The position numbers and the translations under genes were made by a program. This document shows positions 1 through 64,000 of a stretch of DNA of 64,000 bases, one piece after another (position 1 is the stretch's first letter; every line of letters starts with the position of its first letter). A model generated the notes under the pieces. It saw only the letters and a list, made by a program, of their open reading frames with translations, was not told the origin of the DNA and ran no database searches. The DNA comes from Catenuloplanes niger (GTDB lineage: Bacteria > Actinomycetota > Actinomycetes > Mycobacteriales > Micromonosporaceae), in assembly GCF_031458255.1 (NCBI RefSeq), contig NZ_JAVDYC010000001.1, positions 1,621,001-1,685,000 of the forward strand, written 5' to 3'.

Positions 1-281
1 ACGGCGACGACCGTGCCGCCGCTGGTCCGGTTGACGCTTCCGACACGTACCGTCGAGGGGGTGGGGCAGTGTGCGGCCGTGACGGCCCAGTTGTTCTTGA
101 TCAGCGAGCCGGTGCACCCGGACACGTAGACCATGAACGAGTAGTTTTCGGAGGCCGGCCGCCCGTTGACGACCTGGATGCCGAAGTCCGGCTCCGGCGC
201 CGGCGCCGCCACGGCGGCGGACGGCGCGAGCAGACCGGCGATCACGAGACCGGCGGCGGCGATGAGGCGAGAGATGCGCAT
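1..281 (-). CDS. Secreted trypsin-like serine protease, 3' part outside the window
   Basis: This is the N-terminal 93 residues of a secreted S1-family (chymotrypsin fold) protease; the rest lies beyond the left edge. Residues 1-26 form a Sec signal peptide: Arg at 2 and 5, a hydrophobic core, and an AVAA cleavage zone. A short propeptide follows, and then VVNGRPA, which matches the mature N-terminus (IVGG type) of trypsins. GCTGSLIKNNWAVTAAHC contains the catalytic histidine (about H71) and the first disulfide cysteines. The catalytic Asp and Ser are not in view, so activity cannot be judged. The start is the ATG at 281, with a weak AGGG about nine bases upstream. Secreted trypsin-like proteases are common in soil actinomycetes; the substrate is unknown. 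Confidence 0.85.
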   Translation of the reverse strand, partial: MRISRLIAAAGLVIAGLLAPSAAVAAPAPEPDFGIQVVNGRPASENYSFMVYVSGCTGSLIKNNWAVTAAHCPTPSTVRVGSVNRTSGGTVVA

Positions 282-705
282 GCCGCCGACCCTATGGCCA
301 CATTTAATAGTTTCGATACATATCAAACGGGGCCTATCACCGGAAGATGGTGCGGCACAAGACGTCGAGGCCAGCCGGCCGGGCGCGGCGGCAACACCCT
401 CGACCGGACCGCGGCGTGCCGTGCGGCCCGTATCGTCCACAGCAGGCGGCAGCCCGACAACGGGTGCACGGCCCGGCGGTCGCGTAACCACCCGGCGGTG
501 ACCCGTCCGGACGTGCGGGGCCGGTCTCGGTCGCTACCACGAGGGCCAGTCGGTCGCGCTCGGCGCGTTCGCCCTCGGGTGGCTGCCGGACCTCCTGGCC
601 GCCTGATCGGGTGACCGCTCGCGGGCGACGCCGTCCCGCGGGACGCGCCGGTGCGGATGGCGACGCGCGGGCCGGAGCGACCGGCGGTACGGATAAACTG
701 ACGCA
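282..705. other. Intergenic region between divergent genes
   Basis: About 424 bases with no convincing gene; the open frames here are arginine-rich antisense noise. Near the protease start is an unusually AT-rich patch (300-330) holding an imperfect inverted repeat, GTTT-c-GATA-ca-TATC-AAAC (310-328), a plausible operator or promoter for the protease. At the other end lies the -10-like element of the phosphatase gene. Confidence 0.5.
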
Positions 706-706
706 A
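694..706 (+). promoter_or_regulatory. -10 element giving a leaderless start
   Basis: TAAACT occupies 694-699 and the ATG of the phosphatase gene starts at 706, exactly seven bases after the hexamer. With a normal -10 to +1 distance the first transcribed base would be the A of the ATG. No ribosome binding site precedes this ATG, in keeping with a leaderless mRNA. No clear -35 is seen. Confidence 0.5.
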
Positions 707-2226
707 TGGCTGACGACGGCGCGCCTGCCCCGGAGCAGGCCGCTGCGATCGTCCAGGAGATCCTCGCCGGCATTCCCGCGGGCTGTTCGTGGCTGCTGCC
801 GGTCACCGGTCCGGACGGCACCGTCACCGACTTCCGGGTCGCCGCGGCCGGCGACCGGGTGCCGGACATCTACCACCGCGGCGCCAGCCGCCTGGGCAGC
901 ACCCTGTCCGCGCTCTACCCCAGCATGGTCGGCGGCCCGCTGTGGGAGCTCTACCAGCGCGTGCTGGCGACCGGTGAGCCCGGCGAACTGGACGAGTTCG
1001 TGCACGACGGGACGCACTCCGGCGTGGTGGCCCGCTCGGTCTTCACGGTCAGCGTCCGGCCCGTGCTCGGTGGCCTGCTGGTGGTCTGGCAGCGCCAGGA
1101 CGAGCAGGCGCGCCGGCTCGCGCACACCGAGTTGCTCGGCAGCCTCGGCTGGTCGGAGTACGACCTGCACACCGGCCGGACCGACTGGTCGCCGGGGATG
1201 TACCCGGTGTTCGGCCGGGACCCGGCCGACGGGCCGCTGACCCGGATGGAGCTGGCCGCGCTGATGCTGCCGGAGGACCGCGGCCTGGCCGAGACCGCGT
1301 GGCAGACACTGGACAGCGGTGCCACGTCGGACGTGACCGTGCGGTTCCGGGTCGGCGACGGGGTCAAGCACCTGCGGATCCTGGCGGACACCGCGCGGGA
1401 CGCGGACGGCAAACCGGTCAAGATCTACACGGTGGTGCAGGACGTGACCGCGCGTGTCGACACGCGTACCGAGCTGGAGCGGCTCGGTGACCAGCTGCGC
1501 ACCCGGGAGATCACCGCGCTGGCCGAGCACCGCCTCGCCGGGCAGCTGCAGAACATGATCCAGCCGGTGCCGCGCGACCCGTTCCCGCTCGCCGGCCTGG
1601 ACGCGATGGTCAGCTACCTGCCCGCGGAGCGCGCCGTGCTGGTCGGCGGCGACTGGTACCACGCGCAGACGCTTCCCGACGGCCCGGTCGTGCTCGCGAT
1701 CGGCGACGTGGCCGGCCACGGCCTGGACGCGGCCAGCGGCATGGCGCACCTGCGGTTCGCGCTGGTCGCATGGCTCTCCATCGGCCTGCGCGACCCGGGT
1801 GTGCTGCTCGGTCACCTCAACCGGCTCTGCCTCCAGCTGCGGATCACCGGCACCGCCGTGATCGCGCTCTTCGACCCGGCCACCCGCGTGCTGCGCTGGG
1901 CCCGAGCCGGCCATCCCGCGCCGCTGCTGTCCCGGTCCGGGGCGGCCACGGAACTGGACCGGCCGGACGGCCTGCTGCTCGGCGCCATCGCGGACACGGA
2001 GTACCCGGTGTTCGCGCCCGGCCTGCAGCCGGACGACGTGGTCCTGTTCTACACCGACGGCCTGGTCGAACGCCGGGCCGGCGACCCGGCCGCGCAGTTC
2101 CGCCGGGTCCGCGACGCGCTCGCCACGGCCGGCCCCGACCTCACCCGCGTGCACGCGACCCTCAACGAGCCCAGCACCTTCGACGACACCTGCACGCTCG
2201 CGATCCGCGTCCGGCCGTCGTCCTGA
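706..2226 (+). CDS. PAS-domain SpoIIE-type PP2C serine phosphatase
   Basis: A 506-residue cytoplasmic phosphatase of the RsbU/SpoIIE group, which dephosphorylates STAS anti-sigma antagonists in partner-switching systems. A PAS-like region spans roughly residues 143-250 (from LLGSLGWSEYDLHTG to VVQDVTAR). A less certain sensor domain precedes it (IVQEILAGIPAGCSWLLPVTG). The phosphatase domain (about 280-505) shows the metal-binding motifs GGDWYHA (near 314) and GDVAGHGLDAA, then GHPAPLL and FYTDGLVERR. No membrane segment is visible, so the PAS region probably senses a cytoplasmic ligand or redox state. The next two genes, convergent on the other strand, encode a HATPase anti-sigma kinase and a STAS antagonist, which are natural partners. 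The ligand and target sigma factor are unknown. Confidence 0.9.
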   Translation: MADDGAPAPEQAAAIVQEILAGIPAGCSWLLPVTGPDGTVTDFRVAAAGDRVPDIYHRGASRLGSTLSALYPSMVGGPLWELYQRVLATGEPGELDEFVHDGTHSGVVARSVFTVSVRPVLGGLLVVWQRQDEQARRLAHTELLGSLGWSEYDLHTGRTDWSPGMYPVFGRDPADGPLTRMELAALMLPEDRGLAETAWQTLDSGATSDVTVRFRVGDGVKHLRILADTARDADGKPVKIYTVVQDVTARVDTRTELERLGDQLRTREITALAEHRLAGQLQNMIQPVPRDPFPLAGLDAMVSYLPAERAVLVGGDWYHAQTLPDGPVVLAIGDVAGHGLDAASGMAHLRFALVAWLSIGLRDPGVLLGHLNRLCLQLRITGTAVIALFDPATRVLRWARAGHPAPLLSRSGAATELDRPDGLLLGAIADTEYPVFAPGLQPDDVVLFYTDGLVERRAGDPAAQFRRVRDALATAGPDLTRVHATLNEPSTFDDTCTLAIRVRPSS

Positions 2227-2266
2227 CGGTGCCCGGCGGCGTGCTTCCCACCTCCGGCGGCACTGC

Positions 2267-2284
2267 GCGGGAACGCGGTCCCGC
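2267..2284. terminator. Small hairpin between convergent genes
   Basis: GCGGGA (2267-2272) and TCCCGC (2279-2284) form a perfect six-base stem with a six-base loop. It lies in the 78-base gap where the phosphatase gene and the anti-sigma kinase gene converge, and could end either transcript. No T tract follows. Confidence 0.4.
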
Positions 2285-2304
2285 AAGAGGTCGGGAACGC
2301 GCGG

Positions 2305-2700
2305 CTACAGGTCGAGGTGGATGCGGACCCGGGTGGCGCCGTCGATGACGGACGTCTCCACCTCGTCGCAGATGCTCTCGACGATGGCCAGGCCCCGGCC
2401 GCGGAGCGCGGCGGCCGGCGGCATCGAACGGCCGAGGAGCGGGACGGCGACACCGTCGAGCGCGTTGTCCGTGACGTCGCAGACGAGCCGGCCGCGGTCG
2501 GCGCGGACCCGGACCTCACCGCCGGAACCGGTGTGCTGCAACGTGTTCGTGGCGAGCTCGGTCACGGCCAGGGTCAGCAGCTCGGTGCGTTCCTCGGAGA
2601 GGCCGAGCACGGCGGCCCGGGCGGACACGAACGCGCGCACCGTGGCCAGGTCGGCGGCGGCCGCGTAGCGCATGCGCGAGTCGTCAGACACCGGTCTCAC
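2305..2700 (-). CDS. HATPase anti-sigma serine kinase (RsbW-like)
   Basis: About 131 residues forming a single GHKL ATPase domain of the HATPase_c_2 type, which phosphorylates STAS antagonists and may bind a sigma factor. The N box is LLTLAVTELATNTLQHTG with E and N conserved. The G1 box is DVTDNAL, and the G2-like segment is LRGRGLAIVESICDEVE. The length matches stand-alone RsbW-like proteins. The start is uncertain: GTG at 2700 overlaps the upstream STAS gene by 17 bases, while GTG at 2691 and ATG at 2673 are alternatives. None has a clear ribosome binding site, so translational coupling to the STAS gene is likely. Together with that gene and the PAS-phosphatase this makes a complete partner-switch set without an adjacent sigma factor. 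Confidence 0.85.
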   Translation of the reverse strand: MRPVSDDSRMRYAAAADLATVRAFVSARAAVLGLSEERTELLTLAVTELATNTLQHTGSGGEVRVRADRGRLVCDVTDNALDGVAVPLLGRSMPPAAALRGRGLAIVESICDEVETSVIDGATRVRIHLDL

Positions 2701-3016
2701 CGGACCCGGCGGCCGGCTCGGCCAGCAGCTCGCCGACGCCGGTCAGGTCCAGCACGGTGGCGACCGGGCCGTGCGCGTTCGCCACGTACAGCTGCCCACC
2801 ACCGGCCCGCGCCGCGTGGTACGCGGTGACCAGGCCGTGCACGCCGGTCGAGTCGATGAACGTGACGTGGGTCAGATCGACCACCACGGTCCGTGCGGCC
2901 GCGACCGCGGCCAGCAACGCCGCGGTCAGCTCCTCGCGCACCGCCAGATCGCACTCGCCGTCCAGCGTGACCACCGTCCGCGTGGGACCGCCGGACGACC
3001 GCGCCGCGAATCCCAT
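2684..3016 (-). CDS. STAS-domain anti-sigma factor antagonist (RsbV/SpoIIAA-like)
   Basis: 110 residues spanning one STAS domain. DLTHVTFIDSTGVHGL carries the conserved D-S-T-G site; S56 is the expected phosphorylation target of the neighbouring HATPase kinase. The ATG at 3016 was chosen because GGGGAGG sits eight bases upstream; the frame stays open for another 59 codons upstream, but that stretch is arginine/proline-rich and unlike the family. It is first in a two-gene unit with the anti-sigma kinase, overlapping it. In the family model the unphosphorylated form binds the kinase and frees its sigma factor; the PAS-phosphatase at 706-2226 would regenerate it. Confidence 0.88.
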   Translation of the reverse strand: MGFAARSSGGPTRTVVTLDGECDLAVREELTAALLAAVAAARTVVVDLTHVTFIDSTGVHGLVTAYHAARAGGGQLYVANAHGPVATVLDLTGVGELLAEPAAGSGETGV

Positions 3017-3234
3017 CGCGCCTCCCCTGTATCCGCCGCTCATCATGGCATCACGGAGCACCCGGCACGGCGGGGGCCCGGCGCGCGTCCGGGTGCGTTC
3101 GCGCCCGGCCGGCCCTCGCCGGCCACGTGACGAGGAACTTTCGCACTCCGGTGGGTGTAGATTCGCCCGGCCACTGTTCCCGGTGGCCGTCATTCGGTAC
3201 GGTTCGGGCGGCTTAAGGATCTCGTAAGGAGCAG

Positions 3235-4881
3235 GTGGTGACGCAGCGGTTCGCCCTGGTGCTGGCGGCGCGACGAGGTGACCACCCGGCGCTCGCGGAG
3301 CTCGTCGCGGAGCATCTCCCGCTGGTCTACAACGTGATCGGCCGTGCGGTCGGCACGCACGCGGACATCGACGACGCGGTCCGGGAGACCATGCACCGGG
3401 TCGCCCGCGACCTGCCCGACCTGCGCGAACCCGCCGCGTTCCGGCCCTGGTTGCTGGCCCACGCGCTGCGTCAGGCCACCCGGGTCCGCCGGGGCGGCAC
3501 GCGGGCGCCGCTGCCCGAGGACGGCGACGCGCCGGACCCCGGCGCGGACTTCGTCGGGCTGAGCATCATCCGGCTCGGCCTGTCCGGTCAGCGGCGGCGG
3601 CTGGCCGAGGCGACCCGCTGGCTCGACGGCGAGCACGCGACCGCGCTGTCGCTGTGGTGGCTGGAGGCGGCCGGCACGATCAGCCGCACCGAGTCCGCGG
3701 CCGCGCTGCGCATGTCCCTGGCCGACGCGGGCGCGCGGATCGACCGGATGCGTGAGCAGCTGGACGTCACCCGGGCACTGGTCAGCGCGCTCCGGGCGCG
3801 CCCGGTCTGCCCGGGCCTGCGGCTGGTCACCACGGACTGGGACCACCGGCCCGGCCCGGCCTGGCGCCGGCGAATATTCCGGCACGTCAGTAACTGCCCG
3901 GTCTGTTCCGGCCTGGCCGCGCACCACATCCCGGCCGAGCGGCTGGTCACCGGGCTGGCGCTGGTCCCGGTGCCGAACACGCTGCTCGCCGCGCTGCACG
4001 CGGACGGCCTGCTCCCGGAGCCGGCCGGCGCGCCCGTCGTGGTCTCCCGCGGCACGGTCCACGAGCCGCTCGAACTGCTCGCCGCACCGGCCGCGGCGAC
4101 CCCGGAACCACTTCCGGCGGTACGCCGCCCGTCCGCCGTCCTGATGCTCGCGGCCGTCGCCGTGCTGGTGGCGGTGGTGGCGGGCGGCGCGCTGGCGCTG
4201 ACCCGCACGCCGGACGTGCCGGACACCGTCCCGGTCGCGGCCGACCTGCCCCGCCGCACCCGGCAACCGTCCGCGTCGGACACCGGTACGCCGCCGGCCT
4301 CGGCCTCGCCGTCCGCGTCGGCGTCGCCGTCGGCGTCGGTCTCCCCGTCGCCGTCGAGGTCCGCGGCCGGCGTCGCCGAGGCCGCCGCGCCCGCGCCCGC
4401 CCCGCCCGCGAGGCCGGCCCGGTCCGCGACGCCGGCACCCGCCGTTCCCGGCCGGCCGGTGACTCCGGCGCCGGAACCGGCCGCGGACCAGCGGTGGATC
4501 CGCTCGGTCAACCACCCCGACCGGTACGTGCGGGAGCGCGGCGGCTACGCCATGCTCGACGCGGTCGGCGAGTCCGGCGCGACCGCGTTCACCGTGGTGC
4601 CCGGCCTGGCCGACGCGCGCTGCCGGTCGCTGCGCCTGCCGGACGGCCGCTACCTGCGCCACTACGACTACCGGCTGCGCGCGTCCCGCCCGGACGACAG
4701 CGCGCTGTTCCGCGCGGACGCCACGTTCTGCCCGGAGCCCGGCGCGGTCGCCGGCTCGGTCACGCTGCGGTCGTACAACTATCCCGGTCACGTGGTCCGG
4801 CACCGCAACTTCGCGCTGTACATCGACCGCCCGGACGGCTCCCGCACCTTCGCCCGCGACGCGTCGTTCGTGCTCGGCTGA
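3235..4881 (+). CDS. Membrane-spanning sigma/anti-sigma-like fusion with C-terminal AbfB (CBM42) domain
   Basis: 548 residues combining parts that are usually separate. Residues 1-95 resemble ECF sigma region 2 (DIDDAVRETMHRVARDLPDL, then AAFRPWLLAHALRQATRVRR). Residues 120-190 resemble a worn region 4 helix bundle. HVSNCPVC (H217, C221, C224) fits the H-x3-C-x2-C zinc motif of anti-sigma factors. A single membrane helix lies near 302-323, followed by a Ser/Pro/Ala-rich linker. Residues 418-548 form a beta-trefoil AbfB domain with three repeats (RYVRERGGYAMLD, RYLRHYDYRLRAS, HVVRHRNFALYID), a family that binds arabinofuranose side chains. Predicted topology is sigma-like part inside and sugar-binding part outside. 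GTG at 3235 follows AAGGAG. Whether the sigma-like part still binds polymerase is unknown; it may be a DNA-free sensor. Confidence 0.8.
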   Translation: MVTQRFALVLAARRGDHPALAELVAEHLPLVYNVIGRAVGTHADIDDAVRETMHRVARDLPDLREPAAFRPWLLAHALRQATRVRRGGTRAPLPEDGDAPDPGADFVGLSIIRLGLSGQRRRLAEATRWLDGEHATALSLWWLEAAGTISRTESAAALRMSLADAGARIDRMREQLDVTRALVSALRARPVCPGLRLVTTDWDHRPGPAWRRRIFRHVSNCPVCSGLAAHHIPAERLVTGLALVPVPNTLLAALHADGLLPEPAGAPVVVSRGTVHEPLELLAAPAAATPEPLPAVRRPSAVLMLAAVAVLVAVVAGGALALTRTPDVPDTVPVAADLPRRTRQPSASDTGTPPASASPSASASPSASVSPSPSRSAAGVAEAAAPAPAPPARPARSATPAPAVPGRPVTPAPEPAADQRWIRSVNHPDRYVRERGGYAMLDAVGESGATAFTVVPGLADARCRSLRLPDGRYLRHYDYRLRASRPDDSALFRADATFCPEPGAVAGSVTLRSYNYPGHVVRHRNFALYIDRPDGSRTFARDASFVLG

Positions 4882-4889
4882 GCGCGCGC

Positions 4890-5201
4890 GTGCTGCCGCA
4901 GGAGCGTCTGATCGCGCGCGTCCACGAGGCCTGCGCGGCCGATCCCCGGCTCACCGCGGCGCTCACCTACGGTTCGTTCCCGGCCGGCGCGGGCGACGCG
5001 CACAGCGACGTCGAGTTCTGGTTGTTCTTCGCGGAGACGCCGCCGGACGCGCGATCCTGGCTGGACGCCCTCGGACCGGTCGCGACCCCGGCCGCGATCG
5101 CCGGGACCTGGCGCCACGGCCGGTGGTGCTGGCACCGGCTGGCCGCCGACGCCGTCCCGGACGCGCTGTTCGCGGAGCTGGACGCGGCGCTGACACCGTA
5201 G
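4890..5201 (+). CDS. Short nucleotidyltransferase-fold protein, probable internally deleted lincosamide-type enzyme
   Basis: 103 residues starting at GTG 4890, eight bases after the upstream gene. The N-terminal half carries the polymerase-beta nucleotidyltransferase signature YGSFPAGAGDAHSDVEF (residues 27-43), with both metal-binding acidic residues. Its best resemblance is to lincosamide/aminoglycoside-type nucleotidyltransferases, which I recall as roughly 260-270 residues. Here the chain jumps after residue 62 to HGRWCWHRLAADAVPDALF, which looks like the C-terminal end of that family. An internal deletion that keeps frame is therefore likely. Alternatives are a genuine minimal nucleotidyltransferase or an antitoxin-like MNT protein, but no HEPN partner is next to it. 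Drug modification should not be assumed. Confidence 0.6.
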   Translation: MLPQERLIARVHEACAADPRLTAALTYGSFPAGAGDAHSDVEFWLFFAETPPDARSWLDALGPVATPAAIAGTWRHGRWCWHRLAADAVPDALFAELDAALTP

Positions 5202-5451
5202 GGTCCGGCCGGGACCACCCGCGGATCCGACAGGGAGGCCGCCCGCGGCCGACCGGTGCCCGCGGGAGCGTGCGGGACCCGGGCCGCCGGAAGCGGGAAA
5301 ATCCGTCGGGGTCGCCGGCCGGTCCGGGGATCACCCGCCGTTCGGCCGACCCGCTCCGGCTGCTTTCGGCCGGCATGTCGCGCACCCGGCCCCCTGATGT
5401 CGCACTCGCCCTGTATCTTGTGCGCCTGTCCGGACCATGGGGGAGTCATCC

Positions 5452-7227
5452 GTGAGCAACACCTTCCAGGTAGATCTGCGGGGCATCGTCGATCTGCTCA
5501 GCCACCACCTGTACGGCAGCCCGCAGGTCTACGTGCGCGAGCTGCTGCAGAACGCGGTCGACGCGATCACCGCGGTCCGGCACACCGATCCGGAGCTGGC
5601 CGGCCGGGTCGCGATCGAGTCCGCGGACGCGACCGGTGACGGCACGCTGCGGGTCAGCGACAACGGCATCGGGCTGACCGAGGCGCAGGTGCACGAGTTG
5701 CTGGCCACGATCGGCCGCAGTTCCAAGCGCGACGATCTCGGCTTCGCCCGGCACGAGTTCCTCGGCCAGTTCGGCATCGGCCTGCTCTCCTGCTTCCTGG
5801 TGGCGGACGAGATCCGGGTGCACACCCGTCGTGGTGACGCCGCGCCGGTGCTCTGGACCGGTTTCTCCGACGGGCGTTACGAGGTGCGGCCGGGCCCGGA
5901 GCGCGAGCCCGGCACGTCGGTGACGCTGATCCCCCGCCGTGGCGCCGAGTCCTGGCTGACCGGGCCGGAGGTGACCCGGCTGGCCGCGCTGTACGGCGCG
6001 ATGCTGCCGATCGAGGTCACGGTGGACGGTGCCCGCACCACGCTCGGCACGCCGCCGTGGGAGGCGACGACCGGCCGGCACCAGAGCCTCCTGCGGTACG
6101 CGGAGAGCGTGCTCGGCTTCACCCCGTTCGACGTGATCGAGCTGAACGTGCCGGAGGCGGGCCTGTCCGGCGCCGCGTTCGTGCTGCCCACGCCGATCAA
6201 CCCGGCCGTCCGCGGCGGCCACCGGGTCTACCTGAAGCGCATGCTGCTGGCCGAGGCGGTCGAGGGCCTGCTGCCGGAGTGGGCGTTCTTCGCGCGCTGC
6301 GTGGTCGACTCCACCGAGCTGCGCCCGACCGCGAGCCGCGAGGCGCTCTACGAGGACGGCCTGCTGGAGTCGACCCGCGAGGCGATCGCGGACCAGTTGC
6401 GCGGCTGGCTGGTGCGGTTGTCCGCCACCGACCCGCGCCGGCTGTCCGAGTTCCTCTCCGTCCACCACCTGGGCGTGAAGGCGCTGGCGCTGCACGACGT
6501 GGAGATGCTGCGCCTGGTCGAGCAGTGGTGGCCGATGGAGACGAACATGGGCCGGTCCACGCTGGCCGAGTTCCGCGCCCGGCACGGCGTCGTGCGCTAC
6601 GCCGCCACGCTGGACGAGTTCCGTCAGCTCGCGGCCGTGGCCGCGGCGCAGGACGTGGGCGTGGTGAACGGCGGTTACACGTACGACGCGGACATCATCG
6701 AGCGGCTGCCCGCGCTGGACGCGGAGATCCGGGTGGAGCGGCTGGAGCCGACCGACCTGACCACCTCGTTCGACGCGGTCGACCGGGAGACGGAGCTGCG
6801 GCTGCGCCCGTTCCTGACCGTGGCGCAGCGCCGGCTGGACCGGCTCGGCTGCGAGGTCGTGGTGCGCGCGTTCGAGCCCGCCTCGCTGCCGTCGCTCTAC
6901 CTGGTCAGCCGGGCCGCCGCGTTCCACGGCGAGTTCACCGCGACCCGGGAGAAGGCGGACGACCTGTGGGGCGGTGTGCTGGACGCGCTGTCGAGCGCCG
7001 CGCCGCCGGACCGTCCGCAGCTGGTGCTCAACCACCGCAACCCGCTGGTCCGCCGGATCACCGCGCTCGGCGATCCGGAACTGACCGCGCTGGCGGTCGA
7101 GTCGTTGTACGGTCAGGCGCTGCTGCTCGGTTACCACCCGATCCGGCCGGCCGACGCGGCACTGCTCAACACGTCCTTCCTCGGCCTGCTCGGCCGGGCC
7201 GTCCCGGGATCGGGGGACGCGGCATGA
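5452..7227 (+). CDS. htpG: Hsp90-family molecular chaperone ATPase (HtpG-like)
   Basis: About 591 residues with an N-terminal GHKL ATP-binding domain: ELLQNAVDAI, DNGIGLTEAQ, IGRSSKR and LGQFGIGLLSCF are classic Hsp90 motifs. The middle and C-terminal regions are present but diverged, and the chain is a little shorter than E. coli HtpG. GTG at 5452 is preferred over ATG at 5437 because GGGGGAG (5439-5445) sits six bases before it; the ATG overlaps that site. The 250 bases upstream hold only a promoter region. The downstream TPR protein begins 70 bases after the stop. Hsp90 proteins often work with TPR co-chaperones, so the pair probably acts together; this is inference from adjacency. Client proteins are unknown. 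Confidence 0.9.
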   Translation: MSNTFQVDLRGIVDLLSHHLYGSPQVYVRELLQNAVDAITAVRHTDPELAGRVAIESADATGDGTLRVSDNGIGLTEAQVHELLATIGRSSKRDDLGFARHEFLGQFGIGLLSCFLVADEIRVHTRRGDAAPVLWTGFSDGRYEVRPGPEREPGTSVTLIPRRGAESWLTGPEVTRLAALYGAMLPIEVTVDGARTTLGTPPWEATTGRHQSLLRYAESVLGFTPFDVIELNVPEAGLSGAAFVLPTPINPAVRGGHRVYLKRMLLAEAVEGLLPEWAFFARCVVDSTELRPTASREALYEDGLLESTREAIADQLRGWLVRLSATDPRRLSEFLSVHHLGVKALALHDVEMLRLVEQWWPMETNMGRSTLAEFRARHGVVRYAATLDEFRQLAAVAAAQDVGVVNGGYTYDADIIERLPALDAEIRVERLEPTDLTTSFDAVDRETELRLRPFLTVAQRRLDRLGCEVVVRAFEPASLPSLYLVSRAAAFHGEFTATREKADDLWGGVLDALSSAAPPDRPQLVLNHRNPLVRRITALGDPELTALAVESLYGQALLLGYHPIRPADAALLNTSFLGLLGRAVPGSGDAA

Positions 7228-7297
7228 GCGAGCGGGCGAGCGAATCATCGGTGCAGCGCCGGCCACGTCGGCACCGCGGTGGAGAAGGGAATCCGGC

Positions 7298-10150
7298 ATG
7301 ACCACGTCGGCACAGGAACTCTGGGGTCTGCTCGCGCAGGCCGGTGACATGCCGTACGGTGCGGCGCGGATCGCGCTGACCGAGCAGGTGGTCCGGCACG
7401 CCGACACGGCCGGCGACCCGGAACTGCGGTTCGTCTCGCGGATCCACGCCACCCAGTCCTATGTGTACGGTGGCGAGCCGGCGAAGGCGTTCGTCACGTT
7501 CTCCTGGTGCCTGGCCGAGTTCGACGCCGAGCCCGCTCCGTACCATGCGAACTGGACGCACACGCTGCTCTGGTACTTCAAGACCATGGTCAGCCAGATG
7601 ACCGGCTTCCCCGAGGTGCCGCTCGACCGCGCCCAGGCGGTGCTGGACGACATGGAGCGCCGTTACCGGGAGAGCGGGCACAGCCTGCAGGCCGTCTACA
7701 AGTACCGGTACGTGCTGGCCCGGCACGTCGGCGACGCCGCGGCGACCGCGGAGTGGTACGAGCGGTGGCAGACCGCGCCCCGCGACGAGCTGTCCGATTG
7801 CGAGGGCTGCGACCCGACCGGCAAGGCGCGCTACCTCGCCGAGCAGAAGCGGGACGAGGAGGTCGTGGCGCTGGCCGAGCCGGTGCTGGCCGGCCGCCTG
7901 ACCTGCACCGAGCAGCCGCAGAACATCCTGGCCGCGCTGATGGTGCCGTACGTGCGGACCGGGCGCCTGGACGCCGCGGTCGACGCGCACCGCCGGGCGT
8001 ACGGGCTGGTCCGGTCCAGTCTCGCGGACCTCGGCGACATCGGCGACCACATCGAGTTCTGCGCGCGCACCGGCAACGAGCACCGCGGCCTGGAGATCCT
8101 GCAGCGGCACATCGACTGGCTGGACCGCGCGCCGTCGCCGGCCTCGGCCATGTCGTTCGCGTCCGCGTCCGCGCTGCTGCTGCGCCGCGCCACCGCGCTC
8201 GGCCACGGCGACACCGTGGTGCACCGCACCGGGCACGACGACACCACGGTCGCGGCGCTCGCGGACGAGCTGGCCGGCCGGGCGCGCGCGATCGCGGCCC
8301 GGTTCGACGCCCGCAACGGCACCACCCGGCAGTCCCGCCGCGTCGAGGAGCTGCTCACGGCCGAGCCGTTCGACGTGGTGCTGCCGCTGTCCCCCACCTC
8401 CCGCGCGGCCGCGCCGGTCCCGCCGGTGCCGCAGCGCCCGGCGCCGGCCGCGCCCGAGGCCCCGGCCGACGCGAGCGCGGAGCGGCTGCTCGCGCTGGCC
8501 GAGGAGGCGGAGGACGCGGACCTCGACGCCGGCCCGATCCTGGCGTCCTTCGACGCGCGTTTCCCGGACCCGGCCGCGCTCGGCCCGGCGCTCGCCGCGA
8601 AACGCGAGGAGCTGGGTGGCGGCCAGCACTGGGCGGCACGCGACGGCGAGGCCGCGATCGCCGCCTGGGACCGCGCGGCGGAGCGGTACGCGGAGGCCGG
8701 CGACGACGGTCAGGCCGCCGCGCTGGCGAGCCGCGCGGGCGTGGCCCGGCTGCTGCTCGGCGACGAGTCCGGCGTGGCCGCGGTCGAGCGCGAGGTCGCC
8801 TACCGGGAAGAGCACGGCGGTACGCCCCGCGAGGTGGCGAGCGCCTGGTCCCGGCTGGCGATGCGGCACATGACGGCCGGCGACGCGGACGCCGCCGCGG
8901 CGGCGCAGGAGCGCGCGGACGCGGCCCTGGCCGACGTGGACGACCCGCGCATGCACGCGCGGTACGCCCTGCGGCGCGCGCAGATCGTGGCGGCCGGGCA
9001 CCGGCACGAGGAGGCCGCGGAGGCGGTCGGCCGCGCGCTGATCTTCTATCGCGAGCACGGCCCGGACGACCAGCTGGCCAGCGCCCTGCTGCTGGCCGGG
9101 CAGCTGTCGGTGGAGCCGGAGCCCGCGCTGGCGTTCTTCGACGAGGTGCTGTCGCTCGGCGACGCGGACACGGTGATCAACGGTCGGCTCGGCCGGGCGA
9201 ACGCGTTGATGCGGCTGGAGCGCCCGGCCGAGGCGGTGCCGGAGCTGATCGAGGTCGTGGCGCTGCTGACCGAGCGGGACATGCCGCCGGCCGCGGCCGC
9301 GGTCCGGCGCGACCTGGCCGAGGCCTACCAGGCGGCCGGGCGGCTCACCGAGTCGGCCGAGGTCGCCGAGGAGGCGCTGTCCGAGCTGCGCCGGCTCGGC
9401 GACGACAGCCGCGCGGACGACGCGCAGCTGCTGCTGGCGAACACCTACCGGCAGCTCGGCGAGGACAAGATCGCGCTGGTGCACTACGAGGCGCTGATCG
9501 AGCGGATGACCGAGCTGGAGAACTACGCCGGCCGCGGTCAGATCCGGGAGTACGCGGCGGAGACGCTCTACCGCTCCGACCGCGACGAGGAGGCCGCCGA
9601 GCGCTTCGGTGAGGCCGCGGACGACTTCCACCAGGACGGCAACCTGCTGGCCGAGCTGCGGGTGCTCCGCCGCCGCGTCGCGGCCCTGCACTTCGCGGAC
9701 GAGCCGGAGGAGGCGGTCGAGACCGTCGCGCTGGCCCGGCGGCGGGACGCCGAACTGCCCGCCGAGGCGGACGGCCACCCGCAGGTGATCTGGGAACGGC
9801 ACATGCTCGGCTGGGAGGCCGGCCGGGTCCTGATGTCCCGCGGCCGCCCCGCCGACGCGATCCCCTACCTGGCCGGCGGCGCCGCCGCGCTCCGCGGGAT
9901 CGGCGCGCTCCAGGAGGCCGACAACCTGGCCGGCATGCACGCCGAGGCGCTGTTCCGCGCCGGCGACCCGGCCGCCGCCGAGCCCGTCCTCCGCGAGGTC
10001 CTGGCCGGTCTCGCCGACGGCCGCTCCGCCGCCGAGCCGGACTCCGCCCAGCTCCCGGCCGCGCTGCTGGCCGAGGTGCTGGACGCCCTCGACCGCAAGG
10101 ACGAGGCCACCGCGCTCCGCACCGAGTACGGCATCACCGGCCGCGACTGA
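7298..10150 (+). CDS. Large tetratricopeptide-repeat protein next to Hsp90
   Basis: 950 residues of alpha-helical repeats with no signal peptide or membrane helix. TPR-like helical pairs rich in Ala, Leu, Glu and Asp run through the chain (for example AAVDAHRRAYGLVRSSLADLG and EAVPELIEVVALL), interrupted near residues 365-395 by a Pro/Ala linker (PVPPVPQRPAPAAPEAPADA). The N-terminal 350 residues are more specific, with WYFKTMVSQ and LSDCEGCDPTGKARYL, the latter with a Cys pair. ATG at 7298 follows GAGAAGGGA. No catalytic motif is seen, so it is best read as a scaffold or co-chaperone for the Hsp90 protein directly upstream. The last transcribed region ends in the strong hairpin at 10156-10192. 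Confidence 0.8.
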   Translation: MTTSAQELWGLLAQAGDMPYGAARIALTEQVVRHADTAGDPELRFVSRIHATQSYVYGGEPAKAFVTFSWCLAEFDAEPAPYHANWTHTLLWYFKTMVSQMTGFPEVPLDRAQAVLDDMERRYRESGHSLQAVYKYRYVLARHVGDAAATAEWYERWQTAPRDELSDCEGCDPTGKARYLAEQKRDEEVVALAEPVLAGRLTCTEQPQNILAALMVPYVRTGRLDAAVDAHRRAYGLVRSSLADLGDIGDHIEFCARTGNEHRGLEILQRHIDWLDRAPSPASAMSFASASALLLRRATALGHGDTVVHRTGHDDTTVAALADELAGRARAIAARFDARNGTTRQSRRVEELLTAEPFDVVLPLSPTSRAAAPVPPVPQRPAPAAPEAPADASAERLLALAEEAEDADLDAGPILASFDARFPDPAALGPALAAKREELGGGQHWAARDGEAAIAAWDRAAERYAEAGDDGQAAALASRAGVARLLLGDESGVAAVEREVAYREEHGGTPREVASAWSRLAMRHMTAGDADAAAAAQERADAALADVDDPRMHARYALRRAQIVAAGHRHEEAAEAVGRALIFYREHGPDDQLASALLLAGQLSVEPEPALAFFDEVLSLGDADTVINGRLGRANALMRLERPAEAVPELIEVVALLTERDMPPAAAAVRRDLAEAYQAAGRLTESAEVAEEALSELRRLGDDSRADDAQLLLANTYRQLGEDKIALVHYEALIERMTELENYAGRGQIREYAAETLYRSDRDEEAAERFGEAADDFHQDGNLLAELRVLRRRVAALHFADEPEEAVETVALARRRDAELPAEADGHPQVIWERHMLGWEAGRVLMSRGRPADAIPYLAGGAAALRGIGALQEADNLAGMHAEALFRAGDPAAAEPVLREVLAGLADGRSAAEPDSAQLPAALLAEVLDALDRKDEATALRTEYGITGRD

Positions 10151-10155
10151 CACGC

Positions 10156-10192
10156 CCGCCCGGCAGCACGCCGTTCGCGTGCTGCCGGGCGG
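10156..10192 (+). terminator. Strong intrinsic hairpin after the TPR gene
   Basis: CCGCCCGGCAGCACGC (10156-10171) pairs perfectly with its reverse complement (10177-10192): a 16-base stem with a five-base loop, beginning six bases after the TPR stop codon. There is no T run, as is common for actinomycete terminators. Confidence 0.75.
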
Positions 10193-10244
10193 CTGCCGGT
10201 CCGGCTCACCCGGATGGGCTCGCCGTGCGGCCGTGGACACGGAG

Positions 10245-10274
10245 AAGCGGCGCCACCGGCCGGTGGCGCCGCTT
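10245..10274. terminator. Perfect 30-base palindrome between convergent genes
   Basis: AAGCGGCGCCACCGG (10245-10259) is followed at once by its exact reverse complement (10260-10274). It lies between the ends of the convergent TPR gene and the secreted-protein gene, where a bidirectional terminator is expected. T's flank the stem on both strands (GCTTT on the plus strand, GCTTCT on the minus strand). Confidence 0.7.
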
Positions 10275-10287
10275 TCCGGTGGCCGGT

Positions 10288-11520
10288 CTAGCGGGTGACG
10301 CGGATCCGGATGACGTCGAGGGCCGGGGTCTGGTTGGCGCGCTCCATCATCGGGATGCGGTGCGAGCCGTCGCCGGCCCAGACCGCGCACTGGGCCGTGC
10401 CGGTCTGCGGCATGCCGGTCACGTTGATGGTGACCGTGTCCGGCCGGCGGCCGCCGGCACCGTCCTCGGTGGCGACGAAGAACGCGGGCGCCGGCGCCGG
10501 GTCCGGGGCCTCGTTCGTGTTCGGCAGCATCCGGCACGCGGTGTGGAAGTGGCCACGGACCAGGCCCTCGTCGGTCAGGAACGAGCTCTCCAGGTAGTAG
10601 CCGCCGGCCGCGGCGCCGAGGAACCGGTCGCGGACCAGGTTGCGCGTGCTCACCTGCAGCTGGAACTGCTGGCCGACCCGGACCTTCTCCGGCGACCGGG
10701 TGATCAGCAGCGACGGGTTGTTCGCGGCCGTGCCGACCTCACCGAACTCGGTGTCCACGCAGCGGTTGCCCTCCTGGAAACCGGTGTGCGGCTGCAGGTC
10801 GGAGGCGCCGCAGTCGTCGCCGAGGATCTCCAGCCCGTTCGTACCGTCGCCGGCCTGGCCGTTGCCGTTGTTGTTGCCGTTGCCGTTGTTCCCGGTCGCG
10901 ACCGGCGTCGGCGTGATGCCGGTGGTCACCAGCGTGCAGTCGGCGAGCACCTCGAGGCCGGCCGGCTTCTGCGCGACCCGGCCGATCGCGATCGCGATCC
11001 GGTCGATGGTGGCGATCCGCTTGCTCTTCAGCGGGCCGAGGATCGCGTTGTTGACGAAGTTCGGGCCGCCCTGACCCTGCGTGTCCTTGAGGCGCTTGTT
11101 CGCCTCGTCGATCTGGGTCTGCAGCAGCGCCAGGTTGCGGTCGACCTCGGCCTTGGCCCGGGCCGGCACGGTGCCGAGCTTGTCCGCCACGGACGGGCAG
11201 CTGATCGTGTTCGACGACACCGGCGCCGGGCTGGCCGGGCAGGCCGGGACCTGGCCGTCACCCCAGTGGTTGCGGACCGTCCGGCCGTTCTGCTGGGTGG
11301 TGGTCGTGTCCGCCCCGCCGGGTGCGCGGCCGTCCGGCGCCGCCTTGCCGCAGTTCTGCGAGACCGGCCGCGGTTTCCGCGGATTCCAGGTGCCCGCGTT
11401 GGCGAACGTGGTGACCGCGAGACCACCGCCGAAAACCGCTACCGCAGCCACCGCCGCAACGATCCATTTCCTGCGTCGCAATGCGACGCCTATGCCTGCC
11501 CCGCGCCCCGACCTGCGCAT
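10288..11520 (-). CDS. Secreted or membrane-anchored protein of unknown function
   Basis: 410 residues. A basic N-terminus and a hydrophobic segment ([21 protein letters not shown], about residues 18-40) give a signal anchor or signal peptide. Eight or so cysteines lie in the exported part, suggesting disulfides. A charged helical stretch follows ([18 protein letters not shown]), then a low-complexity Asn/Gly linker near 205-218 ([14 protein letters not shown]). The C-terminal 150 residues look globular ([20 protein letters not shown]). I recognise the architecture as common in Streptomyces and Micromonosporaceae but cannot name a function. It is a single-gene unit with its own promoter (about 11596-11625) and shares a terminator zone with the TPR gene. 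Confidence 0.75.
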
Positions 11521-11836
11521 TGCCCACCATCCCCAAACCGTCGCTGACCTGCAGATCCTGCAGGGTCCGAGCGATCCTCAAAGATTCCTTTGAGCAAGTT
11601 AGAAGTCGCATTCGGGCAGCGTCAAGCGGGCCGGAAAACCAATGGAAATCCACAGCCGATCTTTAAGAAGACTTATGCTCCCGATAGCGACCCGGTGGGT
11701 TAATCCATTCGGGGGATCGGACACGGTTCAACGTAACCGGGAAAATTTTTGTGAATTTGCGCGGACGTCGGCGCTCGACCGACCCTACCCGCCGGCCATC
11801 GGCGCGGACAGCCGATTCATCCATATCGGTGATACT
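11521..11836. other. 316-base intergenic region, relatively AT-rich
   Basis: No coding frame is convincing. It holds the minus-strand promoter and inverted repeat of the secreted-protein gene (11577-11625) and, further right, an AT-rich tract (11640-11770, including GGGAAAATTTTTGTG) that stands out from the surrounding GC. Nothing recognisable as a known riboswitch is present. Confidence 0.5.
11577..11625 (-). promoter_or_regulatory. Sigma-70-like promoter with inverted repeat at the start site
   Basis: On the minus strand TTGACG (11625-11620) and TAACTT (11601-11596) are separated by 18 bases, a good housekeeping promoter for the gene starting at 11520. Just downstream, CTCAAAG-gaat-CTTTGAG is a perfect inverted repeat (11577-11594) covering the predicted start of transcription. 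It is either an operator or a 5' stem-loop on the mRNA. Confidence 0.5.
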
Positions 11837-13447
11837 TCAGTCCGCGCTGAACACCAGCTCGCCACCCACGTACGTGCGGCGCACGCGCGCCTGCGCGATC
11901 TCCGTGGCCGGCCGGGCGAACGGGTCACGGTCCAGCACGGCCAGGTCCGCGAGCAGGCCCGGCGCGATCCGCCCGGTCACGTCGTCACGATGACACACGA
12001 ACGCACTGCCCTCCGTGTACGCGGTCAGGAACTCACCCAGCGTGAGCGCCTGCTCCGGCAGGAACGGGCGGTCCACCGGCTCGCCCGGCGCGGTCCGGTT
12101 CACCGCCACGTGCGCGGCCAGCATCGGGTCCGGGCTGCTGACCATCCAGTCGCTGCCGGCCGCCAGCCGTGCCCCGGCGTCGCGCAGGGCGGCGAACGGG
12201 TACTGCCGCGCGGCCAGCACCGGGTCCAGGAACGGAATGGTCAGCTCGTCCATCTGCGGCTCGTGGCAGGCCCAGAGCGCCTGCAGGTTCGCGGTCACGT
12301 CCAGCGCCGCGAACCGGTGGAGATCGTCCGGGTGCACCACCTGCAGGTGCGCGAGCTGGTGCCGGTTACCGCGCGGCCCGTTCGCGGTGCGGGCCGCCTC
12401 GATCGCGGTCAGCGCCTCGCGCACCGCCCGGTCGCCCAGCGCGTGCAGGTGCACCTGGAAGTCCGCCGCGTCCAGCCGCGTCACGTACTCCTTGAGCAGT
12501 TCCGGGTCGACGAAGCTGAGCCCGGTGTTCGCGGTCGCGGCACCGCACGCGTCCCGGTAGGGCACGGTCATCGCGGCCGTGAAGTTCTCCGCCACGCCGT
12601 CCTGCATGATCTTGACGGTGCGGGCGGTGAACCGGCCGGTCGTGGTGCGGCGGGCGCGCAGGTCGTCCAGCTGGTCGAGGCCGCGGTCCCGGTCCCACCA
12701 GAGCGCGCCGCCGACCCGCGCCCGCAGCGTCCCGGAGGAGGCGGCCCGCAGGTACACCGGGAGCAGGTCGCGGTGCCCGTGCAGGCCGGGGCCGACCCAG
12801 GCGTCCTGCCATCCGGTCACGCCGACCGAGAAGAGCAGTTCCTCGGCCGCGCGCAGCCCGGCGTCCAGTTCCGCGTCCGTGGCCGCCGGGACGTGCCGCC
12901 CGACCAGGTCGGCCGCGCCCTCGTGCAGCGTGCCGGACGGGTGGCCGTCCGGTTCGCGCTCGATCCGGCCGTCCACCGGATCCGGCGTGCCCGGGCCGAT
13001 CCCGGCCAGCTCCAGCGCGCGGGTGTTCACCCAGGCGCCGTGCGAGTCCCGGTTGGGCAGGTAGACCGGCCGGTCCGCGACGATCGCGTCCAGCGCCCGC
13101 CGGGTCGGGGTGCCGCCCGGGAACGCCTCCATCGACCAGCCGCCACCGATGATCCAGCCCAGGTCCGGGTGCTCGGCGGCGTACCGCCGGATGATTCGCA
13201 GGTATTCGTCCGCGCTCGCCGCGGACGTGAGGTCGCAGCGCAGCAGCTGCACGCCGGCCGCGATCGGGTGCACGTGCGCGTCCTGGAAACCGGGCAGCAG
13301 CAGGCCGCCGTCCAGGTCGACGGTCTGCCGGCCGGTCAGCCCGGCGCCGACCGCGGTGATCCGCGCACCGTCGACCGCCACGTCCGCGCGCCGCGCGCGC
13401 CCGCCGGTGAAGACCGTCCCGTTGGTGAAGACCAGCTCGTGCGTCAC
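11837..13447 (-). CDS. Amidohydrolase-family metal-dependent hydrolase (YtcJ-like)
   Basis: 536 residues of the amidohydrolase_3 family, metal-dependent TIM-barrel hydrolases acting on amides, ureas or related C-N bonds. LLLPGFQDAHVHP supplies the HxH metal site after the small N-terminal beta-sandwich. Later motifs include FQVHLHALGDRAVREAL and HQLAHLQVVHPDD with further metal-ligand histidines, and LAAGSDWMVSSPDPM with the conserved Asp. C-terminal GRIAPGLLADLAVLDRDPF is typical. There is no signal peptide, so it is cytoplasmic. GTG at 13447 is the start; the open frame continues upstream but reads antisense to the chemoreceptor gene and is not credible. It lies 14 bases after the chemoreceptor stop, so the two may share a transcript. 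The substrate is unknown. Confidence 0.88.
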   Translation of the reverse strand: MTHELVFTNGTVFTGGRARRADVAVDGARITAVGAGLTGRQTVDLDGGLLLPGFQDAHVHPIAAGVQLLRCDLTSAASADEYLRIIRRYAAEHPDLGWIIGGGWSMEAFPGGTPTRRALDAIVADRPVYLPNRDSHGAWVNTRALELAGIGPGTPDPVDGRIEREPDGHPSGTLHEGAADLVGRHVPAATDAELDAGLRAAEELLFSVGVTGWQDAWVGPGLHGHRDLLPVYLRAASSGTLRARVGGALWWDRDRGLDQLDDLRARRTTTGRFTARTVKIMQDGVAENFTAAMTVPYRDACGAATANTGLSFVDPELLKEYVTRLDAADFQVHLHALGDRAVREALTAIEAARTANGPRGNRHQLAHLQVVHPDDLHRFAALDVTANLQALWACHEPQMDELTIPFLDPVLAARQYPFAALRDAGARLAAGSDWMVSSPDPMLAAHVAVNRTAPGEPVDRPFLPEQALTLGEFLTAYTEGSAFVCHRDDVTGRIAPGLLADLAVLDRDPFARPATEIAQARVRRTYVGGELVFSAD

Positions 13448-13461
13448 CGCAGCATGATGCC

Positions 13462-15051
13462 CTAGACGCGGAACGTGGCAACCAGGCTCTGCAGCTCGCC
13501 GGACATCCGGGCCAGTTCCTCGGACGCGCGCTGCGAGTCGCCGACGCTCTCCGACGTCAGCCGCGCCGCGGTGGCGAGCGCCTCGATACCCGCGTTGATC
13601 TCGCTGATCCCGCCCGCGGCCTCGGACACGCCGCGGTTCATCTCGCTGGTGGTCGCGGTCTGTTCCTCCACCGCCGAGGCGATCGTGGTCTGGTAGTCGC
13701 TGATCCGCGCGATGACCTCGCTGATCTCGCCGATCGCGGTGATCACGGTCTCGGTGTCGGCCTGGGTCGCGGCCACCCGGGAACTGATGCTCTCGGTCGC
13801 CCGCGCGGTCTCCTGCGCCAGGTCCTTGACCTCGCTCGCCACCACCGCGAAGCCCTTGCCGGCCTCGCCGGCCCGGGCCGCCTCGATCGTGGCGTTCAGC
13901 GCCAGCAGGTTCGTCTGCTCCGCGATCGAGGTGATCAGCTTGACCACGTTGCCGATCTCCGCGCTGGACTCGCCGAGCTTCACCACGGTCCGGTTCGTCT
14001 CCTCGGCCTGGGAGACCGCGGCGCCGGCCACCTGCGCGGCCTGGTTCGCGTTCTCCGAGATCTCCCGGATCGACGCGCCCATCTCCTCGGAGCCGGCCGA
14101 GATCGTCTGCACGTTGCCGGTCACCTCCGCGGCCGCGGTCGACACCACTTCCGCCTGCGTGCTGGCCTGCTCCGCGCTGCCGGCGATCTGACTGCTGGTC
14201 GTGGAGAGCTGCTCCGCGGCCGCGGCCAGCGAGTGCGACGCGCCGGTGAGCGACTCGACGGTGCTGCGCATGCCGCCGACGGCCCGGTTCAGCGCGCCGG
14301 CCATCACGCCGACCTCGTCGCGCGAACGCACCGGCACCGCGCCGGTCAGGTCGCCGTCCGCCATCCGCTCCAGCACGCCGGACACCTCCGCGAGCGGGCC
14401 GGTGATCCGGCGCACCACGAGGACCCCGATCAGCGCGGCCAGCACCGTGCCGATCAGCCAGCAGGCCAGCATCGTGGTCACGCCGCTGCGGTAACTCGCC
14501 GCGCTGGCCGCGGCACCGTCCGCACCGCTGTCCGCCTCGAACGCGGCGAGGCCGTCGAAGCCGGCGTTCACCGCGTCGACCGTCGGCGTCACGGCCGTGT
14601 AGGAGCGCTCGAAGCCGGCGTTGTCGCTGCTCAGCGCGGCCGGGATCAGCTGCTCGTCGCGGACCTTCTCGAACGCGGTCAGCCCGTCCCGAACCGCCGC
14701 GAAGTGCTCCAGCTGCGCCTCGTCCAGGCCCAGCCCCTCGTACTCCGCCAGGCCGCTCGCCAGCGTCTCCGCCGCGGCCAGCGCAGCCTCCCGCTGCTGC
14801 TCGGTCCCGGCCGGCGTGCTGGCGATGTTCATCAGCGCCAACGAGAAGACCTGGTCGTCGAACGCGCCCTGGGCGGCCGCCAGCATCTGCGACGGCTTCA
14901 GGTTCTCCTCGTAGATCGCGGTCGCGTTCTCGTTCGCGGTCCGCAGACCGGCCAGGCCGGCGAGCGCCACCAGCGCGCCCGCGACGAGCGCCACACCGAG
15001 CGCCAGACCGAATTTCACACTGAGCCGCAAACCGGCCAGCCATGCACCCAT
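13462..15051 (-). CDS. Methyl-accepting chemotaxis protein
   Basis: 529 residues with typical chemoreceptor layout: a first membrane helix (residues 15-38), a periplasm-side four-helix sensor of about 150 residues ([19 protein letters not shown]), a second helix ([19 protein letters not shown]), a HAMP domain, and a long cytoplasmic signalling hairpin. The hairpin tip contains [16 protein letters not shown] and [15 protein letters not shown], the CheW/CheA-contact region. The sensor resembles the four-helix bundle MCP type. ATG at 15051 was chosen (AAGGGGAG eleven bases upstream) over more distal starts. No other chemotaxis or flagellar gene is nearby, so the signalling machinery is encoded elsewhere. 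A chemoreceptor suggests motile zoospores, as in Actinoplanes relatives. The ligand is unknown. Confidence 0.92.
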
Positions 15052-15170
15052 AACCGACACCGCTCCCCTTGCGGTTCCATCCCCCAGGTCACACCTCACC
15101 AGCTCAATCGGCCTCTGATCGCGGATTGTGAGGAGTCCGGGCGACGCGGGCAGGCCGGGTTTGTGAAAGC

Positions 15171-16682
15171 ATGTGCCGCGTGCCGCACGCTCCACTCACC
15201 GCCGCCGTCCACCGCGCCCGGGCCGCTCAGGCCGCGGGTGACCTCGTCAACGGCCGCGCGATGCTCGAGGACGTCCTCGAGGACGCGCGGCGCGCGCTGG
15301 GCAAGTCCCACGACGAGGTGCTGGACGCGGCGCTCGTGCTGGGCGAGCTGCACACCCAGGCGGACGACCCGGCGGCCGCGCGGCGCGCCCTGGAGAGTGC
15401 GTACGCGGACGGGCAGCTGAGGCTCGGCGACGAGGACGTGCGCATGCTGGCGCTGTCCGCGGCGATCGGCGCGGCCGCGGAGGAGCTGGGCAACCGGCAC
15501 GAGGCGAAGCGCGCATACCTGCGGGTCGCGAAGCTCGGGCCGGGCACGCTCGGGCCGGACCACCCGATGATCATCCGGGCGCGCGCCTACCTGGGAGACG
15601 CGGCTCCGCCGCTTCCACAGACCTCTCCGGCGGTACGGCCGGAGCCGCCGACCACGCAGCTCGGCGCGACCCCGCTGGTCCAGCCCGCGCCGCCGGTGAC
15701 GCCGGAACCGCCGACCACCCAGCTCGGCGCGACCCCGCTGGTCCGGCCCGCGCCGGAGCCGCCGACCACGCAGCTGGGCGCGACCCCGCTGGTCGAACCG
15801 CCGACCACCCAGCTCGGCGCGACGCCGCTGGTCCGGCCCGCGCCGCCGGAGCCGCCGACGACGCCGATGCACCAGGCGCAGCCGCCGGTCACGCCGCTGC
15901 CGGACCCGCCGACGATGCCGATGCACCAGTCCTCGGCGCCGCCGTACCAGCAGTCCGGGCCGCCCTACCAGCAGTCGCAGCAGTCCTCGGCGCCGCCGTA
16001 CCAGCAGTCGGGACCGCCGTACCAGCAGTCGGTCCCGCCGTTCCAGCAGTCCGGGCCACCGTTCCAGCAGTCGCAGCAGTCCTCCGCGCCGCCCTACCAG
16101 CAGTCCGGGCCGCCGTACCAGCAGGGATATCCGCAGTATCCGCCGGTGCAGCAGCAGTCCGGGCCGCCGTACCAGCAGGGTTACGCCGTACCCGGGCCGC
16201 ACGTCGGTCCCGGGGCGCCGCCCCGGCGGAACCGGGGCCTGACCATCTCGGTCGCGGTCGCCGCGGTCGCGGCCGTGATCGCGGCCGTCGTCTCGGTCAC
16301 CGTGCTGATCTCCACCCGCGGTGACGACGACACGGCCGATCCGGCGCCGGACCGGACCGCCGCGCCGAACGGGCCGCAGGTCGCCGGCGCGCCACCGGCC
16401 GACGTCGCGCTGACCGACGACGGCGAGGCGATCGCGCTGACCTGGGCCGACCCGACGAACGGCACGGTGTCGTTCATCGTCGCGGGCGGTCGCGCCGGTG
16501 AGGAGCTGAAGCCGATGGCGAACCTCCCTCCGGGCCGCGTCCGCTACGAGATCAACGGGCTGAACCCGGACCTCGACTACTGCTTCACGGTCGTCGCCGT
16601 CTACGGCACGGACGCCTCCCAGGTGGCCGCGTCCGAGCAGCGGTGCACCGCGCGGAACACGCCGGGCGGCCCGACCGGCTAG
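15171..16682 (+). CDS. Repeat-rich membrane protein with TPR-like head and fibronectin-III-like tail
   Basis: 503 residues in four blocks. Residues 1-140 are TPR-like helices ([20 protein letters not shown] onward, with [17 protein letters not shown]). Residues 140-235 carry four copies of [12 protein letters not shown] separated by proline runs. Residues 255-345 are Gln/Pro/Tyr-rich, with about nine copies of a PPYQQSG-type unit. A membrane helix follows ([21 protein letters not shown], about 352-372), and then an acidic spacer and a fibronectin-III-like domain ([18 protein letters not shown] to [10 protein letters not shown]). The TPR and repeats would be cytoplasmic and the Fn3 domain outside. 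The TTQLG repeats resemble FHA-binding or kinase-target threonine motifs, but that is speculation. GTG at 15180 is an alternative start; no ribosome binding site is seen. Confidence 0.75.
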
Positions 16683-16805
16683 AACCCGATCGTGACCGAT
16701 CACGCATCGCGGGGGCAGCTTTTACGGTTAGCACCCCATAAGATGACTCGCGTCTCTCTCCCGGTCGGTACCCGCCCAGCTCACACGGGCATTACACGGT
16801 TTGTT

Positions 16806-16835
16806 CCGATGCCGTTACCCGGGGTGAGGCATCGG
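16806..16835 (+). promoter_or_regulatory. Leader hairpin upstream of the fibronectin-III protein
   Basis: CCGATGCC (16806-16813) and GGCATCGG (16828-16835) form a perfect eight-base stem with a 14-base loop, ending 28 bases before the GTG of the next gene and upstream of its GGGGAGAG ribosome binding site. A -10-like TAAGAT lies at 16739-16744, giving a predicted leader of about 110 bases. It may be an attenuator, a protein-binding site or an operator; no known riboswitch class fits. Confidence 0.35.
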
Positions 16836-16863
16836 CAGTGGACGACGCGTAACGGGGAGAGTT

Positions 16864-19539
16864 GTGGTCACCACCCAAGCGACGCCGGGCACCATCGAGC
16901 CACCACCGGGGCGCAGGAAGCGACTGCGTACGCCCGGGGGCCTGGTGACGATCGGCACGGTGGCGGCGCTGGTCGCCGGCATGGCCGCGACCGTGCTCGG
17001 GCTCGGCGCCGCGGACCAGGCGGTGGCCAGCTTCGACGCCGCCTCCTGGCTGTGGAGCAAGTCCAAGGGTGAGCTGGCCCGGGCGAACGGCGTGACCGGC
17101 CGGGTGGACACCCGGTTCGCGGTCGCCGGCGCGGCCGGCCACCCGATGCAGGTCAGCCAGACCGACCGCTTCCTGATCATGCGGGACCTGAACACCGGCC
17201 TGGTCAGCTCGCTGGACCTGACGTCGCTGCAGACGGTCGCGACCGCGCAGACCACGGCCGGTGTCGGCGTCACCGTCGCGCTGGACGAGGAGGCCGCGTT
17301 CATCGTCGACTCCGTGCAGGGCGAGGTCCGCCAGCTCGACCCGCAGACGCTGGAGCCGGTCGGTGAGCCGGTGCGCTACCCGCCGGGCATCGCGGGCGGC
17401 ACGTTCGACGGCGAGAGCCGGCTGTGGATCGCGGTCCCGTCCGAGGGCACGGTCTCCGCGATCACGCCGGCCCCGATCGGCGACAACGAGGGCGACCGGG
17501 CCGACGACGCCGAGGCCGGCGGCCAGGGCGCGGGCGGGCCGAAGCTGGTCCGCACGCACGGTGTCGCCGCGCCCAGCCACGACCTGGCGCTGACCGCGCT
17601 GGACAACGGCGTGGCCGTGCTGGACCGCACCACGAACACGCTGACCATGGTTCGGGGCGAGGCGCAGCCGCTGCCGGTGACGCTGCCGCTGACCGGCGTC
17701 GGCCTGCTGCCGGAGCGCACCAACGGCACGCAGATCCCGGTGACGGTCGGCGACGACCGCAAGGTCTACGTGGTCTCCGACACCGGCGTGGTGACCGAGT
17801 TCGCGGTGCCGGGTGACGGCGCGCCGCTGCGCCCGGCCGTGGCCTGGGCGGGCCGGTTCTACGTGCCGGAGGAGGGCACCGGCGTGGTCCACGTGCTGGA
17901 CGAGTCCGGCGCGCGGACCAGCACGTTCACGGTCGCGGGGGCGAACGGCGAGCTGGAGCTGGAGGTCCGCGAGAACCACCTGTTCATCAACGCGCCGAAC
18001 TCGGCGGCCGCGCAGGTCGTGGACGACGGCCACCAGGTGAAGACGGTCGACAAGTACGCGAACGACGTGCTCGGCGGCGACCCGCCGAAGGAGGCGCCGC
18101 CGCCCCCGCCGCCGCCCGCGAAGCCGCAGGTCGGCAAGCCGGGCCCGCCCAAGCAGGTGACCGCGGCGGCCGGCAACGCGCAGATCCGGTTGAGCTGGAA
18201 GCCGGCCGCGTCCAACGGCGCACCCGTCACGAAGTACGTCGTGGAGGGCGCGGACAAGACCTGGCAGGTCGGCGCGGACCAGCGTTCGCTGCAGGTCGAC
18301 GGCCTGACCAACGGCGAGACGTACCAGTTCACGGTGTACGCGGTGAACAGCGAGGGCGAGGGCCCGAAGGCGAAGTCGAACCCGGCGGTCCCCACCTCCG
18401 AGGTGCCGGACGCGCCGGAGAAGGTCACCGCGGCCGCCCAGCCGGACGGCACCGTGAAGATCACCTGGCCGGAGGCGAACGGCCAGGGCCTGAAGATCAA
18501 GTCGTACGCGGTGAACGCGATCGCGGCCGGCGCCACCACGCTGGTCGGCCAGGCGGACGGCACCGAACTGGTGGTCGCGGCCGGCGAGCTGGAGTACGGC
18601 ACGCAGTACGCGTTCACGGTCACCTCGACCAACGAGCGCGGTGGCTCGTCCAAGGCGTCCCCGCCGAGCGAGACGGTGGTGCCGTTCACCGTGCCGGAGG
18701 CGCCGGAGGGCCTGGACGCGGCCACGGTCGCGGGTGAGGCCGGCGCGATCACGGTCACCTGGACCGCCCCGGCGGAGAACGGCCGACCGATCACGAAGTA
18801 CGTGGTGACCGCCGGCGACAAGACCTCGGAGGTCGCGGCCGGCGGCACGTCCGCGAAGCTGACCGGTTTCGGCAACGGGGCGCTCGTGAACGTCACGGTG
18901 GTGGCCGTCAACGAGGCCGGCGAGGGCAAGCCGGCCTCCGCGTCAGCCCGCACGGTCGCGAAGCCGAAGATCACCATCACCGGCGCGACCGTCACACAGA
19001 CCGAGGTGACGGTGAAGGCGACCGTGGACGCGGGTGGCGGCACCGTCGAGTGCGTGCTGGCCACCGGGAACAAGTCGGTCAAGGGCGGCTGCGCCTCGTT
19101 GACGTTGGGAGACCTGTCGCCGAGCACGGAGTACGCGTTCACGATGACCGCGACGAACAAGGCAGGTAACGGCGCGGACTCCGTCACCAAGACCACGAGC
19201 GCGGTCTACGGGCTGGCGGTCTGCAACAACAACACCGGCGCGAACGACCCGGCGCAGCGCACCTGGTGCAACGACAAGGACAACGGCCGCCAGGTCTGGA
19301 CCGAGCCGAAGGACAAGGGCACGCTGGTCGGGCGGGCGGGTCAGAACCAGCGGCTCTCCGCGATCTGCAAGACCACCGGCCAGAGCATCAGCCAGTACGT
19401 CTACAACAAGGGCAAGGTCGACCCGACGAACATCTGGATCAAGGTCAACTACGGCGGTACCACGGGTTACATCTCGTTCGCCTGGTTCAACCTCGAGGGG
19501 CACGGCATCAACTCGACCGGCCCGCTGCCGAACTGCTGA
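16864..19539 (+). CDS. Membrane-anchored beta-propeller and fibronectin-III repeat protein
   Basis: 891 residues. A basic N-terminus (GRRKRLRTPG) and a membrane helix (LVTIGTVAALVAGMAATVLG, about 27-46) anchor a large extracellular part. Residues 60-400 have repeated short beta strands of a propeller type (DRFLIMRDLNTGLVSSLDL, IVDSVQGEVRQLDPQTLEPV). A Pro/Lys linker (PPPPPPPAKPQVGKPGPP) leads to fibronectin-III repeats (about 430-790; for example SWKPAASNGAPVTKYVVEG and TWTAPAENGRPITKYVV). The C-terminal 110 residues contain several cysteines and WIKVNYGGTTGYISFAWF, an SH3-like module. GTG at 16864 follows GGGGAGAG. It heads an operon with MoxR, DUF58 and transglutaminase-fold genes, so it may be the surface component of that system. 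Confidence 0.82.
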   Translation: MVTTQATPGTIEPPPGRRKRLRTPGGLVTIGTVAALVAGMAATVLGLGAADQAVASFDAASWLWSKSKGELARANGVTGRVDTRFAVAGAAGHPMQVSQTDRFLIMRDLNTGLVSSLDLTSLQTVATAQTTAGVGVTVALDEEAAFIVDSVQGEVRQLDPQTLEPVGEPVRYPPGIAGGTFDGESRLWIAVPSEGTVSAITPAPIGDNEGDRADDAEAGGQGAGGPKLVRTHGVAAPSHDLALTALDNGVAVLDRTTNTLTMVRGEAQPLPVTLPLTGVGLLPERTNGTQIPVTVGDDRKVYVVSDTGVVTEFAVPGDGAPLRPAVAWAGRFYVPEEGTGVVHVLDESGARTSTFTVAGANGELELEVRENHLFINAPNSAAAQVVDDGHQVKTVDKYANDVLGGDPPKEAPPPPPPPAKPQVGKPGPPKQVTAAAGNAQIRLSWKPAASNGAPVTKYVVEGADKTWQVGADQRSLQVDGLTNGETYQFTVYAVNSEGEGPKAKSNPAVPTSEVPDAPEKVTAAAQPDGTVKITWPEANGQGLKIKSYAVNAIAAGATTLVGQADGTELVVAAGELEYGTQYAFTVTSTNERGGSSKASPPSETVVPFTVPEAPEGLDAATVAGEAGAITVTWTAPAENGRPITKYVVTAGDKTSEVAAGGTSAKLTGFGNGALVNVTVVAVNEAGEGKPASASARTVAKPKITITGATVTQTEVTVKATVDAGGGTVECVLATGNKSVKGGCASLTLGDLSPSTEYAFTMTATNKAGNGADSVTKTTSAVYGLAVCNNNTGANDPAQRTWCNDKDNGRQVWTEPKDKGTLVGRAGQNQRLSAICKTTGQSISQYVYNKGKVDPTNIWIKVNYGGTTGYISFAWFNLEGHGINSTGPLPNC

Positions 19540-19553
19540 CTCACCGCACATTC

Positions 19554-21095
19554 ATGGAACGCAACCGAGATGAGCCCGTCCCGATGACGACCGCACCGCC
19601 GCACACCAACGGCTACGCCGGCAGCAACTCCTACGACGACGGCTACGAGCAGGGCGGCCACTACGGCGCCGGCTCGTCGTACCCGTCGTCGTCGGAGGCG
19701 CCGACCGGCCTGCTGCCCGCCGTCACGTCCGGCGGTCCCGGCGGGCAACAGTCCGGCGGGCAGTACGAGCAGTACGACCGCGGCGACCAGTACGACCGCG
19801 GGCAGTACGGCGGTCAGTACGGGCAGTCCGGCACCGCGGAGACGACCGGGCAGGGTTCCGGCGGCTACCCCTACGGCGGCACGGGCCAGGGTTACGGCGC
19901 GGCGCAGTCCTCCGGCGCCGCCACCCTGCCGGCGCCGCCCGCTCCCCCGATCGCGACCCCGTCGCCGCCCACGATGAACCCGCCCGGCATGCACCCGCCC
20001 GCGATGAACCCCGCGCCAGCGATGAACCCCGCGCCCACGATGAACGCGTCGGCGACGACCTCGCCGGCCGTGCAGCCGGCCCCGGCCGGTCCGGTCGCGG
20101 CGCAGCCGGTGGCGACCGAGGGACCGTTGTCGCAGCAGCAGGTGCAGGGCTTCGCGAACATCGCGAACCAGCTGGCGGCCAGCATCGGCACCGTGGTGCT
20201 GGGCAAGCCGGAGCTGATCCGGCTCGCGCTGACCGCGCTGTTCGCGCAGGGCCACGTGCTGCTGGAGGACGTGCCCGGCGTCGGCAAGACCACGCTGGCC
20301 CGGGCGATCGCCGCGTCCGTGCACGGCCAGTGGCGGCGCATCCAGTTCACGCCGGACCTGCTGCCCGCGGACGTCTCCGGCGTCACGATCTTCAACCAGG
20401 CCACCCGCGCGTTCGAGTTCCACCCCGGCCCGGTCTTCGCGAACATCGTGATCGCCGACGAGATCAACCGCGCCTCGCCGAAGACGCAGTCCGCGCTGCT
20501 CGAGGTGATGGAGGAGCGCACGGTCACGGTCGACGGCGTGCCGCACCCGGTGCCGCGCCCGTTCCTGGTCGTCGCCACGCAGAACCCGGTGGAGATGGAC
20601 GGCACCTACCGTCTCCCGGAGGCGCAGCTGGACCGGTTCCTGGTGAAGCTGTCCGTCGGCTACCCGGACGAGTCCGTCGAGATCGAGGTGCTGCGCGGCG
20701 CGAACGTACGCTCGCCGGAGAGCCTGCCGCCGATCGCGGACACGTCCATCGTCGCCGAAATGATCAAGATGGCGCAGCGGGTGCACATCGCGGACCCGCT
20801 GTACGCGTACGCGGTGCGCCTGGCCGCCGCGACCCGTCAGGACCCGCGGGTGCGGATCGGCGTGAGCCCGCGCGGCGTGATCGCGCTGACCCGGGCCGCG
20901 TGCGCGTACGCGCTGATGGAGGGTCGGGCCTGGATCCTGCCCGAGGACCTGAAGGCGCTGATCGGACCGGTCTTCGCGCATCGCGTGCTGCTCACGCCGG
21001 AGGCGGCGCTGCGCGGCACGACCGCGGACGACGTGGTGGCCGACGCGCTGCGCGCGGTCCCGGTGCCGCTGCCCGGCGGCGGCACGCAGGCCTGA
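19554..21095 (+). CDS. MoxR-family AAA+ ATPase with long disordered N-terminus
   Basis: About 513 residues. The C-terminal 330 residues are a standard MoxR AAA_3 ATPase: Walker A GHVLLEDVPGVGKTTLAR, Walker B IVIADEINRASPKTQSALLE, sensor 1 FLVVATQNPVE, and the AAA lid (GVSPRGVIALTRAACAYAL). MoxR proteins act as chaperones inserting metals or maturing VWA/DUF58 partners, and the DUF58 gene overlaps this one by one base. The first 180 residues are unusual: Gly/Gln/Tyr/Asp-rich (QYEQYDRGDQYDRGQYGG) and then Pro/Met-rich (MNPPGMHPPAMNPAP). Most MoxR proteins start directly at the ATPase. The start is ATG 19554 or ATG 19584; neither has a clear ribosome binding site. Confidence 0.9.
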   Translation: MERNRDEPVPMTTAPPHTNGYAGSNSYDDGYEQGGHYGAGSSYPSSSEAPTGLLPAVTSGGPGGQQSGGQYEQYDRGDQYDRGQYGGQYGQSGTAETTGQGSGGYPYGGTGQGYGAAQSSGAATLPAPPAPPIATPSPPTMNPPGMHPPAMNPAPAMNPAPTMNASATTSPAVQPAPAGPVAAQPVATEGPLSQQQVQGFANIANQLAASIGTVVLGKPELIRLALTALFAQGHVLLEDVPGVGKTTLARAIAASVHGQWRRIQFTPDLLPADVSGVTIFNQATRAFEFHPGPVFANIVIADEINRASPKTQSALLEVMEERTVTVDGVPHPVPRPFLVVATQNPVEMDGTYRLPEAQLDRFLVKLSVGYPDESVEIEVLRGANVRSPESLPPIADTSIVAEMIKMAQRVHIADPLYAYAVRLAAATRQDPRVRIGVSPRGVIALTRAACAYALMEGRAWILPEDLKALIGPVFAHRVLLTPEAALRGTTADDVVADALRAVPVPLPGGGTQA

Positions 21096-22243
21096 TGCGC
21101 GCCACCCTGCGCGGCCTCGGCCTGACCGCCGGCGCCGGCGTGCTGCTGGCGGCCGGTCTCCGGTTCGGCTACCCGGAGCTCGCCGTGCTCGGCGGCGCCG
21201 GCCTGCTCGCCGTGCTCTGGGCCGTGCTGTTCGTGGCGTGGCGGCCGCGGCTGTCGCTGTCCCGGGTCGCGGATCCGGACCGGGTGCCGCGTGGCGAGCC
21301 GTCCACGATGGTCCTCACGTTGCGGAACGCGGCCCGCCGCCGCTCGGCCACGCTCACCGCGGCCGACTCGTGCGCCGGCCGCCCGGTCGAGGTGCCGCCG
21401 CTGCGGCTGCGCGCCGGCCGGGACACCACGGTGACCTACCCGGTGCCGACGCACCGGCGCGGCCGGATCCCGGTCGGGCCGCTGCGGGTGACCCGCGCGG
21501 ACCCGTTGGGCCTGGTCCGGCTCGCGCAGGCGCACGGTGACACCGTCACCGTCTGGGTGCACCCGCGCATCCTGCCGTTGAGCGCGGTCCCGGCCGGCGT
21601 CACCCGCAGCCTGGACGGCCGGTCGGACCGGGTGCCGCAGGGCTCGATCACGTTCGACACGCTGCGCGAGTACGTGATCGGCGACGATCTCCGCCGGGTG
21701 CACTGGCGCTCGACCGCGAAGATGGGCGAGCTGATGGTCCGCGAGCAGCTGGACACCAGCCTGCCGCGCCTGGTGGTGCTGTTGGACGACCGGGCCGGCT
21801 CGCACACGCCGCTCGCGGACGGGCAGTCGGCCAGCTTCGAGGCCGCCTGCGAGGCCGCCGCGTCGATCGTGGCCGCGGCCGCGCGAGAGGACCTGCCGGT
21901 GACGATGCACCTGGTCAGCGGCGCGGAGGAGGCCGGGCTCAGTCACCTGGACACGCTGACCGCGGCGGAGCTGCACCCGGCGGACGGCGAGACGTTCCGG
22001 ACCGCGACCACCCGCCTGCGGCAGCAGCGCCTCGGCGACACGCTGATCTTCGTCACCGGACCGGGCGGCCGCGACGACCTGGGCCAGCTGGGCACCGTGC
22101 GCCAGGCGTACCCGGTGCTGGTCGCGGCGCTGCTCGGCGTGCGGGGCGAGCACCCGTCCGGCCCGGGTGCGGGCCTACTCGTGATCAACGCGGAGGACGG
22201 CGACGCGTTCGCCGCGGAGTGGAACGGCGCGTCCGGATGGTGA
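21095..22243 (+). CDS. DUF58-domain membrane protein
   Basis: 382 residues. Two closely spaced hydrophobic segments near the N-terminus (LGLTAGAGVLLAAGLRFG and LAVLGGAGLLAVLWAVLFVAW) anchor the chain. A beta-rich region follows (LRLRAGRDTTVTYPVPTHRRG), then the DUF58 core GSITFDTLREYVIGDDLRRVHWRSTAKMGELMVRE, quoted here in part, which is diagnostic. The rest folds like a VWA domain (LPRLVVLLDDRAGSH). The ATG at 21095 shares its A with the TGA of the MoxR gene, and the end overlaps the next gene, so the three are translationally coupled. MoxR-DUF58-transglutaminase clusters are widespread in actinobacteria; their biochemical role is not established. Confidence 0.9.
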   Translation: MRATLRGLGLTAGAGVLLAAGLRFGYPELAVLGGAGLLAVLWAVLFVAWRPRLSLSRVADPDRVPRGEPSTMVLTLRNAARRRSATLTAADSCAGRPVEVPPLRLRAGRDTTVTYPVPTHRRGRIPVGPLRVTRADPLGLVRLAQAHGDTVTVWVHPRILPLSAVPAGVTRSLDGRSDRVPQGSITFDTLREYVIGDDLRRVHWRSTAKMGELMVREQLDTSLPRLVVLLDDRAGSHTPLADGQSASFEAACEAAASIVAAAAREDLPVTMHLVSGAEEAGLSHLDTLTAAELHPADGETFRTATTRLRQQRLGDTLIFVTGPGGRDDLGQLGTVRQAYPVLVAALLGVRGEHPSGPGAGLLVINAEDGDAFAAEWNGASGW

Positions 22244-24558
22244 GGATGGTGCGCGCGGCCGGGCTCCCGGTCGCGCTGATCGGCATGATCGCGCTCTGCG
22301 GTGTGCTGCTCGGCCGGGTCTACTCCGGGCCGCTGCTGCCGCAGGCGGTCGCGGGCGCGGCCGTGCTCAGCGTCGCGATCTCCACCGCGGTCCGCCGCCT
22401 GCCGTCCTGGACCGTCGCGCCGCTGTCCGTGCTGGCGCTGGCCGGATACACCGTGCTCCTGCTCCGGATCGCCGCGCGGCGCGCCGAGCTGGACGCACCG
22501 CTCGCCCAGGTGCTGGTGGACGCGGCCCGCAACGGCATCCCGCGCATGCTCACCGCCATGATCCCGGTCGAGCCGACGCCGGACACGCTGGTCATCCCGC
22601 TGGTCGGGGCGTGGCTGGCCGGGCTGGCCGCGAGCGAGGTGTCCGGCCGGGCCGGCTGGGTGCTGCTCGGCTACACCGCGCCGGTCACGCTGTTCGCCGG
22701 CACGCTCTACGTGGTCGGGCCGAACGCGGACGCCGCGCTCCCGCCCACGCTCGGCTTCGTGGCGCTGGCCGTGCTCGGCCTGGTCACCGCGCCGGGCCGG
22801 GCCGCTCCCCGGACGGCACCGCGGACCGTGGCGACCGCGTCGGACGCGGAGCCGGCCGGCCGCCTGCGCCGCCTGATCGGGCCGGTCGTCGCGCTGACCG
22901 TGCTGCTGGCGCTGGTCTTCGCGGGCGCGCCCCGGATCGCCGGCGTGGTCACCGCGACCCCGGTCGACCCGCGCCGGTACGTCGAGCCGCCGCAGGTGGA
23001 CAGCCTGGACGAGAGCCCGCTGAACCGGATCTCCGGCTGGGCGCTGAACCCGGACCAGCACCTGTTCGACGTGACGCCGCTGGAGGGCGACGGGCTGCCG
23101 CTCGTCCGGCTGGCCGTGCTGAACGACTACGACGGTGTGACCTGGAAGGTGGGCGCGACGTACCGGGCCGCGGGCCGGGTGCTGCCCACGGACCCGCCGC
23201 CGCCCGGCGCGACCGTGGAACAGGCCGTGCAGCGGCTCACCATCGCGGACCTGTCCGGCCGGCTGCTCCCGGCCGTGCCGACGCCGTCCGGCGTGGAGGG
23301 CACCCGAGTCGCCTACGACGCGGAGTCCGGCACGCTGATCCGCCCGGAGGGCCTCACGGCCGGGCTGACCTACACGGTGACGTCCGCGCGGGAGCGGCTG
23401 GACCTGAGCGGGCTGCCGGTCGCGGACGTGCCCGGCGGCCCGGACGTGGCCCGGCTGCTGACCGTCTCGGACGGCGTCCCGGAGCAGCTGCGGCAGCTCG
23501 CCGACCAGCTCGGCGAGGAGAACGGCGCACCGTACGACCGGGCGGTGGCGATCGAACAGTTCCTGGCCACGCACTACCGGGTGGCGGCGGACGCGGCCAG
23601 CGGGCACGCGTACCCCAACCTGGGTTTCTTCCTGTTCGGCCCGCGCAACGCGGGCGGTCAGGAGGGCACGTCGGAGCAGTTCGCGGCGTCGTTCGCGGTG
23701 CTGGCCCGGCTGCTCGGCCTGCCGTCCCGGGTGGTCGTCGGCTTCGCGCCGCGCCCGGCCGGTGCGCCGCCGGTGACCGGTGCGCCGTCCGCCGCCGGCA
23801 CGCCGTCCGCCTCGGCCGCGGGCGGGCCGGTCGCGGTGCGTGGCGCGGACGCGTTCGCCTGGCCGGAGGTGCTGTTCGACGGCGTCGGGTGGGTGTCGTT
23901 CAACCCGATGCCGCAGCCGGACACCGAGCCGCGCCCGGTCGAGGAGGACTTCCGGCCCGAGCCGGAGAAGTCCGAGGAACCGCCCACGGACGCGCCGACC
24001 CCGTCCGTCGCGCCGACCGCCGGCGCCTCCGCCGGCGACGTCCTGGCCGAGTCCCGGTCCGGCACGGGCCGCACCCGGGTGATCATCGCGGGCGGTGTCT
24101 CCGGCACCGTGCTGCTCGTCCTGGCCGGCCTGGTGATCGCGCTGCTGACCATGCGGCGCGCGCTGACCCGGCGGCGCTTGCACGCGGCCGACCCACGGGA
24201 CCGGGTGGCCGGCGCGTGGCTGGAGGTCGGCGACGCGCTGCGGCTGGCCGGCAGCCCACCACCGCCGGACCTGACGGCGACGGAGTTCGCCGGGCACGCC
24301 GCGGAGGCCGCCGCCCGCGCGGCCGAGCGGGTCCGGAAGCCCGCGTTGCGCACGGCCGCACCGCCGCTGGACGACCTGGCCGAGCTGATGAACCGGGACG
24401 CGTTCGCCCCGGACGACATCGATCAGACCCAGGCGGACCACGCCGGTACGCAGGCGGCCGCGTACGTCACCGCGCTGCGCGCCCACCGCCCGTGGTGGCG
24501 CCGCCTGCTCTGGTCGGTGCACCCCGGCCCGCTCCGCTGGGCCGGGAAGCGCCGCTGA
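22237..24558 (+). CDS. Multi-spanning transglutaminase-fold membrane protein (TgpA-like), catalytic residues replaced
   Basis: About 773 residues. Five or six membrane helices fill residues 8-235. A transglutaminase-like domain follows (about 400-560), then a Pro/Glu linker, a last membrane helix (VIIAGGVSGTVLLVLAGLVIALL) and a cytoplasmic DUF4129-like tail (LTATEFAGHAAEAAARAAERV). In active members the triad is C-H-D in contexts like GYCEQFA, HAWVEV and FDPTP. Here the equivalents are GTSEQFA (S479), DAFAWPEV (F540) and FNPMP (N556), so transglutaminase or protease chemistry looks impossible. The ATG at 22237 (or GTG 22240) overlaps the DUF58 stop. Products of this operon would form one envelope complex. 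Confidence 0.85.
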   Translation: MVRMVRAAGLPVALIGMIALCGVLLGRVYSGPLLPQAVAGAAVLSVAISTAVRRLPSWTVAPLSVLALAGYTVLLLRIAARRAELDAPLAQVLVDAARNGIPRMLTAMIPVEPTPDTLVIPLVGAWLAGLAASEVSGRAGWVLLGYTAPVTLFAGTLYVVGPNADAALPPTLGFVALAVLGLVTAPGRAAPRTAPRTVATASDAEPAGRLRRLIGPVVALTVLLALVFAGAPRIAGVVTATPVDPRRYVEPPQVDSLDESPLNRISGWALNPDQHLFDVTPLEGDGLPLVRLAVLNDYDGVTWKVGATYRAAGRVLPTDPPPPGATVEQAVQRLTIADLSGRLLPAVPTPSGVEGTRVAYDAESGTLIRPEGLTAGLTYTVTSARERLDLSGLPVADVPGGPDVARLLTVSDGVPEQLRQLADQLGEENGAPYDRAVAIEQFLATHYRVAADAASGHAYPNLGFFLFGPRNAGGQEGTSEQFAASFAVLARLLGLPSRVVVGFAPRPAGAPPVTGAPSAAGTPSASAAGGPVAVRGADAFAWPEVLFDGVGWVSFNPMPQPDTEPRPVEEDFRPEPEKSEEPPTDAPTPSVAPTAGASAGDVLAESRSGTGRTRVIIAGGVSGTVLLVLAGLVIALLTMRRALTRRRLHAADPRDRVAGAWLEVGDALRLAGSPPPPDLTATEFAGHAAEAAARAAERVRKPALRTAAPPLDDLAELMNRDAFAPDDIDQTQADHAGTQAAAYVTALRAHRPWWRRLLWSVHPGPLRWAGKRR

Positions 24559-24596
24559 CCGGCGCCGGAGCACGCGCCGCCGGCCGCCGGCCGTCG

Positions 24597-25487
24597 CTAC
24601 TGGAGCATCGCGAGGGACGGGCCGATCTCGTCGAGCAGTTCGCGGGCCAGGAAGCCGATCCGGCCGTGTGCCGGGATCAGCCGCTGCCCGGCGGTCGCGT
24701 GCGCCCAGGCCGCCCAGCACGCCGCCTGGTCCGGTTCCGCGCCGCGGGAGAGCAGCCCGGCGACGATGCCGGTGCGCACGTCGCCACTGCCCGACGTGCC
24801 GAGACCGGCGTCCGCGGACTCCTCCCGCCAGCGCCGCACCGTGCCGTCCGCGGACGGGCGGGACGCGATGTGCCCGTACATGGACACCACCGCGCCGTAC
24901 TTCTCGGCCAGCTCCGCGGCCGTGTCGTCCAGGTCCTCGCCGACGTCGTGGCCGAGCAGGATGCGGGCCTCGGTCAGGTTCGGGGTGAGCACGGCGGTGC
25001 GGCCGGACTCGCGGATCAGGCCGGGTTCCTGGCTGAGCGCGCCGAGCGCGTACGCGTCCAGCACGAACACCGTCTCCGGGCCGGCCGCGTCCAGCAGGCC
25101 GCGGAGCAGCCGCATCGTCTCGTCCACGTCGTCCAGGCCGGGGCCGACCGCGATCACGCGCGCCTCCGCCGCGAGCGCGCCGAGGCGTTCGCCGCACCGG
25201 CCCTCGACCGATCCGCCGGACGTCTCGGTCAGGCCGATGACCAGCGCCTCCGGCACCGAGATGCTGAGCGCGGCCGCGGTCGACTCCGCGACGGCGAGCT
25301 GCAGCACACCGGCGCCGGCCCGCAGCGCGGCCACGCCGGCCAGCAGCACCGCGCCGGGTGTGAAGCGGGAGCCGCCGACGACGAGCACGGTGCCGCGCGC
25401 GTCCTTGCCGCCGACCGGGACCGGGAGCTGCCAGTCGCGCAGCACCCGGGGGGTGATGACGTCCGCGGGCTCAGACCGGTTCGGCAT
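24597..25487 (-). CDS. nnrD: ADP-dependent NAD(P)H-hydrate dehydratase
   Basis: About 296 residues of the YjeF C-terminal (ribokinase-like) family, which repairs hydrated NADH/NADPH using ADP. Visible motifs are VLVVGGSRFTPGAVLLAG, VIAVGPGLDDVDET, AVLTPNLTEARILLG and the catalytic GTSGSGDVRTGIVAGLL with the conserved Gly-Asp. The N-terminal epimerase domain found in bifunctional proteins is absent, so epimerisation must come from elsewhere or be spontaneous. ATG at 25487 was chosen because GAGGAGGG stands just upstream; it overlaps the histidine-phosphatase gene by 17 bases, implying coupled translation. It converges on the TgpA-like gene with a 38-base gap. Confidence 0.9.
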   Translation of the reverse strand: MPNRSEPADVITPRVLRDWQLPVPVGGKDARGTVLVVGGSRFTPGAVLLAGVAALRAGAGVLQLAVAESTAAALSISVPEALVIGLTETSGGSVEGRCGERLGALAAEARVIAVGPGLDDVDETMRLLRGLLDAAGPETVFVLDAYALGALSQEPGLIRESGRTAVLTPNLTEARILLGHDVGEDLDDTAAELAEKYGAVVSMYGHIASRPSADGTVRRWREESADAGLGTSGSGDVRTGIVAGLLSRGAEPDQAACWAAWAHATAGQRLIPAHGRIGFLARELLDEIGPSLAMLQ

Positions 25488-26226
25488 CGACGCCCTCCTC
25501 GCTGGTCGGGGTGGCACCCTCGCGGTGCAGGTGGTGGACGACGGCGAAGTCCTCCAGCCCGAGCCGGCCGTCGTCGCCGGCGACCCAGCTGGTGATCGAG
25601 CAGTTGCCGACCTCGCCGTCCCGGGCCAGCGTGACCAGGTCCGGTTCGGAGATCTCCTCGAGCAGGTAGCGCAGCAGGTAGACGATCGCCTCGTGAGCGA
25701 AGAGGATCACCCGGTCGCCGGCGTGGTCGCGGCGCAGGTCGCCGAGCAGGCTGCGCAGCCGCAGCGCGACGTCGGCCCAGGACTCGCCGCCCGGCGGCCG
25801 GTAGTAGAACTTGCCGAGGCGCGCGCGGCGCTCCGCCTCCTCCGGGTGCCGGGCGCGGACGCCCTTGCCGGTCAGCAGGTCCAGGATGCCGAGTTCGCGG
25901 TCGCGCAGCCGCTCGTCCACCCAGGTGCGCGCGTCGACGCCGGCCAGGGCCAGCTCCGCGGTCTGCCGGGCGCGCAGGTACGGCGAGACCACCGCGACCG
26001 TGGGCCGCCGGTCCGCGGGCAGGTCGCCGATCCACTGGTTGACCGCGGCGGCCTGCTCCCGCCCGGTCGGCGAGAGCGGCACGTCCGCGTCGCGTTCCGG
26101 GATGTCGATGACCTCTTCACCGGACTGCTCCGCGCGCGCGGCCGCGACGTTCCCGGTGCTCTCCCCGTGCCGGACCACGCCCAGCCAGCTCACTTCGTCC
26201 ACGCACCGTGGCTTACCCCTCGGCAC
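25471..26226 (-). CDS. Histidine phosphatase superfamily protein
   Basis: About 251 residues of the phosphoglycerate-mutase-like fold. VVRHGESTGN holds the catalytic RHGE motif; SPYLRARQTAELAL and LRDRELGILDLLTG follow the family pattern; LFAHEAIVYLLRYLLEE supplies the second histidine in place of the usual HG. There is no signal peptide. The frame opens at GTG 26226; GTG codons at 26202 and 26193 are equally possible, the latter giving MSWLGVVRHGE. It is first of two overlapping genes with the NAD(P)HX dehydratase. Family members act on varied phosphate esters and the substrate cannot be told from sequence. Confidence 0.85.
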   Translation of the reverse strand: MPRGKPRCVDEVSWLGVVRHGESTGNVAAARAEQSGEEVIDIPERDADVPLSPTGREQAAAVNQWIGDLPADRRPTVAVVSPYLRARQTAELALAGVDARTWVDERLRDRELGILDLLTGKGVRARHPEEAERRARLGKFYYRPPGGESWADVALRLRSLLGDLRRDHAGDRVILFAHEAIVYLLRYLLEEISEPDLVTLARDGEVGNCSITSWVAGDDGRLGLEDFAVVHHLHREGATPTSEEGVDAEPV

Positions 26227-26365
26227 GATCCGGAAACCGGCCCGAACCGGCCCCGGGCCGCGCCCCCGGCCGGTCCGGGGACCGCATCGGGGGCCGGCCC
26301 GGGACCGGTGCCGAGGCCGTCCCGGGAACCGCCCGAGGACCCGGGCCGGCGAGCGAGGGCGGGGA

Positions 26366-26407
26366 CCGGGCCGGGCGGATCACGGTGGGATGGGCCGCCC
26401 GGCCCGG
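26366..26407 (-). terminator. Long GC hairpin after the glucuronoyl esterase gene
   Basis: CCGGGCCGGGCGG (26366-26378) pairs perfectly with CCGCCCGGCCCGG (26395-26407), with a 16-base loop. It starts five bases past the stop of the esterase gene, as expected of its terminator. Confidence 0.65.
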
Positions 26408-26411
26408 AGAC

Positions 26412-27986
26412 CTATCGGGCCGCGCAGGACGGCGTCAGGCCGGAGCCGCTGCCGGTGCCCTGGAAGCCGAACTCCGTCGCGCCGCCGGCCGGGACCGCGC
26501 CGTTCCACGCGACGTTCGTGAATCCGACCGCGCCACCGGTGCCGGACGCGGTCGCGTTCCACGTGCTGGTCACGGCCGCGCCGCCGGGCAGCGTCACCGA
26601 CACGGTCCAGCCGCCGATCGCCGCGCCGCCGGCCGCGACCCGCACGGTGGCCACGAACCCGCCGTTCCACTGGTTGACCGAGACGGTCGCGGCGCAGCCG
26701 CCCGCGCCGGGCGACGAGGGCGAGGGCGACGGGGAGGGCGACGCGGACGGCGGGACCGACGGCGTGGGCGACGACGTGCCGGCGGTCAGCGTCGGCGTCT
26801 GCCAGGTCCGCCACTCCGCCAGGTTGCCCGCGGCGCGGCTGGAGATCCGGAAGACGCCCGGCGCGCTGCCCGTACCCACGAGGAACCGCTGGATGCTCTG
26901 TTGCAGCGGCGCCCGCCACTCGGACCGGGTGGCGCAGTGCGTCCCGTCGGACACGTCGGACCAGTAGGAGATCGCCTCCGGCGCACCGAGCGCGCGGTAG
27001 ACCTCGGCGCCGCCGAGCGCCGCGACGCTGGACGACCGCGCGGCCAGCCACGCGATGTGCGGGTTGTCCATGATGAACAGGCCGCGCGGCGCGATCATCC
27101 CCACCACGGAGTGCGTGTCGATCGGCAGGCCGGCCGGGTTCCCGGTGTACGAGCCGAACGCGTCGCCGAGCCACGGCTGCTCGCCGTACGCGCTGCTCAG
27201 CGGCTGCGCCCCGTTCTCCCCCGGTATCCCCCGGAAGATCGGCGTGCCGCCGCTGCCGGACTCGACCGGCATGGTGAGCGCGATCCGCTGGTCGAACGCG
27301 CCGGTGACGAACGCGCCCTTGCCGTAGCGGGAGCAGCCGGTGACGCCGGTCGCGTCCGCGCGCAGCACGGTGCCGCCGGACTGTTCCAGCACGTCGATGA
27401 TCCGGCTGACGCCCCACGCCCAGGCGAGCAGGATGCCGGTGCTGCTGGACGCCCCGTAGAGGCTGTAGAACGCGCCCTGCTTGTTGGTGCGCGGCGTGCC
27501 CTCGCGGCCGACCGCGAGCGGGTCGTAGGTGATCACCGCGGCGCCGGCCGCCTTGATCGCGGCGGTGTCCGCGCCGAACCCGCCGATCACCACGACGGCC
27601 GGGAACGGCCCGGTGCCGGCGGGCAGGTCCACGCCGGCCGAGAACGACGCGCTGCGCCCGCCCTCGGCGACGTTCACCGTGATGCCGGTCCGGCTGACCG
27701 TGCCGGTGACCGAGGCCGGCCGCGCGGGCTTCTCGCCGTACACGTACCGCTCGGCCTGGTCCTTGATCTCCGCGCGCCGGCAGCGCCAGTCGGACCGGGA
27801 GGTGATGCGCGTGCCGTCGATCCGGGTGAACGGGTCGGGCAGCCGGCTGTCGGCGGCGACCGTGCCCTGACCGATCGGGCAGTTCGCGCCCTCGTCCTCG
27901 ACCGGTGCCGCGAACGCCGGCCGCGGCACCGCGACGAAGCAGAGCCCGAGCACCGCGACCAGGATCAGCACTCTCTTGACGATCAT
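26412..27986 (-). CDS. Secreted glucuronoyl esterase (CE15) with C-terminal CBM2
   Basis: 524 residues. The signal peptide covers roughly residues 1-26 (VKRVLILVAVLGLCFVAV, cleavage after PAFA). The catalytic domain (to about 410) has the CE15 nucleophile motif GCSRYGKGA near residue 218, plus SDGTHCATRSEW, which likely carries the catalytic histidine. Such enzymes cut the ester between glucuronoxylan and lignin alcohols. A Ser/Pro linker (TPSVPPSASPSPSPSPSS) leads to a family 2 cellulose-binding module (CAATVSVNQWNGGFVATV, with exposed Trp residues). ATG at 27986 follows GGAAGGAG; longer starts read into the regulatory region and lack a signal peptide. It diverges from a GntR regulator that probably controls it. 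Confidence 0.9.
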   Translation of the reverse strand: MIVKRVLILVAVLGLCFVAVPRPAFAAPVEDEGANCPIGQGTVAADSRLPDPFTRIDGTRITSRSDWRCRRAEIKDQAERYVYGEKPARPASVTGTVSRTGITVNVAEGGRSASFSAGVDLPAGTGPFPAVVVIGGFGADTAAIKAAGAAVITYDPLAVGREGTPRTNKQGAFYSLYGASSSTGILLAWAWGVSRIIDVLEQSGGTVLRADATGVTGCSRYGKGAFVTGAFDQRIALTMPVESGSGGTPIFRGIPGENGAQPLSSAYGEQPWLGDAFGSYTGNPAGLPIDTHSVVGMIAPRGLFIMDNPHIAWLAARSSSVAALGGAEVYRALGAPEAISYWSDVSDGTHCATRSEWRAPLQQSIQRFLVGTGSAPGVFRISSRAAGNLAEWRTWQTPTLTAGTSSPTPSVPPSASPSPSPSPSSPGAGGCAATVSVNQWNGGFVATVRVAAGGAAIGGWTVSVTLPGGAAVTSTWNATASGTGGAVGFTNVAWNGAVPAGGATEFGFQGTGSGSGLTPSCAAR

Positions 27987-28063
27987 GTGGTGGGAACTCC
28001 TTCCGGTAACGTGCCGAAAGTCGCAGCTGATCGAAGCTTCTCGATGCGTTGCCACCACAGTCT

Positions 28064-28190
28064 CGATGTGCACATCGTCACCTGTCAATGCGAGAAAACG
28101 CCTTCCGGAAATCTTCCGGCAGCGCCACCGACCCCTTCCGGGGGTGACGGCCCGCCCGGCTTGCCCCGGCGTCGCCCAAATGTCAACATT
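28064..28190. promoter_or_regulatory. Cluster of operator-like palindromes between esterase and GntR genes
   Basis: Three perfect dyads lie in the 243-base divergent region. CGATGTGCACATCG is at 28064-28077 (14 bases, no spacer). CCGGAA-atc-TTCCGG is at 28105-28119. AATGT-ca-ACATT is at 28179-28190, 40 bases before the GntR start. FadR-type GntR proteins bind short dyads of this kind, so these are candidate sites for repression of the esterase gene and autoregulation. Nothing else is seen in the interval. Confidence 0.5.
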
Positions 28191-28229
28191 GGCGCCTACG
28201 ACTCGTCCGCGGTGCGAAGGGCTTCCGGC

Positions 28230-28901
28230 ATGACGTCTCCCGCGCTCCACCGGACCGGCCGGCGCGGCCTCGCCGACGAGTCCGCCGACCGCATCCGCGA
28301 GGCCATCTTCGCGGGCGAGGTGCCGCCCGGCGGCGCGCTCCGCGAGGTCGAGCTCGCCACGACCCTCGGCGTCAGCCGCGGCTCCGTGCGGGAGGGACTG
28401 TGGATCCTGGAGCGTGAGGGCCTGGTGCGCAGCGCCTGGCACCGGGGCACCACGGTCATCGAGATCACGCCGGAGGACGTGCGCGAGGTCTACGCGGTCC
28501 GCGCCGCGCTCGACCGGCTCGCCGCGGTCACCGCGCGGGACACCGCCACCGAGGTCCAGCTCGGCGAGCTGGACTCACTGGTCGGCGCGATGGCCGCGGA
28601 GATCGCCGGCAACCCGGCCGGGCCCCGCCTGGTGTCGCTGGACATCGCGTTCCACGACGCGGTCTACGTCGCGGCCGGCAACCGCCGGCTGACCGAGGCG
28701 TGGCGCGCGGTCCGCTCCCAGGTCTACCTCTTCCAGCTGCGCCGCGTCGCGCTCGGCTTCACCCACTACCGCGCCCGCGTCGTCGACGAGCACCGCGAGC
28801 TGGCCACGCTGATCCGCTCCGGCGACCGCGACACGCTCGCCCGCACCGCCGAGGAGCACGTCACGCGCGCGCACCGCGGCCTGCTGGCGCACCTGCCGTA
28901 G
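28230..28901 (+). CDS. GntR-family transcriptional regulator, FadR/FCD type
   Basis: 223 residues. An N-terminal winged helix-turn-helix covers about 14-80 (IREAIFAGEVPPGGALREVE, then LGVSRGSVREGLWILEREGL), with the classic GntR spacing. The C-terminal FCD domain (about 88-215) is all-alpha and keeps its likely metal ligands: SLDIAFHDAVY and VDEHRELATLI, then H in VTRAHRGL. FCD regulators bind small carboxylates, often sugar acids, which would suit control of a glucuronoyl esterase. GAAGGG lies a few bases before the ATG. The neighbouring palindromes at 28064-28190 are its probable sites. Confidence 0.9.
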   Translation: MTSPALHRTGRRGLADESADRIREAIFAGEVPPGGALREVELATTLGVSRGSVREGLWILEREGLVRSAWHRGTTVIEITPEDVREVYAVRAALDRLAAVTARDTATEVQLGELDSLVGAMAAEIAGNPAGPRLVSLDIAFHDAVYVAAGNRRLTEAWRAVRSQVYLFQLRRVALGFTHYRARVVDEHRELATLIRSGDRDTLARTAEEHVTRAHRGLLAHLP

Positions 28902-29032
28902 CGGGGCCGCCGCGCCGCGGGCCGCCGGAACCGCCGGCCGCCCGAGAACCGGTCTTCCCGCGCCCGGCGTGGTCACCCGCCGGCACCGGCCGCCGGCGCA
29001 CATCGCGCCGTGGTCACCGGGGACCCGCGCGG

Positions 29033-30187
29033 TCAGGCCGCGAGGGCGACGGTGAGCATGACCAGCCAGTCCGGGTCGCGAAGCCGGTCGCCGTAGAGCT
29101 CGCGGAGGCGGGTCACCCGGTAGCGGACGGTCTGCGGGTGGACGAACAGCTCGGCCGCGATCTCCTCGCGGCGGCCCTGGTGACGGAGCCAGCTGCGGAG
29201 CGTGTCGGCGAGCTTCGCCCTGGACGCCTCACCCTCGCCCGCCAGCGGGGCCAGCGCCCGGGCGCGCAGGTCGGCCAGCGCGCCGGGGTCCGCGCCGAGC
29301 AGCAGCGCGACGAGATGCTCCTCCGTGTCGCCGGACAGCCCCATCGCGAGCGCCCGGTCCGCCCGCGCGTACGACTCGGCCGCGCGCTCCCACGGCCGGG
29401 CCGGCCCGACCACCACCTCGCGGCCGGCGAGCAGCCGGATCAGGTGTGCGCGGCCGGCGCCGTGGGCCTCCGGGACGAGCAGCACCGCGCGTTCGCCGTC
29501 CGCGTCGACGTGCAGCGTGCGCGGGTCGAGCAGGTCGATCAGGTTGCCGACGGCGCGTTCCGGCAGCAGCACCGCGGTGAGCGTGCCCGGCGGCGCCCAT
29601 TCGGCCGCCTCGGCGGCCGCGACCAGCGCGTGCGGGGGTTCCGCCTCGATCAGCGCGCGGCCGAGCCGTTCCAGGTTGCGGCGGCGGGCGCGGACCGTGG
29701 AGGCCAGCTCGTCCGCGTGCCCGGCGACGCTGGCCGCGGAGAGCTCGTCGATGTAGGCGAAGACCAGCTCGGCGAACTCGGTGACGGTGAGCGCGTCGAC
29801 GCCGGCCTCGACGCTGATCCGCGCCATGTCCCGCCAGGCCACGCGCGCGCCGACGCGGTAGGCGGCGAGCAGCGCGTCGAGGCTGCGGCCGTACTTCGCC
29901 TCGCCGCGACCCAGCGCGTACGCGCCCTCCAGCGCCGGCTCCATCGGGGCGCCGCGGGCCGGGTCGGCGTGCTCCACGCGGGCGATCAGGTTCAGGAACA
30001 TGGCGAGCGCGGCCCGGACCGCCCCTTCGATCTTGGCGCCCATCTCCCCGGCGAACGCCTCCGCGTAGGCCGGCACCTCGGCCGTGATGGCGGTGACCGT
30101 ACGGCCGGCGACCTCGGGCAGCGCGTGCCGCAGGAGGACAACGACCGCGGGCGGCAAACGGAACGACGACACCGACGACTTGTTCAC
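29033..30187 (-). CDS. PucR-type helix-turn-helix transcriptional regulator
   Basis: About 384 residues. The C-terminal HTH_30 domain is clear: SWLRHQGRREEIAAELFVHP and QTVRYRVTRLRELYG. The middle resembles the GGDEF-like region of PucR/CdaR regulators (LLPERAVGNLIDLLDPRTLH), and the N-terminal helical domain includes YGRSLDALLAAYRVGARVAWRDM. The frame opens at TTG 30196, but GTG 30187 is preferred: it avoids the operator and follows a TATTGT element by five bases, suggesting a leaderless message. It is divergent from the reductase-desaturase operon. Homologous arrangements, a regulator beside a DesA3-type desaturase, suggest it controls membrane lipid unsaturation; this is inference. Confidence 0.85.
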   Translation of the reverse strand: MNKSSVSSFRLPPAVVVLLRHALPEVAGRTVTAITAEVPAYAEAFAGEMGAKIEGAVRAALAMFLNLIARVEHADPARGAPMEPALEGAYALGRGEAKYGRSLDALLAAYRVGARVAWRDMARISVEAGVDALTVTEFAELVFAYIDELSAASVAGHADELASTVRARRRNLERLGRALIEAEPPHALVAAAEAAEWAPPGTLTAVLLPERAVGNLIDLLDPRTLHVDADGERAVLLVPEAHGAGRAHLIRLLAGREVVVGPARPWERAAESYARADRALAMGLSGDTEEHLVALLLGADPGALADLRARALAPLAGEGEASRAKLADTLRSWLRHQGRREEIAAELFVHPQTVRYRVTRLRELYGDRLRDPDWLVMLTVALAA

Positions 30188-30196
30188 AACGAACAA
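30180..30196. promoter_or_regulatory. Operator-like inverted repeat at a divergent promoter
   Basis: TTGTTC-acaac-GAACAA is a perfect inverted repeat with a five-base spacer. It covers the start of the PucR-type gene and its -10 region and lies 66 bases before the reductase start, an ideal place for autoregulation plus control of the divergent operon. On the plus strand AATAAT just to the right could be a -10. Confidence 0.5.
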
Positions 30197-30262
30197 TAAT
30201 GCCCGACGAAACTACCGTCTCGGGGTCAGGACTTCGCCGAACATGCCGTCCATGCTTGGTCT

Positions 30263-31333
30263 ATGCCCGCAACTCGCAGCCTCAGGTCCGCCGCCTGGCG
30301 CGTCGTCGAACTCGTCACGACGCCGCTGGTGCCGAGCGACTACCTGGACGAGATAGCGCCGCTGCGCAACGCGAACATCCTGCGCGCCCGGATCGAGGAG
30401 GTCCGGCCGGAGCACGGCCGCGCGGTCACGCTGGTGCTGCGCCCCGGTCGTGGCTGGCACCGGCACGAGCCCGGCCAGTACCTGCGGATCGGCGTGGACG
30501 TGGACGGCATCCGGCTCTGGCGCAACTACTCGCTGACCAGCTCCCCGGACCGGGCGGACGGCCTCGTCGAGATCACGGTCACCGCGATCGAGGGCGGCGT
30601 GGTCAGCAACCACCTGGTCCGCAACGCGCGGCCCGGCATGCTGGTGCACCTGGACCCGCCGGCCGGCGAGTTCACGCTGCCGGCGCAGCTGCCGGACAAG
30701 CTCCTCTTCGTCACCGCCGGCAGCGGCGTCACCCCGATCATGGGCATGCTGCGCGGCACGCCGGACCTCACCGACGTCGTGGTGATCCACTCCGCCCGGA
30801 CCGCCGCGGAGGCGCTGTTCACCCCGGAACTGGACGATCTCGCGGCCGAGGGACGGATTCGGCTGATCGAGCGGACCACCTCGGTCGAGGGCCGGCTCTC
30901 CCCCAGCATGATCGCCACGCTGGTGCCGGACTGGGCCGAGCGCGAGACCTGGGCGTGCGGGCCGAACGAGCTGCTCGACGACCTGGAGAAGCACTGGGCG
31001 GACGCGGGCGCGGGCGAGCGCCTGCACGTCGAGCGGTTCCGGCCGGTCACGTTCGCGGTGGACGGCGCCGGCGGCGACGTCACGTTCCAGAAGAGCGGGA
31101 CCACGGTGAGCGCGCCCGGTGACGTACCGCTGCTGGATGCCGCCGAGGCCGCGGGCGTGCTGATGCCGTCCGGCTGCCGGATGGGCATCTGCATGGGCTG
31201 CGTGCTGCCGCTGCGCGAGGGCGTGGTGCGCGACCTGCGCGACGGCTCGCTCATCGTCGCCGAAGAGGGCGACACGATCCAGATCCAGACCTGTATCTCC
31301 GCAGCGGCCGGCCCCTGCGCGATCGAGCACTGA
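30263..31333 (+). CDS. Flavin/iron-sulfur ferredoxin reductase, electron donor to the desaturase
   Basis: 356 residues in three domains. The FAD domain has RNYSLTSSP (RxYS motif). The NAD(P) domain has FVTAGSGVTPIMGML and TWACGPNELLDD. The C-terminal plant-type 2Fe-2S domain has CRMGICMGC and a distal Cys in QTCISAA. It resembles the Mycobacterium tuberculosis Rv3230c oxidoreductase that feeds electrons to the DesA3 stearoyl-CoA desaturase. The desaturase gene starts only 18 bases after this stop, so the pair is an operon. It acts in the cytoplasm at the membrane surface. Regulation probably comes from the divergent PucR-type gene. Confidence 0.92.
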   Translation: MPATRSLRSAAWRVVELVTTPLVPSDYLDEIAPLRNANILRARIEEVRPEHGRAVTLVLRPGRGWHRHEPGQYLRIGVDVDGIRLWRNYSLTSSPDRADGLVEITVTAIEGGVVSNHLVRNARPGMLVHLDPPAGEFTLPAQLPDKLLFVTAGSGVTPIMGMLRGTPDLTDVVVIHSARTAAEALFTPELDDLAAEGRIRLIERTTSVEGRLSPSMIATLVPDWAERETWACGPNELLDDLEKHWADAGAGERLHVERFRPVTFAVDGAGGDVTFQKSGTTVSAPGDVPLLDAAEAAGVLMPSGCRMGICMGCVLPLREGVVRDLRDGSLIVAEEGDTIQIQTCISAAAGPCAIEH

Positions 31334-31351
31334 GCGGAAGGACACATACGC

Positions 31352-32584
31352 ATGACGGTCATGGAGAAGAAGGACGTCAACCCGGTCGCCCACCTCTCCC
31401 CGGAGGACATCGAGGCGATCGGCGCCGAGCTGGACGCGCTGCGCGACGAGATCATGTCCAGCCGCGGCGAGCGCGACTCCGCGTACATCCGCAAGGTCAT
31501 CTCGACGCAGCGGCGCCTGGAGCTGGGCAGCCGCGCGGTGCTGCTGTTCTCGCTGTTCCCGCCGGCCTGGGTGGTCGGCACGGTGGGCCTCTCGATCGCG
31601 AAGATCATCGAGAACATGGAGATCGGCCACAACGTCATGCACGGCCAGTGGGACTGGATGCGTGACCCGAAGATCCACTCGACCACCTGGGAGTGGGACA
31701 ACGCGTCCCCGGCCGAGCAGTGGAAGCACGCGCACAACGAGGTCCACCACACGTACACGAACGTGGTCGGCCGGGACAACGACCTCGGCTACGGCATCAT
31801 GCGGGTGGACGAGGACCAGAAGTGGACGCCGGGCCTGCTCGCCCAGCCGCTCTACAACTTCATCAACATGTGCTTCTTCGAGTACGGCATCGCCGCGTAC
31901 GACCTGCAGCTCGGCCGCAACCTGAAGACGAAGAAGCGCCGCCGGGACCCGAAGTTCAAGGCCGCGTACCGCCAGGTGCTGAAGAAGATCGGCCGGCAGA
32001 TGCTGAAGGACTACGTGATCCACCCGGCGCTGTCCGGCCCGTCGTTCCTGACCACGATCCTGGCGAACATGACGGCGAACCTGGTCCGCAACGTCTGGAC
32101 GCACTCGGTGATCATGTGCGGTCACTTCCCGAACGGCGTGGAGACGTTCTCCAAGACCAGCATCGAGGGCGAGACCCGCGGCGAGTGGTACCTGCGCCAG
32201 ATGCTCGGCTCGGCCAACATCCGCGGCTCGAAGTTCATGCACTTCATGACCGGCAACCTGTCGCACCAGATCGAGCACCACCTGTTCCCGGACATGCCGA
32301 GCAACCGGTACGCCGAGATCGCCCCGCGGATCCGCGACCTGTTCCAGCGCTACGGCCTGACCTACACCACCGGCCCGCTGCCGATGCAGGTCGCCTCCGC
32401 CTGGTACAAGGTGTTCCGCCTCGCCCTCCCCACCAAGGAGGACCTGCGTCAGCGCCGCGAGGGCGGCCGCGGCACCGGTGCCCCGCGCCGGCCGAGCAAG
32501 CGCGTCGAGGGCCACGCGTCGGCCCGGCGCGCCCCGGTGACCGCCGCTCCGGTCACCGCGACCGCGATGACCGCGACGCACTAG
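31352..32584 (+). CDS. desA3: Membrane fatty acyl desaturase (DesA3-like)
   Basis: 410 residues of the membrane-bound di-iron desaturase family. All three histidine boxes are present: GHNVMHGQ near residue 92, HNEVHHTY near 128, and QIEHHLFP near 306. Hydrophobic segments surround them (AVLLFSLFPPAWVVGTVGL). The likely reaction is delta-9 desaturation of acyl-CoA using electrons from the upstream reductase, as in the mycobacterial DesA3 system. The C-terminus is an Arg/Ala-rich tail absent from the enzyme core. GGAAGG precedes the ATG. A hairpin at 32614-32644 ends the operon. Confidence 0.93.
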   Translation: MTVMEKKDVNPVAHLSPEDIEAIGAELDALRDEIMSSRGERDSAYIRKVISTQRRLELGSRAVLLFSLFPPAWVVGTVGLSIAKIIENMEIGHNVMHGQWDWMRDPKIHSTTWEWDNASPAEQWKHAHNEVHHTYTNVVGRDNDLGYGIMRVDEDQKWTPGLLAQPLYNFINMCFFEYGIAAYDLQLGRNLKTKKRRRDPKFKAAYRQVLKKIGRQMLKDYVIHPALSGPSFLTTILANMTANLVRNVWTHSVIMCGHFPNGVETFSKTSIEGETRGEWYLRQMLGSANIRGSKFMHFMTGNLSHQIEHHLFPDMPSNRYAEIAPRIRDLFQRYGLTYTTGPLPMQVASAWYKVFRLALPTKEDLRQRREGGRGTGAPRRPSKRVEGHASARRAPVTAAPVTATAMTATH

Positions 32585-32613
32585 CCCGTCCCGGATTCAA
32601 GGACCAAGGACCC

Positions 32614-32644
32614 GCGTGGGTACGGCGAAAGCCCGTACCCACGC
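32614..32644 (+). terminator. Hairpin after the desaturase gene
   Basis: GCGTGGGTACGG (32614-32625) pairs perfectly with CCGTACCCACGC (32633-32644), with a seven-base loop, 30 bases past the desaturase stop. There is no T run. Confidence 0.65.
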
Positions 32645-32656
32645 GTGGTTCTGATC

Positions 32657-32675
32657 GGTTAGGGTGGCCTAACCA
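32657..32675 (+). promoter_or_regulatory. Inverted repeat abutting the DUF3159 start codon
   Basis: GGTTAGG-gtgg-CCTAACC (32657-32674) is perfect and ends one base before the ATG at 32675. TAGGGT inside it (32660-32665) is a good actinobacterial -10 element, which would make the mRNA leaderless with the repeat acting as an operator over the -10. Alternatively, on a longer mRNA the stem would hide the AGGG ribosome binding site. Confidence 0.45.
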
Positions 32676-33325
32676 TGGAACAGCACAGGGAGTCGCTCGC
32701 CGACCTGCTCGGTGGGCGTCGCGGCGCGATCGACGCGACGCTGCCGCCGATCGCGTTCGTCGTCGGCTGGCTGGCCGGCGGCCGCTCGATCGTGGTCGGC
32801 GTGACCGCCGCGATCGTGGTGAGCCTGGCCATCGCCGGTTACCGGCTCCGGCGCGGCGACCGGTTCGGTGCGGTGCTGGCCGGCCTGCTCGGCGTCGTGG
32901 TGGCCGCGATGATCGCGCTCTACACCGGCAACGGCGCCGACTTCTTCCTGCCGCGCCTGCTCAGCAACGCGGGCAGCGCGGTGGTCTGGGCGATCAGCAT
33001 CGCGGCCCGCTGGCCACTGCTCGGCGTGATCGTCGGTGCCGTGCTCGGTCAGCGGACCCGCTGGCGGCGCGACCCGGCACTGCTCCGCTCGTACGGCCTG
33101 GCCAGCTGGATCTGGGTCCTGCAGTACGTGATCCGCCTCGCCGTGTTCCTGCCGCTCTACTTCGCCGACCAGGTCTTCGCGCTCGGCGTCGCCCAGGTCG
33201 TGCTGACCTGGCCGCTGGTCGCCGCCTGCCTCGCGGTGAGCTGGTGGGTGATGGTCCGGACGCTGCCGGCGGACCACCCCGGCCTGCGGCACCCTCAGGA
33301 CGGCCGCACCGTGTCGAAGCCCTGA
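32675..33325 (+). CDS. DUF3159 integral membrane protein
   Basis: 216 residues with five or six membrane helices (TLPPIAFVVGWLAGG, AVLAGLLGVVVAAMIALYTG, WPLLGVIVGAVLG, VLTWPLVAACLAVSWWVMV). LLGGRRGAIDATLPP at the N-terminus and RWRRDPALLRSYGLASWIW in the middle are typical of the DUF3159 family, which is nearly confined to actinobacteria. Function unknown. The last 31 bases overlap the convergent glycosyltransferase gene, so the two could interfere through antisense RNA. See the inverted repeat at the start codon for possible control. Confidence 0.88.
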   Translation: MEQHRESLADLLGGRRGAIDATLPPIAFVVGWLAGGRSIVVGVTAAIVVSLAIAGYRLRRGDRFGAVLAGLLGVVVAAMIALYTGNGADFFLPRLLSNAGSAVVWAISIAARWPLLGVIVGAVLGQRTRWRRDPALLRSYGLASWIWVLQYVIRLAVFLPLYFADQVFALGVAQVVLTWPLVAACLAVSWWVMVRTLPADHPGLRHPQDGRTVSKP

Positions 33326-34734
33326 CGCGGCATCGCACCCCAGACCCGCTTCTTGTTCCGCCACGCCTGCCACGCGCCGCGCGCCTGGTAGCAGGCGAGC
33401 GCCTGCCGGTACCCGAGGTTCTCGAAGATCGCGGCGAGGAACCCGCGCCCGAGGTCGTCCCAGCGCGGGTAGCGGTGGAACGACACCTCCTCCAGCAGCA
33501 GTGCCGCGACGCTGACCAGCATGCCGTAGCCGTACGCGACCAGCGCGAACCGCCACGCGAAGCCGACGTCGATCGCGTCCACCAGCAGCCCGGCCGGCAG
33601 CAGGACCAGCGCGGAAAGCTCCACGAACGGCGCCAGCAGCTCGAACACCACGTAGTACGGCAGCGCGAACATGCCGATCCGGCCGTATCGCGGGCGCAGC
33701 AGCATGCCGCTGTGCGTGCGCAGGATCTCCGCGATGCCCCGGTGCCAGCGGGTGCGCTGCCGGCCGAGCACCCGCATGGTCACCGGCGCCTCGCTCCACG
33801 AGACCGGCTCCGCCACGAAGATCACCTTGTACGGCCGGCCCCGTTCCCGCAGGTGGTGGTGCAGCCGGACGACCAGTTCCGCATCCTCGCCGATGGTGTC
33901 GTGGGCCATCCCGCCGACCTCGGCCAGCAGGTCGCGGCGGAACATCCCGAACGCGCCGGAGATGACCACCAGGCCGCCGAGCCGGGACCAGCCGGTGCGG
34001 CCCATCAGGAACGCGCGCAGGTACTCCACGATCTGCATGCGCACCAGCCACTGCCGCGGCATGCGGACGTCGACCACCCGCCCGCCGACCACGGCGCAGC
34101 CGTTCGCGATCCGCACCACGCCGCCGACCGCCGCGGTGCCCAGCGGGTCGTCCGCGAACGGCTTGACCACGGAGAGGAGTGCCTCCGGGTCGAGCACCGA
34201 GTCCGCGTCGGCCATGCAGACCAGCGGGTGCCGGGAGAGGTTGATGCCGACGTTGAGCGCGTCCGCCTTGCCGCCGTTGACCTTGCGGACCACGATCAGG
34301 CCGTCCGGGTTCGCGCGGGCCACGTGCACGCTGATCACCGCGCCGCGGAACGGCACCTCGTCCGGCACCACGCGCGGCACCCGCACCAGGTCGAACTCGC
34401 GTTCCAGCAGCGCGAACGTGTCGTCGGTGGAGCCGTCGTCGATCACCACGATCTCGAACCGCGGGTAGCGCAGCGCCATCATCGCCTGCACCGCGGCCAC
34501 GATCCCGGCGCCCTCGTCGCGTGCCGGCATCAGCACCGAGACCGGCGTGGTCAACGGGCTGCGGAACAGGTCCTCCAGCCCGTTGAACGGCACCCGGCGC
34601 AGGTGCCGGAAGAACTCGGCCGCGGCCAGCAGCAGCAGCCCGAGGTAGCTGCTGTTCAGCGCCACGAAATACACGAAGATGAACACGTCCGCGAACCCGA
34701 TCGCGGTCCGCACCCACGCCCAGTCGTCGATCAT
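33295..34734 (-). CDS. Membrane glycosyltransferase family 2
   Basis: 479 residues. One membrane helix at the N-terminus (FADVFIFVYFVALNSSYLGL) and several near the C-terminus (ALPYYVVFELLAPFVELSAL onward) bracket a processive-type GT2 domain. Its motifs are VVIDDGSTDD, MADADSVLD, TIGEDAELVVRLHHH and the acceptor-site RQRTRWHRG (Q-x-x-R-W). This layout resembles synthases of extracellular polysaccharide such as poly-N-acetylglucosamine or hyaluronan; the sugar is unknown. It is the last gene of a three-gene operon, overlapping the HEAT-repeat gene by four bases (ATGA), and its end overlaps the convergent DUF3159 gene. Confidence 0.9.
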   Translation of the reverse strand: MIDDWAWVRTAIGFADVFIFVYFVALNSSYLGLLLLAAAEFFRHLRRVPFNGLEDLFRSPLTTPVSVLMPARDEGAGIVAAVQAMMALRYPRFEIVVIDDGSTDDTFALLEREFDLVRVPRVVPDEVPFRGAVISVHVARANPDGLIVVRKVNGGKADALNVGINLSRHPLVCMADADSVLDPEALLSVVKPFADDPLGTAAVGGVVRIANGCAVVGGRVVDVRMPRQWLVRMQIVEYLRAFLMGRTGWSRLGGLVVISGAFGMFRRDLLAEVGGMAHDTIGEDAELVVRLHHHLRERGRPYKVIFVAEPVSWSEAPVTMRVLGRQRTRWHRGIAEILRTHSGMLLRPRYGRIGMFALPYYVVFELLAPFVELSALVLLPAGLLVDAIDVGFAWRFALVAYGYGMLVSVAALLLEEVSFHRYPRWDDLGRGFLAAIFENLGYRQALACYQARGAWQAWRNKKRVWGAMPRQGFDTVRPS

Positions 34735-35777
34735 CGGCCGCCCACCTCCGCCGCCGCCAGCGCCTCGGCCGCGTGCGGTGAGGCCGCACCGCGGAGCGCG
34801 GCCAGCCCGGCCGGCCCGGCCCGGCGCAGCGCGTGCGCGGCCTCGTGCGCCACCCGGTAGGCGGGGTCGTCGAGCAGCCCGGCCAGCGCGTCCGCCACGC
34901 CGGCCGCGCCGGCCTCACCGAGCGCCCGCGCCGCGACCGCGCGCAGCGGGTCCGGATGATCGGCCCCGAGGGCCACGACCAGCGGCGGTACGGCGGCCCG
35001 CCCGCCCATCCGGCCCAGCGTGTTCGCGGCGGCGCGGCGCACGTCCAGCGACGGGTCGTGCTCCAGCACCCGGGCCACCGGCTCGACCAGCGCGGCGGAG
35101 CCGACCAGGCCGAGCGCGTCCAGCGCGGTGACCCGTACCCGCGCCTCGGGGTGGTCCAGCGCGGAGCTCAGCGCCGGTTCCGCGTCCGGGCCGAGCTGCG
35201 CCAGCGACTGGGCGACCAGCTGGGACGGCGTCGGGTCGGCCCGGGCCAGGCTGTCCAGCAGCGGGACCGCGGCCGCCGGGTCGCCGATCCGGCCGAGCGC
35301 GCGCACCGCCACCAGCCGTACCTCCGCGTGCGGGTCGTCGAGCAGCGCGCACAGCGCGGGCACGGCCGGCCGGTGCTCCAGGTTGCCGAGCGCCTCGGCC
35401 GCGCGGGCCCGGCGGACCCGGCTGCGGTGCGTCAGGTCGGCCAGTTCCTCGGTGATCAGGCCGCGCCGGGCGAAGACGTCCACCAGCATGGTGTGCGCCT
35501 CGCCGCGGACCTTGCCGAGCAGCGCGATCGCGCCCGGTTCCGCGGCCCGCCACTCCCGCCGCGGCATCGCCACCAGCTCGTCCGCTTGGGGCGTGGCATC
35601 ATCGTCCGCGCCGGCCTCCGCGACGAACTCCAGCAGCGCGAGCCGTGGTCGCTCGGCCAGCCGGGCACGGCGGCGGTGCAGCAGGCGGCGCGTGGCCCGG
35701 ACGATCACGATGAGCACGCTGAGCGCGAGCACCACGACCGCCAGCACGACGATCGCGTCGGTGGCGACCTCGACCAT
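34731..35777 (-). CDS. Membrane-anchored HEAT-repeat protein
   Basis: 348 residues. An N-terminal membrane helix (IVVLAVVVLALSVLIVIV) is followed by a basic stretch (RRLLHRRRARL) placing the rest inside the cell. Residues 120-345 are HEAT/PBS-lyase-type repeats such as VPALCALLDDPHAEVRLVAV and EPVARVLEHDPSLDVRRAAA. HEAT arrays usually bind proteins. It sits between a receiver-domain gene (one-base gap) and a GT2 gene (four-base overlap), so it is well placed to relay a signal to the synthase or act as its assembly factor. No enzyme motif is present. Confidence 0.85.
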   Translation of the reverse strand: MVEVATDAIVVLAVVVLALSVLIVIVRATRRLLHRRRARLAERPRLALLEFVAEAGADDDATPQADELVAMPRREWRAAEPGAIALLGKVRGEAHTMLVDVFARRGLITEELADLTHRSRVRRARAAEALGNLEHRPAVPALCALLDDPHAEVRLVAVRALGRIGDPAAAVPLLDSLARADPTPSQLVAQSLAQLGPDAEPALSSALDHPEARVRVTALDALGLVGSAALVEPVARVLEHDPSLDVRRAAANTLGRMGGRAAVPPLVVALGADHPDPLRAVAARALGEAGAAGVADALAGLLDDPAYRVAHEAAHALRRAGPAGLAALRGAASPHAAEALAAAEVGGR

Positions 35778-35778
35778 G

Positions 35779-36153
35779 TCAGGCGCGCACCTCGACCAGG
35801 AGTTTCTGCACGCGGTCGACCAGTTCCTTCGGGCTGAACGGCTTGATCACGTAGTCGTCGCAGCCGGCCGCGTAGGCGAGCTCCCGGTCCTGCGGGCGGC
35901 CCTGCGCGGAGATCATCACGATCGGGAGCTTCGCGGTGTCCGGCGACCGCCGCAGCTCCCGGCACAGCTCGATGCCGTTGAGGCCGGGCATGCGGACGTC
36001 GATCAGCACCGCGTGCGGGCGGAACTGGCGGACCGCCGCGAGCGCGGCCCGGCCGTCCGACACCGCCATCGCCTCGAAGCCGGACCGCCCGAGCTTGTAC
36101 ATGACCAGCTGCTGGATGTCCGGATCGTCCTCGGCCACCAGCACGCGCGCCAT
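35779..36153 (-). CDS. Single-domain response regulator (CheY-like)
   Basis: 124 residues, a receiver domain only. EDD at 8-10, phospho-acceptor D in AVLIDVRMPG, Ser in VMISAQG, and K in YVIKPFSPKE are all present. There is no output domain, so it must act by protein contact. It starts the operon receiver-HEAT-GT2 and is divergent from a sensor-kinase gene. GGAAGGG precedes the ATG. A natural model is that its phosphorylation state controls the glycosyltransferase through the HEAT protein. Confidence 0.92.
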   Translation of the reverse strand: MARVLVAEDDPDIQQLVMYKLGRSGFEAMAVSDGRAALAAVRQFRPHAVLIDVRMPGLNGIELCRELRRSPDTAKLPIVMISAQGRPQDRELAYAAGCDDYVIKPFSPKELVDRVQKLLVEVRA

Positions 36154-36302
36154 GCTTGCCCTTCCGTCGGCCGGCCCTCCCCGCTACCCTCGATCTCACC
36201 AGATATGCCGCCCTTGTGCGGATTTTTCGCGATACTTGGTTCGCACCCGATCGCAACCGCCGCCGGCTCAGCGCCGCCGGGCGGCCGCCGATTGTGCCCT
36301 CC

Positions 36303-38027
36303 GTGACGATGAGGGACCTGGTGCGCGGACGAACGTGGCGCGGTCCCGCGCTCGCGTCGACCGTCCTGGCCCTGGGCCTGGCGGCGACCGGTGCGGGAGC
36401 GCTGGCGCTGCACTCCGCCGAGAACGACCACGCCGCCGCGGTGCTCCGCGTGCGGGCCGGTGCCGCGCAGGCCGCGGTGACCGCGGCGGTGACCCGGTAC
36501 ACCACGACCGCGCAGCACCTCGCCGAGATCGCCGGCGGCACGACCGGCCCCACCACCCGGACGGACGTCGACGCGAGCCTCGCCCGGCTGTCGCGCGGCG
36601 CGCTGCCCGGTGCACACGACGTACGCCTGATCGCGCCGGACGCGAACCGCTCCGCGGTGACCGGCCGCCCGGTCGACGGCAGCACCCCCGCCGGCGGCCA
36701 CTGGACCGGCCCGCCGCCGCAGGCCGCGGCCGCGATGGACGTCGCCCGCGACACCGGGCAACTCGCCGTCTCCGCGCCGCACGTGCTCGCGCACGACCAC
36801 GCGCTGGCCAGCACGCGCCAGCAGCTGTCGTTCGTGATCGCCGCGCCGGTGCAGTCCGCGGACGGCCGCACGTTCCGCGGCTGGGTGCTGTTCAGCCTGC
36901 GCGGCGACGACTTCCTGGCCGAGGCGCTCAGCTCCGGCACGCACGCCGCGGTGACGGCCACGCTGACCGACGTGAGCGACCCGGCCGGCTCGGTCGACGT
37001 CGCGTCCTGGAACACGGACACCGCACCGGCCGACCCGGAGACCACGGTGCTGCCGGTCGCGTTCGGCCAGCGGCAGCTCACGCTCACCGTACGCCCGGGC
37101 ACGCCGCTGATCGGCGAGACGCGGCGGCACCTGGACACGGTCGTGCTGACCGGCGGCGTGCTGCTCGGCCTGGCCCTGTCCGTGCTGGTCCTGCTGCTGG
37201 TCACGGCGCAGGAGCGGTCCGCCGCGGCCGCGCGCCTCGCGCTCGCCGAGCGGCGTGCGGACGCGGACGCGCTGCGCCTGGCGCGGACCGCGCTGCGCGA
37301 ACGGGAGGCGGAACTGGCCGGCTTCTCCGCGCTCGCGACGGACAAGCTGCAGACGCCGCTGACCAACGTCGCCAGCTACGCCGACCTGCTCATCGAGGAG
37401 GCCGGGCCGCAGCTGGACCCGGCGTCGCTGGGCTTCCTGGACCACATCGGCCGCAGCACGGAGCGCATGCTGCACGTGGTGGACGAGCTGCTCGCGTACA
37501 CGACGGCGAGCGAGGCGCCGCTGCGGCTGGAGCCGGTCGACCTGGCCGGGGTCGCCGCCGAGGTGGTGGCCGCGCACGTGGCGGTCTCGCCGACACTGCC
37601 GAGCGTGGACATCGGCCCGCTGCCGGTGGTCACCGCGGACGCGGCGCTGCTCCGTCAGCTGCTCGACCACCTGGTCGGCAACGCGGTGACGTACGTGCGG
37701 CACGGCACCGCCGCCCGGGTGACGATCAGTGCCCGGCAGGACGCGAACGGCTGGTGGCGGATCGACGTCGCGGACCGCGGCATCGGCATCCCCGCGGAGC
37801 ACCACCACCGGGTGTTCGCGCCGTTCTACCGCACGCCGGCAGCCGAGGGCTACCCGGGCTCCGGCCTGGGCCTGGCCACCTGCCGGCGGATCGCCGGTCT
37901 GCACGGCGGCCGGGTCGGCGTCGAGTCGAACCCGGGCGGCGGCAGCGTCTTCTGGTTCACCGTCTTCGACGGCGCCAGCGACCACCAGTCCGGCGAGCAC
38001 CCGGTCTTCCTGGCACACCGCGCCTGA
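36303..38027 (+). CDS. Membrane histidine-kinase-like protein lacking the phospho-acceptor histidine
   Basis: About 574 residues. Membrane helix near 18-40 (STVLALGLAATGAGALAL), extracytoplasmic CHASE-like sensor of about 230 residues, second helix (VVLTGGVLLGLALSVLVLLL), coiled coil, then DHp and ATPase domains. The DHp H-box normally reads SHELRTPL; here it is TDKLQTPL, with Asp (about D347) where His belongs. The ATPase boxes look intact: N box LLRQLLDHLVGNAVTYV, G1 DVADRGIGI, F FAPFYRT, G2 GSGLGLAT. It could bind ATP and signal by conformation or as a heterodimer. Start GTG 36303 or ATG 36309; both lack a clear ribosome binding site. It is divergent from the receiver-HEAT-GT2 operon. Confidence 0.85.
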   Translation: MTMRDLVRGRTWRGPALASTVLALGLAATGAGALALHSAENDHAAAVLRVRAGAAQAAVTAAVTRYTTTAQHLAEIAGGTTGPTTRTDVDASLARLSRGALPGAHDVRLIAPDANRSAVTGRPVDGSTPAGGHWTGPPPQAAAAMDVARDTGQLAVSAPHVLAHDHALASTRQQLSFVIAAPVQSADGRTFRGWVLFSLRGDDFLAEALSSGTHAAVTATLTDVSDPAGSVDVASWNTDTAPADPETTVLPVAFGQRQLTLTVRPGTPLIGETRRHLDTVVLTGGVLLGLALSVLVLLLVTAQERSAAAARLALAERRADADALRLARTALREREAELAGFSALATDKLQTPLTNVASYADLLIEEAGPQLDPASLGFLDHIGRSTERMLHVVDELLAYTTASEAPLRLEPVDLAGVAAEVVAAHVAVSPTLPSVDIGPLPVVTADAALLRQLLDHLVGNAVTYVRHGTAARVTISARQDANGWWRIDVADRGIGIPAEHHHRVFAPFYRTPAAEGYPGSGLGLATCRRIAGLHGGRVGVESNPGGGSVFWFTVFDGASDHQSGEHPVFLAHRA

Positions 38028-38118
38028 GACCCGCGATCTTCGCACCCCACCCCCCGGCCCGCGCCGGTCCTCGCCATCGGCGGGGGCCGGCGCGGACCCC
38101 TTTTCCGGCTGCGCCCGA

Positions 38119-40155
38119 TCACCGGTGAGTGCGGTCACCGGCCGGGAGCCGGACGGTGAACGTGCTGCCCGCGTGCTCCGCGGAGACCGCCGTGATCGTG
38201 CCGCCGTGGTTGCGCACGATCGCGTGCACGATCGCGAGACCGAGCCCGGTGCCGGGCACCACCAGGTGGCTCGCGTTCGACGCCCGGAAGAAGCGGGTGA
38301 ACAGCTGGTCCTGCTCGGCCGCCGGGATGCCGATGCCGGTGTCCTCGACCACGATCACCACCTGGTCGTCCGCGCGGCGCGCGGTCACCGTGACCGCGCC
38401 GCCGGCCGGCGTGAACTTGACCGCGTTGGAGACCAGGTTCGCCAGCACCCGGTCGATCTGGTCGCGGTCCACGTGCAGGCGCAGGTCACCCTCGGCGACG
38501 ACGGTGAGCGAGACGCCGGCCTTCGCCGCGGCCGGCACGATCGCCGCGTGCACGCCGCGGACCAGCTCGGTCAGGTCCACCGCGGTGCGGCTGGCCCGGA
38601 ACGTGCCCGCCTCGATCCGGGACAGGATCAGCATGTCCTCGATCAGCCCGCGCAGCCGGGCGGTGTTCCGGGCGATCACGTCCAGCATCCGGGCCTGACC
38701 GGTGTTGATCGGGCCGGGGTCCTCGTCCTGCAGCATCTCGACGTACCCGGCGATGCTGGTCAGCGGCGTGCGCAGCTCGTGCGAGACGGTCGACATGAAG
38801 TCGGTCTTCACGTCGTCGATCTCCTTGAGCCGGGACACCAGCTCCTGCTCGGTCTCGTAGAGCCGCGCCTGGTGCAGGCCGTGGCCGAGGTCCGCGACGA
38901 TCGACTCGGCCATCCGGATCTCGCCCCGGCTCCACGGCGGGCTGTCGCCGGCGACCATCAGCGTGACCACGCCCAGGTTCTCCGTGCCGTTGCCGAAGAC
39001 GATCGAGAAGACGCCGGACGCCTGCGCCTCCCGGAACCCGCGCCGCTCGGACTCCGGCACGGACGGTTCCAGGCCGGCCCGCACGTCCTCGACGGCCCAG
39101 ACCGTGCCCTGCGCCGCGCCGTCGATCAGCCAGCCCGGGTCCGCCTCGGCCAGCCGGTCGCACCGGCCCTCGGCGCCGCGCGTGCACCAGCGCGTCGCGG
39201 AACCGGCCGCTCCGCTCGCGAACCGGATGACGACGTGCTCCGCGCCCAGCATCCGCCCGAGCCCGGCGCTCGCCTCGGCCAGCAGGTCCTCCACGCTGAG
39301 GTGGGTGCGGACCACGATGCCGAGCTCGCGCGCGGCCTCGCGCATCCGGTTCATCTCCTGCTCGTCGCGCCGGTTCCGCTCGATCTCCCGGGCGAGGACG
39401 TTCACCGCCTCGCTCACCGCGCGCACCTCGGCCGGGCCGTTCCGGGGCGGCACCCGCGCGTTCAGCTTTCCGCCGGTCAGCTCGCCGAGCACCGCGGTGA
39501 GCCGGTCGAGCGGCCGGGTGATCCGGCGCCGGGTGTACGCGCCACCGGCCCCCGCCAGCGCGGTGGCCAGCACGGTCACCGCGATCAGCGCGCCCTGCGC
39601 GGTGTGCCGCAGCCGCTCCGACCGCGCGCCCAGGTGCGCGGCGCGGGCCGCGAAGGTGTCGTCCAGCGCCTCGTTCTCGGTCAGGTACGCGTCGAACAGG
39701 TTCTTGCCGTGCTCCGCGTACTCCACGGCCTGGTCGCTGCGCGGCGGGACGAGCCGCTGCTGCGTGGCCAGCGCCCACCACGCCTCCGCCCGGTCCAGCT
39801 GGGTGGCCACCGCGACCCGCTCGGCCGAGGTCAGCACCATCCCGTCCAGCCGCGCGGCGACGTCCGGGAACTCCTGGACCGCGGTGTCGTACCCGTCCAG
39901 GAACCGGCCGTCCGCGGTCAGCAGGTACCCGCGCAGCGCCCGCTGTGCGTCCGCCATCACGTCGCGCAGCTCGGAGTTGACCAGCCGCATCGGGATCACG
40001 TGGTCGTCCAGCTCGCGCACGGACCGGGCCTGCAGCTCGCTGGCCGCGATCCCGGCCGCGCCGGAGATCACGATCAGCACCACCAGCGCAGCGAACGTCC
40101 TGGTCAGCAGCGAGCCGACGCTGGCGGCCCGGGGTCGCCCCGCCCCAGAGGACAT
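38119..40155 (-). CDS. CHASE3-HAMP-GAF sensor histidine kinase
   Basis: 678 residues. Membrane helix 1 (LVVLIVISGAAGIAASEL), a CHASE3 sensor (about 45-185; LRDVMADAQRALRGYLLTAD), helix 2 (ALIAVTVLATALAGAGGAY), HAMP (TRPLDRLTAVLGELTGGKL), a GAF-like domain (about 285-430), then DHp with STVSHELRTPLTSI (H459) and an ATPase domain (NLVSNAVKF, VEDTGIGIP, GTGLGLAIV). All kinase motifs are intact. Two stand-alone receiver genes lie immediately upstream in the same transcript, the nearer one nine bases away, so this kinase probably phosphorylates them. Confidence 0.93.
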   Translation of the reverse strand: MSSGAGRPRAASVGSLLTRTFAALVVLIVISGAAGIAASELQARSVRELDDHVIPMRLVNSELRDVMADAQRALRGYLLTADGRFLDGYDTAVQEFPDVAARLDGMVLTSAERVAVATQLDRAEAWWALATQQRLVPPRSDQAVEYAEHGKNLFDAYLTENEALDDTFAARAAHLGARSERLRHTAQGALIAVTVLATALAGAGGAYTRRRITRPLDRLTAVLGELTGGKLNARVPPRNGPAEVRAVSEAVNVLAREIERNRRDEQEMNRMREAARELGIVVRTHLSVEDLLAEASAGLGRMLGAEHVVIRFASGAAGSATRWCTRGAEGRCDRLAEADPGWLIDGAAQGTVWAVEDVRAGLEPSVPESERRGFREAQASGVFSIVFGNGTENLGVVTLMVAGDSPPWSRGEIRMAESIVADLGHGLHQARLYETEQELVSRLKEIDDVKTDFMSTVSHELRTPLTSIAGYVEMLQDEDPGPINTGQARMLDVIARNTARLRGLIEDMLILSRIEAGTFRASRTAVDLTELVRGVHAAIVPAAAKAGVSLTVVAEGDLRLHVDRDQIDRVLANLVSNAVKFTPAGGAVTVTARRADDQVVIVVEDTGIGIPAAEQDQLFTRFFRASNASHLVVPGTGLGLAIVHAIVRNHGGTITAVSAEHAGSTFTVRLPAGDRTHR

Positions 40156-40164
40156 GCTCCGGCG

Positions 40165-40539
40165 TCAGGCCCGGGAGCGGGTCAGCAACGACTGGATGCG
40201 GGACACCAGCTCCCGCGGGCTGAACGGTTTCGTCACGTAGTCGTCGGCGCCGGCCCCGAACCCGCCCTCGATGTCCTGCTCCTGCACGCGGGCGGTGAGC
40301 ATGACGATCAGCATGCCGGCGGTGGCCTGGTCGGCGCGCAGCATGCGGCACACGTCGATGCCGGACAGGCCGGGCATGGAGACGTCCAGCACGGCGAGCG
40401 CGGGCTGGTTGCGGCGCGCGGCCTCCAGGGCGGACTGCCCGTCCTCGACCGCGATCACGTCGTAGCCCACCTGCTCCAGCTTGAACGCGACCAGGTCCCG
40501 GATGTCGGCATCGTCATCGGCAATGAGAACGGCGGTCAA
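40165..40539 (-). CDS. Single-domain response regulator (CheY-like)
   Basis: 124-residue receiver. DDD at 8-10, D in LAVLDVSMPG, T in VMLTARV and K in YVTKPFSPRE are all in place. No output domain. It begins inside the end of the preceding receiver gene (four-base overlap) and ends nine bases before the CHASE3 kinase, giving a receiver-receiver-kinase operon. Close similarity in the C-terminal helix (KPFSPRELVSRIQSLL) to the receiver at 35779-36153 suggests a shared kinase or recent duplication. Confidence 0.92.
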   Translation of the reverse strand: MTAVLIADDDADIRDLVAFKLEQVGYDVIAVEDGQSALEAARRNQPALAVLDVSMPGLSGIDVCRMLRADQATAGMLIVMLTARVQEQDIEGGFGAGADDYVTKPFSPRELVSRIQSLLTRSRA

Positions 40540-40919
40540 TTCCCCTCCACCTCCGCACGCGGCAGCGCGAGCCGCCGCATCAGCTCGGCCACGTCGGCCT
40601 TCCCGAACGGCTTGGCCAGGAACGCGGCCGTCGGCAGATCGTCCAGGTCGTCGGCGTCCAGCACCGAACAGACCACGATCGGGCAGGCCGCGGTACGCGG
40701 ATCGTCGTGCAACAGCCGGATCACCTCCCGGCCGTCCCGGTCGGGCAGCAGGACGTCCACCACGATCAGGTCCGGCGGGTCCGCGCGGGCCGCCGCGATG
40801 CCTTCCTCCGCCGTCCCGTACCCGGACACCGCGCAGCCGTTCCGGCCGAGGTGCCCGCGCAGCAGGTCGAGGAGATCCTCCTCGTCCTCGATCACCACAG
40901 CCCGCAGCGCCCCGCCCAC
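40536..40919 (-). CDS. Single-domain response regulator, diverged
   Basis: About 127 residues. EDEED near the N-terminus, acceptor D in LIVVDVLLPDRDG and K in FLAKPFGKAD identify a receiver domain; the usual Thr/Ser region reads VVCSVLDADDLDDL. It is less like the other two receivers, so it may be a phosphate sink or a second tier of a relay. GTG at 40919 is the best start but its ribosome binding site is weak. First gene of the receiver-receiver-kinase operon; the promoter must lie in 40920-41070. Confidence 0.82.
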   Translation of the reverse strand: MGGALRAVVIEDEEDLLDLLRGHLGRNGCAVSGYGTAEEGIAAARADPPDLIVVDVLLPDRDGREVIRLLHDDPRTAACPIVVCSVLDADDLDDLPTAAFLAKPFGKADVAELMRRLALPRAEVEGN

Positions 40920-41070
40920 CTCGTCATTGTCACTGACTTGACCCGAGATATTCCCTTGGTCCGAAATATCGGCTTGCCGGGGTGCAACCGTCGTGCAACC
41001 GGCGCGCTCCCACGGCGTACCCCCGCAGGGGTTTTCTGGAATGCACCTTCCTCCACGAAAGGAGCTCGTC

Positions 41071-41304
41071 ATGGCCGTCCAGCCCGTCCAGGTCGAGGCC
41101 CTCTTCGCCTCGCACCTCCAGCGCTCCCAGCAGCCGACCGCGGAACTCATCCGGGACGCCGTCCGCACCACGGTCGCCCGGCACGGTGAGAATGGCGTCG
41201 CCGCGCTGGTCGCCCAGGAGTTCGGCGACCACCCCGAGACGTCCGCCGGCCGCATGCGCTGGGCCCGCCAGGCCTGCTCCGCCGCCTACGCCACCGCCGC
41301 CTAG
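41071..41304 (+). CDS. Small conserved-looking protein of unknown function
   Basis: 77 residues, helical, with no membrane segment: LFASHLQRSQQPTAELIRDA followed by VRTTVARHGENGVAALVAQE. GAAAGGAG stands seven bases before the ATG, one of the best ribosome binding sites in this region, which is the main reason to call it real. Codon use is typical of the neighbours. The upstream 150 bases are shared with the divergent receiver operon. I do not recognise the family. Confidence 0.75.
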   Translation: MAVQPVQVEALFASHLQRSQQPTAELIRDAVRTTVARHGENGVAALVAQEFGDHPETSAGRMRWARQACSAAYATAA

Positions 41305-41459
41305 CTGCGGTTTCCCGCGCACATCGATCGACGAACCTCGCGGCCGGCCACCCGCCGGTCCTGCCGACTCACTCTCGCGGCGGCGGTGGCTATTGTGGTC
41401 GGTCTGCGGTCCTTCCCGCAGACCGAGACCCGCTTCACCCCCGTGAGGAGGCCGGCCGC

Positions 41460-43142
41460 GTGGCCGAGGAGCCCACCCCCCGTCCCGACGAGCCCGCCAC
41501 CACGACCCAGGACCACAACCCCGCGACGGTACGCCGGCCGGCCGCCCCGGCCGGCTCCCCGCCACCGGCCGCGCCACCGTTGCCCGGCCCGCTCCCCGCA
41601 CCGGCCCCCTCGTCGGCCCCCGGCCCCGCGGCCACCGACCCCGCGACCGCCGGCCCACCGACGTCCGGCGCACCGCCCACCCAGCCGGCGGAGACCGGTG
41701 GCACGGCGGACACCGGCGACCCGGCGGAAGCCGGCCCCACGGCGGAGGCCGCTCACCCGGCCGAGTCCGGCCGCGCGGCGGAACCGGGCCACCCGGCGAG
41801 GGCCGGCGGAGCGACGGCGGCCGGTTCGGCGCAGCAGCCCGAGCACCCGGCCGTGCCGAGTCAGGCGGGGGGCGCCGACGGTGGCCTCGCGCCCGACTGG
41901 GCCGGGTCGACGGTGGAGATCCCGCTGGTCATTGCCGCGTTGGCGGCCGCCAACGGCACGGATCCGCTGGAGGAGGCGCGCAAGCACGCCGCGGCTACCG
42001 GCCGGATGCTGCCGCCGCACCTGCGCGGGTCCGCCGCCACGTCCCCGGCGGCATCCGAACCCGGGACCGCACCGGGCCGGGCGCCCGAATCGGCCGGGAC
42101 ATCGTCCACCGGCACCGAACCGGCCGGGCCGCTCTCCACCGGCACCGAACCGGGCGAACCGCCCGCAGCCGGTGCCGGGACCGCCGGCTCACTGCCGGCC
42201 GGTTCGAGCCAGGCCGGGCAGCAACCGCGCGGCGAACGCGCCGGGCCGCAGCCGGGTGCCGAGCGCGCCGGACCGCAACCGGGTAGCGAATGGGCCGGGC
42301 GGCAACCGGGCGGTGAGTGGGTCGGGCCGCGACCACGCGGCGCTGATCCGGGTGGGGCCGGTGGTGTCGGGGACGCGCGAATATCGGCACCGGGCGCCGC
42401 CTTCGAGGCCGGGCCGTGGGACGGGGCGGTATCCGGCGAAAAGGATGTGGATCATCCGAATTCCGCAACGGCCGCCGGGTCGTTGAGTGGGTATGGGGCA
42501 CCACCACACGACCGGGACGCGGACATGGTGACGGGCACGCACCGCGCCGCGAGCGGGCTGCGCCGGTTCGTCCGCGACTACGCGTGGGTCATCGTCGCCG
42601 TCGCGCTGGCCGTGATCGTCGCGCTCTGCTCGCTGCGGTTCACCAGCGGTATCGCGCCCGTCTGGAAGGCCGGCGCACCCGCGCCCTCCACCTCTCTCGT
42701 CGCGGGCCTGACCGCCGCCCCGGTGACCGCGCCCGCGATCTCCACCTCCATCGCGCCGCGCACCCCGCCGCCCACGTCGGCCGGCGCGGAGTCGTCCGCG
42801 CCGGATCCGTCCCGTTCGGCGTCGCGCGCGCCCGTGACGCACGCACCGCCGGCGGTCCGCACCACCGGCCCGGCTCCCGCGCCGCGCACCACCGGCGTCG
42901 AGCTCGGGCCGGTCAGCGACGGCGAGCTCAACGCCGCCGTCCGCCTCTACTGCTGGCAGGAGTTCGGTGCCTCCGAGGCCCGGCTCCGCGCCGGCGGCTG
43001 GGAGTGCCGCGGCCCCGGCTTCGAGCGCGCCGTCGACATGGACGCCATGTGCGCCTGGCGCAACGGCCCGACCGCCCGGGCCCACGTCACCGACCCCGGT
43101 GACGCCTACTCCTGGCGCTGCTACCGCTCCCGGTCCGCCTGA
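41460..43142 (+). CDS. Proline-rich single-pass membrane protein with C-terminal cysteine domain
   Basis: 560 residues. Residues 1-355 are low-complexity Pro/Ala/Gly/Thr sequence with one ordered island (VEIPLVIAALAAANGTDPLEEARKHA, quoted only to locate it near 150) and a degenerate repeat near 255-290 (AGPQPGAERAGPQPG, SEWAGRQPGGEWVGP). A membrane helix follows (VIVAVALAVIVALCSL, about 378-397), then a Ser/Thr/Pro spacer and a C-terminal domain of about 70 residues with four cysteines (LYCWQEFGASEARL, WECRGPG, MCAWRNG, WRCYRS). The Cys domain would be extracytoplasmic. GTG at 41460 follows GAGGAGG. Function unknown; ligand binding outside with a disordered cytoplasmic tail is the obvious reading. 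Confidence 0.75.
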   Translation: MAEEPTPRPDEPATTTQDHNPATVRRPAAPAGSPPPAAPPLPGPLPAPAPSSAPGPAATDPATAGPPTSGAPPTQPAETGGTADTGDPAEAGPTAEAAHPAESGRAAEPGHPARAGGATAAGSAQQPEHPAVPSQAGGADGGLAPDWAGSTVEIPLVIAALAAANGTDPLEEARKHAAATGRMLPPHLRGSAATSPAASEPGTAPGRAPESAGTSSTGTEPAGPLSTGTEPGEPPAAGAGTAGSLPAGSSQAGQQPRGERAGPQPGAERAGPQPGSEWAGRQPGGEWVGPRPRGADPGGAGGVGDARISAPGAAFEAGPWDGAVSGEKDVDHPNSATAAGSLSGYGAPPHDRDADMVTGTHRAASGLRRFVRDYAWVIVAVALAVIVALCSLRFTSGIAPVWKAGAPAPSTSLVAGLTAAPVTAPAISTSIAPRTPPPTSAGAESSAPDPSRSASRAPVTHAPPAVRTTGPAPAPRTTGVELGPVSDGELNAAVRLYCWQEFGASEARLRAGGWECRGPGFERAVDMDAMCAWRNGPTARAHVTDPGDAYSWRCYRSRSA

Positions 43143-43302
43143 CCGGCCCCGGCCGGCCGGGGACCTCCGCCACCGTACCGGCCGCGTGATCGTCCGGCCG
43201 TGGACATGGAACCGGGCGAACGACACCGTGGTGCCGCCCGCCCGGAAGAAGAGGGTGGTGGACCGGGAACCGGCGTTGGCCTGGACGGCACCCGGCCCAC
43301 CA

Positions 43303-43401
43303 CGTGCGGCCTGATCGTGGGAATCAGGCCGTGCGGCGCCGACGTGCGGGCGACGGCGCCGCTCTATAGGTGGCCCGGGCCCTCGTGGGAAGGGCCCGGG
43401 C
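43303..43401. terminator. Three consecutive hairpins between convergent genes
   Basis: Stem 1: GGCCTGAT (43308-43315) with ATCAGGCC (43323-43330). Stem 2: GCGGCGCCG (43333-43341) with CGGCGCCGC (43354-43362). Stem 3: GCCCGGGCCCT (43373-43383) with AGGGCCCGGGC (43391-43401). The last lies six bases beyond the GH48 stop and is its likely terminator; the others may serve the convergent proline-rich protein gene. The remaining bases of the 265-base gap show nothing else. Confidence 0.7.
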
Positions 43402-43407
43402 AGGCCG

Positions 43408-46332
43408 TCAACCGATCAGTCGGTCGTAGTCGGCCAGGGCCAGGGCGATGTCGACCTGGGCCCAGAAGCGGTGGTAGTTGAAGACCGGCGCCGGTCCACC
43501 GTTGAGGTAGGCCTCGACCTTGGGGAAGTCGGGGTCGTCCCGGAGGAAGGAACGGATGTCCAGGAAGGACTTGCCGGGGGCGACGACGTCACCGTTGGGC
43601 ATGGTGCCGCTGTAGCCGGACGGGACGAACAGGCCCTGGCCGGTGGAGGCGTCGTAGACGTCGTCGAACCGGTTGTAGTCGGCCTTGGTCTCCGGGACGG
43701 AGATGCCGAGGTCGTCCTTGTGCGTGAGCAACGCGTCCAGCAGGGCCTTGGCGGTGCTCTGCGCCTGCGTGTTGCCGGACTTCGCGCCGTAGTAGACGAG
43801 CGTCCGGGCGTAGGCGCCGACCACGCCGACGTCCTGCGTGTGGTCGACGACGGTGACGTGCAGGCCGCTGTTGTTGACGCTGGTGGTGCCGGCCTGCCAG
43901 TTGCCGCCGGGCTGGCCGGACCAGCGCAGCGTGGACGGGACCTGGTAGTTGGTGCCGTTCACCGTGGTGTTGGCGAGCGCCCAGGCGACCCACTTGTCGA
44001 GCAGCGCCTTGGCACGGGCGTCACCGGACTCGTGGTAGTACTCGGCGACGCGCTCCATGCTCCACGCCTGGAAGCCGAACCACTGGTTGGACGGCGGGTC
44101 GTGGTAGACCGGCTTCTCGTCGTAGACCATGCCGTAGAACGTGGGCACGCCGGCCGGGCGGGCGCTGTAGTTGCCCTTCCAGCTGTTGGTCGCGCCACCG
44201 GCGATGGCACCCTCGGCCGACTGCAGCCAGGTGTAGAAGTCGATCTGACGGGTGAGCGAGGTCGCCCAGTCCGCCTTGGCCGTGGCCGACTTCGGGTTCA
44301 GCTCGGGCACGGTCGACAGCGCCCAGGCCGCGAACGGGTTCTGGTATCCGCCGTGGTTGTGGCTGGAGCCGATCCGCCACGACCAGTTGCCGTTGTTGGC
44401 GCCGTACGAGCCGCCCCACGCGTAGTACCAGGACAGCAGGTACGAGGCGCTGTCCTTGCCGGTGCCGGCCGGGCAGGAGGTGGAGGCGCAGCCGGGCTGC
44501 TTGAAGTACTTGTCGTACATCGCGTAGCGCAGGTAGTCGCCCATCTTCGCGGCGTTCGCGATGGTGGCCGAGATCTGCGACTGGTTGCCCTGCTCCTTGG
44601 CCCACTTCAGCGCCCAGTAGGCGGCCTGGACCGCGCGCGCGTCGGCGTCCGGCGCGTTGGTGTAACGCCACTGCTGCGCGTACGACGAGTCACCGATGAA
44701 GATCGGCAGGAAGCCGCCGTTGCCGGTGCGCCCGAAGTTGAACGTCTCGCAGCTCGGGTGCGGCACGGTCTCGAAGACCGATTCCTGCGGACCGCGCTGG
44801 TACGTGTTGATGTACGCCGGCCGGCTGGTGCCGTTGCCGCAGTTGCCGAAGCCGTAGACGTTGTCCACGTCGATCAGCCAGTGCATGCCGTAGACGCTGG
44901 TGGTGCCGTAGGAGGCCTGCAGTTCCGCGGCGAGCGGGTCCGCGCCGACCTTGACCGTCGAGTCGATCTTGCCGCCGACGCCCGGGTACTGGCTGGGCAG
45001 GTCGGCCTCGGGCGCGTAGTCCGCCGGGTCGGACGCGTTGTAGTTGCTCTGCGTCTCCTTCGGGATGATGTACTGCTCCATCACCCGCCAGGCGTTGTTG
45101 AACGGGGTCCAGTTCTCGGTGACGCGGCCGTACTGCGCCTCCAGGAGCAGCCAGTAGCTGAACGCCTCGGACGTGGTCTCGTGACCGTGGTCCGGCGCCT
45201 CGACCAGCAGCGTCTCGACGGAGTGGTACGGCACGCCCTCAGGGCTGAAGTACCCGTTCGCCGGCGCCTTGATCTTGTTGTAGAGCTCCATGAACTCTTC
45301 GCCGTACGCGCCGCCCGGGGTGCCGCCACCGTCGTTGTCGGTCTCGGTGACCGTGGTGACGGAGGAGGTGAAGCCGCTGGCGGACGCGGTGATCGTGGCG
45401 GTCCCGTTCGCCGTGTCGGCGTCCTCGGCCGCGTTGATCGGCACGCTGATGCCGGTGCTCCAGTTGGCCGCGGTCAGCGTGGCGGTGCTCGCGCCGAGCG
45501 TGACGTCCGCGTCGCCGGTCTTGGCCAGCGCCACCGTCACGTTGGACGTGGGCGCCGCGCTCAGCTTGACGTTGAGCGCGGCGCTGGCGCCCTCCGCCAC
45601 CTGGAGCGTGGCCGGGGTGACGATGCTGCTCGCGGACGTGCCGGTGACGGTGAACGCGTGCTCGTCCGTGCCGGTCAGCCCGGCGTTGTCGTACGCCCGG
45701 GCCTGCACGGTGTAGCTGCCGGCCGGCAGTCCGGTGGTGTCGTAGCCGTACGGCGCCGTGGTGTCCGTGTTGATCAGCAGGCCGTTGCGGTAGAACTCGA
45801 CCTTGGCGATCGAGCCGTCCCCGTCCGCCGCGGTCGCGGCGAGGTTGACGTTCGCCGGCGCGGTGAACGTGGCGCCGTCGGCCGGGCTGGTGAGCGAGAC
45901 GGTCGGCGCGGCGTTGGCGGCCCCGGCACACGTGGTGCCGTTGAGCGTGAAGGACGCCGGCTTCGCGTTGGTCCCGCTGTAGCTGCCGTTGAAGCCGAGC
46001 GTGATGGACGCGCCGGTGGCGAGGCTGCCGTTCCAGGCCTCGTTGCTCGCGGTCACGTTCTGGCCGGACTGACTGAACTTCGCGGACCACCCGTTCGTGA
46101 CCTGCTGGTTGCCCGGGAAGGTCCAGCCGAGGTTCCAGCTGCTGACCGGGTCGCCGAGGTTCTTGAGCGTCACGCTCGCGGTGAAGCCGTTGTTCCAGTC
46201 GTTGGTGGTGTATACGACGTCACAGGCGGTCGCGGCGTAGGCCATGCTGACCGGTACGGTCACCATCCCGCCTGCGACCAGCACGCCGGCGGCGGTCATC
46301 GCCAGCCGTCTCCTGCTGGGCCGAATTCTCAT
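43408..46332 (-). CDS. Secreted GH48 exocellulase with N-terminal CBM2
   Basis: 974 residues. A signal peptide covers about 1-34 (cleavage near AYAA-TACD). A family 2 cellulose-binding module (about 35-135) has DWNNGFTASVTLKNLG and SNEAWNGSLATGASI. Next is an Ig-like domain (SLTSPADGATFTAPANVNLA, about 138-230) and a Calx-beta-like domain (about 235-325). The GH48 domain spans about 330-974, with EAPDHGHETTSEAFSYW carrying the conserved acid region and many aromatic tunnel residues (LSWYYAWGGSYG). GH48 enzymes attack cellulose chains from reducing ends, releasing cellobiose, and are usually central to a cellulase system. ATG at 46332 follows GAGGAGA. A CebR-type operator lies about 200 bases upstream. 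Confidence 0.95.
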   Translation of the reverse strand: MRIRPSRRRLAMTAAGVLVAGGMVTVPVSMAYAATACDVVYTTNDWNNGFTASVTLKNLGDPVSSWNLGWTFPGNQQVTNGWSAKFSQSGQNVTASNEAWNGSLATGASITLGFNGSYSGTNAKPASFTLNGTTCAGAANAAPTVSLTSPADGATFTAPANVNLAATAADGDGSIAKVEFYRNGLLINTDTTAPYGYDTTGLPAGSYTVQARAYDNAGLTGTDEHAFTVTGTSASSIVTPATLQVAEGASAALNVKLSAAPTSNVTVALAKTGDADVTLGASTATLTAANWSTGISVPINAAEDADTANGTATITASASGFTSSVTTVTETDNDGGGTPGGAYGEEFMELYNKIKAPANGYFSPEGVPYHSVETLLVEAPDHGHETTSEAFSYWLLLEAQYGRVTENWTPFNNAWRVMEQYIIPKETQSNYNASDPADYAPEADLPSQYPGVGGKIDSTVKVGADPLAAELQASYGTTSVYGMHWLIDVDNVYGFGNCGNGTSRPAYINTYQRGPQESVFETVPHPSCETFNFGRTGNGGFLPIFIGDSSYAQQWRYTNAPDADARAVQAAYWALKWAKEQGNQSQISATIANAAKMGDYLRYAMYDKYFKQPGCASTSCPAGTGKDSASYLLSWYYAWGGSYGANNGNWSWRIGSSHNHGGYQNPFAAWALSTVPELNPKSATAKADWATSLTRQIDFYTWLQSAEGAIAGGATNSWKGNYSARPAGVPTFYGMVYDEKPVYHDPPSNQWFGFQAWSMERVAEYYHESGDARAKALLDKWVAWALANTTVNGTNYQVPSTLRWSGQPGGNWQAGTTSVNNSGLHVTVVDHTQDVGVVGAYARTLVYYGAKSGNTQAQSTAKALLDALLTHKDDLGISVPETKADYNRFDDVYDASTGQGLFVPSGYSGTMPNGDVVAPGKSFLDIRSFLRDDPDFPKVEAYLNGGPAPVFNYHRFWAQVDIALALADYDRLIG

Positions 46333-46528
46333 CTGCTGATGTCTCCTCGCGGACCGGGCGTCATGCGTCCGCACGGGTGGAGCCGCGCGCGCAAATCGGA
46401 CATGCCGACGCCGAGAAAGGTGGGGATGCGCACTGGGCGGCCGCACCGGAGACAGCTCCGGGGCCCTCGGCGACCCGTCAAGCGTGGGGTTCTGTGGCTC
46501 CCGTCACGCGATGTTCGACAGTCTCGCA

Positions 46529-46542
46529 TGGGAGCGCTCCCG
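46529..46542. promoter_or_regulatory. CebR/CelR-type operator 1 (GH48 side)
   Basis: TGGGAGCGCTCCCG differs from the palindromic consensus TGGGAGCGCTCCCA at one position. This is the binding site of LacI-family CebR/CelR repressors, which release DNA when cellobiose is present. It lies about 200 bases upstream of the GH48 start on the minus strand. Confidence 0.85.
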
Positions 46543-46640
46543 GAGCAACCCATAGATGATGGTAAGTGATCCCACCGGCGCTGAGCTGCGATTTCACGCC
46601 ACGAAGCCACGGCCCGAATGTTTCGGGCTCATTTTGGGGC

Positions 46641-46669
46641 TTTCACAAAGACGTGACGGGGGATACAGT
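46641..46669 (+). promoter_or_regulatory. Sigma-70-like promoter of an orphan transcript
   Basis: TTTCAC (46641-46646) and TACAGT (46664-46669) are 17 bases apart on the plus strand, predicting a start near 46676. The CebR-type operator at 46684-46697 lies directly downstream, the usual position for repression by road-block. Confidence 0.5.
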
Positions 46670-46683
46670 CCAATCAACGTCGA

Positions 46684-46697
46684 TGGGAGCGCTTCCA
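46684..46697. promoter_or_regulatory. CebR/CelR-type operator 2
   Basis: TGGGAGCGCTTCCA matches the consensus with one change and sits inside a longer dyad: CGA before it and TCG after it extend the symmetry to 46681-46700. It lies just downstream of the promoter at 46641-46669. Confidence 0.85.
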
Positions 46698-46937
46698 TCG
46701 ACACCATTGAGTGAGAGTGCTACACCGGCACCGGTCGTAGCAGTCGCCCAACCGTAAGGCTGGCGGCGGGCCAGCCCGGACTCCGCCACCAGCCGACCCA
46801 TCGACCCGGTCGAAAGGAGGTGGGAACCACCAGCCACTCGCGTGGCCCGGCTCCCGCGCGACACGCACTCGAGGAGGCCATTCCAACAGTGCGTGCGTTT
46901 CTTGAACCCGCAGAGATGCAGAGTTGCAGAGGTTCGG

Positions 46938-46967
46938 TGGGGACGGGGGTTGCCCTCCCCGTCCCCA
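46938..46967 (+). terminator. Strong hairpin ending the orphan transcript
   Basis: TGGGGACGGGG (46938-46948) pairs perfectly with CCCCGTCCCCA (46957-46967), loop of eight bases. No annotated gene ends here on either strand, so the hairpin itself argues for a transcript starting within the interval. Confidence 0.65.
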
Positions 46968-46976
46968 CACTAGTAC

Positions 46977-47000
46977 CCGGGCGCATCTTCAGGCGCCCGG
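46977..47000. terminator. Second hairpin in the GH48-GH1 interval
   Basis: CCGGGCGC (46977-46984) and GCGCCCGG (46993-47000) form an eight-base stem with an eight-base loop, ten bases after the previous hairpin. Tandem hairpins insulate the upstream transcript from the beta-glucosidase promoter. Confidence 0.55.
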
Positions 47001-47150
47001 TGTCACAAAGATTTCACGGGCCAAGGCAGCGACGCCGCCGGACGGCGGTCATTCTCGGTCGCGCCGACTCGCCCCGATCACCCGCCCCAGCGGTGAGACT
47101 GATCATCATCCGACCTGTTCATACCCATCCGCCATGGTCTGCGATAGCCT

Positions 47151-47164
47151 CGGGAGCGCTCCCA
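47151..47164. promoter_or_regulatory. CebR/CelR-type operator 3 (beta-glucosidase promoter)
   Basis: CGGGAGCGCTCCCA differs from the consensus palindrome at one end position. It lies 41 bases before the beta-glucosidase ATG and directly after a GATAGC element (47143-47148) that could be a -10 with TTCATA (47118-47123) upstream at a slightly long spacing of 19. Confidence 0.85.
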
Positions 47165-47204
47165 CGCACGGTGGATGGGGCACCTCCCAGAGGGGATCAC
47201 CAGC

Positions 47205-48623
47205 ATGTCCGTACCGACCCGGCAGGCCTCGCCGGCCGCGCCTCCACCCGCCTCAGTGCTCCCGGCCGTGCCGGTCGAGCCGAGCCCGGACCCGGAAGCG
47301 CGCCTCGGCCTGCGATTTCCGGAGGGCTTCGGCTGGGGTGCCGCGACGTCCGCCTACCAGATCGAGGGCGCGGCACGCGAGGACGGCCGTGGGCCGTCCG
47401 TGTGGGACACGTTCGCATACACGCCCGGCCGCGTCGCCAACGGGGACACCGGCGACACCGCCTCGGACCACTACCGGCGGTACGCCGAGGACCTCGACCT
47501 GATCCGTGACCTGGGGCTCCGGTCGTACCGCTTCTCGATCTCCTGGCCGCGCGTGCAGCCGGACGGCCGCGGCGCGATCAACCAGCGCGGGCTCGACTTC
47601 TACCGCCGGCTGGTGGACGGCCTGCTGGAGCGCGGCATCAGCCCGATGGCCACACTCTTCCACTGGGACACCCCGCAGGCGCTGCAGGACGACGCCGGCT
47701 GGGCGAACCGGGACACCGCGTACCGCTTCGCGGACTACGCCACCGCGGTCTTCGAGGCGCTGGGTGAGTCCGTACCGGTCTGGCTGACCATCAACGAGCC
47801 GAAGACCGTGGTGCAGAACGGCTACATCACCGGCCACCACGCGCCCGGCATCCGGGATGAGCCGACGGCGTACCTGGTCGGGCACCACCTGGCCCTGGCG
47901 CACGGTCTCGGCGTACAGGCGCTGCGCGCGACCGGATCGGGGTCCCGGATCGGCGGCGCGCTCAACCTGCACCCGTGCTACGCCGCGGACGACAGCGACG
48001 CGACGTCGGACGCGGTCCGGCTCTACGACGGCTACGAGAACCGGTTCTACCTCGACCCGATGTTCAAGGGGCACTACCCCGAGGACGTGCTGGCCGACCA
48101 GGGACCCGACTCGCCGCTGGTCCGGGGCATCCGGGACGGCGACCTGGAGATCATCAAGCAGCCGATCGACATCCTCGCGGTCCAGTACTACACGCCGATC
48201 TACGTGACCACCGACGGCGGCACCGTGCAGAAGTGGCCGACCACCCAGGCCGCCTGGCAGCAGGTCTACCCGCCCGGCATGTACGACATCCTCACCCGGG
48301 TGACCCGCGACTACGCGCCGCCGTCGATCACCGTGACGGAGAACGGCCTGCCCTGCGCGGACGAGGTCGGCGTGGACGGCTCGGTCGACGACGCGGGCCG
48401 GATCAGCTTCCTCCGCGACCACCTCGCCGAGGCGCACCGCGCGATCGGGGACGGCGTGCCGCTGGAGAGCTACCACGTGTGGTCGCTGATGGACAACTTC
48501 GAGTGGGAGGTCGGATACGACCAGCGGTGGGGTCTGATCTACGTGGACTACCCGACCCAGCGCCGCATCCTGAAGCGCAGCGCGAACTGGTACCGACGGG
48601 TCATCTCCGACAATTCCCTCTAA
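47205..48623 (+). CDS. GH1 beta-glucosidase, cytoplasmic
   Basis: 472 residues of glycoside hydrolase family 1, splitting cellobiose and short cello-oligosaccharides to glucose. FPEGFGWGAATSAYQIEGA is the standard opening; WLTINEPKTVVQNGY carries the acid/base Glu, and SITVTENGLP the nucleophile Glu (about 379). SYHVWSLMDNFEWEVGY completes the aglycone site. There is no signal peptide, so cellobiose must be imported first. ATG at 47205 was chosen because AGAGGGGA lies eight bases upstream; an ATG at 47175 in frame has none. With GH48 and the CebR-type sites it forms a cellobiose-inducible set comparable to bglC in Streptomyces. A textbook terminator follows. Confidence 0.95.
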   Translation: MSVPTRQASPAAPPPASVLPAVPVEPSPDPEARLGLRFPEGFGWGAATSAYQIEGAAREDGRGPSVWDTFAYTPGRVANGDTGDTASDHYRRYAEDLDLIRDLGLRSYRFSISWPRVQPDGRGAINQRGLDFYRRLVDGLLERGISPMATLFHWDTPQALQDDAGWANRDTAYRFADYATAVFEALGESVPVWLTINEPKTVVQNGYITGHHAPGIRDEPTAYLVGHHLALAHGLGVQALRATGSGSRIGGALNLHPCYAADDSDATSDAVRLYDGYENRFYLDPMFKGHYPEDVLADQGPDSPLVRGIRDGDLEIIKQPIDILAVQYYTPIYVTTDGGTVQKWPTTQAAWQQVYPPGMYDILTRVTRDYAPPSITVTENGLPCADEVGVDGSVDDAGRISFLRDHLAEAHRAIGDGVPLESYHVWSLMDNFEWEVGYDQRWGLIYVDYPTQRRILKRSANWYRRVISDNSL

Positions 48624-48633
48624 AAGCATTCCC

Positions 48634-48669
48634 GGGGGTACGCCGTGCGCGGCGTACCCCCTTATTTTG
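48634..48669 (+). terminator. Intrinsic terminator with T tract after the beta-glucosidase
   Basis: GGGGGTACGCCG (48634-48645) pairs perfectly with CGGCGTACCCCC (48650-48661) around a TGCG loop and is followed by TTATTTTG. It is the only hairpin in the window with a clear T tract. Confidence 0.9.
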
Positions 48670-48717
48670 TCCTTTGATCGTTTGTCGAGGTTGCGCGCGC
48701 GACGGACACTTGGCCTC

Positions 48718-50679
48718 ATGCCCGAGCCCGCCGCCGGAACCCGCCTCAACGGCCGCTACGTCCTCGACGGGCGGATCGGCCTCGGCGGCATGTCCGAGGT
48801 CTGGCGCGCGGCCGACGAGACGCTCGGCCGCGCGGTCGCCGTCAAGATCCTCTCGGGTGCGGCCGCCGAGGACCAGCTGCTGCGCGCCGCGATCCGCCGC
48901 GAGGCCCGCGCCGCCGCCCGGATGACCCACCCGCACGCCATGCACGTCTACGACTACGGCGAGTTCGCGTTCGACGACGTCGTGCTGCCGTACATCGTGA
49001 TGGAGCTGGTCGACGGCGCCACGCTCGCGGACCTGCTGGTCAACGGCCCGCCACTGCCGTGGCGCGCCGCCGCCCGGATGGCCGCGGAGATCTCGGCCGC
49101 GCTCGCGGACGCGCACCGGCTCGGCGTGGTGCACCGCGACATCAAACCGGCCAACGTCATGCTCACGCCGAAGGGCGCGGCGAAGGTGCTGGACTTCGGC
49201 ATCGCCACGCTCGTCGCCGGCGACACACCGCACGCGACCGGCTCCTTCACCGGCCAGCGGATCGGCGGCACCGAGATCCTGGACGGCTGGCTCGCCGGCA
49301 CCCCGCCGTACGCGGCACCCGAACTGCTGCTGCGCGGCGAGGCCGGTCCGCCGGCGGACGTGTACGCGGTCGGCGCGACGCTCTACGCGGCCCTGACCGG
49401 CGAACCGCCCCTGGCGATCACGTCGTGGGAGGAGGCCGCCGCCGTCCACCGCTCCGGCGTGGCCTCCCCCGCCCCGCTGCCCCCCGCGGTGCCGGAACCG
49501 CTGGCCGCCGCGGCCCTGGCCTGCCTGTCCCGCGACCCGGAGACGCGGCCCTCGGCCGCCTCCATCGCACGGATCTTCGGCCGGTACGCCGCCGGCGCGC
49601 TCCCCGCCCCCACCACACCGATGCCGGCCGGCCCGATGCCGGCCGGCCCGATGCCGGCTCACCCGGCGTCCCCGGCGCCGGTGTCCCCGGCGCCGGTGTC
49701 GCCCGGCCCGATCCCGCCGGGCACGGGTTTCCACGGGCCGGGTCCGGTGTCGCCCGCCCCGGGTGGCGGCGGGCCGGCTCCCCTCTCGCCGGCCGCGGCG
49801 GCGTCCGGTCCGGGCTTCGGCGGGCCGGCGCCCGTCTCGCCCGCCGTCGCGCCGCCCGGTCACGGCGCGGCCGGTCACGGCTTCGGCGGGTCGGCTCCCG
49901 GCGCCCCCGCGTCCGGTCGCGGCCCGGCCGATGGCGGCTCGGCCGGTTCCGGCTTCGGTGGGTCGAACCCCGGCGCCGCGCGATCCGGCAACGGCTCCGC
50001 GGGTGGCGGCTCGGCCGGTTCGGGGTTCGGCGGGGCGGTGCCGGTGTCGCCGGCCGCCGGCTCACCGGCCGGGCGTTTCGCGCCGGGCGCCGCGTCGGTG
50101 CCGGCCGCACACACCGCGGCCGACGTGCCGTTCCCGGCGCACGCCCCGCTCCCGGTCGGCGGCCGCTCCTGGCCCGACCGCCTGCGCAGCCCACGCGGCG
50201 TCGGGGTGCTCGCGACCGGCTTGATCACCGGCGGGGTGGCCCTGGTCGCCCTGGCCGCGATATTCCTCGGTCCCGGTAGCGGCCGCGACCCCGCCGTGTC
50301 CGCACCCGATCGCGGCACCGCGCCCGCCGCCGCCCCGGAGAAACCGGCCGGCGCGCCCTCCCCGAGCCGCACCCCGTCGCGCTCGCCGTCCCCGTCCCCG
50401 TCCGGCGACGAGGAGGACACCGTCGAGGCCGGCACCATCCTCAACCGGCTCGACGCCGCCCTGGCACAGGGACTCGTCAGTCGCGACATCAACGCGCGCG
50501 CCGGAAGCCGCCTGTTCGACGACCTCCGCGATCTCCGCCGCGACATCGACGACCCGGAGAAGCTCTCAGACGGCGCCGCCGACCTGCAGGAACGCTTGGA
50601 ACGCCTGGCCGACGACGGCGACATGTCCCCGGACACCGCCTCCGACATGATCGAAATCGTCGACGACCTGGTGGTCTGA
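48718..50679 (+). CDS. Transmembrane serine/threonine protein kinase
   Basis: 653 residues. Kinase domain 11-285: glycine loop [10 protein letters not shown], catalytic Lys K43 in [14 protein letters not shown] near 139, DFG at 159, and [10 protein letters not shown] in the activation segment. Residues 295-490 are a long Pro/Ala/Gly linker ([17 protein letters not shown] and many GSAGSGFGG units). One membrane helix ([20 protein letters not shown], about 497-518) precedes a Ser/Pro spacer and a small helical extracytoplasmic domain ([20 protein letters not shown], to the end) without PASTA repeats. ATG at 48718 is preferred because the in-frame ATG-free upstream stretch overlaps the T tract of the preceding terminator. 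Single-gene unit. Confidence 0.9.
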
Positions 50680-51191
50680 CGCCTCCGCTGCCGGTCTGAC
50701 CACTCCGCTACGCGAACACGCCCGGATCTCCGGCGGTCCCCGGACCTCCGGCCGCTCGCGGGCGGCAGCTTCCCCGGGCGGCAGCTTGCTCGCGGACGGC
50801 ACGGGTTCCGCAGACCACACGGGTTCCGCGGGGCTCGCACCGTTCCACACACCGCAGCAGTTCCCAGGCCGCACCGGTTCCGCTCACCGCAGCGGTTCTC
50901 CGGTTGCACGGGTTCCGCGGCTGCACGGATTCCGCGGGCCGCAAGGATTCCGCGGGCCGCAAGGATTCCGCGGGCCGCAACGTTTTCGCGGCCGAAGGCG
51001 CGTTGCGTAGCCGAAGGCGTTGCGTGACCGAAGCGGAAGGCCAGCATGATCCAGACGCGCGGCGGAGATCATTCGGCTGTGCCGCGACCTCGGGGCGCGA
51101 AGATCGAATCGGTGCGGCGGCCGGCGCGCTCGGCAGGCGGCGGGACCGGTGCCGACCGCTGGTTGCCGCGCACCGTGCGGACGCGGCCCGC
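50680..51191. other. 512-base gap with degenerate short tandem repeats
   Basis: No gene is supported: frames on both strands read as Cys/Arg/Pro-rich repeats with poor codon bias. The stretch 50750-51030 repeats a motif around TTCCGCGGGCC with an 18-base period, perfect in the middle and decaying outward. The next gene, for the RidA protein, ends at 51192 on the other strand. Confidence 0.6.
50927..50980. repeat. Three perfect 18-base tandem repeats in a decayed array
   Basis: GGATTCCGCGGGCCGCAA occurs three times head to tail (50927-50944, 50945-50962, 50963-50980). A degenerate copy lies directly upstream (50909-50926, GGTTCCGCGGCTGCAC core) and looser copies reach back to about 50800. Each unit contains the palindrome CCGCGG. 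There is no spacer sequence, so it is not CRISPR. Confidence 0.85.
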
Positions 51192-51584
51192 TTACGCTCC
51201 CGGCAGTTCCGCGATCGCCTCGATCTCGATGAGCAGGTCCGGGTGGATCAACGCGGACACCTCGACCAGCGAGCTGGCCGGCGGGTTCCGCACGTCGACG
51301 AACATGTCCCGGGCCGCGCGCACGTCCGCGACCGCGGAGACGTCGCGGACGAAGTACGTGAGCTTGACCAGGTCCGCGAACGAGGCCCCGGCCGCTTCGA
51401 GCACGGTGCCGAGGTTCTGGAACGTCCGCTCGGCCTGCGCGCGCATGTCGCCGACGCCGACCACCGCGCCCTCGGAGTCGAACGGCACCTGGCCGGAGAC
51501 GAACAGCAGCCCGCCCGCGCGCATGGCGTGGCTGTACCCGGGCGGTGTGGCGAGCGCGGGTGAGTTGACCGCTTCAGGCGACAT
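51192..51584 (-). CDS. RidA-family enamine/imine deaminase
   Basis: 130 residues, the usual length of RidA (YjgF/YER057c/UK114) proteins, which hydrolyse reactive 2-aminoacrylate-type enamines. LLFVSGQVPFDSEG and AERTFQNLGTVLEAAGAS, then DLVKLTYFVRDVS and SSLVEVSALIHPDLLIEIEA, span the fold. The key Arg of active members usually stands in R-x-C/A-V near the ASSLVEV segment; here it reads NPPASSLVEV, so activity is uncertain. ATG at 51584 was chosen because TAGGAT lies exactly seven bases upstream, implying a leaderless mRNA. Confidence 0.85.
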   Translation of the reverse strand: MSPEAVNSPALATPPGYSHAMRAGGLLFVSGQVPFDSEGAVVGVGDMRAQAERTFQNLGTVLEAAGASFADLVKLTYFVRDVSAVADVRAARDMFVDVRNPPASSLVEVSALIHPDLLIEIEAIAELPGA

Positions 51585-51633
51585 ACGGGGCATCCTACGA
51601 ACAGCGCGTTCCGGGCGGGCGGCCGGTGCGGCG

Positions 51634-51690
51634 CACCGCCGTGCTGCGGGCGCCGGCGCCGGGACGCCGCCGTTCCGCAGCACAGCGGTG
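51634..51690 (-). terminator. Long hairpin after the roadblock gene
   Basis: CACCGCCGTGCTGCGG (51634-51649) pairs with CCGCAGCACAGCGGTG (51675-51690), 15 of 16 positions, with a 25-base loop that can itself fold. It lies nine bases past the stop of the roadblock gene and ends the kinase-roadblock operon. Confidence 0.65.
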
Positions 51691-51698
51691 CTGTCTCA

Positions 51699-52121
51699 TC
51701 AGTACGGCAGGGAGCCCTGGAGCTCGGCGCGCAGGGCGGGCGTGAGCATCTCGCCGGTCTGCTTGGCCAGGCGGGCCATCTCGTAGCCGACGACGCCGAT
51801 GTCGGCGTCCCGGACCGCGAGCGTGGCCAGGATGGAGCCGTCGCGGATGCTCATCACGAGCAGGAAGCCGCGGCCCATCTCGACCACGGTCTGCTTGACG
51901 ACGTCACCGTCGAACATGGTGGCCGCGCCCTGGGTGATGCTGTACAGGCCGGACGTGACCGCGGCCAGCTTGTCCGCGTTGTCGCGGGGCAGGCCGTCGG
52001 ACACGGCGAGGAGCAGGCCGTCGGAGGAGACCACGATCGCGTGGGCGACACCGGGGACCCGCTGGGCGAACGCGTCGACCAGCCAGCTCAGGTCGCGCGC
52101 CTCCTGGCTCAGCACGGTCAT
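51699..52121 (-). CDS. Roadblock/LC7-domain protein (conservon CvnB-like)
   Basis: 140 residues covering one roadblock/LC7 domain: VPGVAHAIVVSSDGLLLAVS, LAAVTSGLYSITQGAA and GFLLVMSIRDGSILATLAV are typical of the CvnB component of actinobacterial conservons, which regulate a Ras-like GTPase. ATG at 52121 overlaps the upstream kinase stop by four bases. In a full conservon (cvnABCD) this gene is followed by a DUF742 protein and an ATP/GTP-binding protein; here a terminator follows at once, so the set is truncated or the partners are elsewhere. Confidence 0.9.
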   Translation of the reverse strand: MTVLSQEARDLSWLVDAFAQRVPGVAHAIVVSSDGLLLAVSDGLPRDNADKLAAVTSGLYSITQGAATMFDGDVVKQTVVEMGRGFLLVMSIRDGSILATLAVRDADIGVVGYEMARLAKQTGEMLTPALRAELQGSLPY

Positions 52122-55100
52122 TGCCTGTCTCCCTCCCACCGGATCGCCGTGTGCGACCCGGTGTTTTCTGTTGTTTCCTCGGTCTCAGCGGCGCGGATGC
52201 CGCTGTAGAACCTGCTGAGCGTCGTTCCGGTCGCCTCCGGGTCCAGCTCCGCGACCTTGCGTTCGGGCGCGCGGCCGGCCGGGGCCGGAGTGCCGCCCTG
52301 GCCGTCGGGGAGCTGGGCCATCGGGACTCGCATGGGTAGGCCGGCCGAGTTCGTGCCGCCGGTGACCGGGGCCGCGGGGGCCGTCGGCGTACGGTCGAGC
52401 GCGGTCGTGCCGCCGGTCGGTTTGCCGGCGCCGGACCGGTTCCACCAGGTGCCGCCGCCGGACGCGCCGCTGGCCGCGCCGAGCACGTCCTCCGCGCGGA
52501 TCGGCCGGGCCGGGCGCGCGGCCGGGGCGGCGGAGACGGGCGACGCGGCGACCGGATACTCGCCGCTGCTCTCGGCCGCGCGCCGACCGCTGAACGCGTC
52601 GTACGCGGACGGCATCGCGAACGCACCCGAGTCGGACGGGCCGCCGGAGCCGTACACCGGGTAGCCACCGGACTCCTCCGGCCCCACCGGCCCGGAAGAC
52701 CCGGCAGGCCCGGAAGACCCGGCAGACCCGGAAGGTCCGGCGAACCCGGAAGGTCCGGCGGGCCCGGCGAGTGCGGCCGGCGCGAAGGACCCGTAGGGCG
52801 CCGGTGACGACGGACCGAACGTCGGGCCGGCCGGCAGCTCCGGCCGCGCCGTGACGCCGGACGCGGCCGAGCCGTAGACCGCACCGCCGCTGGTCCGGAC
52901 CGCCTCGGTCGGCGCCGGTCCCGGCGGCGTCGGCACGGCCGAGATGACGCCGCCGCTTCGCTGCTTCGGCACCAGCGGCAGCGGCCCGGTCCCGGTCGTG
53001 TCGAAGAACGTGGCGATCTCCGGTCGCGGCTGCCCACCGGCGGGCCGCGGCGACGGCCGCACCGCGCGTGGCGCCGGCGGCTGGTTGAGCCGCAGGTCGA
53101 CCGGGGGCCGCGGCGGCAGCTGGGCCGCCGCCGGGGACCGGTATCCGGTGGACGGCACCGCGGACACCGGGACCACGGTCCCGGTCATCACGCCGGCCGC
53201 CTCGAAGCCGGTCGGCACCAGTTCCCGTGAGCCGGAGCCCGGCAGGACCGGCGGCGTGCCACCGTAGACGGCGGGCAGCGCGGGCGCGGCACCGGACGCG
53301 GGCAGCGCCATCGGCGCGCTCGACTGGAGCGCCGGCAGCTGCGTGGACGGTCCGCGCAGCGCGTCGTCCCGGGGTGCCTCGGTGAGCACGGACGGCGGGA
53401 TCCACACGGTGGCGATCACGCCGCGCTCGCCGGAGCGCAGGCTGACCCGGATGCCGTGCCGGGCCGCGAGGTGGCTGACCACGAAGAGGCCCATCCGCTC
53501 GGACGCGGCGACGTCGACCGCGGGCGGCTCGGCGAGCAGCTGGTTGAGTTCCTGGACGGTGCCGGGGGTCATGCCGAGGCCGTCGTCGACGACCTCCAGC
53601 ACCACGGTGCCGTCCGCGGCGAGCCGGCCGGACAGGCGCACGACCGTGCTCGGCGGGCTGAACGCGGCCGCGTTGTCCAGCAGCTCGGCCAGCAGGTGCA
53701 CCACGTCCGCGACCGCGTGGCCCATCACGTGCACGCCGTCCGGCGCGTCGTGGCGGACCCGGGTGTAGTCCTCGATCTCGGCGGTGGACGCGAGCACGAC
53801 CGCGGACAGCGCGACCGGGTCCCGCCACCGGCGGGCGTTGTCGGAGCCGGCGAGGACCAGCAAGTTCTCGTCGTTGCGGCGCATGCGGGCGGCGAGGTGG
53901 TCCAGCTTGAACAGGTTGGTCAGCTGGTCCGGGTCGCTCTCCTCGCGCTCCAGTTCGTCGAGCAGTTCGAGCTGGCGCTCGACCAGCACCTGGCTGCGGC
54001 GGGCGAGGTTGACGAACATCGCGTTGACGTTGCGGCGCATGGACGCCTGTTCGCGGGCGACGTCGACGGCGGAGCGGTGGACGTCGACGAACGCGCGCGC
54101 CACCTCACCGATCTCGTCCCGGCCGCGGATCTGTGAATCACCGACCGAGATGTCCGGGATGCCGCGCTGCACCGAGCGGAGCCGTTCCAGCGTCTCGGGC
54201 AGCTCGGTCTGCGCAACCTTGAGCGCCTGTTCGCGGAGGCGCTTCAGCGGCCGGACGATGGACGTGCCGATCGCCAGCGACGCGATGACCGCGGCGAGCA
54301 GGATGATCAGGATCGCGGCCGCGCTGATCACGGTGCTGCGGGTCTGCGCGCCGGAGGCCTCGTCGACGGAGCCGACGCCGTCCCGGACGACCTGCGACTG
54401 GACGCCGGCCAGCACGGCCTGCCGCCGCTCGCTGGTGTCCCACCACTCGTCCGCGGCGGGGAACTTGCCGCTGGAGTTCAGCGTGATCGATTCCAGCCGG
54501 GTGAGGTCCTGGGTGGCGTCGTCCCGGGTGGTCGCTTCGTACGCGCTGATCTGCGCGGGCGCGGCCACGCTGCGGAACTCGCGGACCGCGTCCACCAGCT
54601 CGCTGCGCAGCGCGCTGTACTGGTCGAGGTCTCCCTCCGCGTACCCGGGGGCGACCTTGTCCGGGGGTTTCGCGGCCCGGAACACGATGGCGCGCTGCCG
54701 GGCCAGGATCTCCGTGATCTCCGCCATCTCGACCTGGCGTTGCAGCGCGAGCGCGAGTTCGGGCCGGTCGGAGCCGGCGGTCGGCGCGCCGAGCAGGCCG
54801 ATCAGCGTGGTGATCGCCCGGGTGTACGAGTCGTCCAGCGTCTTGATCGAGCCGGGGAAGTCGACGAGCACGTTCGCCATGTCGTCGGCCAGCGTGACCC
54901 GCAGCCGGCCGATCGACTCGACCGCGCTGATCGAGTCCGTGTACGCCGCCTGCCAGGCCACCGTGCCGTTGACGTCGTCGCCGGCCGTGCGCAGCGCGGT
55001 CACCGAGGCGTCGGTCTCGGCGTAGTACTCCGCCATCGCGTTCTGCACCAGCGACGGGCGGCGGAACACGGCGGACAGGTCCTTCTGCGGGTTGACCTCG

Positions 55101-55396
55101 CCGATCGTCCGGTCCCGCTCGGCCTGGAGGTCGTGGATCACCTCGACGATCTGCGGGGCCAGCCGGGCCTCCCGCGCGAACTGGGCCAGGTCGAGACTCC
55201 GGCGCACGGAGTCGGTGACCTGCACGGCGGCGACCAGCATGAACGCCACCGACGGAATGACGAGCACTGCGACGATCTTCGTGCGGATCGGCCAGTCCTC
55301 GACGCGCAATCGCGACCCACCTGAGCGGGAACCGCGGCGGCGCCGGTCTGAAGGGGACGCCGATCGACGCGACGGACCCGTGGCAGAAGCCACCAC
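52118..55396 (-). CDS. Large NIT-domain sensor histidine kinase (conservon CvnA-like)
   Basis: About 1092 residues. A first membrane helix (IVAVLVIPSVAFMLVAAVQV) is followed by an extracytoplasmic nitrate/nitrite-sensing type (NIT) helical domain with QAERDRTIGE, a second helix (ISAAAILIILLAAVIASLAI), HAMP, a DHp helix with LFKLDHLAARMRRNDENLL (His as likely acceptor), and an ATPase domain (LLDNAAAFSPP, VVDDGLGM, ERMGLFVVSHLAARHG). The last 400 residues are a Pro/Ala/Gly-rich tail including a repeated GPAGPSGFAGPSGSAGSS-like stretch. GTG 55396 fits GGAGGA eleven bases upstream; the frame extends to TTG 55453. The ligand is not predictable from the domain name alone. Confidence 0.9.
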   Translation of the reverse strand: MVASATGPSRRSASPSDRRRRGSRSGGSRLRVEDWPIRTKIVAVLVIPSVAFMLVAAVQVTDSVRRSLDLAQFAREARLAPQIVEVIHDLQAERDRTIGEVNPQKDLSAVFRRPSLVQNAMAEYYAETDASVTALRTAGDDVNGTVAWQAAYTDSISAVESIGRLRVTLADDMANVLVDFPGSIKTLDDSYTRAITTLIGLLGAPTAGSDRPELALALQRQVEMAEITEILARQRAIVFRAAKPPDKVAPGYAEGDLDQYSALRSELVDAVREFRSVAAPAQISAYEATTRDDATQDLTRLESITLNSSGKFPAADEWWDTSERRQAVLAGVQSQVVRDGVGSVDEASGAQTRSTVISAAAILIILLAAVIASLAIGTSIVRPLKRLREQALKVAQTELPETLERLRSVQRGIPDISVGDSQIRGRDEIGEVARAFVDVHRSAVDVAREQASMRRNVNAMFVNLARRSQVLVERQLELLDELEREESDPDQLTNLFKLDHLAARMRRNDENLLVLAGSDNARRWRDPVALSAVVLASTAEIEDYTRVRHDAPDGVHVMGHAVADVVHLLAELLDNAAAFSPPSTVVRLSGRLAADGTVVLEVVDDGLGMTPGTVQELNQLLAEPPAVDVAASERMGLFVVSHLAARHGIRVSLRSGERGVIATVWIPPSVLTEAPRDDALRGPSTQLPALQSSAPMALPASGAAPALPAVYGGTPPVLPGSGSRELVPTGFEAAGVMTGTVVPVSAVPSTGYRSPAAAQLPPRPPVDLRLNQPPAPRAVRPSPRPAGGQPRPEIATFFDTTGTGPLPLVPKQRSGGVISAVPTPPGPAPTEAVRTSGGAVYGSAASGVTARPELPAGPTFGPSSPAPYGSFAPAALAGPAGPSGFAGPSGSAGSSGPAGSSGPVGPEESGGYPVYGSGGPSDSGAFAMPSAYDAFSGRRAAESSGEYPVAASPVSAAPAARPARPIRAEDVLGAASGASGGGTWWNRSGAGKPTGGTTALDRTPTAPAAPVTGGTNSAGLPMRVPMAQLPDGQGGTPAPAGRAPERKVAELDPEATGTTLSRFYSGIRAAETEETTENTGSHTAIRWEGDRQ

Positions 55397-55549
55397 ACCT
55401 CCTGAGGTCCTCCGGTGCGAGGGGGGGTGAACACCGAAGATGATCACATCCAAGCAGGTGACAGCGGGAATCCCAATACGCGTGCTCGGACGTTTATCTG
55501 CGACCGTCAGTGTGGCCGACGCCTCCGTGGCGGAGTCGCCGATGGCCCA

Positions 55550-56896
55550 TCATCCGTTCGGGTGATCCGCCAGCATGATCAACGCGGCGCCGACCGCGCC
55601 CACTTCCGGGTTGTCCACCGCCTCCACGCGGCGCGGCGCGAGCGCGGACGTGAACGCGCGCCGCCACCACGCCGAGGCCGCGACCGCGCCGCCGCCGAGG
55701 CGCACATCCACGGTACGGCCGACAGTGGACTCGAGAACGACCAGGTCATCGGCGATCTGCGCGCACACGCCGTCCATCAGCCCGGCCAGGATCTGCGGAC
55801 CCGTGGTGGTCAGCCCGAGCCCACCGAGCCGGCCCTCGCCGGGCGGCGTCATGCCCGGCGGACGGTCGCCGCCGAACCGCGGATCGGCCCAGACACCGAC
55901 CTGACCGGGGACGATCTCGTCGAGCGCGGCCTCCAGCGCGTCGCCCTCCGGCAGCAGCAGTGCACGCTGCGCCCAGGCGAACAGGTTGCCGCCGCCGGAG
56001 TAGGCCCGGCCGGTCACCACGCGCGTGTGGTCCAGCCGGTAGCGCCACAGCTGGGCCGGCAGCGGCGACAGCGACGCACCGGCCGGGGCCTCCTGCGCGA
56101 TCCGCACGGCCGCGGACGTGCCCACGGTGATCGCCGCCCGGGACGCGTCACCGGCGCCGGAGCCGACATTGGACGCGGCGCCGTCCCCGGCCGGCGCGGC
56201 CCAGTCCGCGTCCGCGAGCGCGGGCCAGCGGCCGGCGTACTCCGCGCGCAGCCGGCCCCGCCAGCCCGGCGCGGCCAACCGGGGCAGCTCGGACTCGCGC
56301 GCGCCGGCCAGCGACAGCGCCTCCGCGTCCCAGGTCTGCGCGGCCAGGTCCAGCACGCCGGCGCCGGACGCCTGGGAGACCGAGATCGGGCCCTCGCCGA
56401 GCAGCGCGGACCACACGTACTCGCCGAGGCCGCTGAACGCGGTCGGTGCGGTGCCGGACCGCTCCCGCAGCCACGGGATGCGCACCGTCCAGTAGAGCGG
56501 GTGCCACCACGCGCCGGTCCGGTGGTGGAACGCGGCCTCGTCGTCCGGCCCGGTCGCCCGGCCGTGCGCGCGAGGACGGGTGTCGAGCCAGGTCAGGACC
56601 GGTCCGAGCGGTTTGCCGGCGCCGTCCAGCGGCAGGATCGAGTGCCACATCGCGCTGGCCGAGACGTGCGCGACACCGTCCAGCCGGCCGGCCGCGTGCA
56701 GCTCGTCCACGCACTCGATCAGCGCGCCGAGGTAGGCCTGCGCGTCGAGCGTGGCGGCGCCGTCCCCGTCCACCGTGGGGGAGAACTTGCGGCGGGCGAG
56801 CGCGCCCGGTACCGGTACCGCGTCATGGTCCAGCACCAGCGCACGCACCGAGGACGTGCCGAGGTCGAAGGCGAGGATGTTTCCGAGAGCGCTCAT
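55550..56896 (-). CDS. FGGY-family carbohydrate kinase
   Basis: 448 residues, slightly shorter than most FGGY kinases (roughly 490-500). Phosphate-binding N-terminus LAFDLGTSSVRALVLD, middle signature AITVGTSAAVRIA, and the C-terminal VDVRLGGGAVAASAWW (adenosine site) are clear; the catalytic-base region reads WLDTRPR. It resembles gluconate/xylulose-type kinases but the substrate cannot be fixed. It starts 26 bases after the ClpP-homologue stop, so it probably shares a transcript running from the two-component genes. No sugar transporter is adjacent. Confidence 0.88.
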   Translation of the reverse strand: MSALGNILAFDLGTSSVRALVLDHDAVPVPGALARRKFSPTVDGDGAATLDAQAYLGALIECVDELHAAGRLDGVAHVSASAMWHSILPLDGAGKPLGPVLTWLDTRPRAHGRATGPDDEAAFHHRTGAWWHPLYWTVRIPWLRERSGTAPTAFSGLGEYVWSALLGEGPISVSQASGAGVLDLAAQTWDAEALSLAGARESELPRLAAPGWRGRLRAEYAGRWPALADADWAAPAGDGAASNVGSGAGDASRAAITVGTSAAVRIAQEAPAGASLSPLPAQLWRYRLDHTRVVTGRAYSGGGNLFAWAQRALLLPEGDALEAALDEIVPGQVGVWADPRFGGDRPPGMTPPGEGRLGGLGLTTTGPQILAGLMDGVCAQIADDLVVLESTVGRTVDVRLGGGAVAASAWWRRAFTSALAPRRVEAVDNPEVGAVGAALIMLADHPNG

Positions 56897-56922
56897 CGCC
56901 CGACACCGTACCCAGATATCGC

Positions 56923-57507
56923 TCAGGGTTTACCGACGATCTCGTGCAGCAGTCCGTAGTCGCGGGCCTGCTCCGCGGTCAGCATGCGCCCGGCACCCAG
57001 ATCGTCCTCGATCCGGTGCCGGGTCTGGCCGGTCGCCTCGGCCAGCCGGACCGCGAGTTCCTCCAGCTCACGAAGGTATTGCCCGGCGGCCGCGGTGACC
57101 TGCTCCGTGGTGCCGGAGGTGGCGGACGCGTGCGGCTCGGAGAGCTTGAACCGGGCGTGCCGGTAACCGAGCCGGCGCTGCGCCGCGGCCAGCAGTGCGA
57201 GCGCGGCACCGCCCGCCTCGGAGGTGACCACCACGTGCACCGGCGACCGCATCGTGTCCATCGCGTCGACCACCGCGAACGCGGCGGCGAGTTCACCGTC
57301 CGGGCAGGCGAGGTGGATCTGGACCGGCGCGTCGCCGGCCGAGTCGAGGCTGAACAGCGCGGCCGCGGCCTGCGACGCCGCCGGCGGGGTGATCCGCCCG
57401 CGCAGCATCACGATCCGCTGGTCGAACAGCCGCTCCTCGAGCCAGGGGCTCAGCCCCTGATGGGGGTACGGCTCGGGCTCGGGCTGCCACCGGCGCGGAT
57501 CGCTCAT
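56923..57507 (-). CDS. ClpP-fold protein without catalytic triad
   Basis: 194 residues that thread along ClpP from end to end (LFDQRIVMLRGRITPPAAS, VQIHLACPDGELAAAFAVVD, MLTAEQARDYGLLHEIV). Aligning motifs with E. coli ClpP, the nucleophile segment GQAASMG becomes GGAALAL (Ala102 for Ser), MIHQP becomes KLSEP (Ser123 for His), and ERDRFLS becomes GAGRMLT (Gly173 for Asp). All three catalytic residues are lost, so it should not cleave peptides. It may assemble with active ClpP subunits, as ClpR does, or serve as a scaffold. AGAAGGG precedes the ATG. It lies between a NarL-type regulator and an FGGY kinase on one strand. Confidence 0.88.
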   Translation of the reverse strand: MSDPRRWQPEPEPYPHQGLSPWLEERLFDQRIVMLRGRITPPAASQAAAALFSLDSAGDAPVQIHLACPDGELAAAFAVVDAMDTMRSPVHVVVTSEAGGAALALLAAAQRRLGYRHARFKLSEPHASATSGTTEQVTAAAGQYLRELEELAVRLAEATGQTRHRIEDDLGAGRMLTAEQARDYGLLHEIVGKP

Positions 57508-57547
57508 CCCTTCTGTATAGCCGCCGCTCCCCCGCCCCGCCGACCGG

Positions 57548-58219
57548 TTATGCCATGGGCAGATCGGCGTCGTGCACCAGCAACGCGATCTGCACCCGGT
57601 TGTTCAGGTCGAGCTTGGTGAGCACCCGGGAGACGTACGCCTTCACGGTCGCGGTGCTCATGTGCAGCTCCGCGGCGATCTCCTGGTTCGTCAGGCCACG
57701 ACCGACCCGCTGCGCCACGCCGCGCTCGCCGTCGCTGAGCACGGCCAGCCGGGTGCGGGCCGCGTCCCGGCGCGGGTCCACACCGGCGCCCGCGACGTAG
57801 CCCATCATCCGGCGCAGCACCTCCGGCGACATCATCGGCTCACCGGCCGCGACCTGCCGGATCGCGTCCGCGATCCGGGCCGGCGGGGTGTGCTTGAGCA
57901 GGAAGCCACCGGCCCCGGCCCGGATCGCGCGCTGCACGTGCCGGTCGGTGTCGAACGTGGTCAGCACGATCACCTCGGGCGGATCCCGGCGGGCCCGCAG
58001 CGCCTCCGTCGCGGCCAGCCCGTCCATCCGCGGCATCCGGATGTCCATCAGCACCACGTCCGGCCGGAGCCGGGCGGCCGCGGCCGCCACCTGGTCACCG
58101 TCCTCGACCACACCGATGACCTCGATGTCGTCGAACCCGCCGAGCATCATCGTCAGCCCGGCCCGGACCAGTGCGTCGTCGTCGGCGATCAGGACTCTCA
58201 CGGTCTCCACGGCAGCCAT
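57548..58219 (-). CDS. NarL/LuxR-family response regulator
   Basis: 223 residues. Receiver domain 1-125: DDD at 13-15 region, acceptor D in VVLMDIRMPRMDG, T in VLTTFDT, K in FLLKHTPP. DNA-binding helix-turn-helix at the C-terminus: GLTNQEIAAELHMSTATVKA and YVSRVLTKLDLNNRVQ. The start ATG lies 22 bases inside the end of the kinase gene, so the two are translationally coupled and form a cognate pair. Targets are unknown; the downstream ClpP homologue and FGGY kinase are on the same strand and could be part of the transcript. Confidence 0.93.
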   Translation of the reverse strand: MAAVETVRVLIADDDALVRAGLTMMLGGFDDIEVIGVVEDGDQVAAAAARLRPDVVLMDIRMPRMDGLAATEALRARRDPPEVIVLTTFDTDRHVQRAIRAGAGGFLLKHTPPARIADAIRQVAAGEPMMSPEVLRRMMGYVAGAGVDPRRDAARTRLAVLSDGERGVAQRVGRGLTNQEIAAELHMSTATVKAYVSRVLTKLDLNNRVQIALLVHDADLPMA

Positions 58220-59313
58220 GCTCTCAGCCGGAACTCGCCGGTCCCGGTCCAGCCGTGCTCGATCCGGCCGCCGACCAGGTCGACCCGCTCGCGCAGCCCG
58301 ATCAGGCCGGCCCCGGCACCGGGCAGCCCGCCGGAGACCGCGGCCGGATTCGTCAGCTCCACGCTCAGCCCGTCGTCCGGTCCGCCGTCGACGGTGACCC
58401 GCACCCGCGCGCCGGGCGCGTGCTTGCGCGCGTTCGTCAGACCCTCCTGGACGATGCGGTACGCGTGCCGCCCGGCCCGCCCCGGGTCCTCGTCCGGCAG
58501 CCGCGCCGTCAGCTCGATCCGCGCACCGGCCCGCCGCGACTCCTCAACCAGCGCGGTCAGGTCCGCGAGCCCGGGCTGCGGCCGGTCGGCGTCCGCGTCC
58601 GGGGCCGCGCGCAGCACGCCGATCACCTCGCGCAGGTCCTCCAGCGCGTCGTAGGCGCACTCCCGGATCACCCCGGCCGCCCGCGTCTCCTCCTCGGACG
58701 CGCCGCGCCGCACCTCCAGCGCGCCCGCGTGCACGGCCAGCAGCGAGATCCGGTGCGCGAGCACGTCGTGCATCTCCCGGGCCAGGCGCTCCCGTTCCAG
58801 GTGGCGGGCCTCCTCGACGCGCAGTCGCTGCCCCTCCTCGGCCTGCCGGGCGCGTTCCTCCAGCGACCGGACCAGTGCCCGGTGCGAGCGCAGCAGCAGG
58901 CCCGCGGAGATCAGCACCAGGTCGGCCATCAGCAGCACGGCCGCGGTCTCCCAGTACTCCCGGGTCGGGCCGCCCTCCTCCTGGAACAGCGAGAGGATCA
59001 GGGCCGCGTCCACCACGAAGATCAGGAACGCCCACCGCGCGCCGCGCCGGGACGCGACGCCGACCAGCGCGGCCGCGGACAGGCCGCCCACCGACGGCAG
59101 CGCGATCCCGACGACGCCGAGCAGCAGCCCGAGCAGCACCGGGCGGGAGCGGCGCAGCCAGAGGAAGAGCAGCACCGCGACGGTCAGACCGCCGAACTCG
59201 ATCCCGAGCGGCGCGAACTCGTCATCGCCGTCGACGGTCCGGGCGACCCAGAGCCACAGCAGGCCGAGCGCCACGCTGATCGCGGTCACGGTGAGGTCGT
59301 ACGTCCGGCGCAT
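58198..59313 (-). CDS. NarL-type membrane sensor histidine kinase (HisKA_3)
   Basis: 371 residues. Five or six membrane helices occupy the first 150 residues with almost no loops (VTAISVALGLLWLWV to LLMADLVLISAGLLL), so it may sense within the membrane. A coiled coil leads to the HisKA_3 motif LAREMHDVLAHRISLLAVHA and a HATPase domain (IVQEGLTNARKHAPGA, GAGLIGLRERVDLVGG). It pairs with the overlapping NarL-type regulator. ATG at 59313 was chosen: TAGCGT ends eight bases before it, suggesting a leaderless mRNA. It is divergent from the protein kinase operon at 59500. Confidence 0.92.
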   Translation of the reverse strand: MRRTYDLTVTAISVALGLLWLWVARTVDGDDEFAPLGIEFGGLTVAVLLFLWLRRSRPVLLGLLLGVVGIALPSVGGLSAAALVGVASRRGARWAFLIFVVDAALILSLFQEEGGPTREYWETAAVLLMADLVLISAGLLLRSHRALVRSLEERARQAEEGQRLRVEEARHLERERLAREMHDVLAHRISLLAVHAGALEVRRGASEEETRAAGVIRECAYDALEDLREVIGVLRAAPDADADRPQPGLADLTALVEESRRAGARIELTARLPDEDPGRAGRHAYRIVQEGLTNARKHAPGARVRVTVDGGPDDGLSVELTNPAAVSGGLPGAGAGLIGLRERVDLVGGRIEHGWTGTGEFRLRAWLPWRP

Positions 59314-59499
59314 GCCGCTCACGCTAGCGGCGCCGGGCGCACCGGCGATGCGGCCGAAAGTCGACGGCGTACCGACTGACGAACATCTGCTGAACTCCGG
59401 ATGGCGCGCGTCCGTTTCCGCCGTTTTCACGGCCAAGATCCTGGTTCCCCGTTCGTACGATCGCTGGCACGTTCCTACCCCGCGGATTCGAGGTGGATG

Positions 59500-60537
59500 G
59501 TGACCTCGCCAGTAGGTCAGTACCAGCGGCTCGACCTCATCGGCCGGGGCGGCATGGGTGAGGTCTGGCGCGCCCGCGACCTCGACCGCGGCGGCCGGAT
59601 CGTGGCCCTGAAGCTGCTCGCGCCGGAGGCGCTGGACGACACCGAGCTGCGCGAGCGGTTCCTGCGCGAGATGGAGATCGCCGCCGACATCGAGAACCCG
59701 CACGTGGTGGTGGTCTACGACTTCAGCGCGAAGCTGCCCGAGCCGTACATCGCGATGCGCTACATCGACGGGCGCACGCTGGCGGACGAGATGGCGGCCG
59801 GCACGCTGACGCCGGAACGCACGGTCACGATCGTGGCGCAGATCGCGTCCGCGCTGGCCGCGGCGCACGAGCGCGGCCTGCGGCACCGGGACGTGAAGCC
59901 GTCCAACATCATGCTGGAGCGCGGCTACCTGACCGGCACCGACCACGCGTTCCTGATCGACTGGGGCATCGCGCAGCACATCGACACGTCCGACCTGACC
60001 CGGGTCGGCCAGATGGTCGGCACGCCGGCGTACGTGGCGCCGGAACGCCTGGTCAGCGACCGGGCGGACGGGCGCGCCGACATCTACTCGCTGGCCGTGG
60101 TGCTCTACGAGGCGCTGGCCGGGCGGAAACCGTTCGGCGGCCGGTTCACCATCACCGACCACCGGGACCGCGAGCCGGACCCGCTGCCGGACACCGTGCC
60201 ACCGGCGCTGCGCGACGTGGTCATGCGCGGCATGGCGAAACGGCCCGCCGACCGGTACGCCGACGCGCGCGCGTTCGGGGACGCGGTCCACCGGGCCTGG
60301 CGGAGCTCGCCGACGGGCTCGGAGCCGGCGTCCGCGCGGGCTCGGCGTACCCCGGTGATCTGGTTCTCCTCCGCCGGAGGCGGCATCGGCGCGGTCGCCG
60401 GCGTCGGGCTGCTGGCCGCGGACCTGCTCGACACCACCATGGCCGTCTGGGCACTGCCCGCGCTCGTGATCGCCGGCGTGGTGGCCGGCTGGGCGCTGCG
60501 AGAGACACCCGAGGACACCGGAGGCGACGGACGATGA
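59500..60537 (+). CDS. Serine/threonine protein kinase with two C-terminal membrane helices
   Basis: 345 residues. Glycine loop IGRGGMGEVW, catalytic Lys K38 in VALKLL, HRDVKPSNIM near 129, and an unusual DWG (at 154, in FLIDWGIAQH) in place of DFG; GTPAYVAPERL closes the activation loop. Two hydrophobic segments follow (GGIGAVAGVGLLAADLL and WALPALVIAGVVAGWAL), so only a very short loop is outside and there is no PASTA or other sensor. GTG at 59500 is preferred over ATG 59497 for its six-base spacing from GAGG. Its stop overlaps the next gene by four bases. The kinase probably serves the two binding-protein genes of this operon. Confidence 0.9.
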   Translation: MTSPVGQYQRLDLIGRGGMGEVWRARDLDRGGRIVALKLLAPEALDDTELRERFLREMEIAADIENPHVVVVYDFSAKLPEPYIAMRYIDGRTLADEMAAGTLTPERTVTIVAQIASALAAAHERGLRHRDVKPSNIMLERGYLTGTDHAFLIDWGIAQHIDTSDLTRVGQMVGTPAYVAPERLVSDRADGRADIYSLAVVLYEALAGRKPFGGRFTITDHRDREPDPLPDTVPPALRDVVMRGMAKRPADRYADARAFGDAVHRAWRSSPTGSEPASARARRTPVIWFSSAGGGIGAVAGVGLLAADLLDTTMAVWALPALVIAGVVAGWALRETPEDTGGDGR

Positions 60538-61646
60538 AGGCGCTGCGCATGGTCGCGCTGCTGGTCAGCGTGGTGCTGGTGGCGGTGGTCGCGTGGGCCG
60601 TGGTCCGCCGCGCCACCGCGTCCGGCGACGAGCCGGTGGCCGGCTGCACCGGCGAGCGGACCCGGGTGACCGGCGTGATCGGGTCGGAGAAGTCGCCGTA
60701 CCTGAACGATCCGCGTGTGCTGTCCCGGCTGTCCTGCCTGGGGCTGACGCTGGTGGTCGACGCCAAGGGCTCGCGCGACATGGTCAACACGCTGTCGGAC
60801 GACGCGCACCCGTACGACTTCGCGTTCCCGTCCAGCGCGTCCACGGCGGAGCGGATCCGGCAGCTGCGCGGCGTGAACGACACGTACAAGCCGTTCTCGT
60901 CCGTGATGGTGGTCGCCACCTGGCAGCCGGTCGTGACGATGCTGAAGGGCGCCGGCGTGGTCACCACCGTGCAGGACCGCTCGGTCGTGGACGTGGACGC
61001 GCTGGTCGAGCTGGCCCGCCGGGGCACCCGGTGGAACCAGCTCACCGGCAACGAGAGCTCACCGAACAACAAGGTCGTGCTGCTGCGCACGACCGACCCG
61101 AAGGACTCCGGCTCCGCGATCCAGTTCGTCTCGCTCGCGTCCGCGGCGCTCAACGGGGACCGGCCGGTCTCGTCCGCGGCCGACGTCGCGAAGGTCATGC
61201 CGGACATGTGCCGGCTGATGGCGTACCAGGGCACGAAGGAGGAGACCAGCCAGGACCTGTTCGAGCAGTACCTCAGCGACGGCCCGGCCCGGTCCCCGCT
61301 CGCGCTCGTCTACGAGCAGCAGTTCCTCGACACCACGTCCGCGATCACGGTGCCGCGGGACGGCGAGCACGTGATGCTGTTCCCGAACCCGACCGTCTAC
61401 GCCCGGCACACGGTCGTGCCGTTCACCGACGCCGGCGACCGGCTCGGCCGGGTCCTGGACACCGACGAGCACCTGCAGAACCTGGCCGCGGAGTACGGCT
61501 TCCGCCTGGACGGCCGCGCGCTGACCGACCGGCCGGAGCCGCCGGTGGTGCAGGAGCCGCCGGAGTACGCGCTGCTCGAGTCGATGCTGACCGAGCTGGA
61601 GGCGAACCCCTCGTTCGACGACACCACCGGGAAGTGTGCGAAATGA
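60534..61646 (+). CDS. Membrane-anchored periplasmic-binding-fold protein
   Basis: 370 residues. An N-terminal helix (MVALLVSVVLVAVVAWAVV) anchors or exports the chain. The rest resembles class II solute-binding proteins: VTGVIGSEKSPYLNDPRVLS, LVVDAKGSRDMVNTL, YDFAFPSSAS, PFSSVMVVATWQPVV and VVLLRTTDPKDSGSAIQF follow the pattern of extracellular-solute-binding proteins without an adjoining ABC transporter. Cysteines in VAGCTGER, LSCLGL and MCRLM may form disulfides. It overlaps both neighbours by ATGA, in a tight kinase/binding-protein/VWA operon. Ligand unknown; a sensor role feeding the kinase is plausible. Confidence 0.8.
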   Translation: MKALRMVALLVSVVLVAVVAWAVVRRATASGDEPVAGCTGERTRVTGVIGSEKSPYLNDPRVLSRLSCLGLTLVVDAKGSRDMVNTLSDDAHPYDFAFPSSASTAERIRQLRGVNDTYKPFSSVMVVATWQPVVTMLKGAGVVTTVQDRSVVDVDALVELARRGTRWNQLTGNESSPNNKVVLLRTTDPKDSGSAIQFVSLASAALNGDRPVSSAADVAKVMPDMCRLMAYQGTKEETSQDLFEQYLSDGPARSPLALVYEQQFLDTTSAITVPRDGEHVMLFPNPTVYARHTVVPFTDAGDRLGRVLDTDEHLQNLAAEYGFRLDGRALTDRPEPPVVQEPPEYALLESMLTELEANPSFDDTTGKCAK

Positions 61647-63226
61647 TCCGGCGCGTCCTCACCGCCGCCCTGGCGGTCGCCCTGCTCGCGGGCTGCACGC
61701 CCACACCCGGGCAGGACCCCGGTCCGGAGTCACCGGACGGCCCCGCGACCACGCTGCGGGTGCTGGCCGGCAGCGAGCTGGCCGACATGGAGCCGATCCT
61801 GGCCGACGCCGCGAAGGCGACCGGTGTCACCGTCGAGTTCGAGTTCACCGGCAGCCTGGAGGGGGCCGAGAAGGTGGCGAGCGGCGCCGCGTACGACGCG
61901 GTCTGGTTCTCCGCCAACCGCTACCTGGAGATGGACCCGGCCGCGAAGAGCCGGCTCGGCCCGGCCGAGCGGATCATGAGCTCGCCGGTCGTGCTCGGCC
62001 TGCGCGCGTCCACCGCGACCCGGCTCGGCTGGGCGAACCGCGCGGTCACCTGGTCCGAGATCGCGACCGCGGCGTCGCGCCGGGACTTCACGTTCGCGAT
62101 GACCGACCCGGCCGCGTCGAACACCGGCTTCTCCACGCTGGTCGCGGTCGCGTCCGCGATCGACGGCAGCGGCCGGGCGCTGGACGCGGCCGCGATCGAG
62201 CGCGTGTCCGAACCGGTCAACGGCTTCTTCCGGGCGCACAGCCTGACCGCGGGCTCGTCCGACTGGCTGGCCGACGAGTTCGTCGCCCGCAACGGTCAGC
62301 TGGACGGCCTGTTCACCTACGAGTCGTCGCTGGTCGCGCTGAACCGCTCCGGCGCGTTGCCGGAGCAGCTCACGATCGTCCACCCGTCGGACGGCGTGGT
62401 CACCGCGGACTATCCGCTGACCGTGCTGGCGGACGCGCCGGAGGCGGCCCGGGACGCGCACCGGCGGCTCGCCTCCTGGCTGCGCGGCGCGGACGTGCAA
62501 CGGCGGATCGGCGAGGCCACGGCCCGGCGGCCGGCGCTGCCCGGCGTACCGCTGCCCGCGGGTCTGCCGGAATCGCCGGTCGAGCTGCCGTTCCCGGAGA
62601 CGCAGGCCTCACTGAAGGCGCTGCTCACCGCGTACAACGACGAGTTGCGCCGGCCGTCCCGGACCGTCTACGTGCTGGACGTGTCCGGTTCGATGGACGG
62701 GGACCGGATCATCGCGCTGAAGGCCGCGCTGTCCGGGCTGACCGGCGTGAACACGTCGTTGACCGGTGAGTTCTGCCGGTTCCGCAGCCGCGAGGACGTG
62801 GTGCTGCTGCCGTTCAGCCAGACGCCGCAGGCCGCGCGCTCGTTCACCGTCGACGCCGCGAACGCGCAGCCGTCCCGGGACGCGATCCGGGGCGCGATCG
62901 ACGCGCTGCGCGTGGGCGGGGACACCGCGGTCTACGACTCGCTGGTCGCCGCGTACGCCAGCCTGGACGCGGCCGGCGACCGGGACCGGTTCGTCAGCAT
63001 CGTGCTGATGACGGACGGCGAGTCGAACCAGGGCCGGGACCTGGCCGCGTTCAAGGACTTCGTGTCGCGGCGGGGCGGCGCGGCGGTCCCGGTCTTCCCG
63101 ATCCTGTTCGGCGAGGCCGCGGAGCGGGAGATGCGCGAGGTCGCCGCGGTCACCCGGGGGCAGACCTGGGACGCCCGCGACGGCGACCTGACCAGGGCTT
63201 TCTGCCAGATCCGCGGATACCAGTAG
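61643..63226 (+). CDS. Lipoprotein with solute-binding domain and VWA domain
   Basis: 527 residues. A lipobox (ALLAGC, lipidated Cys18) ends the signal peptide. Residues 35-325 are a solute-binding fold (TLRVLAGSELADMEPILADA, YDAVWFSANRYLEM, FAMTDPAASNTGFSTLV). A VWA domain follows (about 340-520): the metal site is complete, with DVSGSMDG near 346, the conserved Thr region GGDTAVYDSL, and LMTDGESN. So a ligand-binding half is fused to a metal-dependent adhesion half on the outer face of the membrane. Four-base overlap with the upstream gene; hairpin at 63253 ends the operon. Related two-part proteins occur in other actinobacteria; the function is not known to me. Confidence 0.88.
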   Translation: MIRRVLTAALAVALLAGCTPTPGQDPGPESPDGPATTLRVLAGSELADMEPILADAAKATGVTVEFEFTGSLEGAEKVASGAAYDAVWFSANRYLEMDPAAKSRLGPAERIMSSPVVLGLRASTATRLGWANRAVTWSEIATAASRRDFTFAMTDPAASNTGFSTLVAVASAIDGSGRALDAAAIERVSEPVNGFFRAHSLTAGSSDWLADEFVARNGQLDGLFTYESSLVALNRSGALPEQLTIVHPSDGVVTADYPLTVLADAPEAARDAHRRLASWLRGADVQRRIGEATARRPALPGVPLPAGLPESPVELPFPETQASLKALLTAYNDELRRPSRTVYVLDVSGSMDGDRIIALKAALSGLTGVNTSLTGEFCRFRSREDVVLLPFSQTPQAARSFTVDAANAQPSRDAIRGAIDALRVGGDTAVYDSLVAAYASLDAAGDRDRFVSIVLMTDGESNQGRDLAAFKDFVSRRGGAAVPVFPILFGEAAEREMREVAAVTRGQTWDARDGDLTRAFCQIRGYQ

Positions 63227-63252
63227 AAAAATCGAACTCCGTCGCCGGTACG

Positions 63253-63280
63253 CCGGGGAGCCGCGCATCGCGCTCCCCGG
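63253..63280. terminator. Hairpin between convergent VWA and sirtuin genes
   Basis: CCGGGGAGC (63253-63261) pairs with GCTCCCCGG (63272-63280); the loop contains GCG-cat-CGC, which extends the stem. It lies in the 68-base gap between the two converging stop codons and suits both. Confidence 0.75.
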
Positions 63281-63294
63281 TGCACCGAGCGTTC

Positions 63295-64000
63295 TCAGGC
63301 GCGAGCCGGCGCGGCGGTCAGCAGGCCGGCCACCCGGGGCAGCGCCGCGACCAGGTCCTCGCGGATCACCTCGGCCGCGATCGCGTCGTAGGGCGTCGGA
63401 TCCCGGTTGATGATCACCAGCTGGGCGCCCCGCTCCACCGCGAGCGCGCACAGCGACGCGACCGGGTTCACGATCAGCGAACTGCCCGCCGCGACGACCA
63501 GCTGCGACGCGGACACGATCGCGGCCGCGTCGCCGAGCAGCCGCGCGTTCAGCCGCTCACCGAACAGCACGGTGCCGAGCTTGAGGATGCCGCCGCACGC
63601 CGTGCAGCGCGGATCGTCCTCCCCCGCCGCGACCCGCGCCCGGACCTCCGTCGTCGGCACGCCGCGCCGGCAGCCGGTGCAGTCCGTGCGGTGCATGGTG
63701 CCGTGCAGCTCCAGCACCTTCCGCTCGGCCAGCCCGGCCCGCTGCTGCAGCCCGTCGATGTTCTGGGTCAGCACGCGCAGCGCCAGCCCCGGCCGGTCCA
63801 GCGACGCGATCGCGCGGTGCGCCGGGTTCGGCTCCGCACCCCAGGCCGCGTGGTCCAGATAGGTCCGCCAGAACCGCGCCCGGACCTGGGCGTCCGCCAT
63901 GAACCGGTCGTAGGTGAACGCCTCCGCCGCCGACGGGTCCCGAGTCCAGACCCCGTCCGGCCCGCGGTAGTCCGGGATGCCGGACGCGGTGGACACCCCG
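63295..64000 (-). CDS. Sir2-family NAD-dependent protein deacylase, 5' end outside the window
   Basis: At least 235 C-terminal residues of a sirtuin; the first part of the gene lies beyond the right edge. GVSTASGIPDYRGPDGVW (with the usual GIPDFR loop as GIPDYR) binds NAD, TQNIDGLQQRAGL is the catalytic-core motif, and ELHGTMHRTDC carries the catalytic His. Zinc ligands are CTGC and CTAC in the expected spacing. GSSLIVNPVASL and IINRDPTPYD complete the NAD site. It probably removes acyl groups from lysines in metabolic enzymes; the target is unknown. Confidence 0.92.
   Translation of the reverse strand, partial: GVSTASGIPDYRGPDGVWTRDPSAAEAFTYDRFMADAQVRARFWRTYLDHAAWGAEPNPAHRAIASLDRPGLALRVLTQNIDGLQQRAGLAERKVLELHGTMHRTDCTGCRRGVPTTEVRARVAAGEDDPRCTACGGILKLGTVLFGERLNARLLGDAAAIVSASQLVVAAGSSLIVNPVASLCALAVERGAQLVIINRDPTPYDAIAAEVIREDLVAALPRVAGLLTAAPARA

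Follow-up and report, generated by a model that had tools for sequence, protein, structure and literature searches.

The window, a stretch of 64,000 nucleotides, carries near its beginning an open reading frame at 3235-4881 on the forward strand. GC3 in this frame is 0.95 overall and 0.91-1.0 by segment, and it is a real gene. In its product a sigma-like part, a zinc motif, a transmembrane helix, a proline-rich linker and an extracellular sugar-related domain follow one another in that order. The features are as follows.

3175..3203, +, promoter-like element TGTTCC-N17-TACGGT (includes TTCC-N12-TTCGGTACGGT), common to the sister paralogue
3235..4881, +, whole gene, 548 aa: sigma2, sigma4, zinc anti-sigma-like domain, transmembrane helix, Ala/Pro/Ser linker, AbfB
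3301..3495, +, sigma-70 region 2, residues 23-87 (Pfam PF04542; family profile against ECF sigma structures)
3511..3588, +, inter-domain segment, residues 93-118 (five orthologues, mean identity 95%)
3589..3783, +, putative divergent sigma region 4, residues 119-183 (aligned to sigma-E in the full-length profile; hhalign to the relative L025)
3784..3984, +, predicted zinc anti-sigma-like domain, residues 184-250 (C192-x24-H217-x3-C221-x2-C224; hhalign to L025)
4129..4206, +, single transmembrane helix, residues 299-324 (hydropathy)
4207..4491, +, Ala/Pro/Ser-rich linker, residues 325-419 (composition; least conserved segment, 55% mean identity)
4498..4872, +, AbfB / CBM42 beta-trefoil, residues 422-546 (Pfam PF05270; PDB matches; pocket spacing)

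Translation likely starts at the second GTG (3238), because AAGGAG lies at 3226 and the first GTG is replaced by another codon in the orthologue from genome G002. Downstream, positions 4882-5201 hold the remains of a nucleotidyltransferase-like gene, whose frame is longer in G001 and G002 and whose G001 product matches LinB-like_C. On the other side, positions 706-3193 encode a SpoIIE-type phosphatase with PAS, an RsbW-like HATPase and a STAS protein, an arrangement that is partly kept in the genus. The gene could conceivably work with this adjacent partner-switching cassette and not as a self-contained switch, since in the window it is transcribed divergently from the STAS and RsbW-like genes, and inspection by eye shows the same for G001 and G004. 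We consider this highly improbable: in G002 a further gene separates them, in G003 the neighbourhood has been rearranged, and among 11 annotated plasmid loci of relatives a STAS gene is nearby in one (L018) and an 'ATP-binding protein' in two (L014, L020). Moreover, we know of no RsbW-type kinases that act on ECF sigma factors.

Domains of the fused protein

An earlier note on this DNA had described an ECF region 2-like N-terminus, and this holds: Sigma70_r2 matches residues 23-87 with 35 bits (E 1.2e-8) against a cut-off of 24. Beyond region 2, the profile search that the note had proposed against ECF and zinc models gave less. For the window protein alone Pfam returned neither a region-4 nor a zinc-finger match, the general ECF model of NCBIfam, TIGR02937, scored 25.3 bits, below its cut-off of 42.9, and region 2 was matched by many other NCBIfam ECF models, with none reaching its own cut-off among the 25 matches listed. 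In a PDB search with the window protein, AbfB domains are the best matches and ECF sigma factors rank below them.

Profiles built from the relatives described below reach further. A 17-member family profile made without L025 aligns to E. coli sigma-E from end to end, region 4 included (E 4e-13), and a family profile that includes L025 likewise aligns to ECF sigma factors across regions 2 to 4. The profile of the region-4 segment by itself finds no PDB match at E 10, which counts against the region-4 assignment. L025 is the most canonical member and the only one with a canonical region 4 (Pfam E 6.6e-9), and the family segment aligns to it by hhalign with E 1.6e-4 and a probability of 51%. It also has a zf-HC2 match at E 0.037, below that model's cut-off. 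Since L025 holds matches to both region 4 and zf-HC2, and the family segments in turn match L025, it bridges these segments to known domains. L025 was excluded from alignments A4, A5 and A6, and L015 from A2 and A5.

The zinc motif H217, C221, C224 is present as the earlier note gave it, and it is completed by a fourth position that the note had missed, C192, to give C192-x24-H217-x3-C221-x2-C224. The same spacing is found in 40 of 41 family members, the window protein included, and the remaining member, L112, has x22 at the first interval; all four residues are invariant in an 18-row alignment. The profile of the zinc segment alone (A5) matched no anti-sigma structure, which counts against the zinc-domain assignment, and the match to RsiW with profile A1 is weak (E 1.1). 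Aligned to L025 by hhalign, the A5 segment gives E 2e-10. The window protein thus has the four-ligand pattern of zinc anti-sigma domains, and it is predicted to bind zinc.

Hydropathy places one hydrophobic helix at about residues 299-324, in agreement with the single membrane helix proposed earlier, and an Ala/Pro/Ser-rich stretch follows. A single-sequence structure prediction of residues 1-261, a check also proposed in the earlier note, gave pLDDT 46.7 and pTM 0.28; this counts against our preferred explanation, and the model was set aside.

AbfB matches residues 422-546 with E 2e-39, and its PDB matches include the CBM42 of the anti-sigma factor RsgI5 (9fnk, E 1.8e-16). The claim of a three-repeat AbfB trefoil stands, with the amendment that the first repeat lacks the His of the pocket; the pairs H476-D495 and H523-D542 are kept. 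We take the His and Asp of AbfB to be the arabinofuranose-pocket residues. The H476-D495 spacing occurs in 21/21 AbfB-type members, and that of H523-D542 in the window protein and its four orthologues. From the AbfB domain alone, the ligand of the window clade would be an arabinofuranosyl glycan. Short AbfB proteins with no sigma or zinc part also occur, in Actinoplanes utahensis and Symbioplanes lichenis (L001:4749-5429 and L008:4566-5369; 226 and 267 aa), and by eye they have a hydrophobic helix and a Pro/Ala-rich linker.

Relatives, conservation and exchange of the outside domain

A tblastn search of plasmids with residues 1-330 matched 21 records, with a top identity of about 50% across approximately residues 7-250. 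They come mostly from Streptomyces and its kin, and also from Cellulosimicrobium and more distant bacteria. Seventeen of the 21 records were analysed, leaving out H5 (same strain as H4), H18, H20 and one unlisted record. All 17 members have the same order of parts, and the outside domain varies: it is CAP in ten, AbfB in four, GH99-like in one and a beta-helix in one, and in L025 no outside domain scores above the Pfam cut-off. The organism's own genome (9.74 Mb) has four close members, namely the window gene, a GH128-like type and two further AbfB types; the GH128-like paralogue matches Pfam Glyco_hydro_cc, which we take to correspond to 'GH128'. At E 1e-15, members were found in 7 of 21 genomes (the own genome included), comprising all five of the genus, each with four matches, and two of eight others of the family, and none was found in eight other genomes of the order. 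A scan of genome contigs with the whole protein gave eight loci, all of which match the AbfB part only, and viral contigs searched with alignment A1 gave no match. Read from sequence, the family is one cytoplasmic module joined to swappable putative sensors of CAP, AbfB, GH128-like, GH99-like or beta-helix type, and this view of it is new here.

In the tree, the window gene groups with a long AbfB paralogue, here called the sister (support 98/99), and the deeper order is without resolution. The sister protein (L067:5497-8808, 1103 aa) has a very long low-complexity segment between the zinc domain and the membrane helix. We see that these two genes share changes in the sigma-like part. The region 2.2 sequence DDVVQ, whose Gln is kept in nearly all other members read, has become DDAVR or AHAVR, replacing Gln by Arg, and region 4 differs from the other rows of the tree. 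Region 2 of the sister, at 22.7 bits, falls short of the cut-off of 24. A change from Asn to Arg in region 2.4 was considered as a further mark of this branch and dropped: Asn is found in CAP types, and Arg is common to all non-CAP types read, including types with the common promoter motif upstream.

Each of the other four genomes in the genus has an orthologue of the window gene, 79-95% identical to it over residues 1-257. Among the five orthologues the mean pairwise identity is 0.85 for sigma2, 0.95 for the segment between, 0.83 for sigma4 and 0.88 for the zinc domain, compared to 0.74 for the juxtamembrane part, 0.77 for the transmembrane helix, 0.55 for the linker and 0.81 for AbfB. In three pairs with G000, Nei-Gojobori dN/dS ranges over 0.15-0.34 for sigma2, sigma4 and the zinc domain, against 0.28-0.79 in the linker, 0.22-0.61 in AbfB and 0.37-1.06 in the transmembrane helix; dS is rough due to high third-position GC, and weight is placed instead on the contrast in identity. 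Purifying selection acts on the sigma-like part. The 'worn' region 4 of the earlier note is therefore an apt description in that the segment by itself matches no structure, but a decaying remnant is rejected on the grounds of orthologue conservation, as mean identity in the sigma-like part is 83-95% and in the linker 55%.

Neighbouring genes and promoter-like elements

Glycanase genes accompany many of the AbfB-type relatives. With window-clade and sister loci counted separately, 8 of 11 AbfB-type loci have a GH10, GH62, GH54 or GH43 gene no more than about 3.2 kb away, in a count that sought only relatives of eleven query proteins drawn from some of the same loci, and over loci that differ in length, all glycanase matches falling at 3.2 kb or less and inside a flank of about 4 kb or more. 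The same kinds are found at 0/11 CAP-type loci (Fisher p 0.001 against the AbfB types, an optimistic value because the eight AbfB loci amount to about five lineages, as a matter of judgement and not from a tree). Not all loci are independent: L011, L022 and L023 are close kin, and L066 and L111 look like congeneric orthologues. The adjoining protein is GH10-ricin-GH62 at L022 and L023, GH10-CBM2 at L066 (an AbfB paralogue of the own genome) and L111 (its likely orthologue in G003), GH10-ricin at L110 and GH62-ricin at L113, and a GH54-type arabinofuranosidase and a GH43 neighbour L107; L013, L108 and L109 are AbfB-type loci with no glycanase neighbour of the kinds sought. Conversely, a separate CAP gene occurs at 4/11 CAP-type loci versus 0/11 AbfB-type loci (p 0.09), and the beta-helix type L112 adjoins a pectate-lyase gene. 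At L065:5996-10166 the GH128-like sigma fusion adjoins an alpha-amylase with CBM20, and an amylase is present in four of five species loci examined.

Among the ten loci of the window orthologues and the sister, not one has a nearby glycanase gene of the kinds sought, and none of the five window-orthologue loci adjoins an arabinoxylan enzyme of those kinds. A GH30-type protein at genome positions 1614572-1617727, about 6.5 kb upstream of the window gene, was considered as such a neighbour and rejected as too distant. The arabinoxylan ligand proposed in the earlier note is supported for the other AbfB types, and not for the window gene or its sister. Instead, AbfB might anchor to, or monitor, the arabinose-containing wall glycans of the bacterium itself, in which case the switch would answer the state of the envelope and not a plant polysaccharide. 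Arabinose is found in cell hydrolysates of such bacteria, and Actinoplanes and Symbioplanes have AbfB proteins that lack a sigma or zinc part and in which a hydrophobic helix can be made out by eye, which, together with the 10/10 window and sister loci that lack a glycanase gene of the kinds sought, favours this reading. We nonetheless regard it as distinctly unlikely, as glycanase genes do adjoin the other AbfB-type members at the frequency given above.

A common motif, TGTTATC-N16/17-GTCTCC, lies 74-92 nt before 10 of the 17 plasmid sigma genes with at most two mismatches, whereas shuffled controls of the same 17 loci gave 2-9 motif matches anywhere, all loci taken together. A matrix built from the ten sites adds L021; the motif was not found before the remaining six genes (four AbfB types, L014 and L025). 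A related pattern, sought across the own genome, gives 69 matches at three or fewer mismatches, compared to 24 for a reversed control, and only two matches in the 9.74 Mb have one mismatch or none. One of these two lies directly before the GH128-type paralogue, where the element is kept in 5/5 species. The other precedes a 183-aa open frame (L068:5744-6371; own genome 2523743-2524370), which is hydrophobic by eye and has no Pfam match.

Related elements also stand before neighbour genes. The common element is upstream of the separate CAP gene in 4/4 loci (L010, L012, L014, L019), and at L112 it lies inside the longest pectate-lyase frame, about 130 nt before the likely start at the signal peptide. 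A variant, TTTTYYGTTACG-N17-GCCTCC, is found 209-286 nt before the GH10-GH62 gene in 3/3 Streptomyces AbfB loci, inside a conserved block. A weaker variant, upstream of the own GH10 xylanase, scores 19.4 against a best shuffled score of 18.1.

In the 64 kb window, the common family motif occurs only at chance level. The window gene has an element of its own: TGTTCC-N12-TTCGGTACGGT stands before it and its four orthologues (5/5 species), and the sister has the element with TTTTCC in 5/5 loci. Sampling 889 kb of the own genome gives the window and sister sites as the only two of TTCC-N12-TTCGGTACGGT. Common descent of the upstream regions would explain why the two genes share it. Among the window orthologues the flanking sequence has diverged around a conserved element, most of all in G002, and in the sister loci the entire stretch before the gene is nearly invariant. 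The resulting candidate code, TGTTCC/TTTTCC-N17-TACGGT, has the same 23-nt start-to-start spacing as the common family motif.

These elements bear on whether the window-clade sigma domain still initiates transcription. It might instead be a tethered sensor or decoy that binds polymerase, DNA or a regulator, e.g. a sibling sigma factor. Such a role would be in keeping with the Gln-to-Arg change in region 2.2 and the divergent region 4 of window gene and sister, with the sister's sub-threshold region 2, and with the lack of the family motif and of an enzyme neighbour of the kinds sought. It is at odds with the dN/dS of 0.15-0.34 and the 83-95% mean identity of the sigma-like part, and with a gene-specific promoter-like element directly upstream in each of the five species searched within the genus; on balance we think it unlikely. 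Conservation and promoter-like elements suggest that the sigma part does function as a sigma factor.

For the family as a whole, we propose tentatively, as a possibility rather below even chances, that the sensor is swapped together with the regulon. Each member would sense the kind of substrate attacked by the neighbouring enzyme, with TGTTATC-N16/17-GTCTCC as a shared promoter code, and the window gene and its sister would form a branch with changed region 2.2, changed region 4 and the altered code TGTTCC/TTTTCC-N17-TACGGT.

Proposed switch and its known counterparts

We consider it fairly probable that the window protein is a membrane-tethered one-component sigma switch that senses a glycan. 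The domain order, the conserved zinc positions, purifying selection on the sigma-like part and the family-level matching of sensor, neighbour gene and promoter-like element are observed. The one-protein transmembrane sensor with a tethered sigma-like domain that the earlier note had put forward is the best reading, and it agrees with the described ECF52/ECF53 kind. An ECF-type sigma factor in the cytoplasm would be followed by a zinc anti-sigma-like domain that keeps it inactive, and the single helix and flexible Ala/Pro/Ser linker would place the AbfB (CBM42) domain outside. There, AbfB would bind arabinofuranosyl residues of a glycan, and ligand binding would lead either to proteolysis at the membrane or to a change of conformation, either of which would release the sigma part. 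Once free, this would bind core polymerase and start transcription of its regulon, probably with its own gene included; no regulatory target of the window protein was found. The roles of AbfB as arabinofuranosyl-glycan sensor and of the zinc domain as intramolecular restraint are suggested by analogy with ECF52 and RsgI5.

The closest described counterpart is ECF52, represented by SCO4117 of Streptomyces coelicolor, in which sigma factor, zinc finger, transmembrane helix, proline-rich extension and carbohydrate-binding domain are fused; in the passages cited, the group is stated to be exclusive to Actinobacteria, and proteolysis or a conformational change is proposed to release the sigma factor (PMC5826349, PMC8999054). 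Some ECF52/53 proteins are reported to carry glycosyl hydrolase and carbohydrate-binding domains (PMC10766802). As far as these descriptions go, the window protein resembles ECF52 and ECF53 (and ECF48) in running from sigma to sugar-related domain on one polypeptide, and a fused ECF52/ECF53-type sigma factor with a membrane anti-sigma part is a known kind. The likeness to SCO4117 is one of published description. That protein carries a smart00776 module where the window protein has AbfB, and the motif proposed for it, CSGYN-17-SRHA, is unlike the elements reported above. Unlike the ECF52 kind as described, the window protein has a region 4 that matches no family model. Our literature searches found no AbfB-type sigma fusion, though the family may have been mentioned before; within the literature searched, the AbfB form, which has a branch and an upstream element of its own, seems to be a previously undescribed variant.

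RsgI5 of Clostridium thermocellum is like the window protein in having a CBM42 on an anti-sigma protein, with a homologous AbfB domain. Where the window protein has its zinc anti-sigma-like domain, RsgI5 has RsgI_N. To our knowledge, a sugar-binding domain is absent from a further counterpart, IutY of Pseudomonas putida (ECF243). In the passage cited, RsgI5 is given as 'RsgI_N-UNK-CBM42' with sigI5 and rsgI5 as separate genes, so that it is encoded apart from its sigma factor whereas the window protein is fused (PMC4711584). IutY is described as a sigma factor and membrane anti-sigma factor on one polypeptide, freed by proteolysis, and serves iron-starvation signalling in answer to the siderophore aerobactin (PMC8999054).

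In the ECF52/ECF53 literature, as far as the sources cited describe it, the sensing step awaits experiment, and in the family presented here sensor, neighbour gene and promoter-like element point to each other. As the three agree in several loci, ligand and targets become directly testable. If the window branch has indeed changed its promoter specificity along with its sigma residues, it would be a natural orthogonal sugar-responsive switch.
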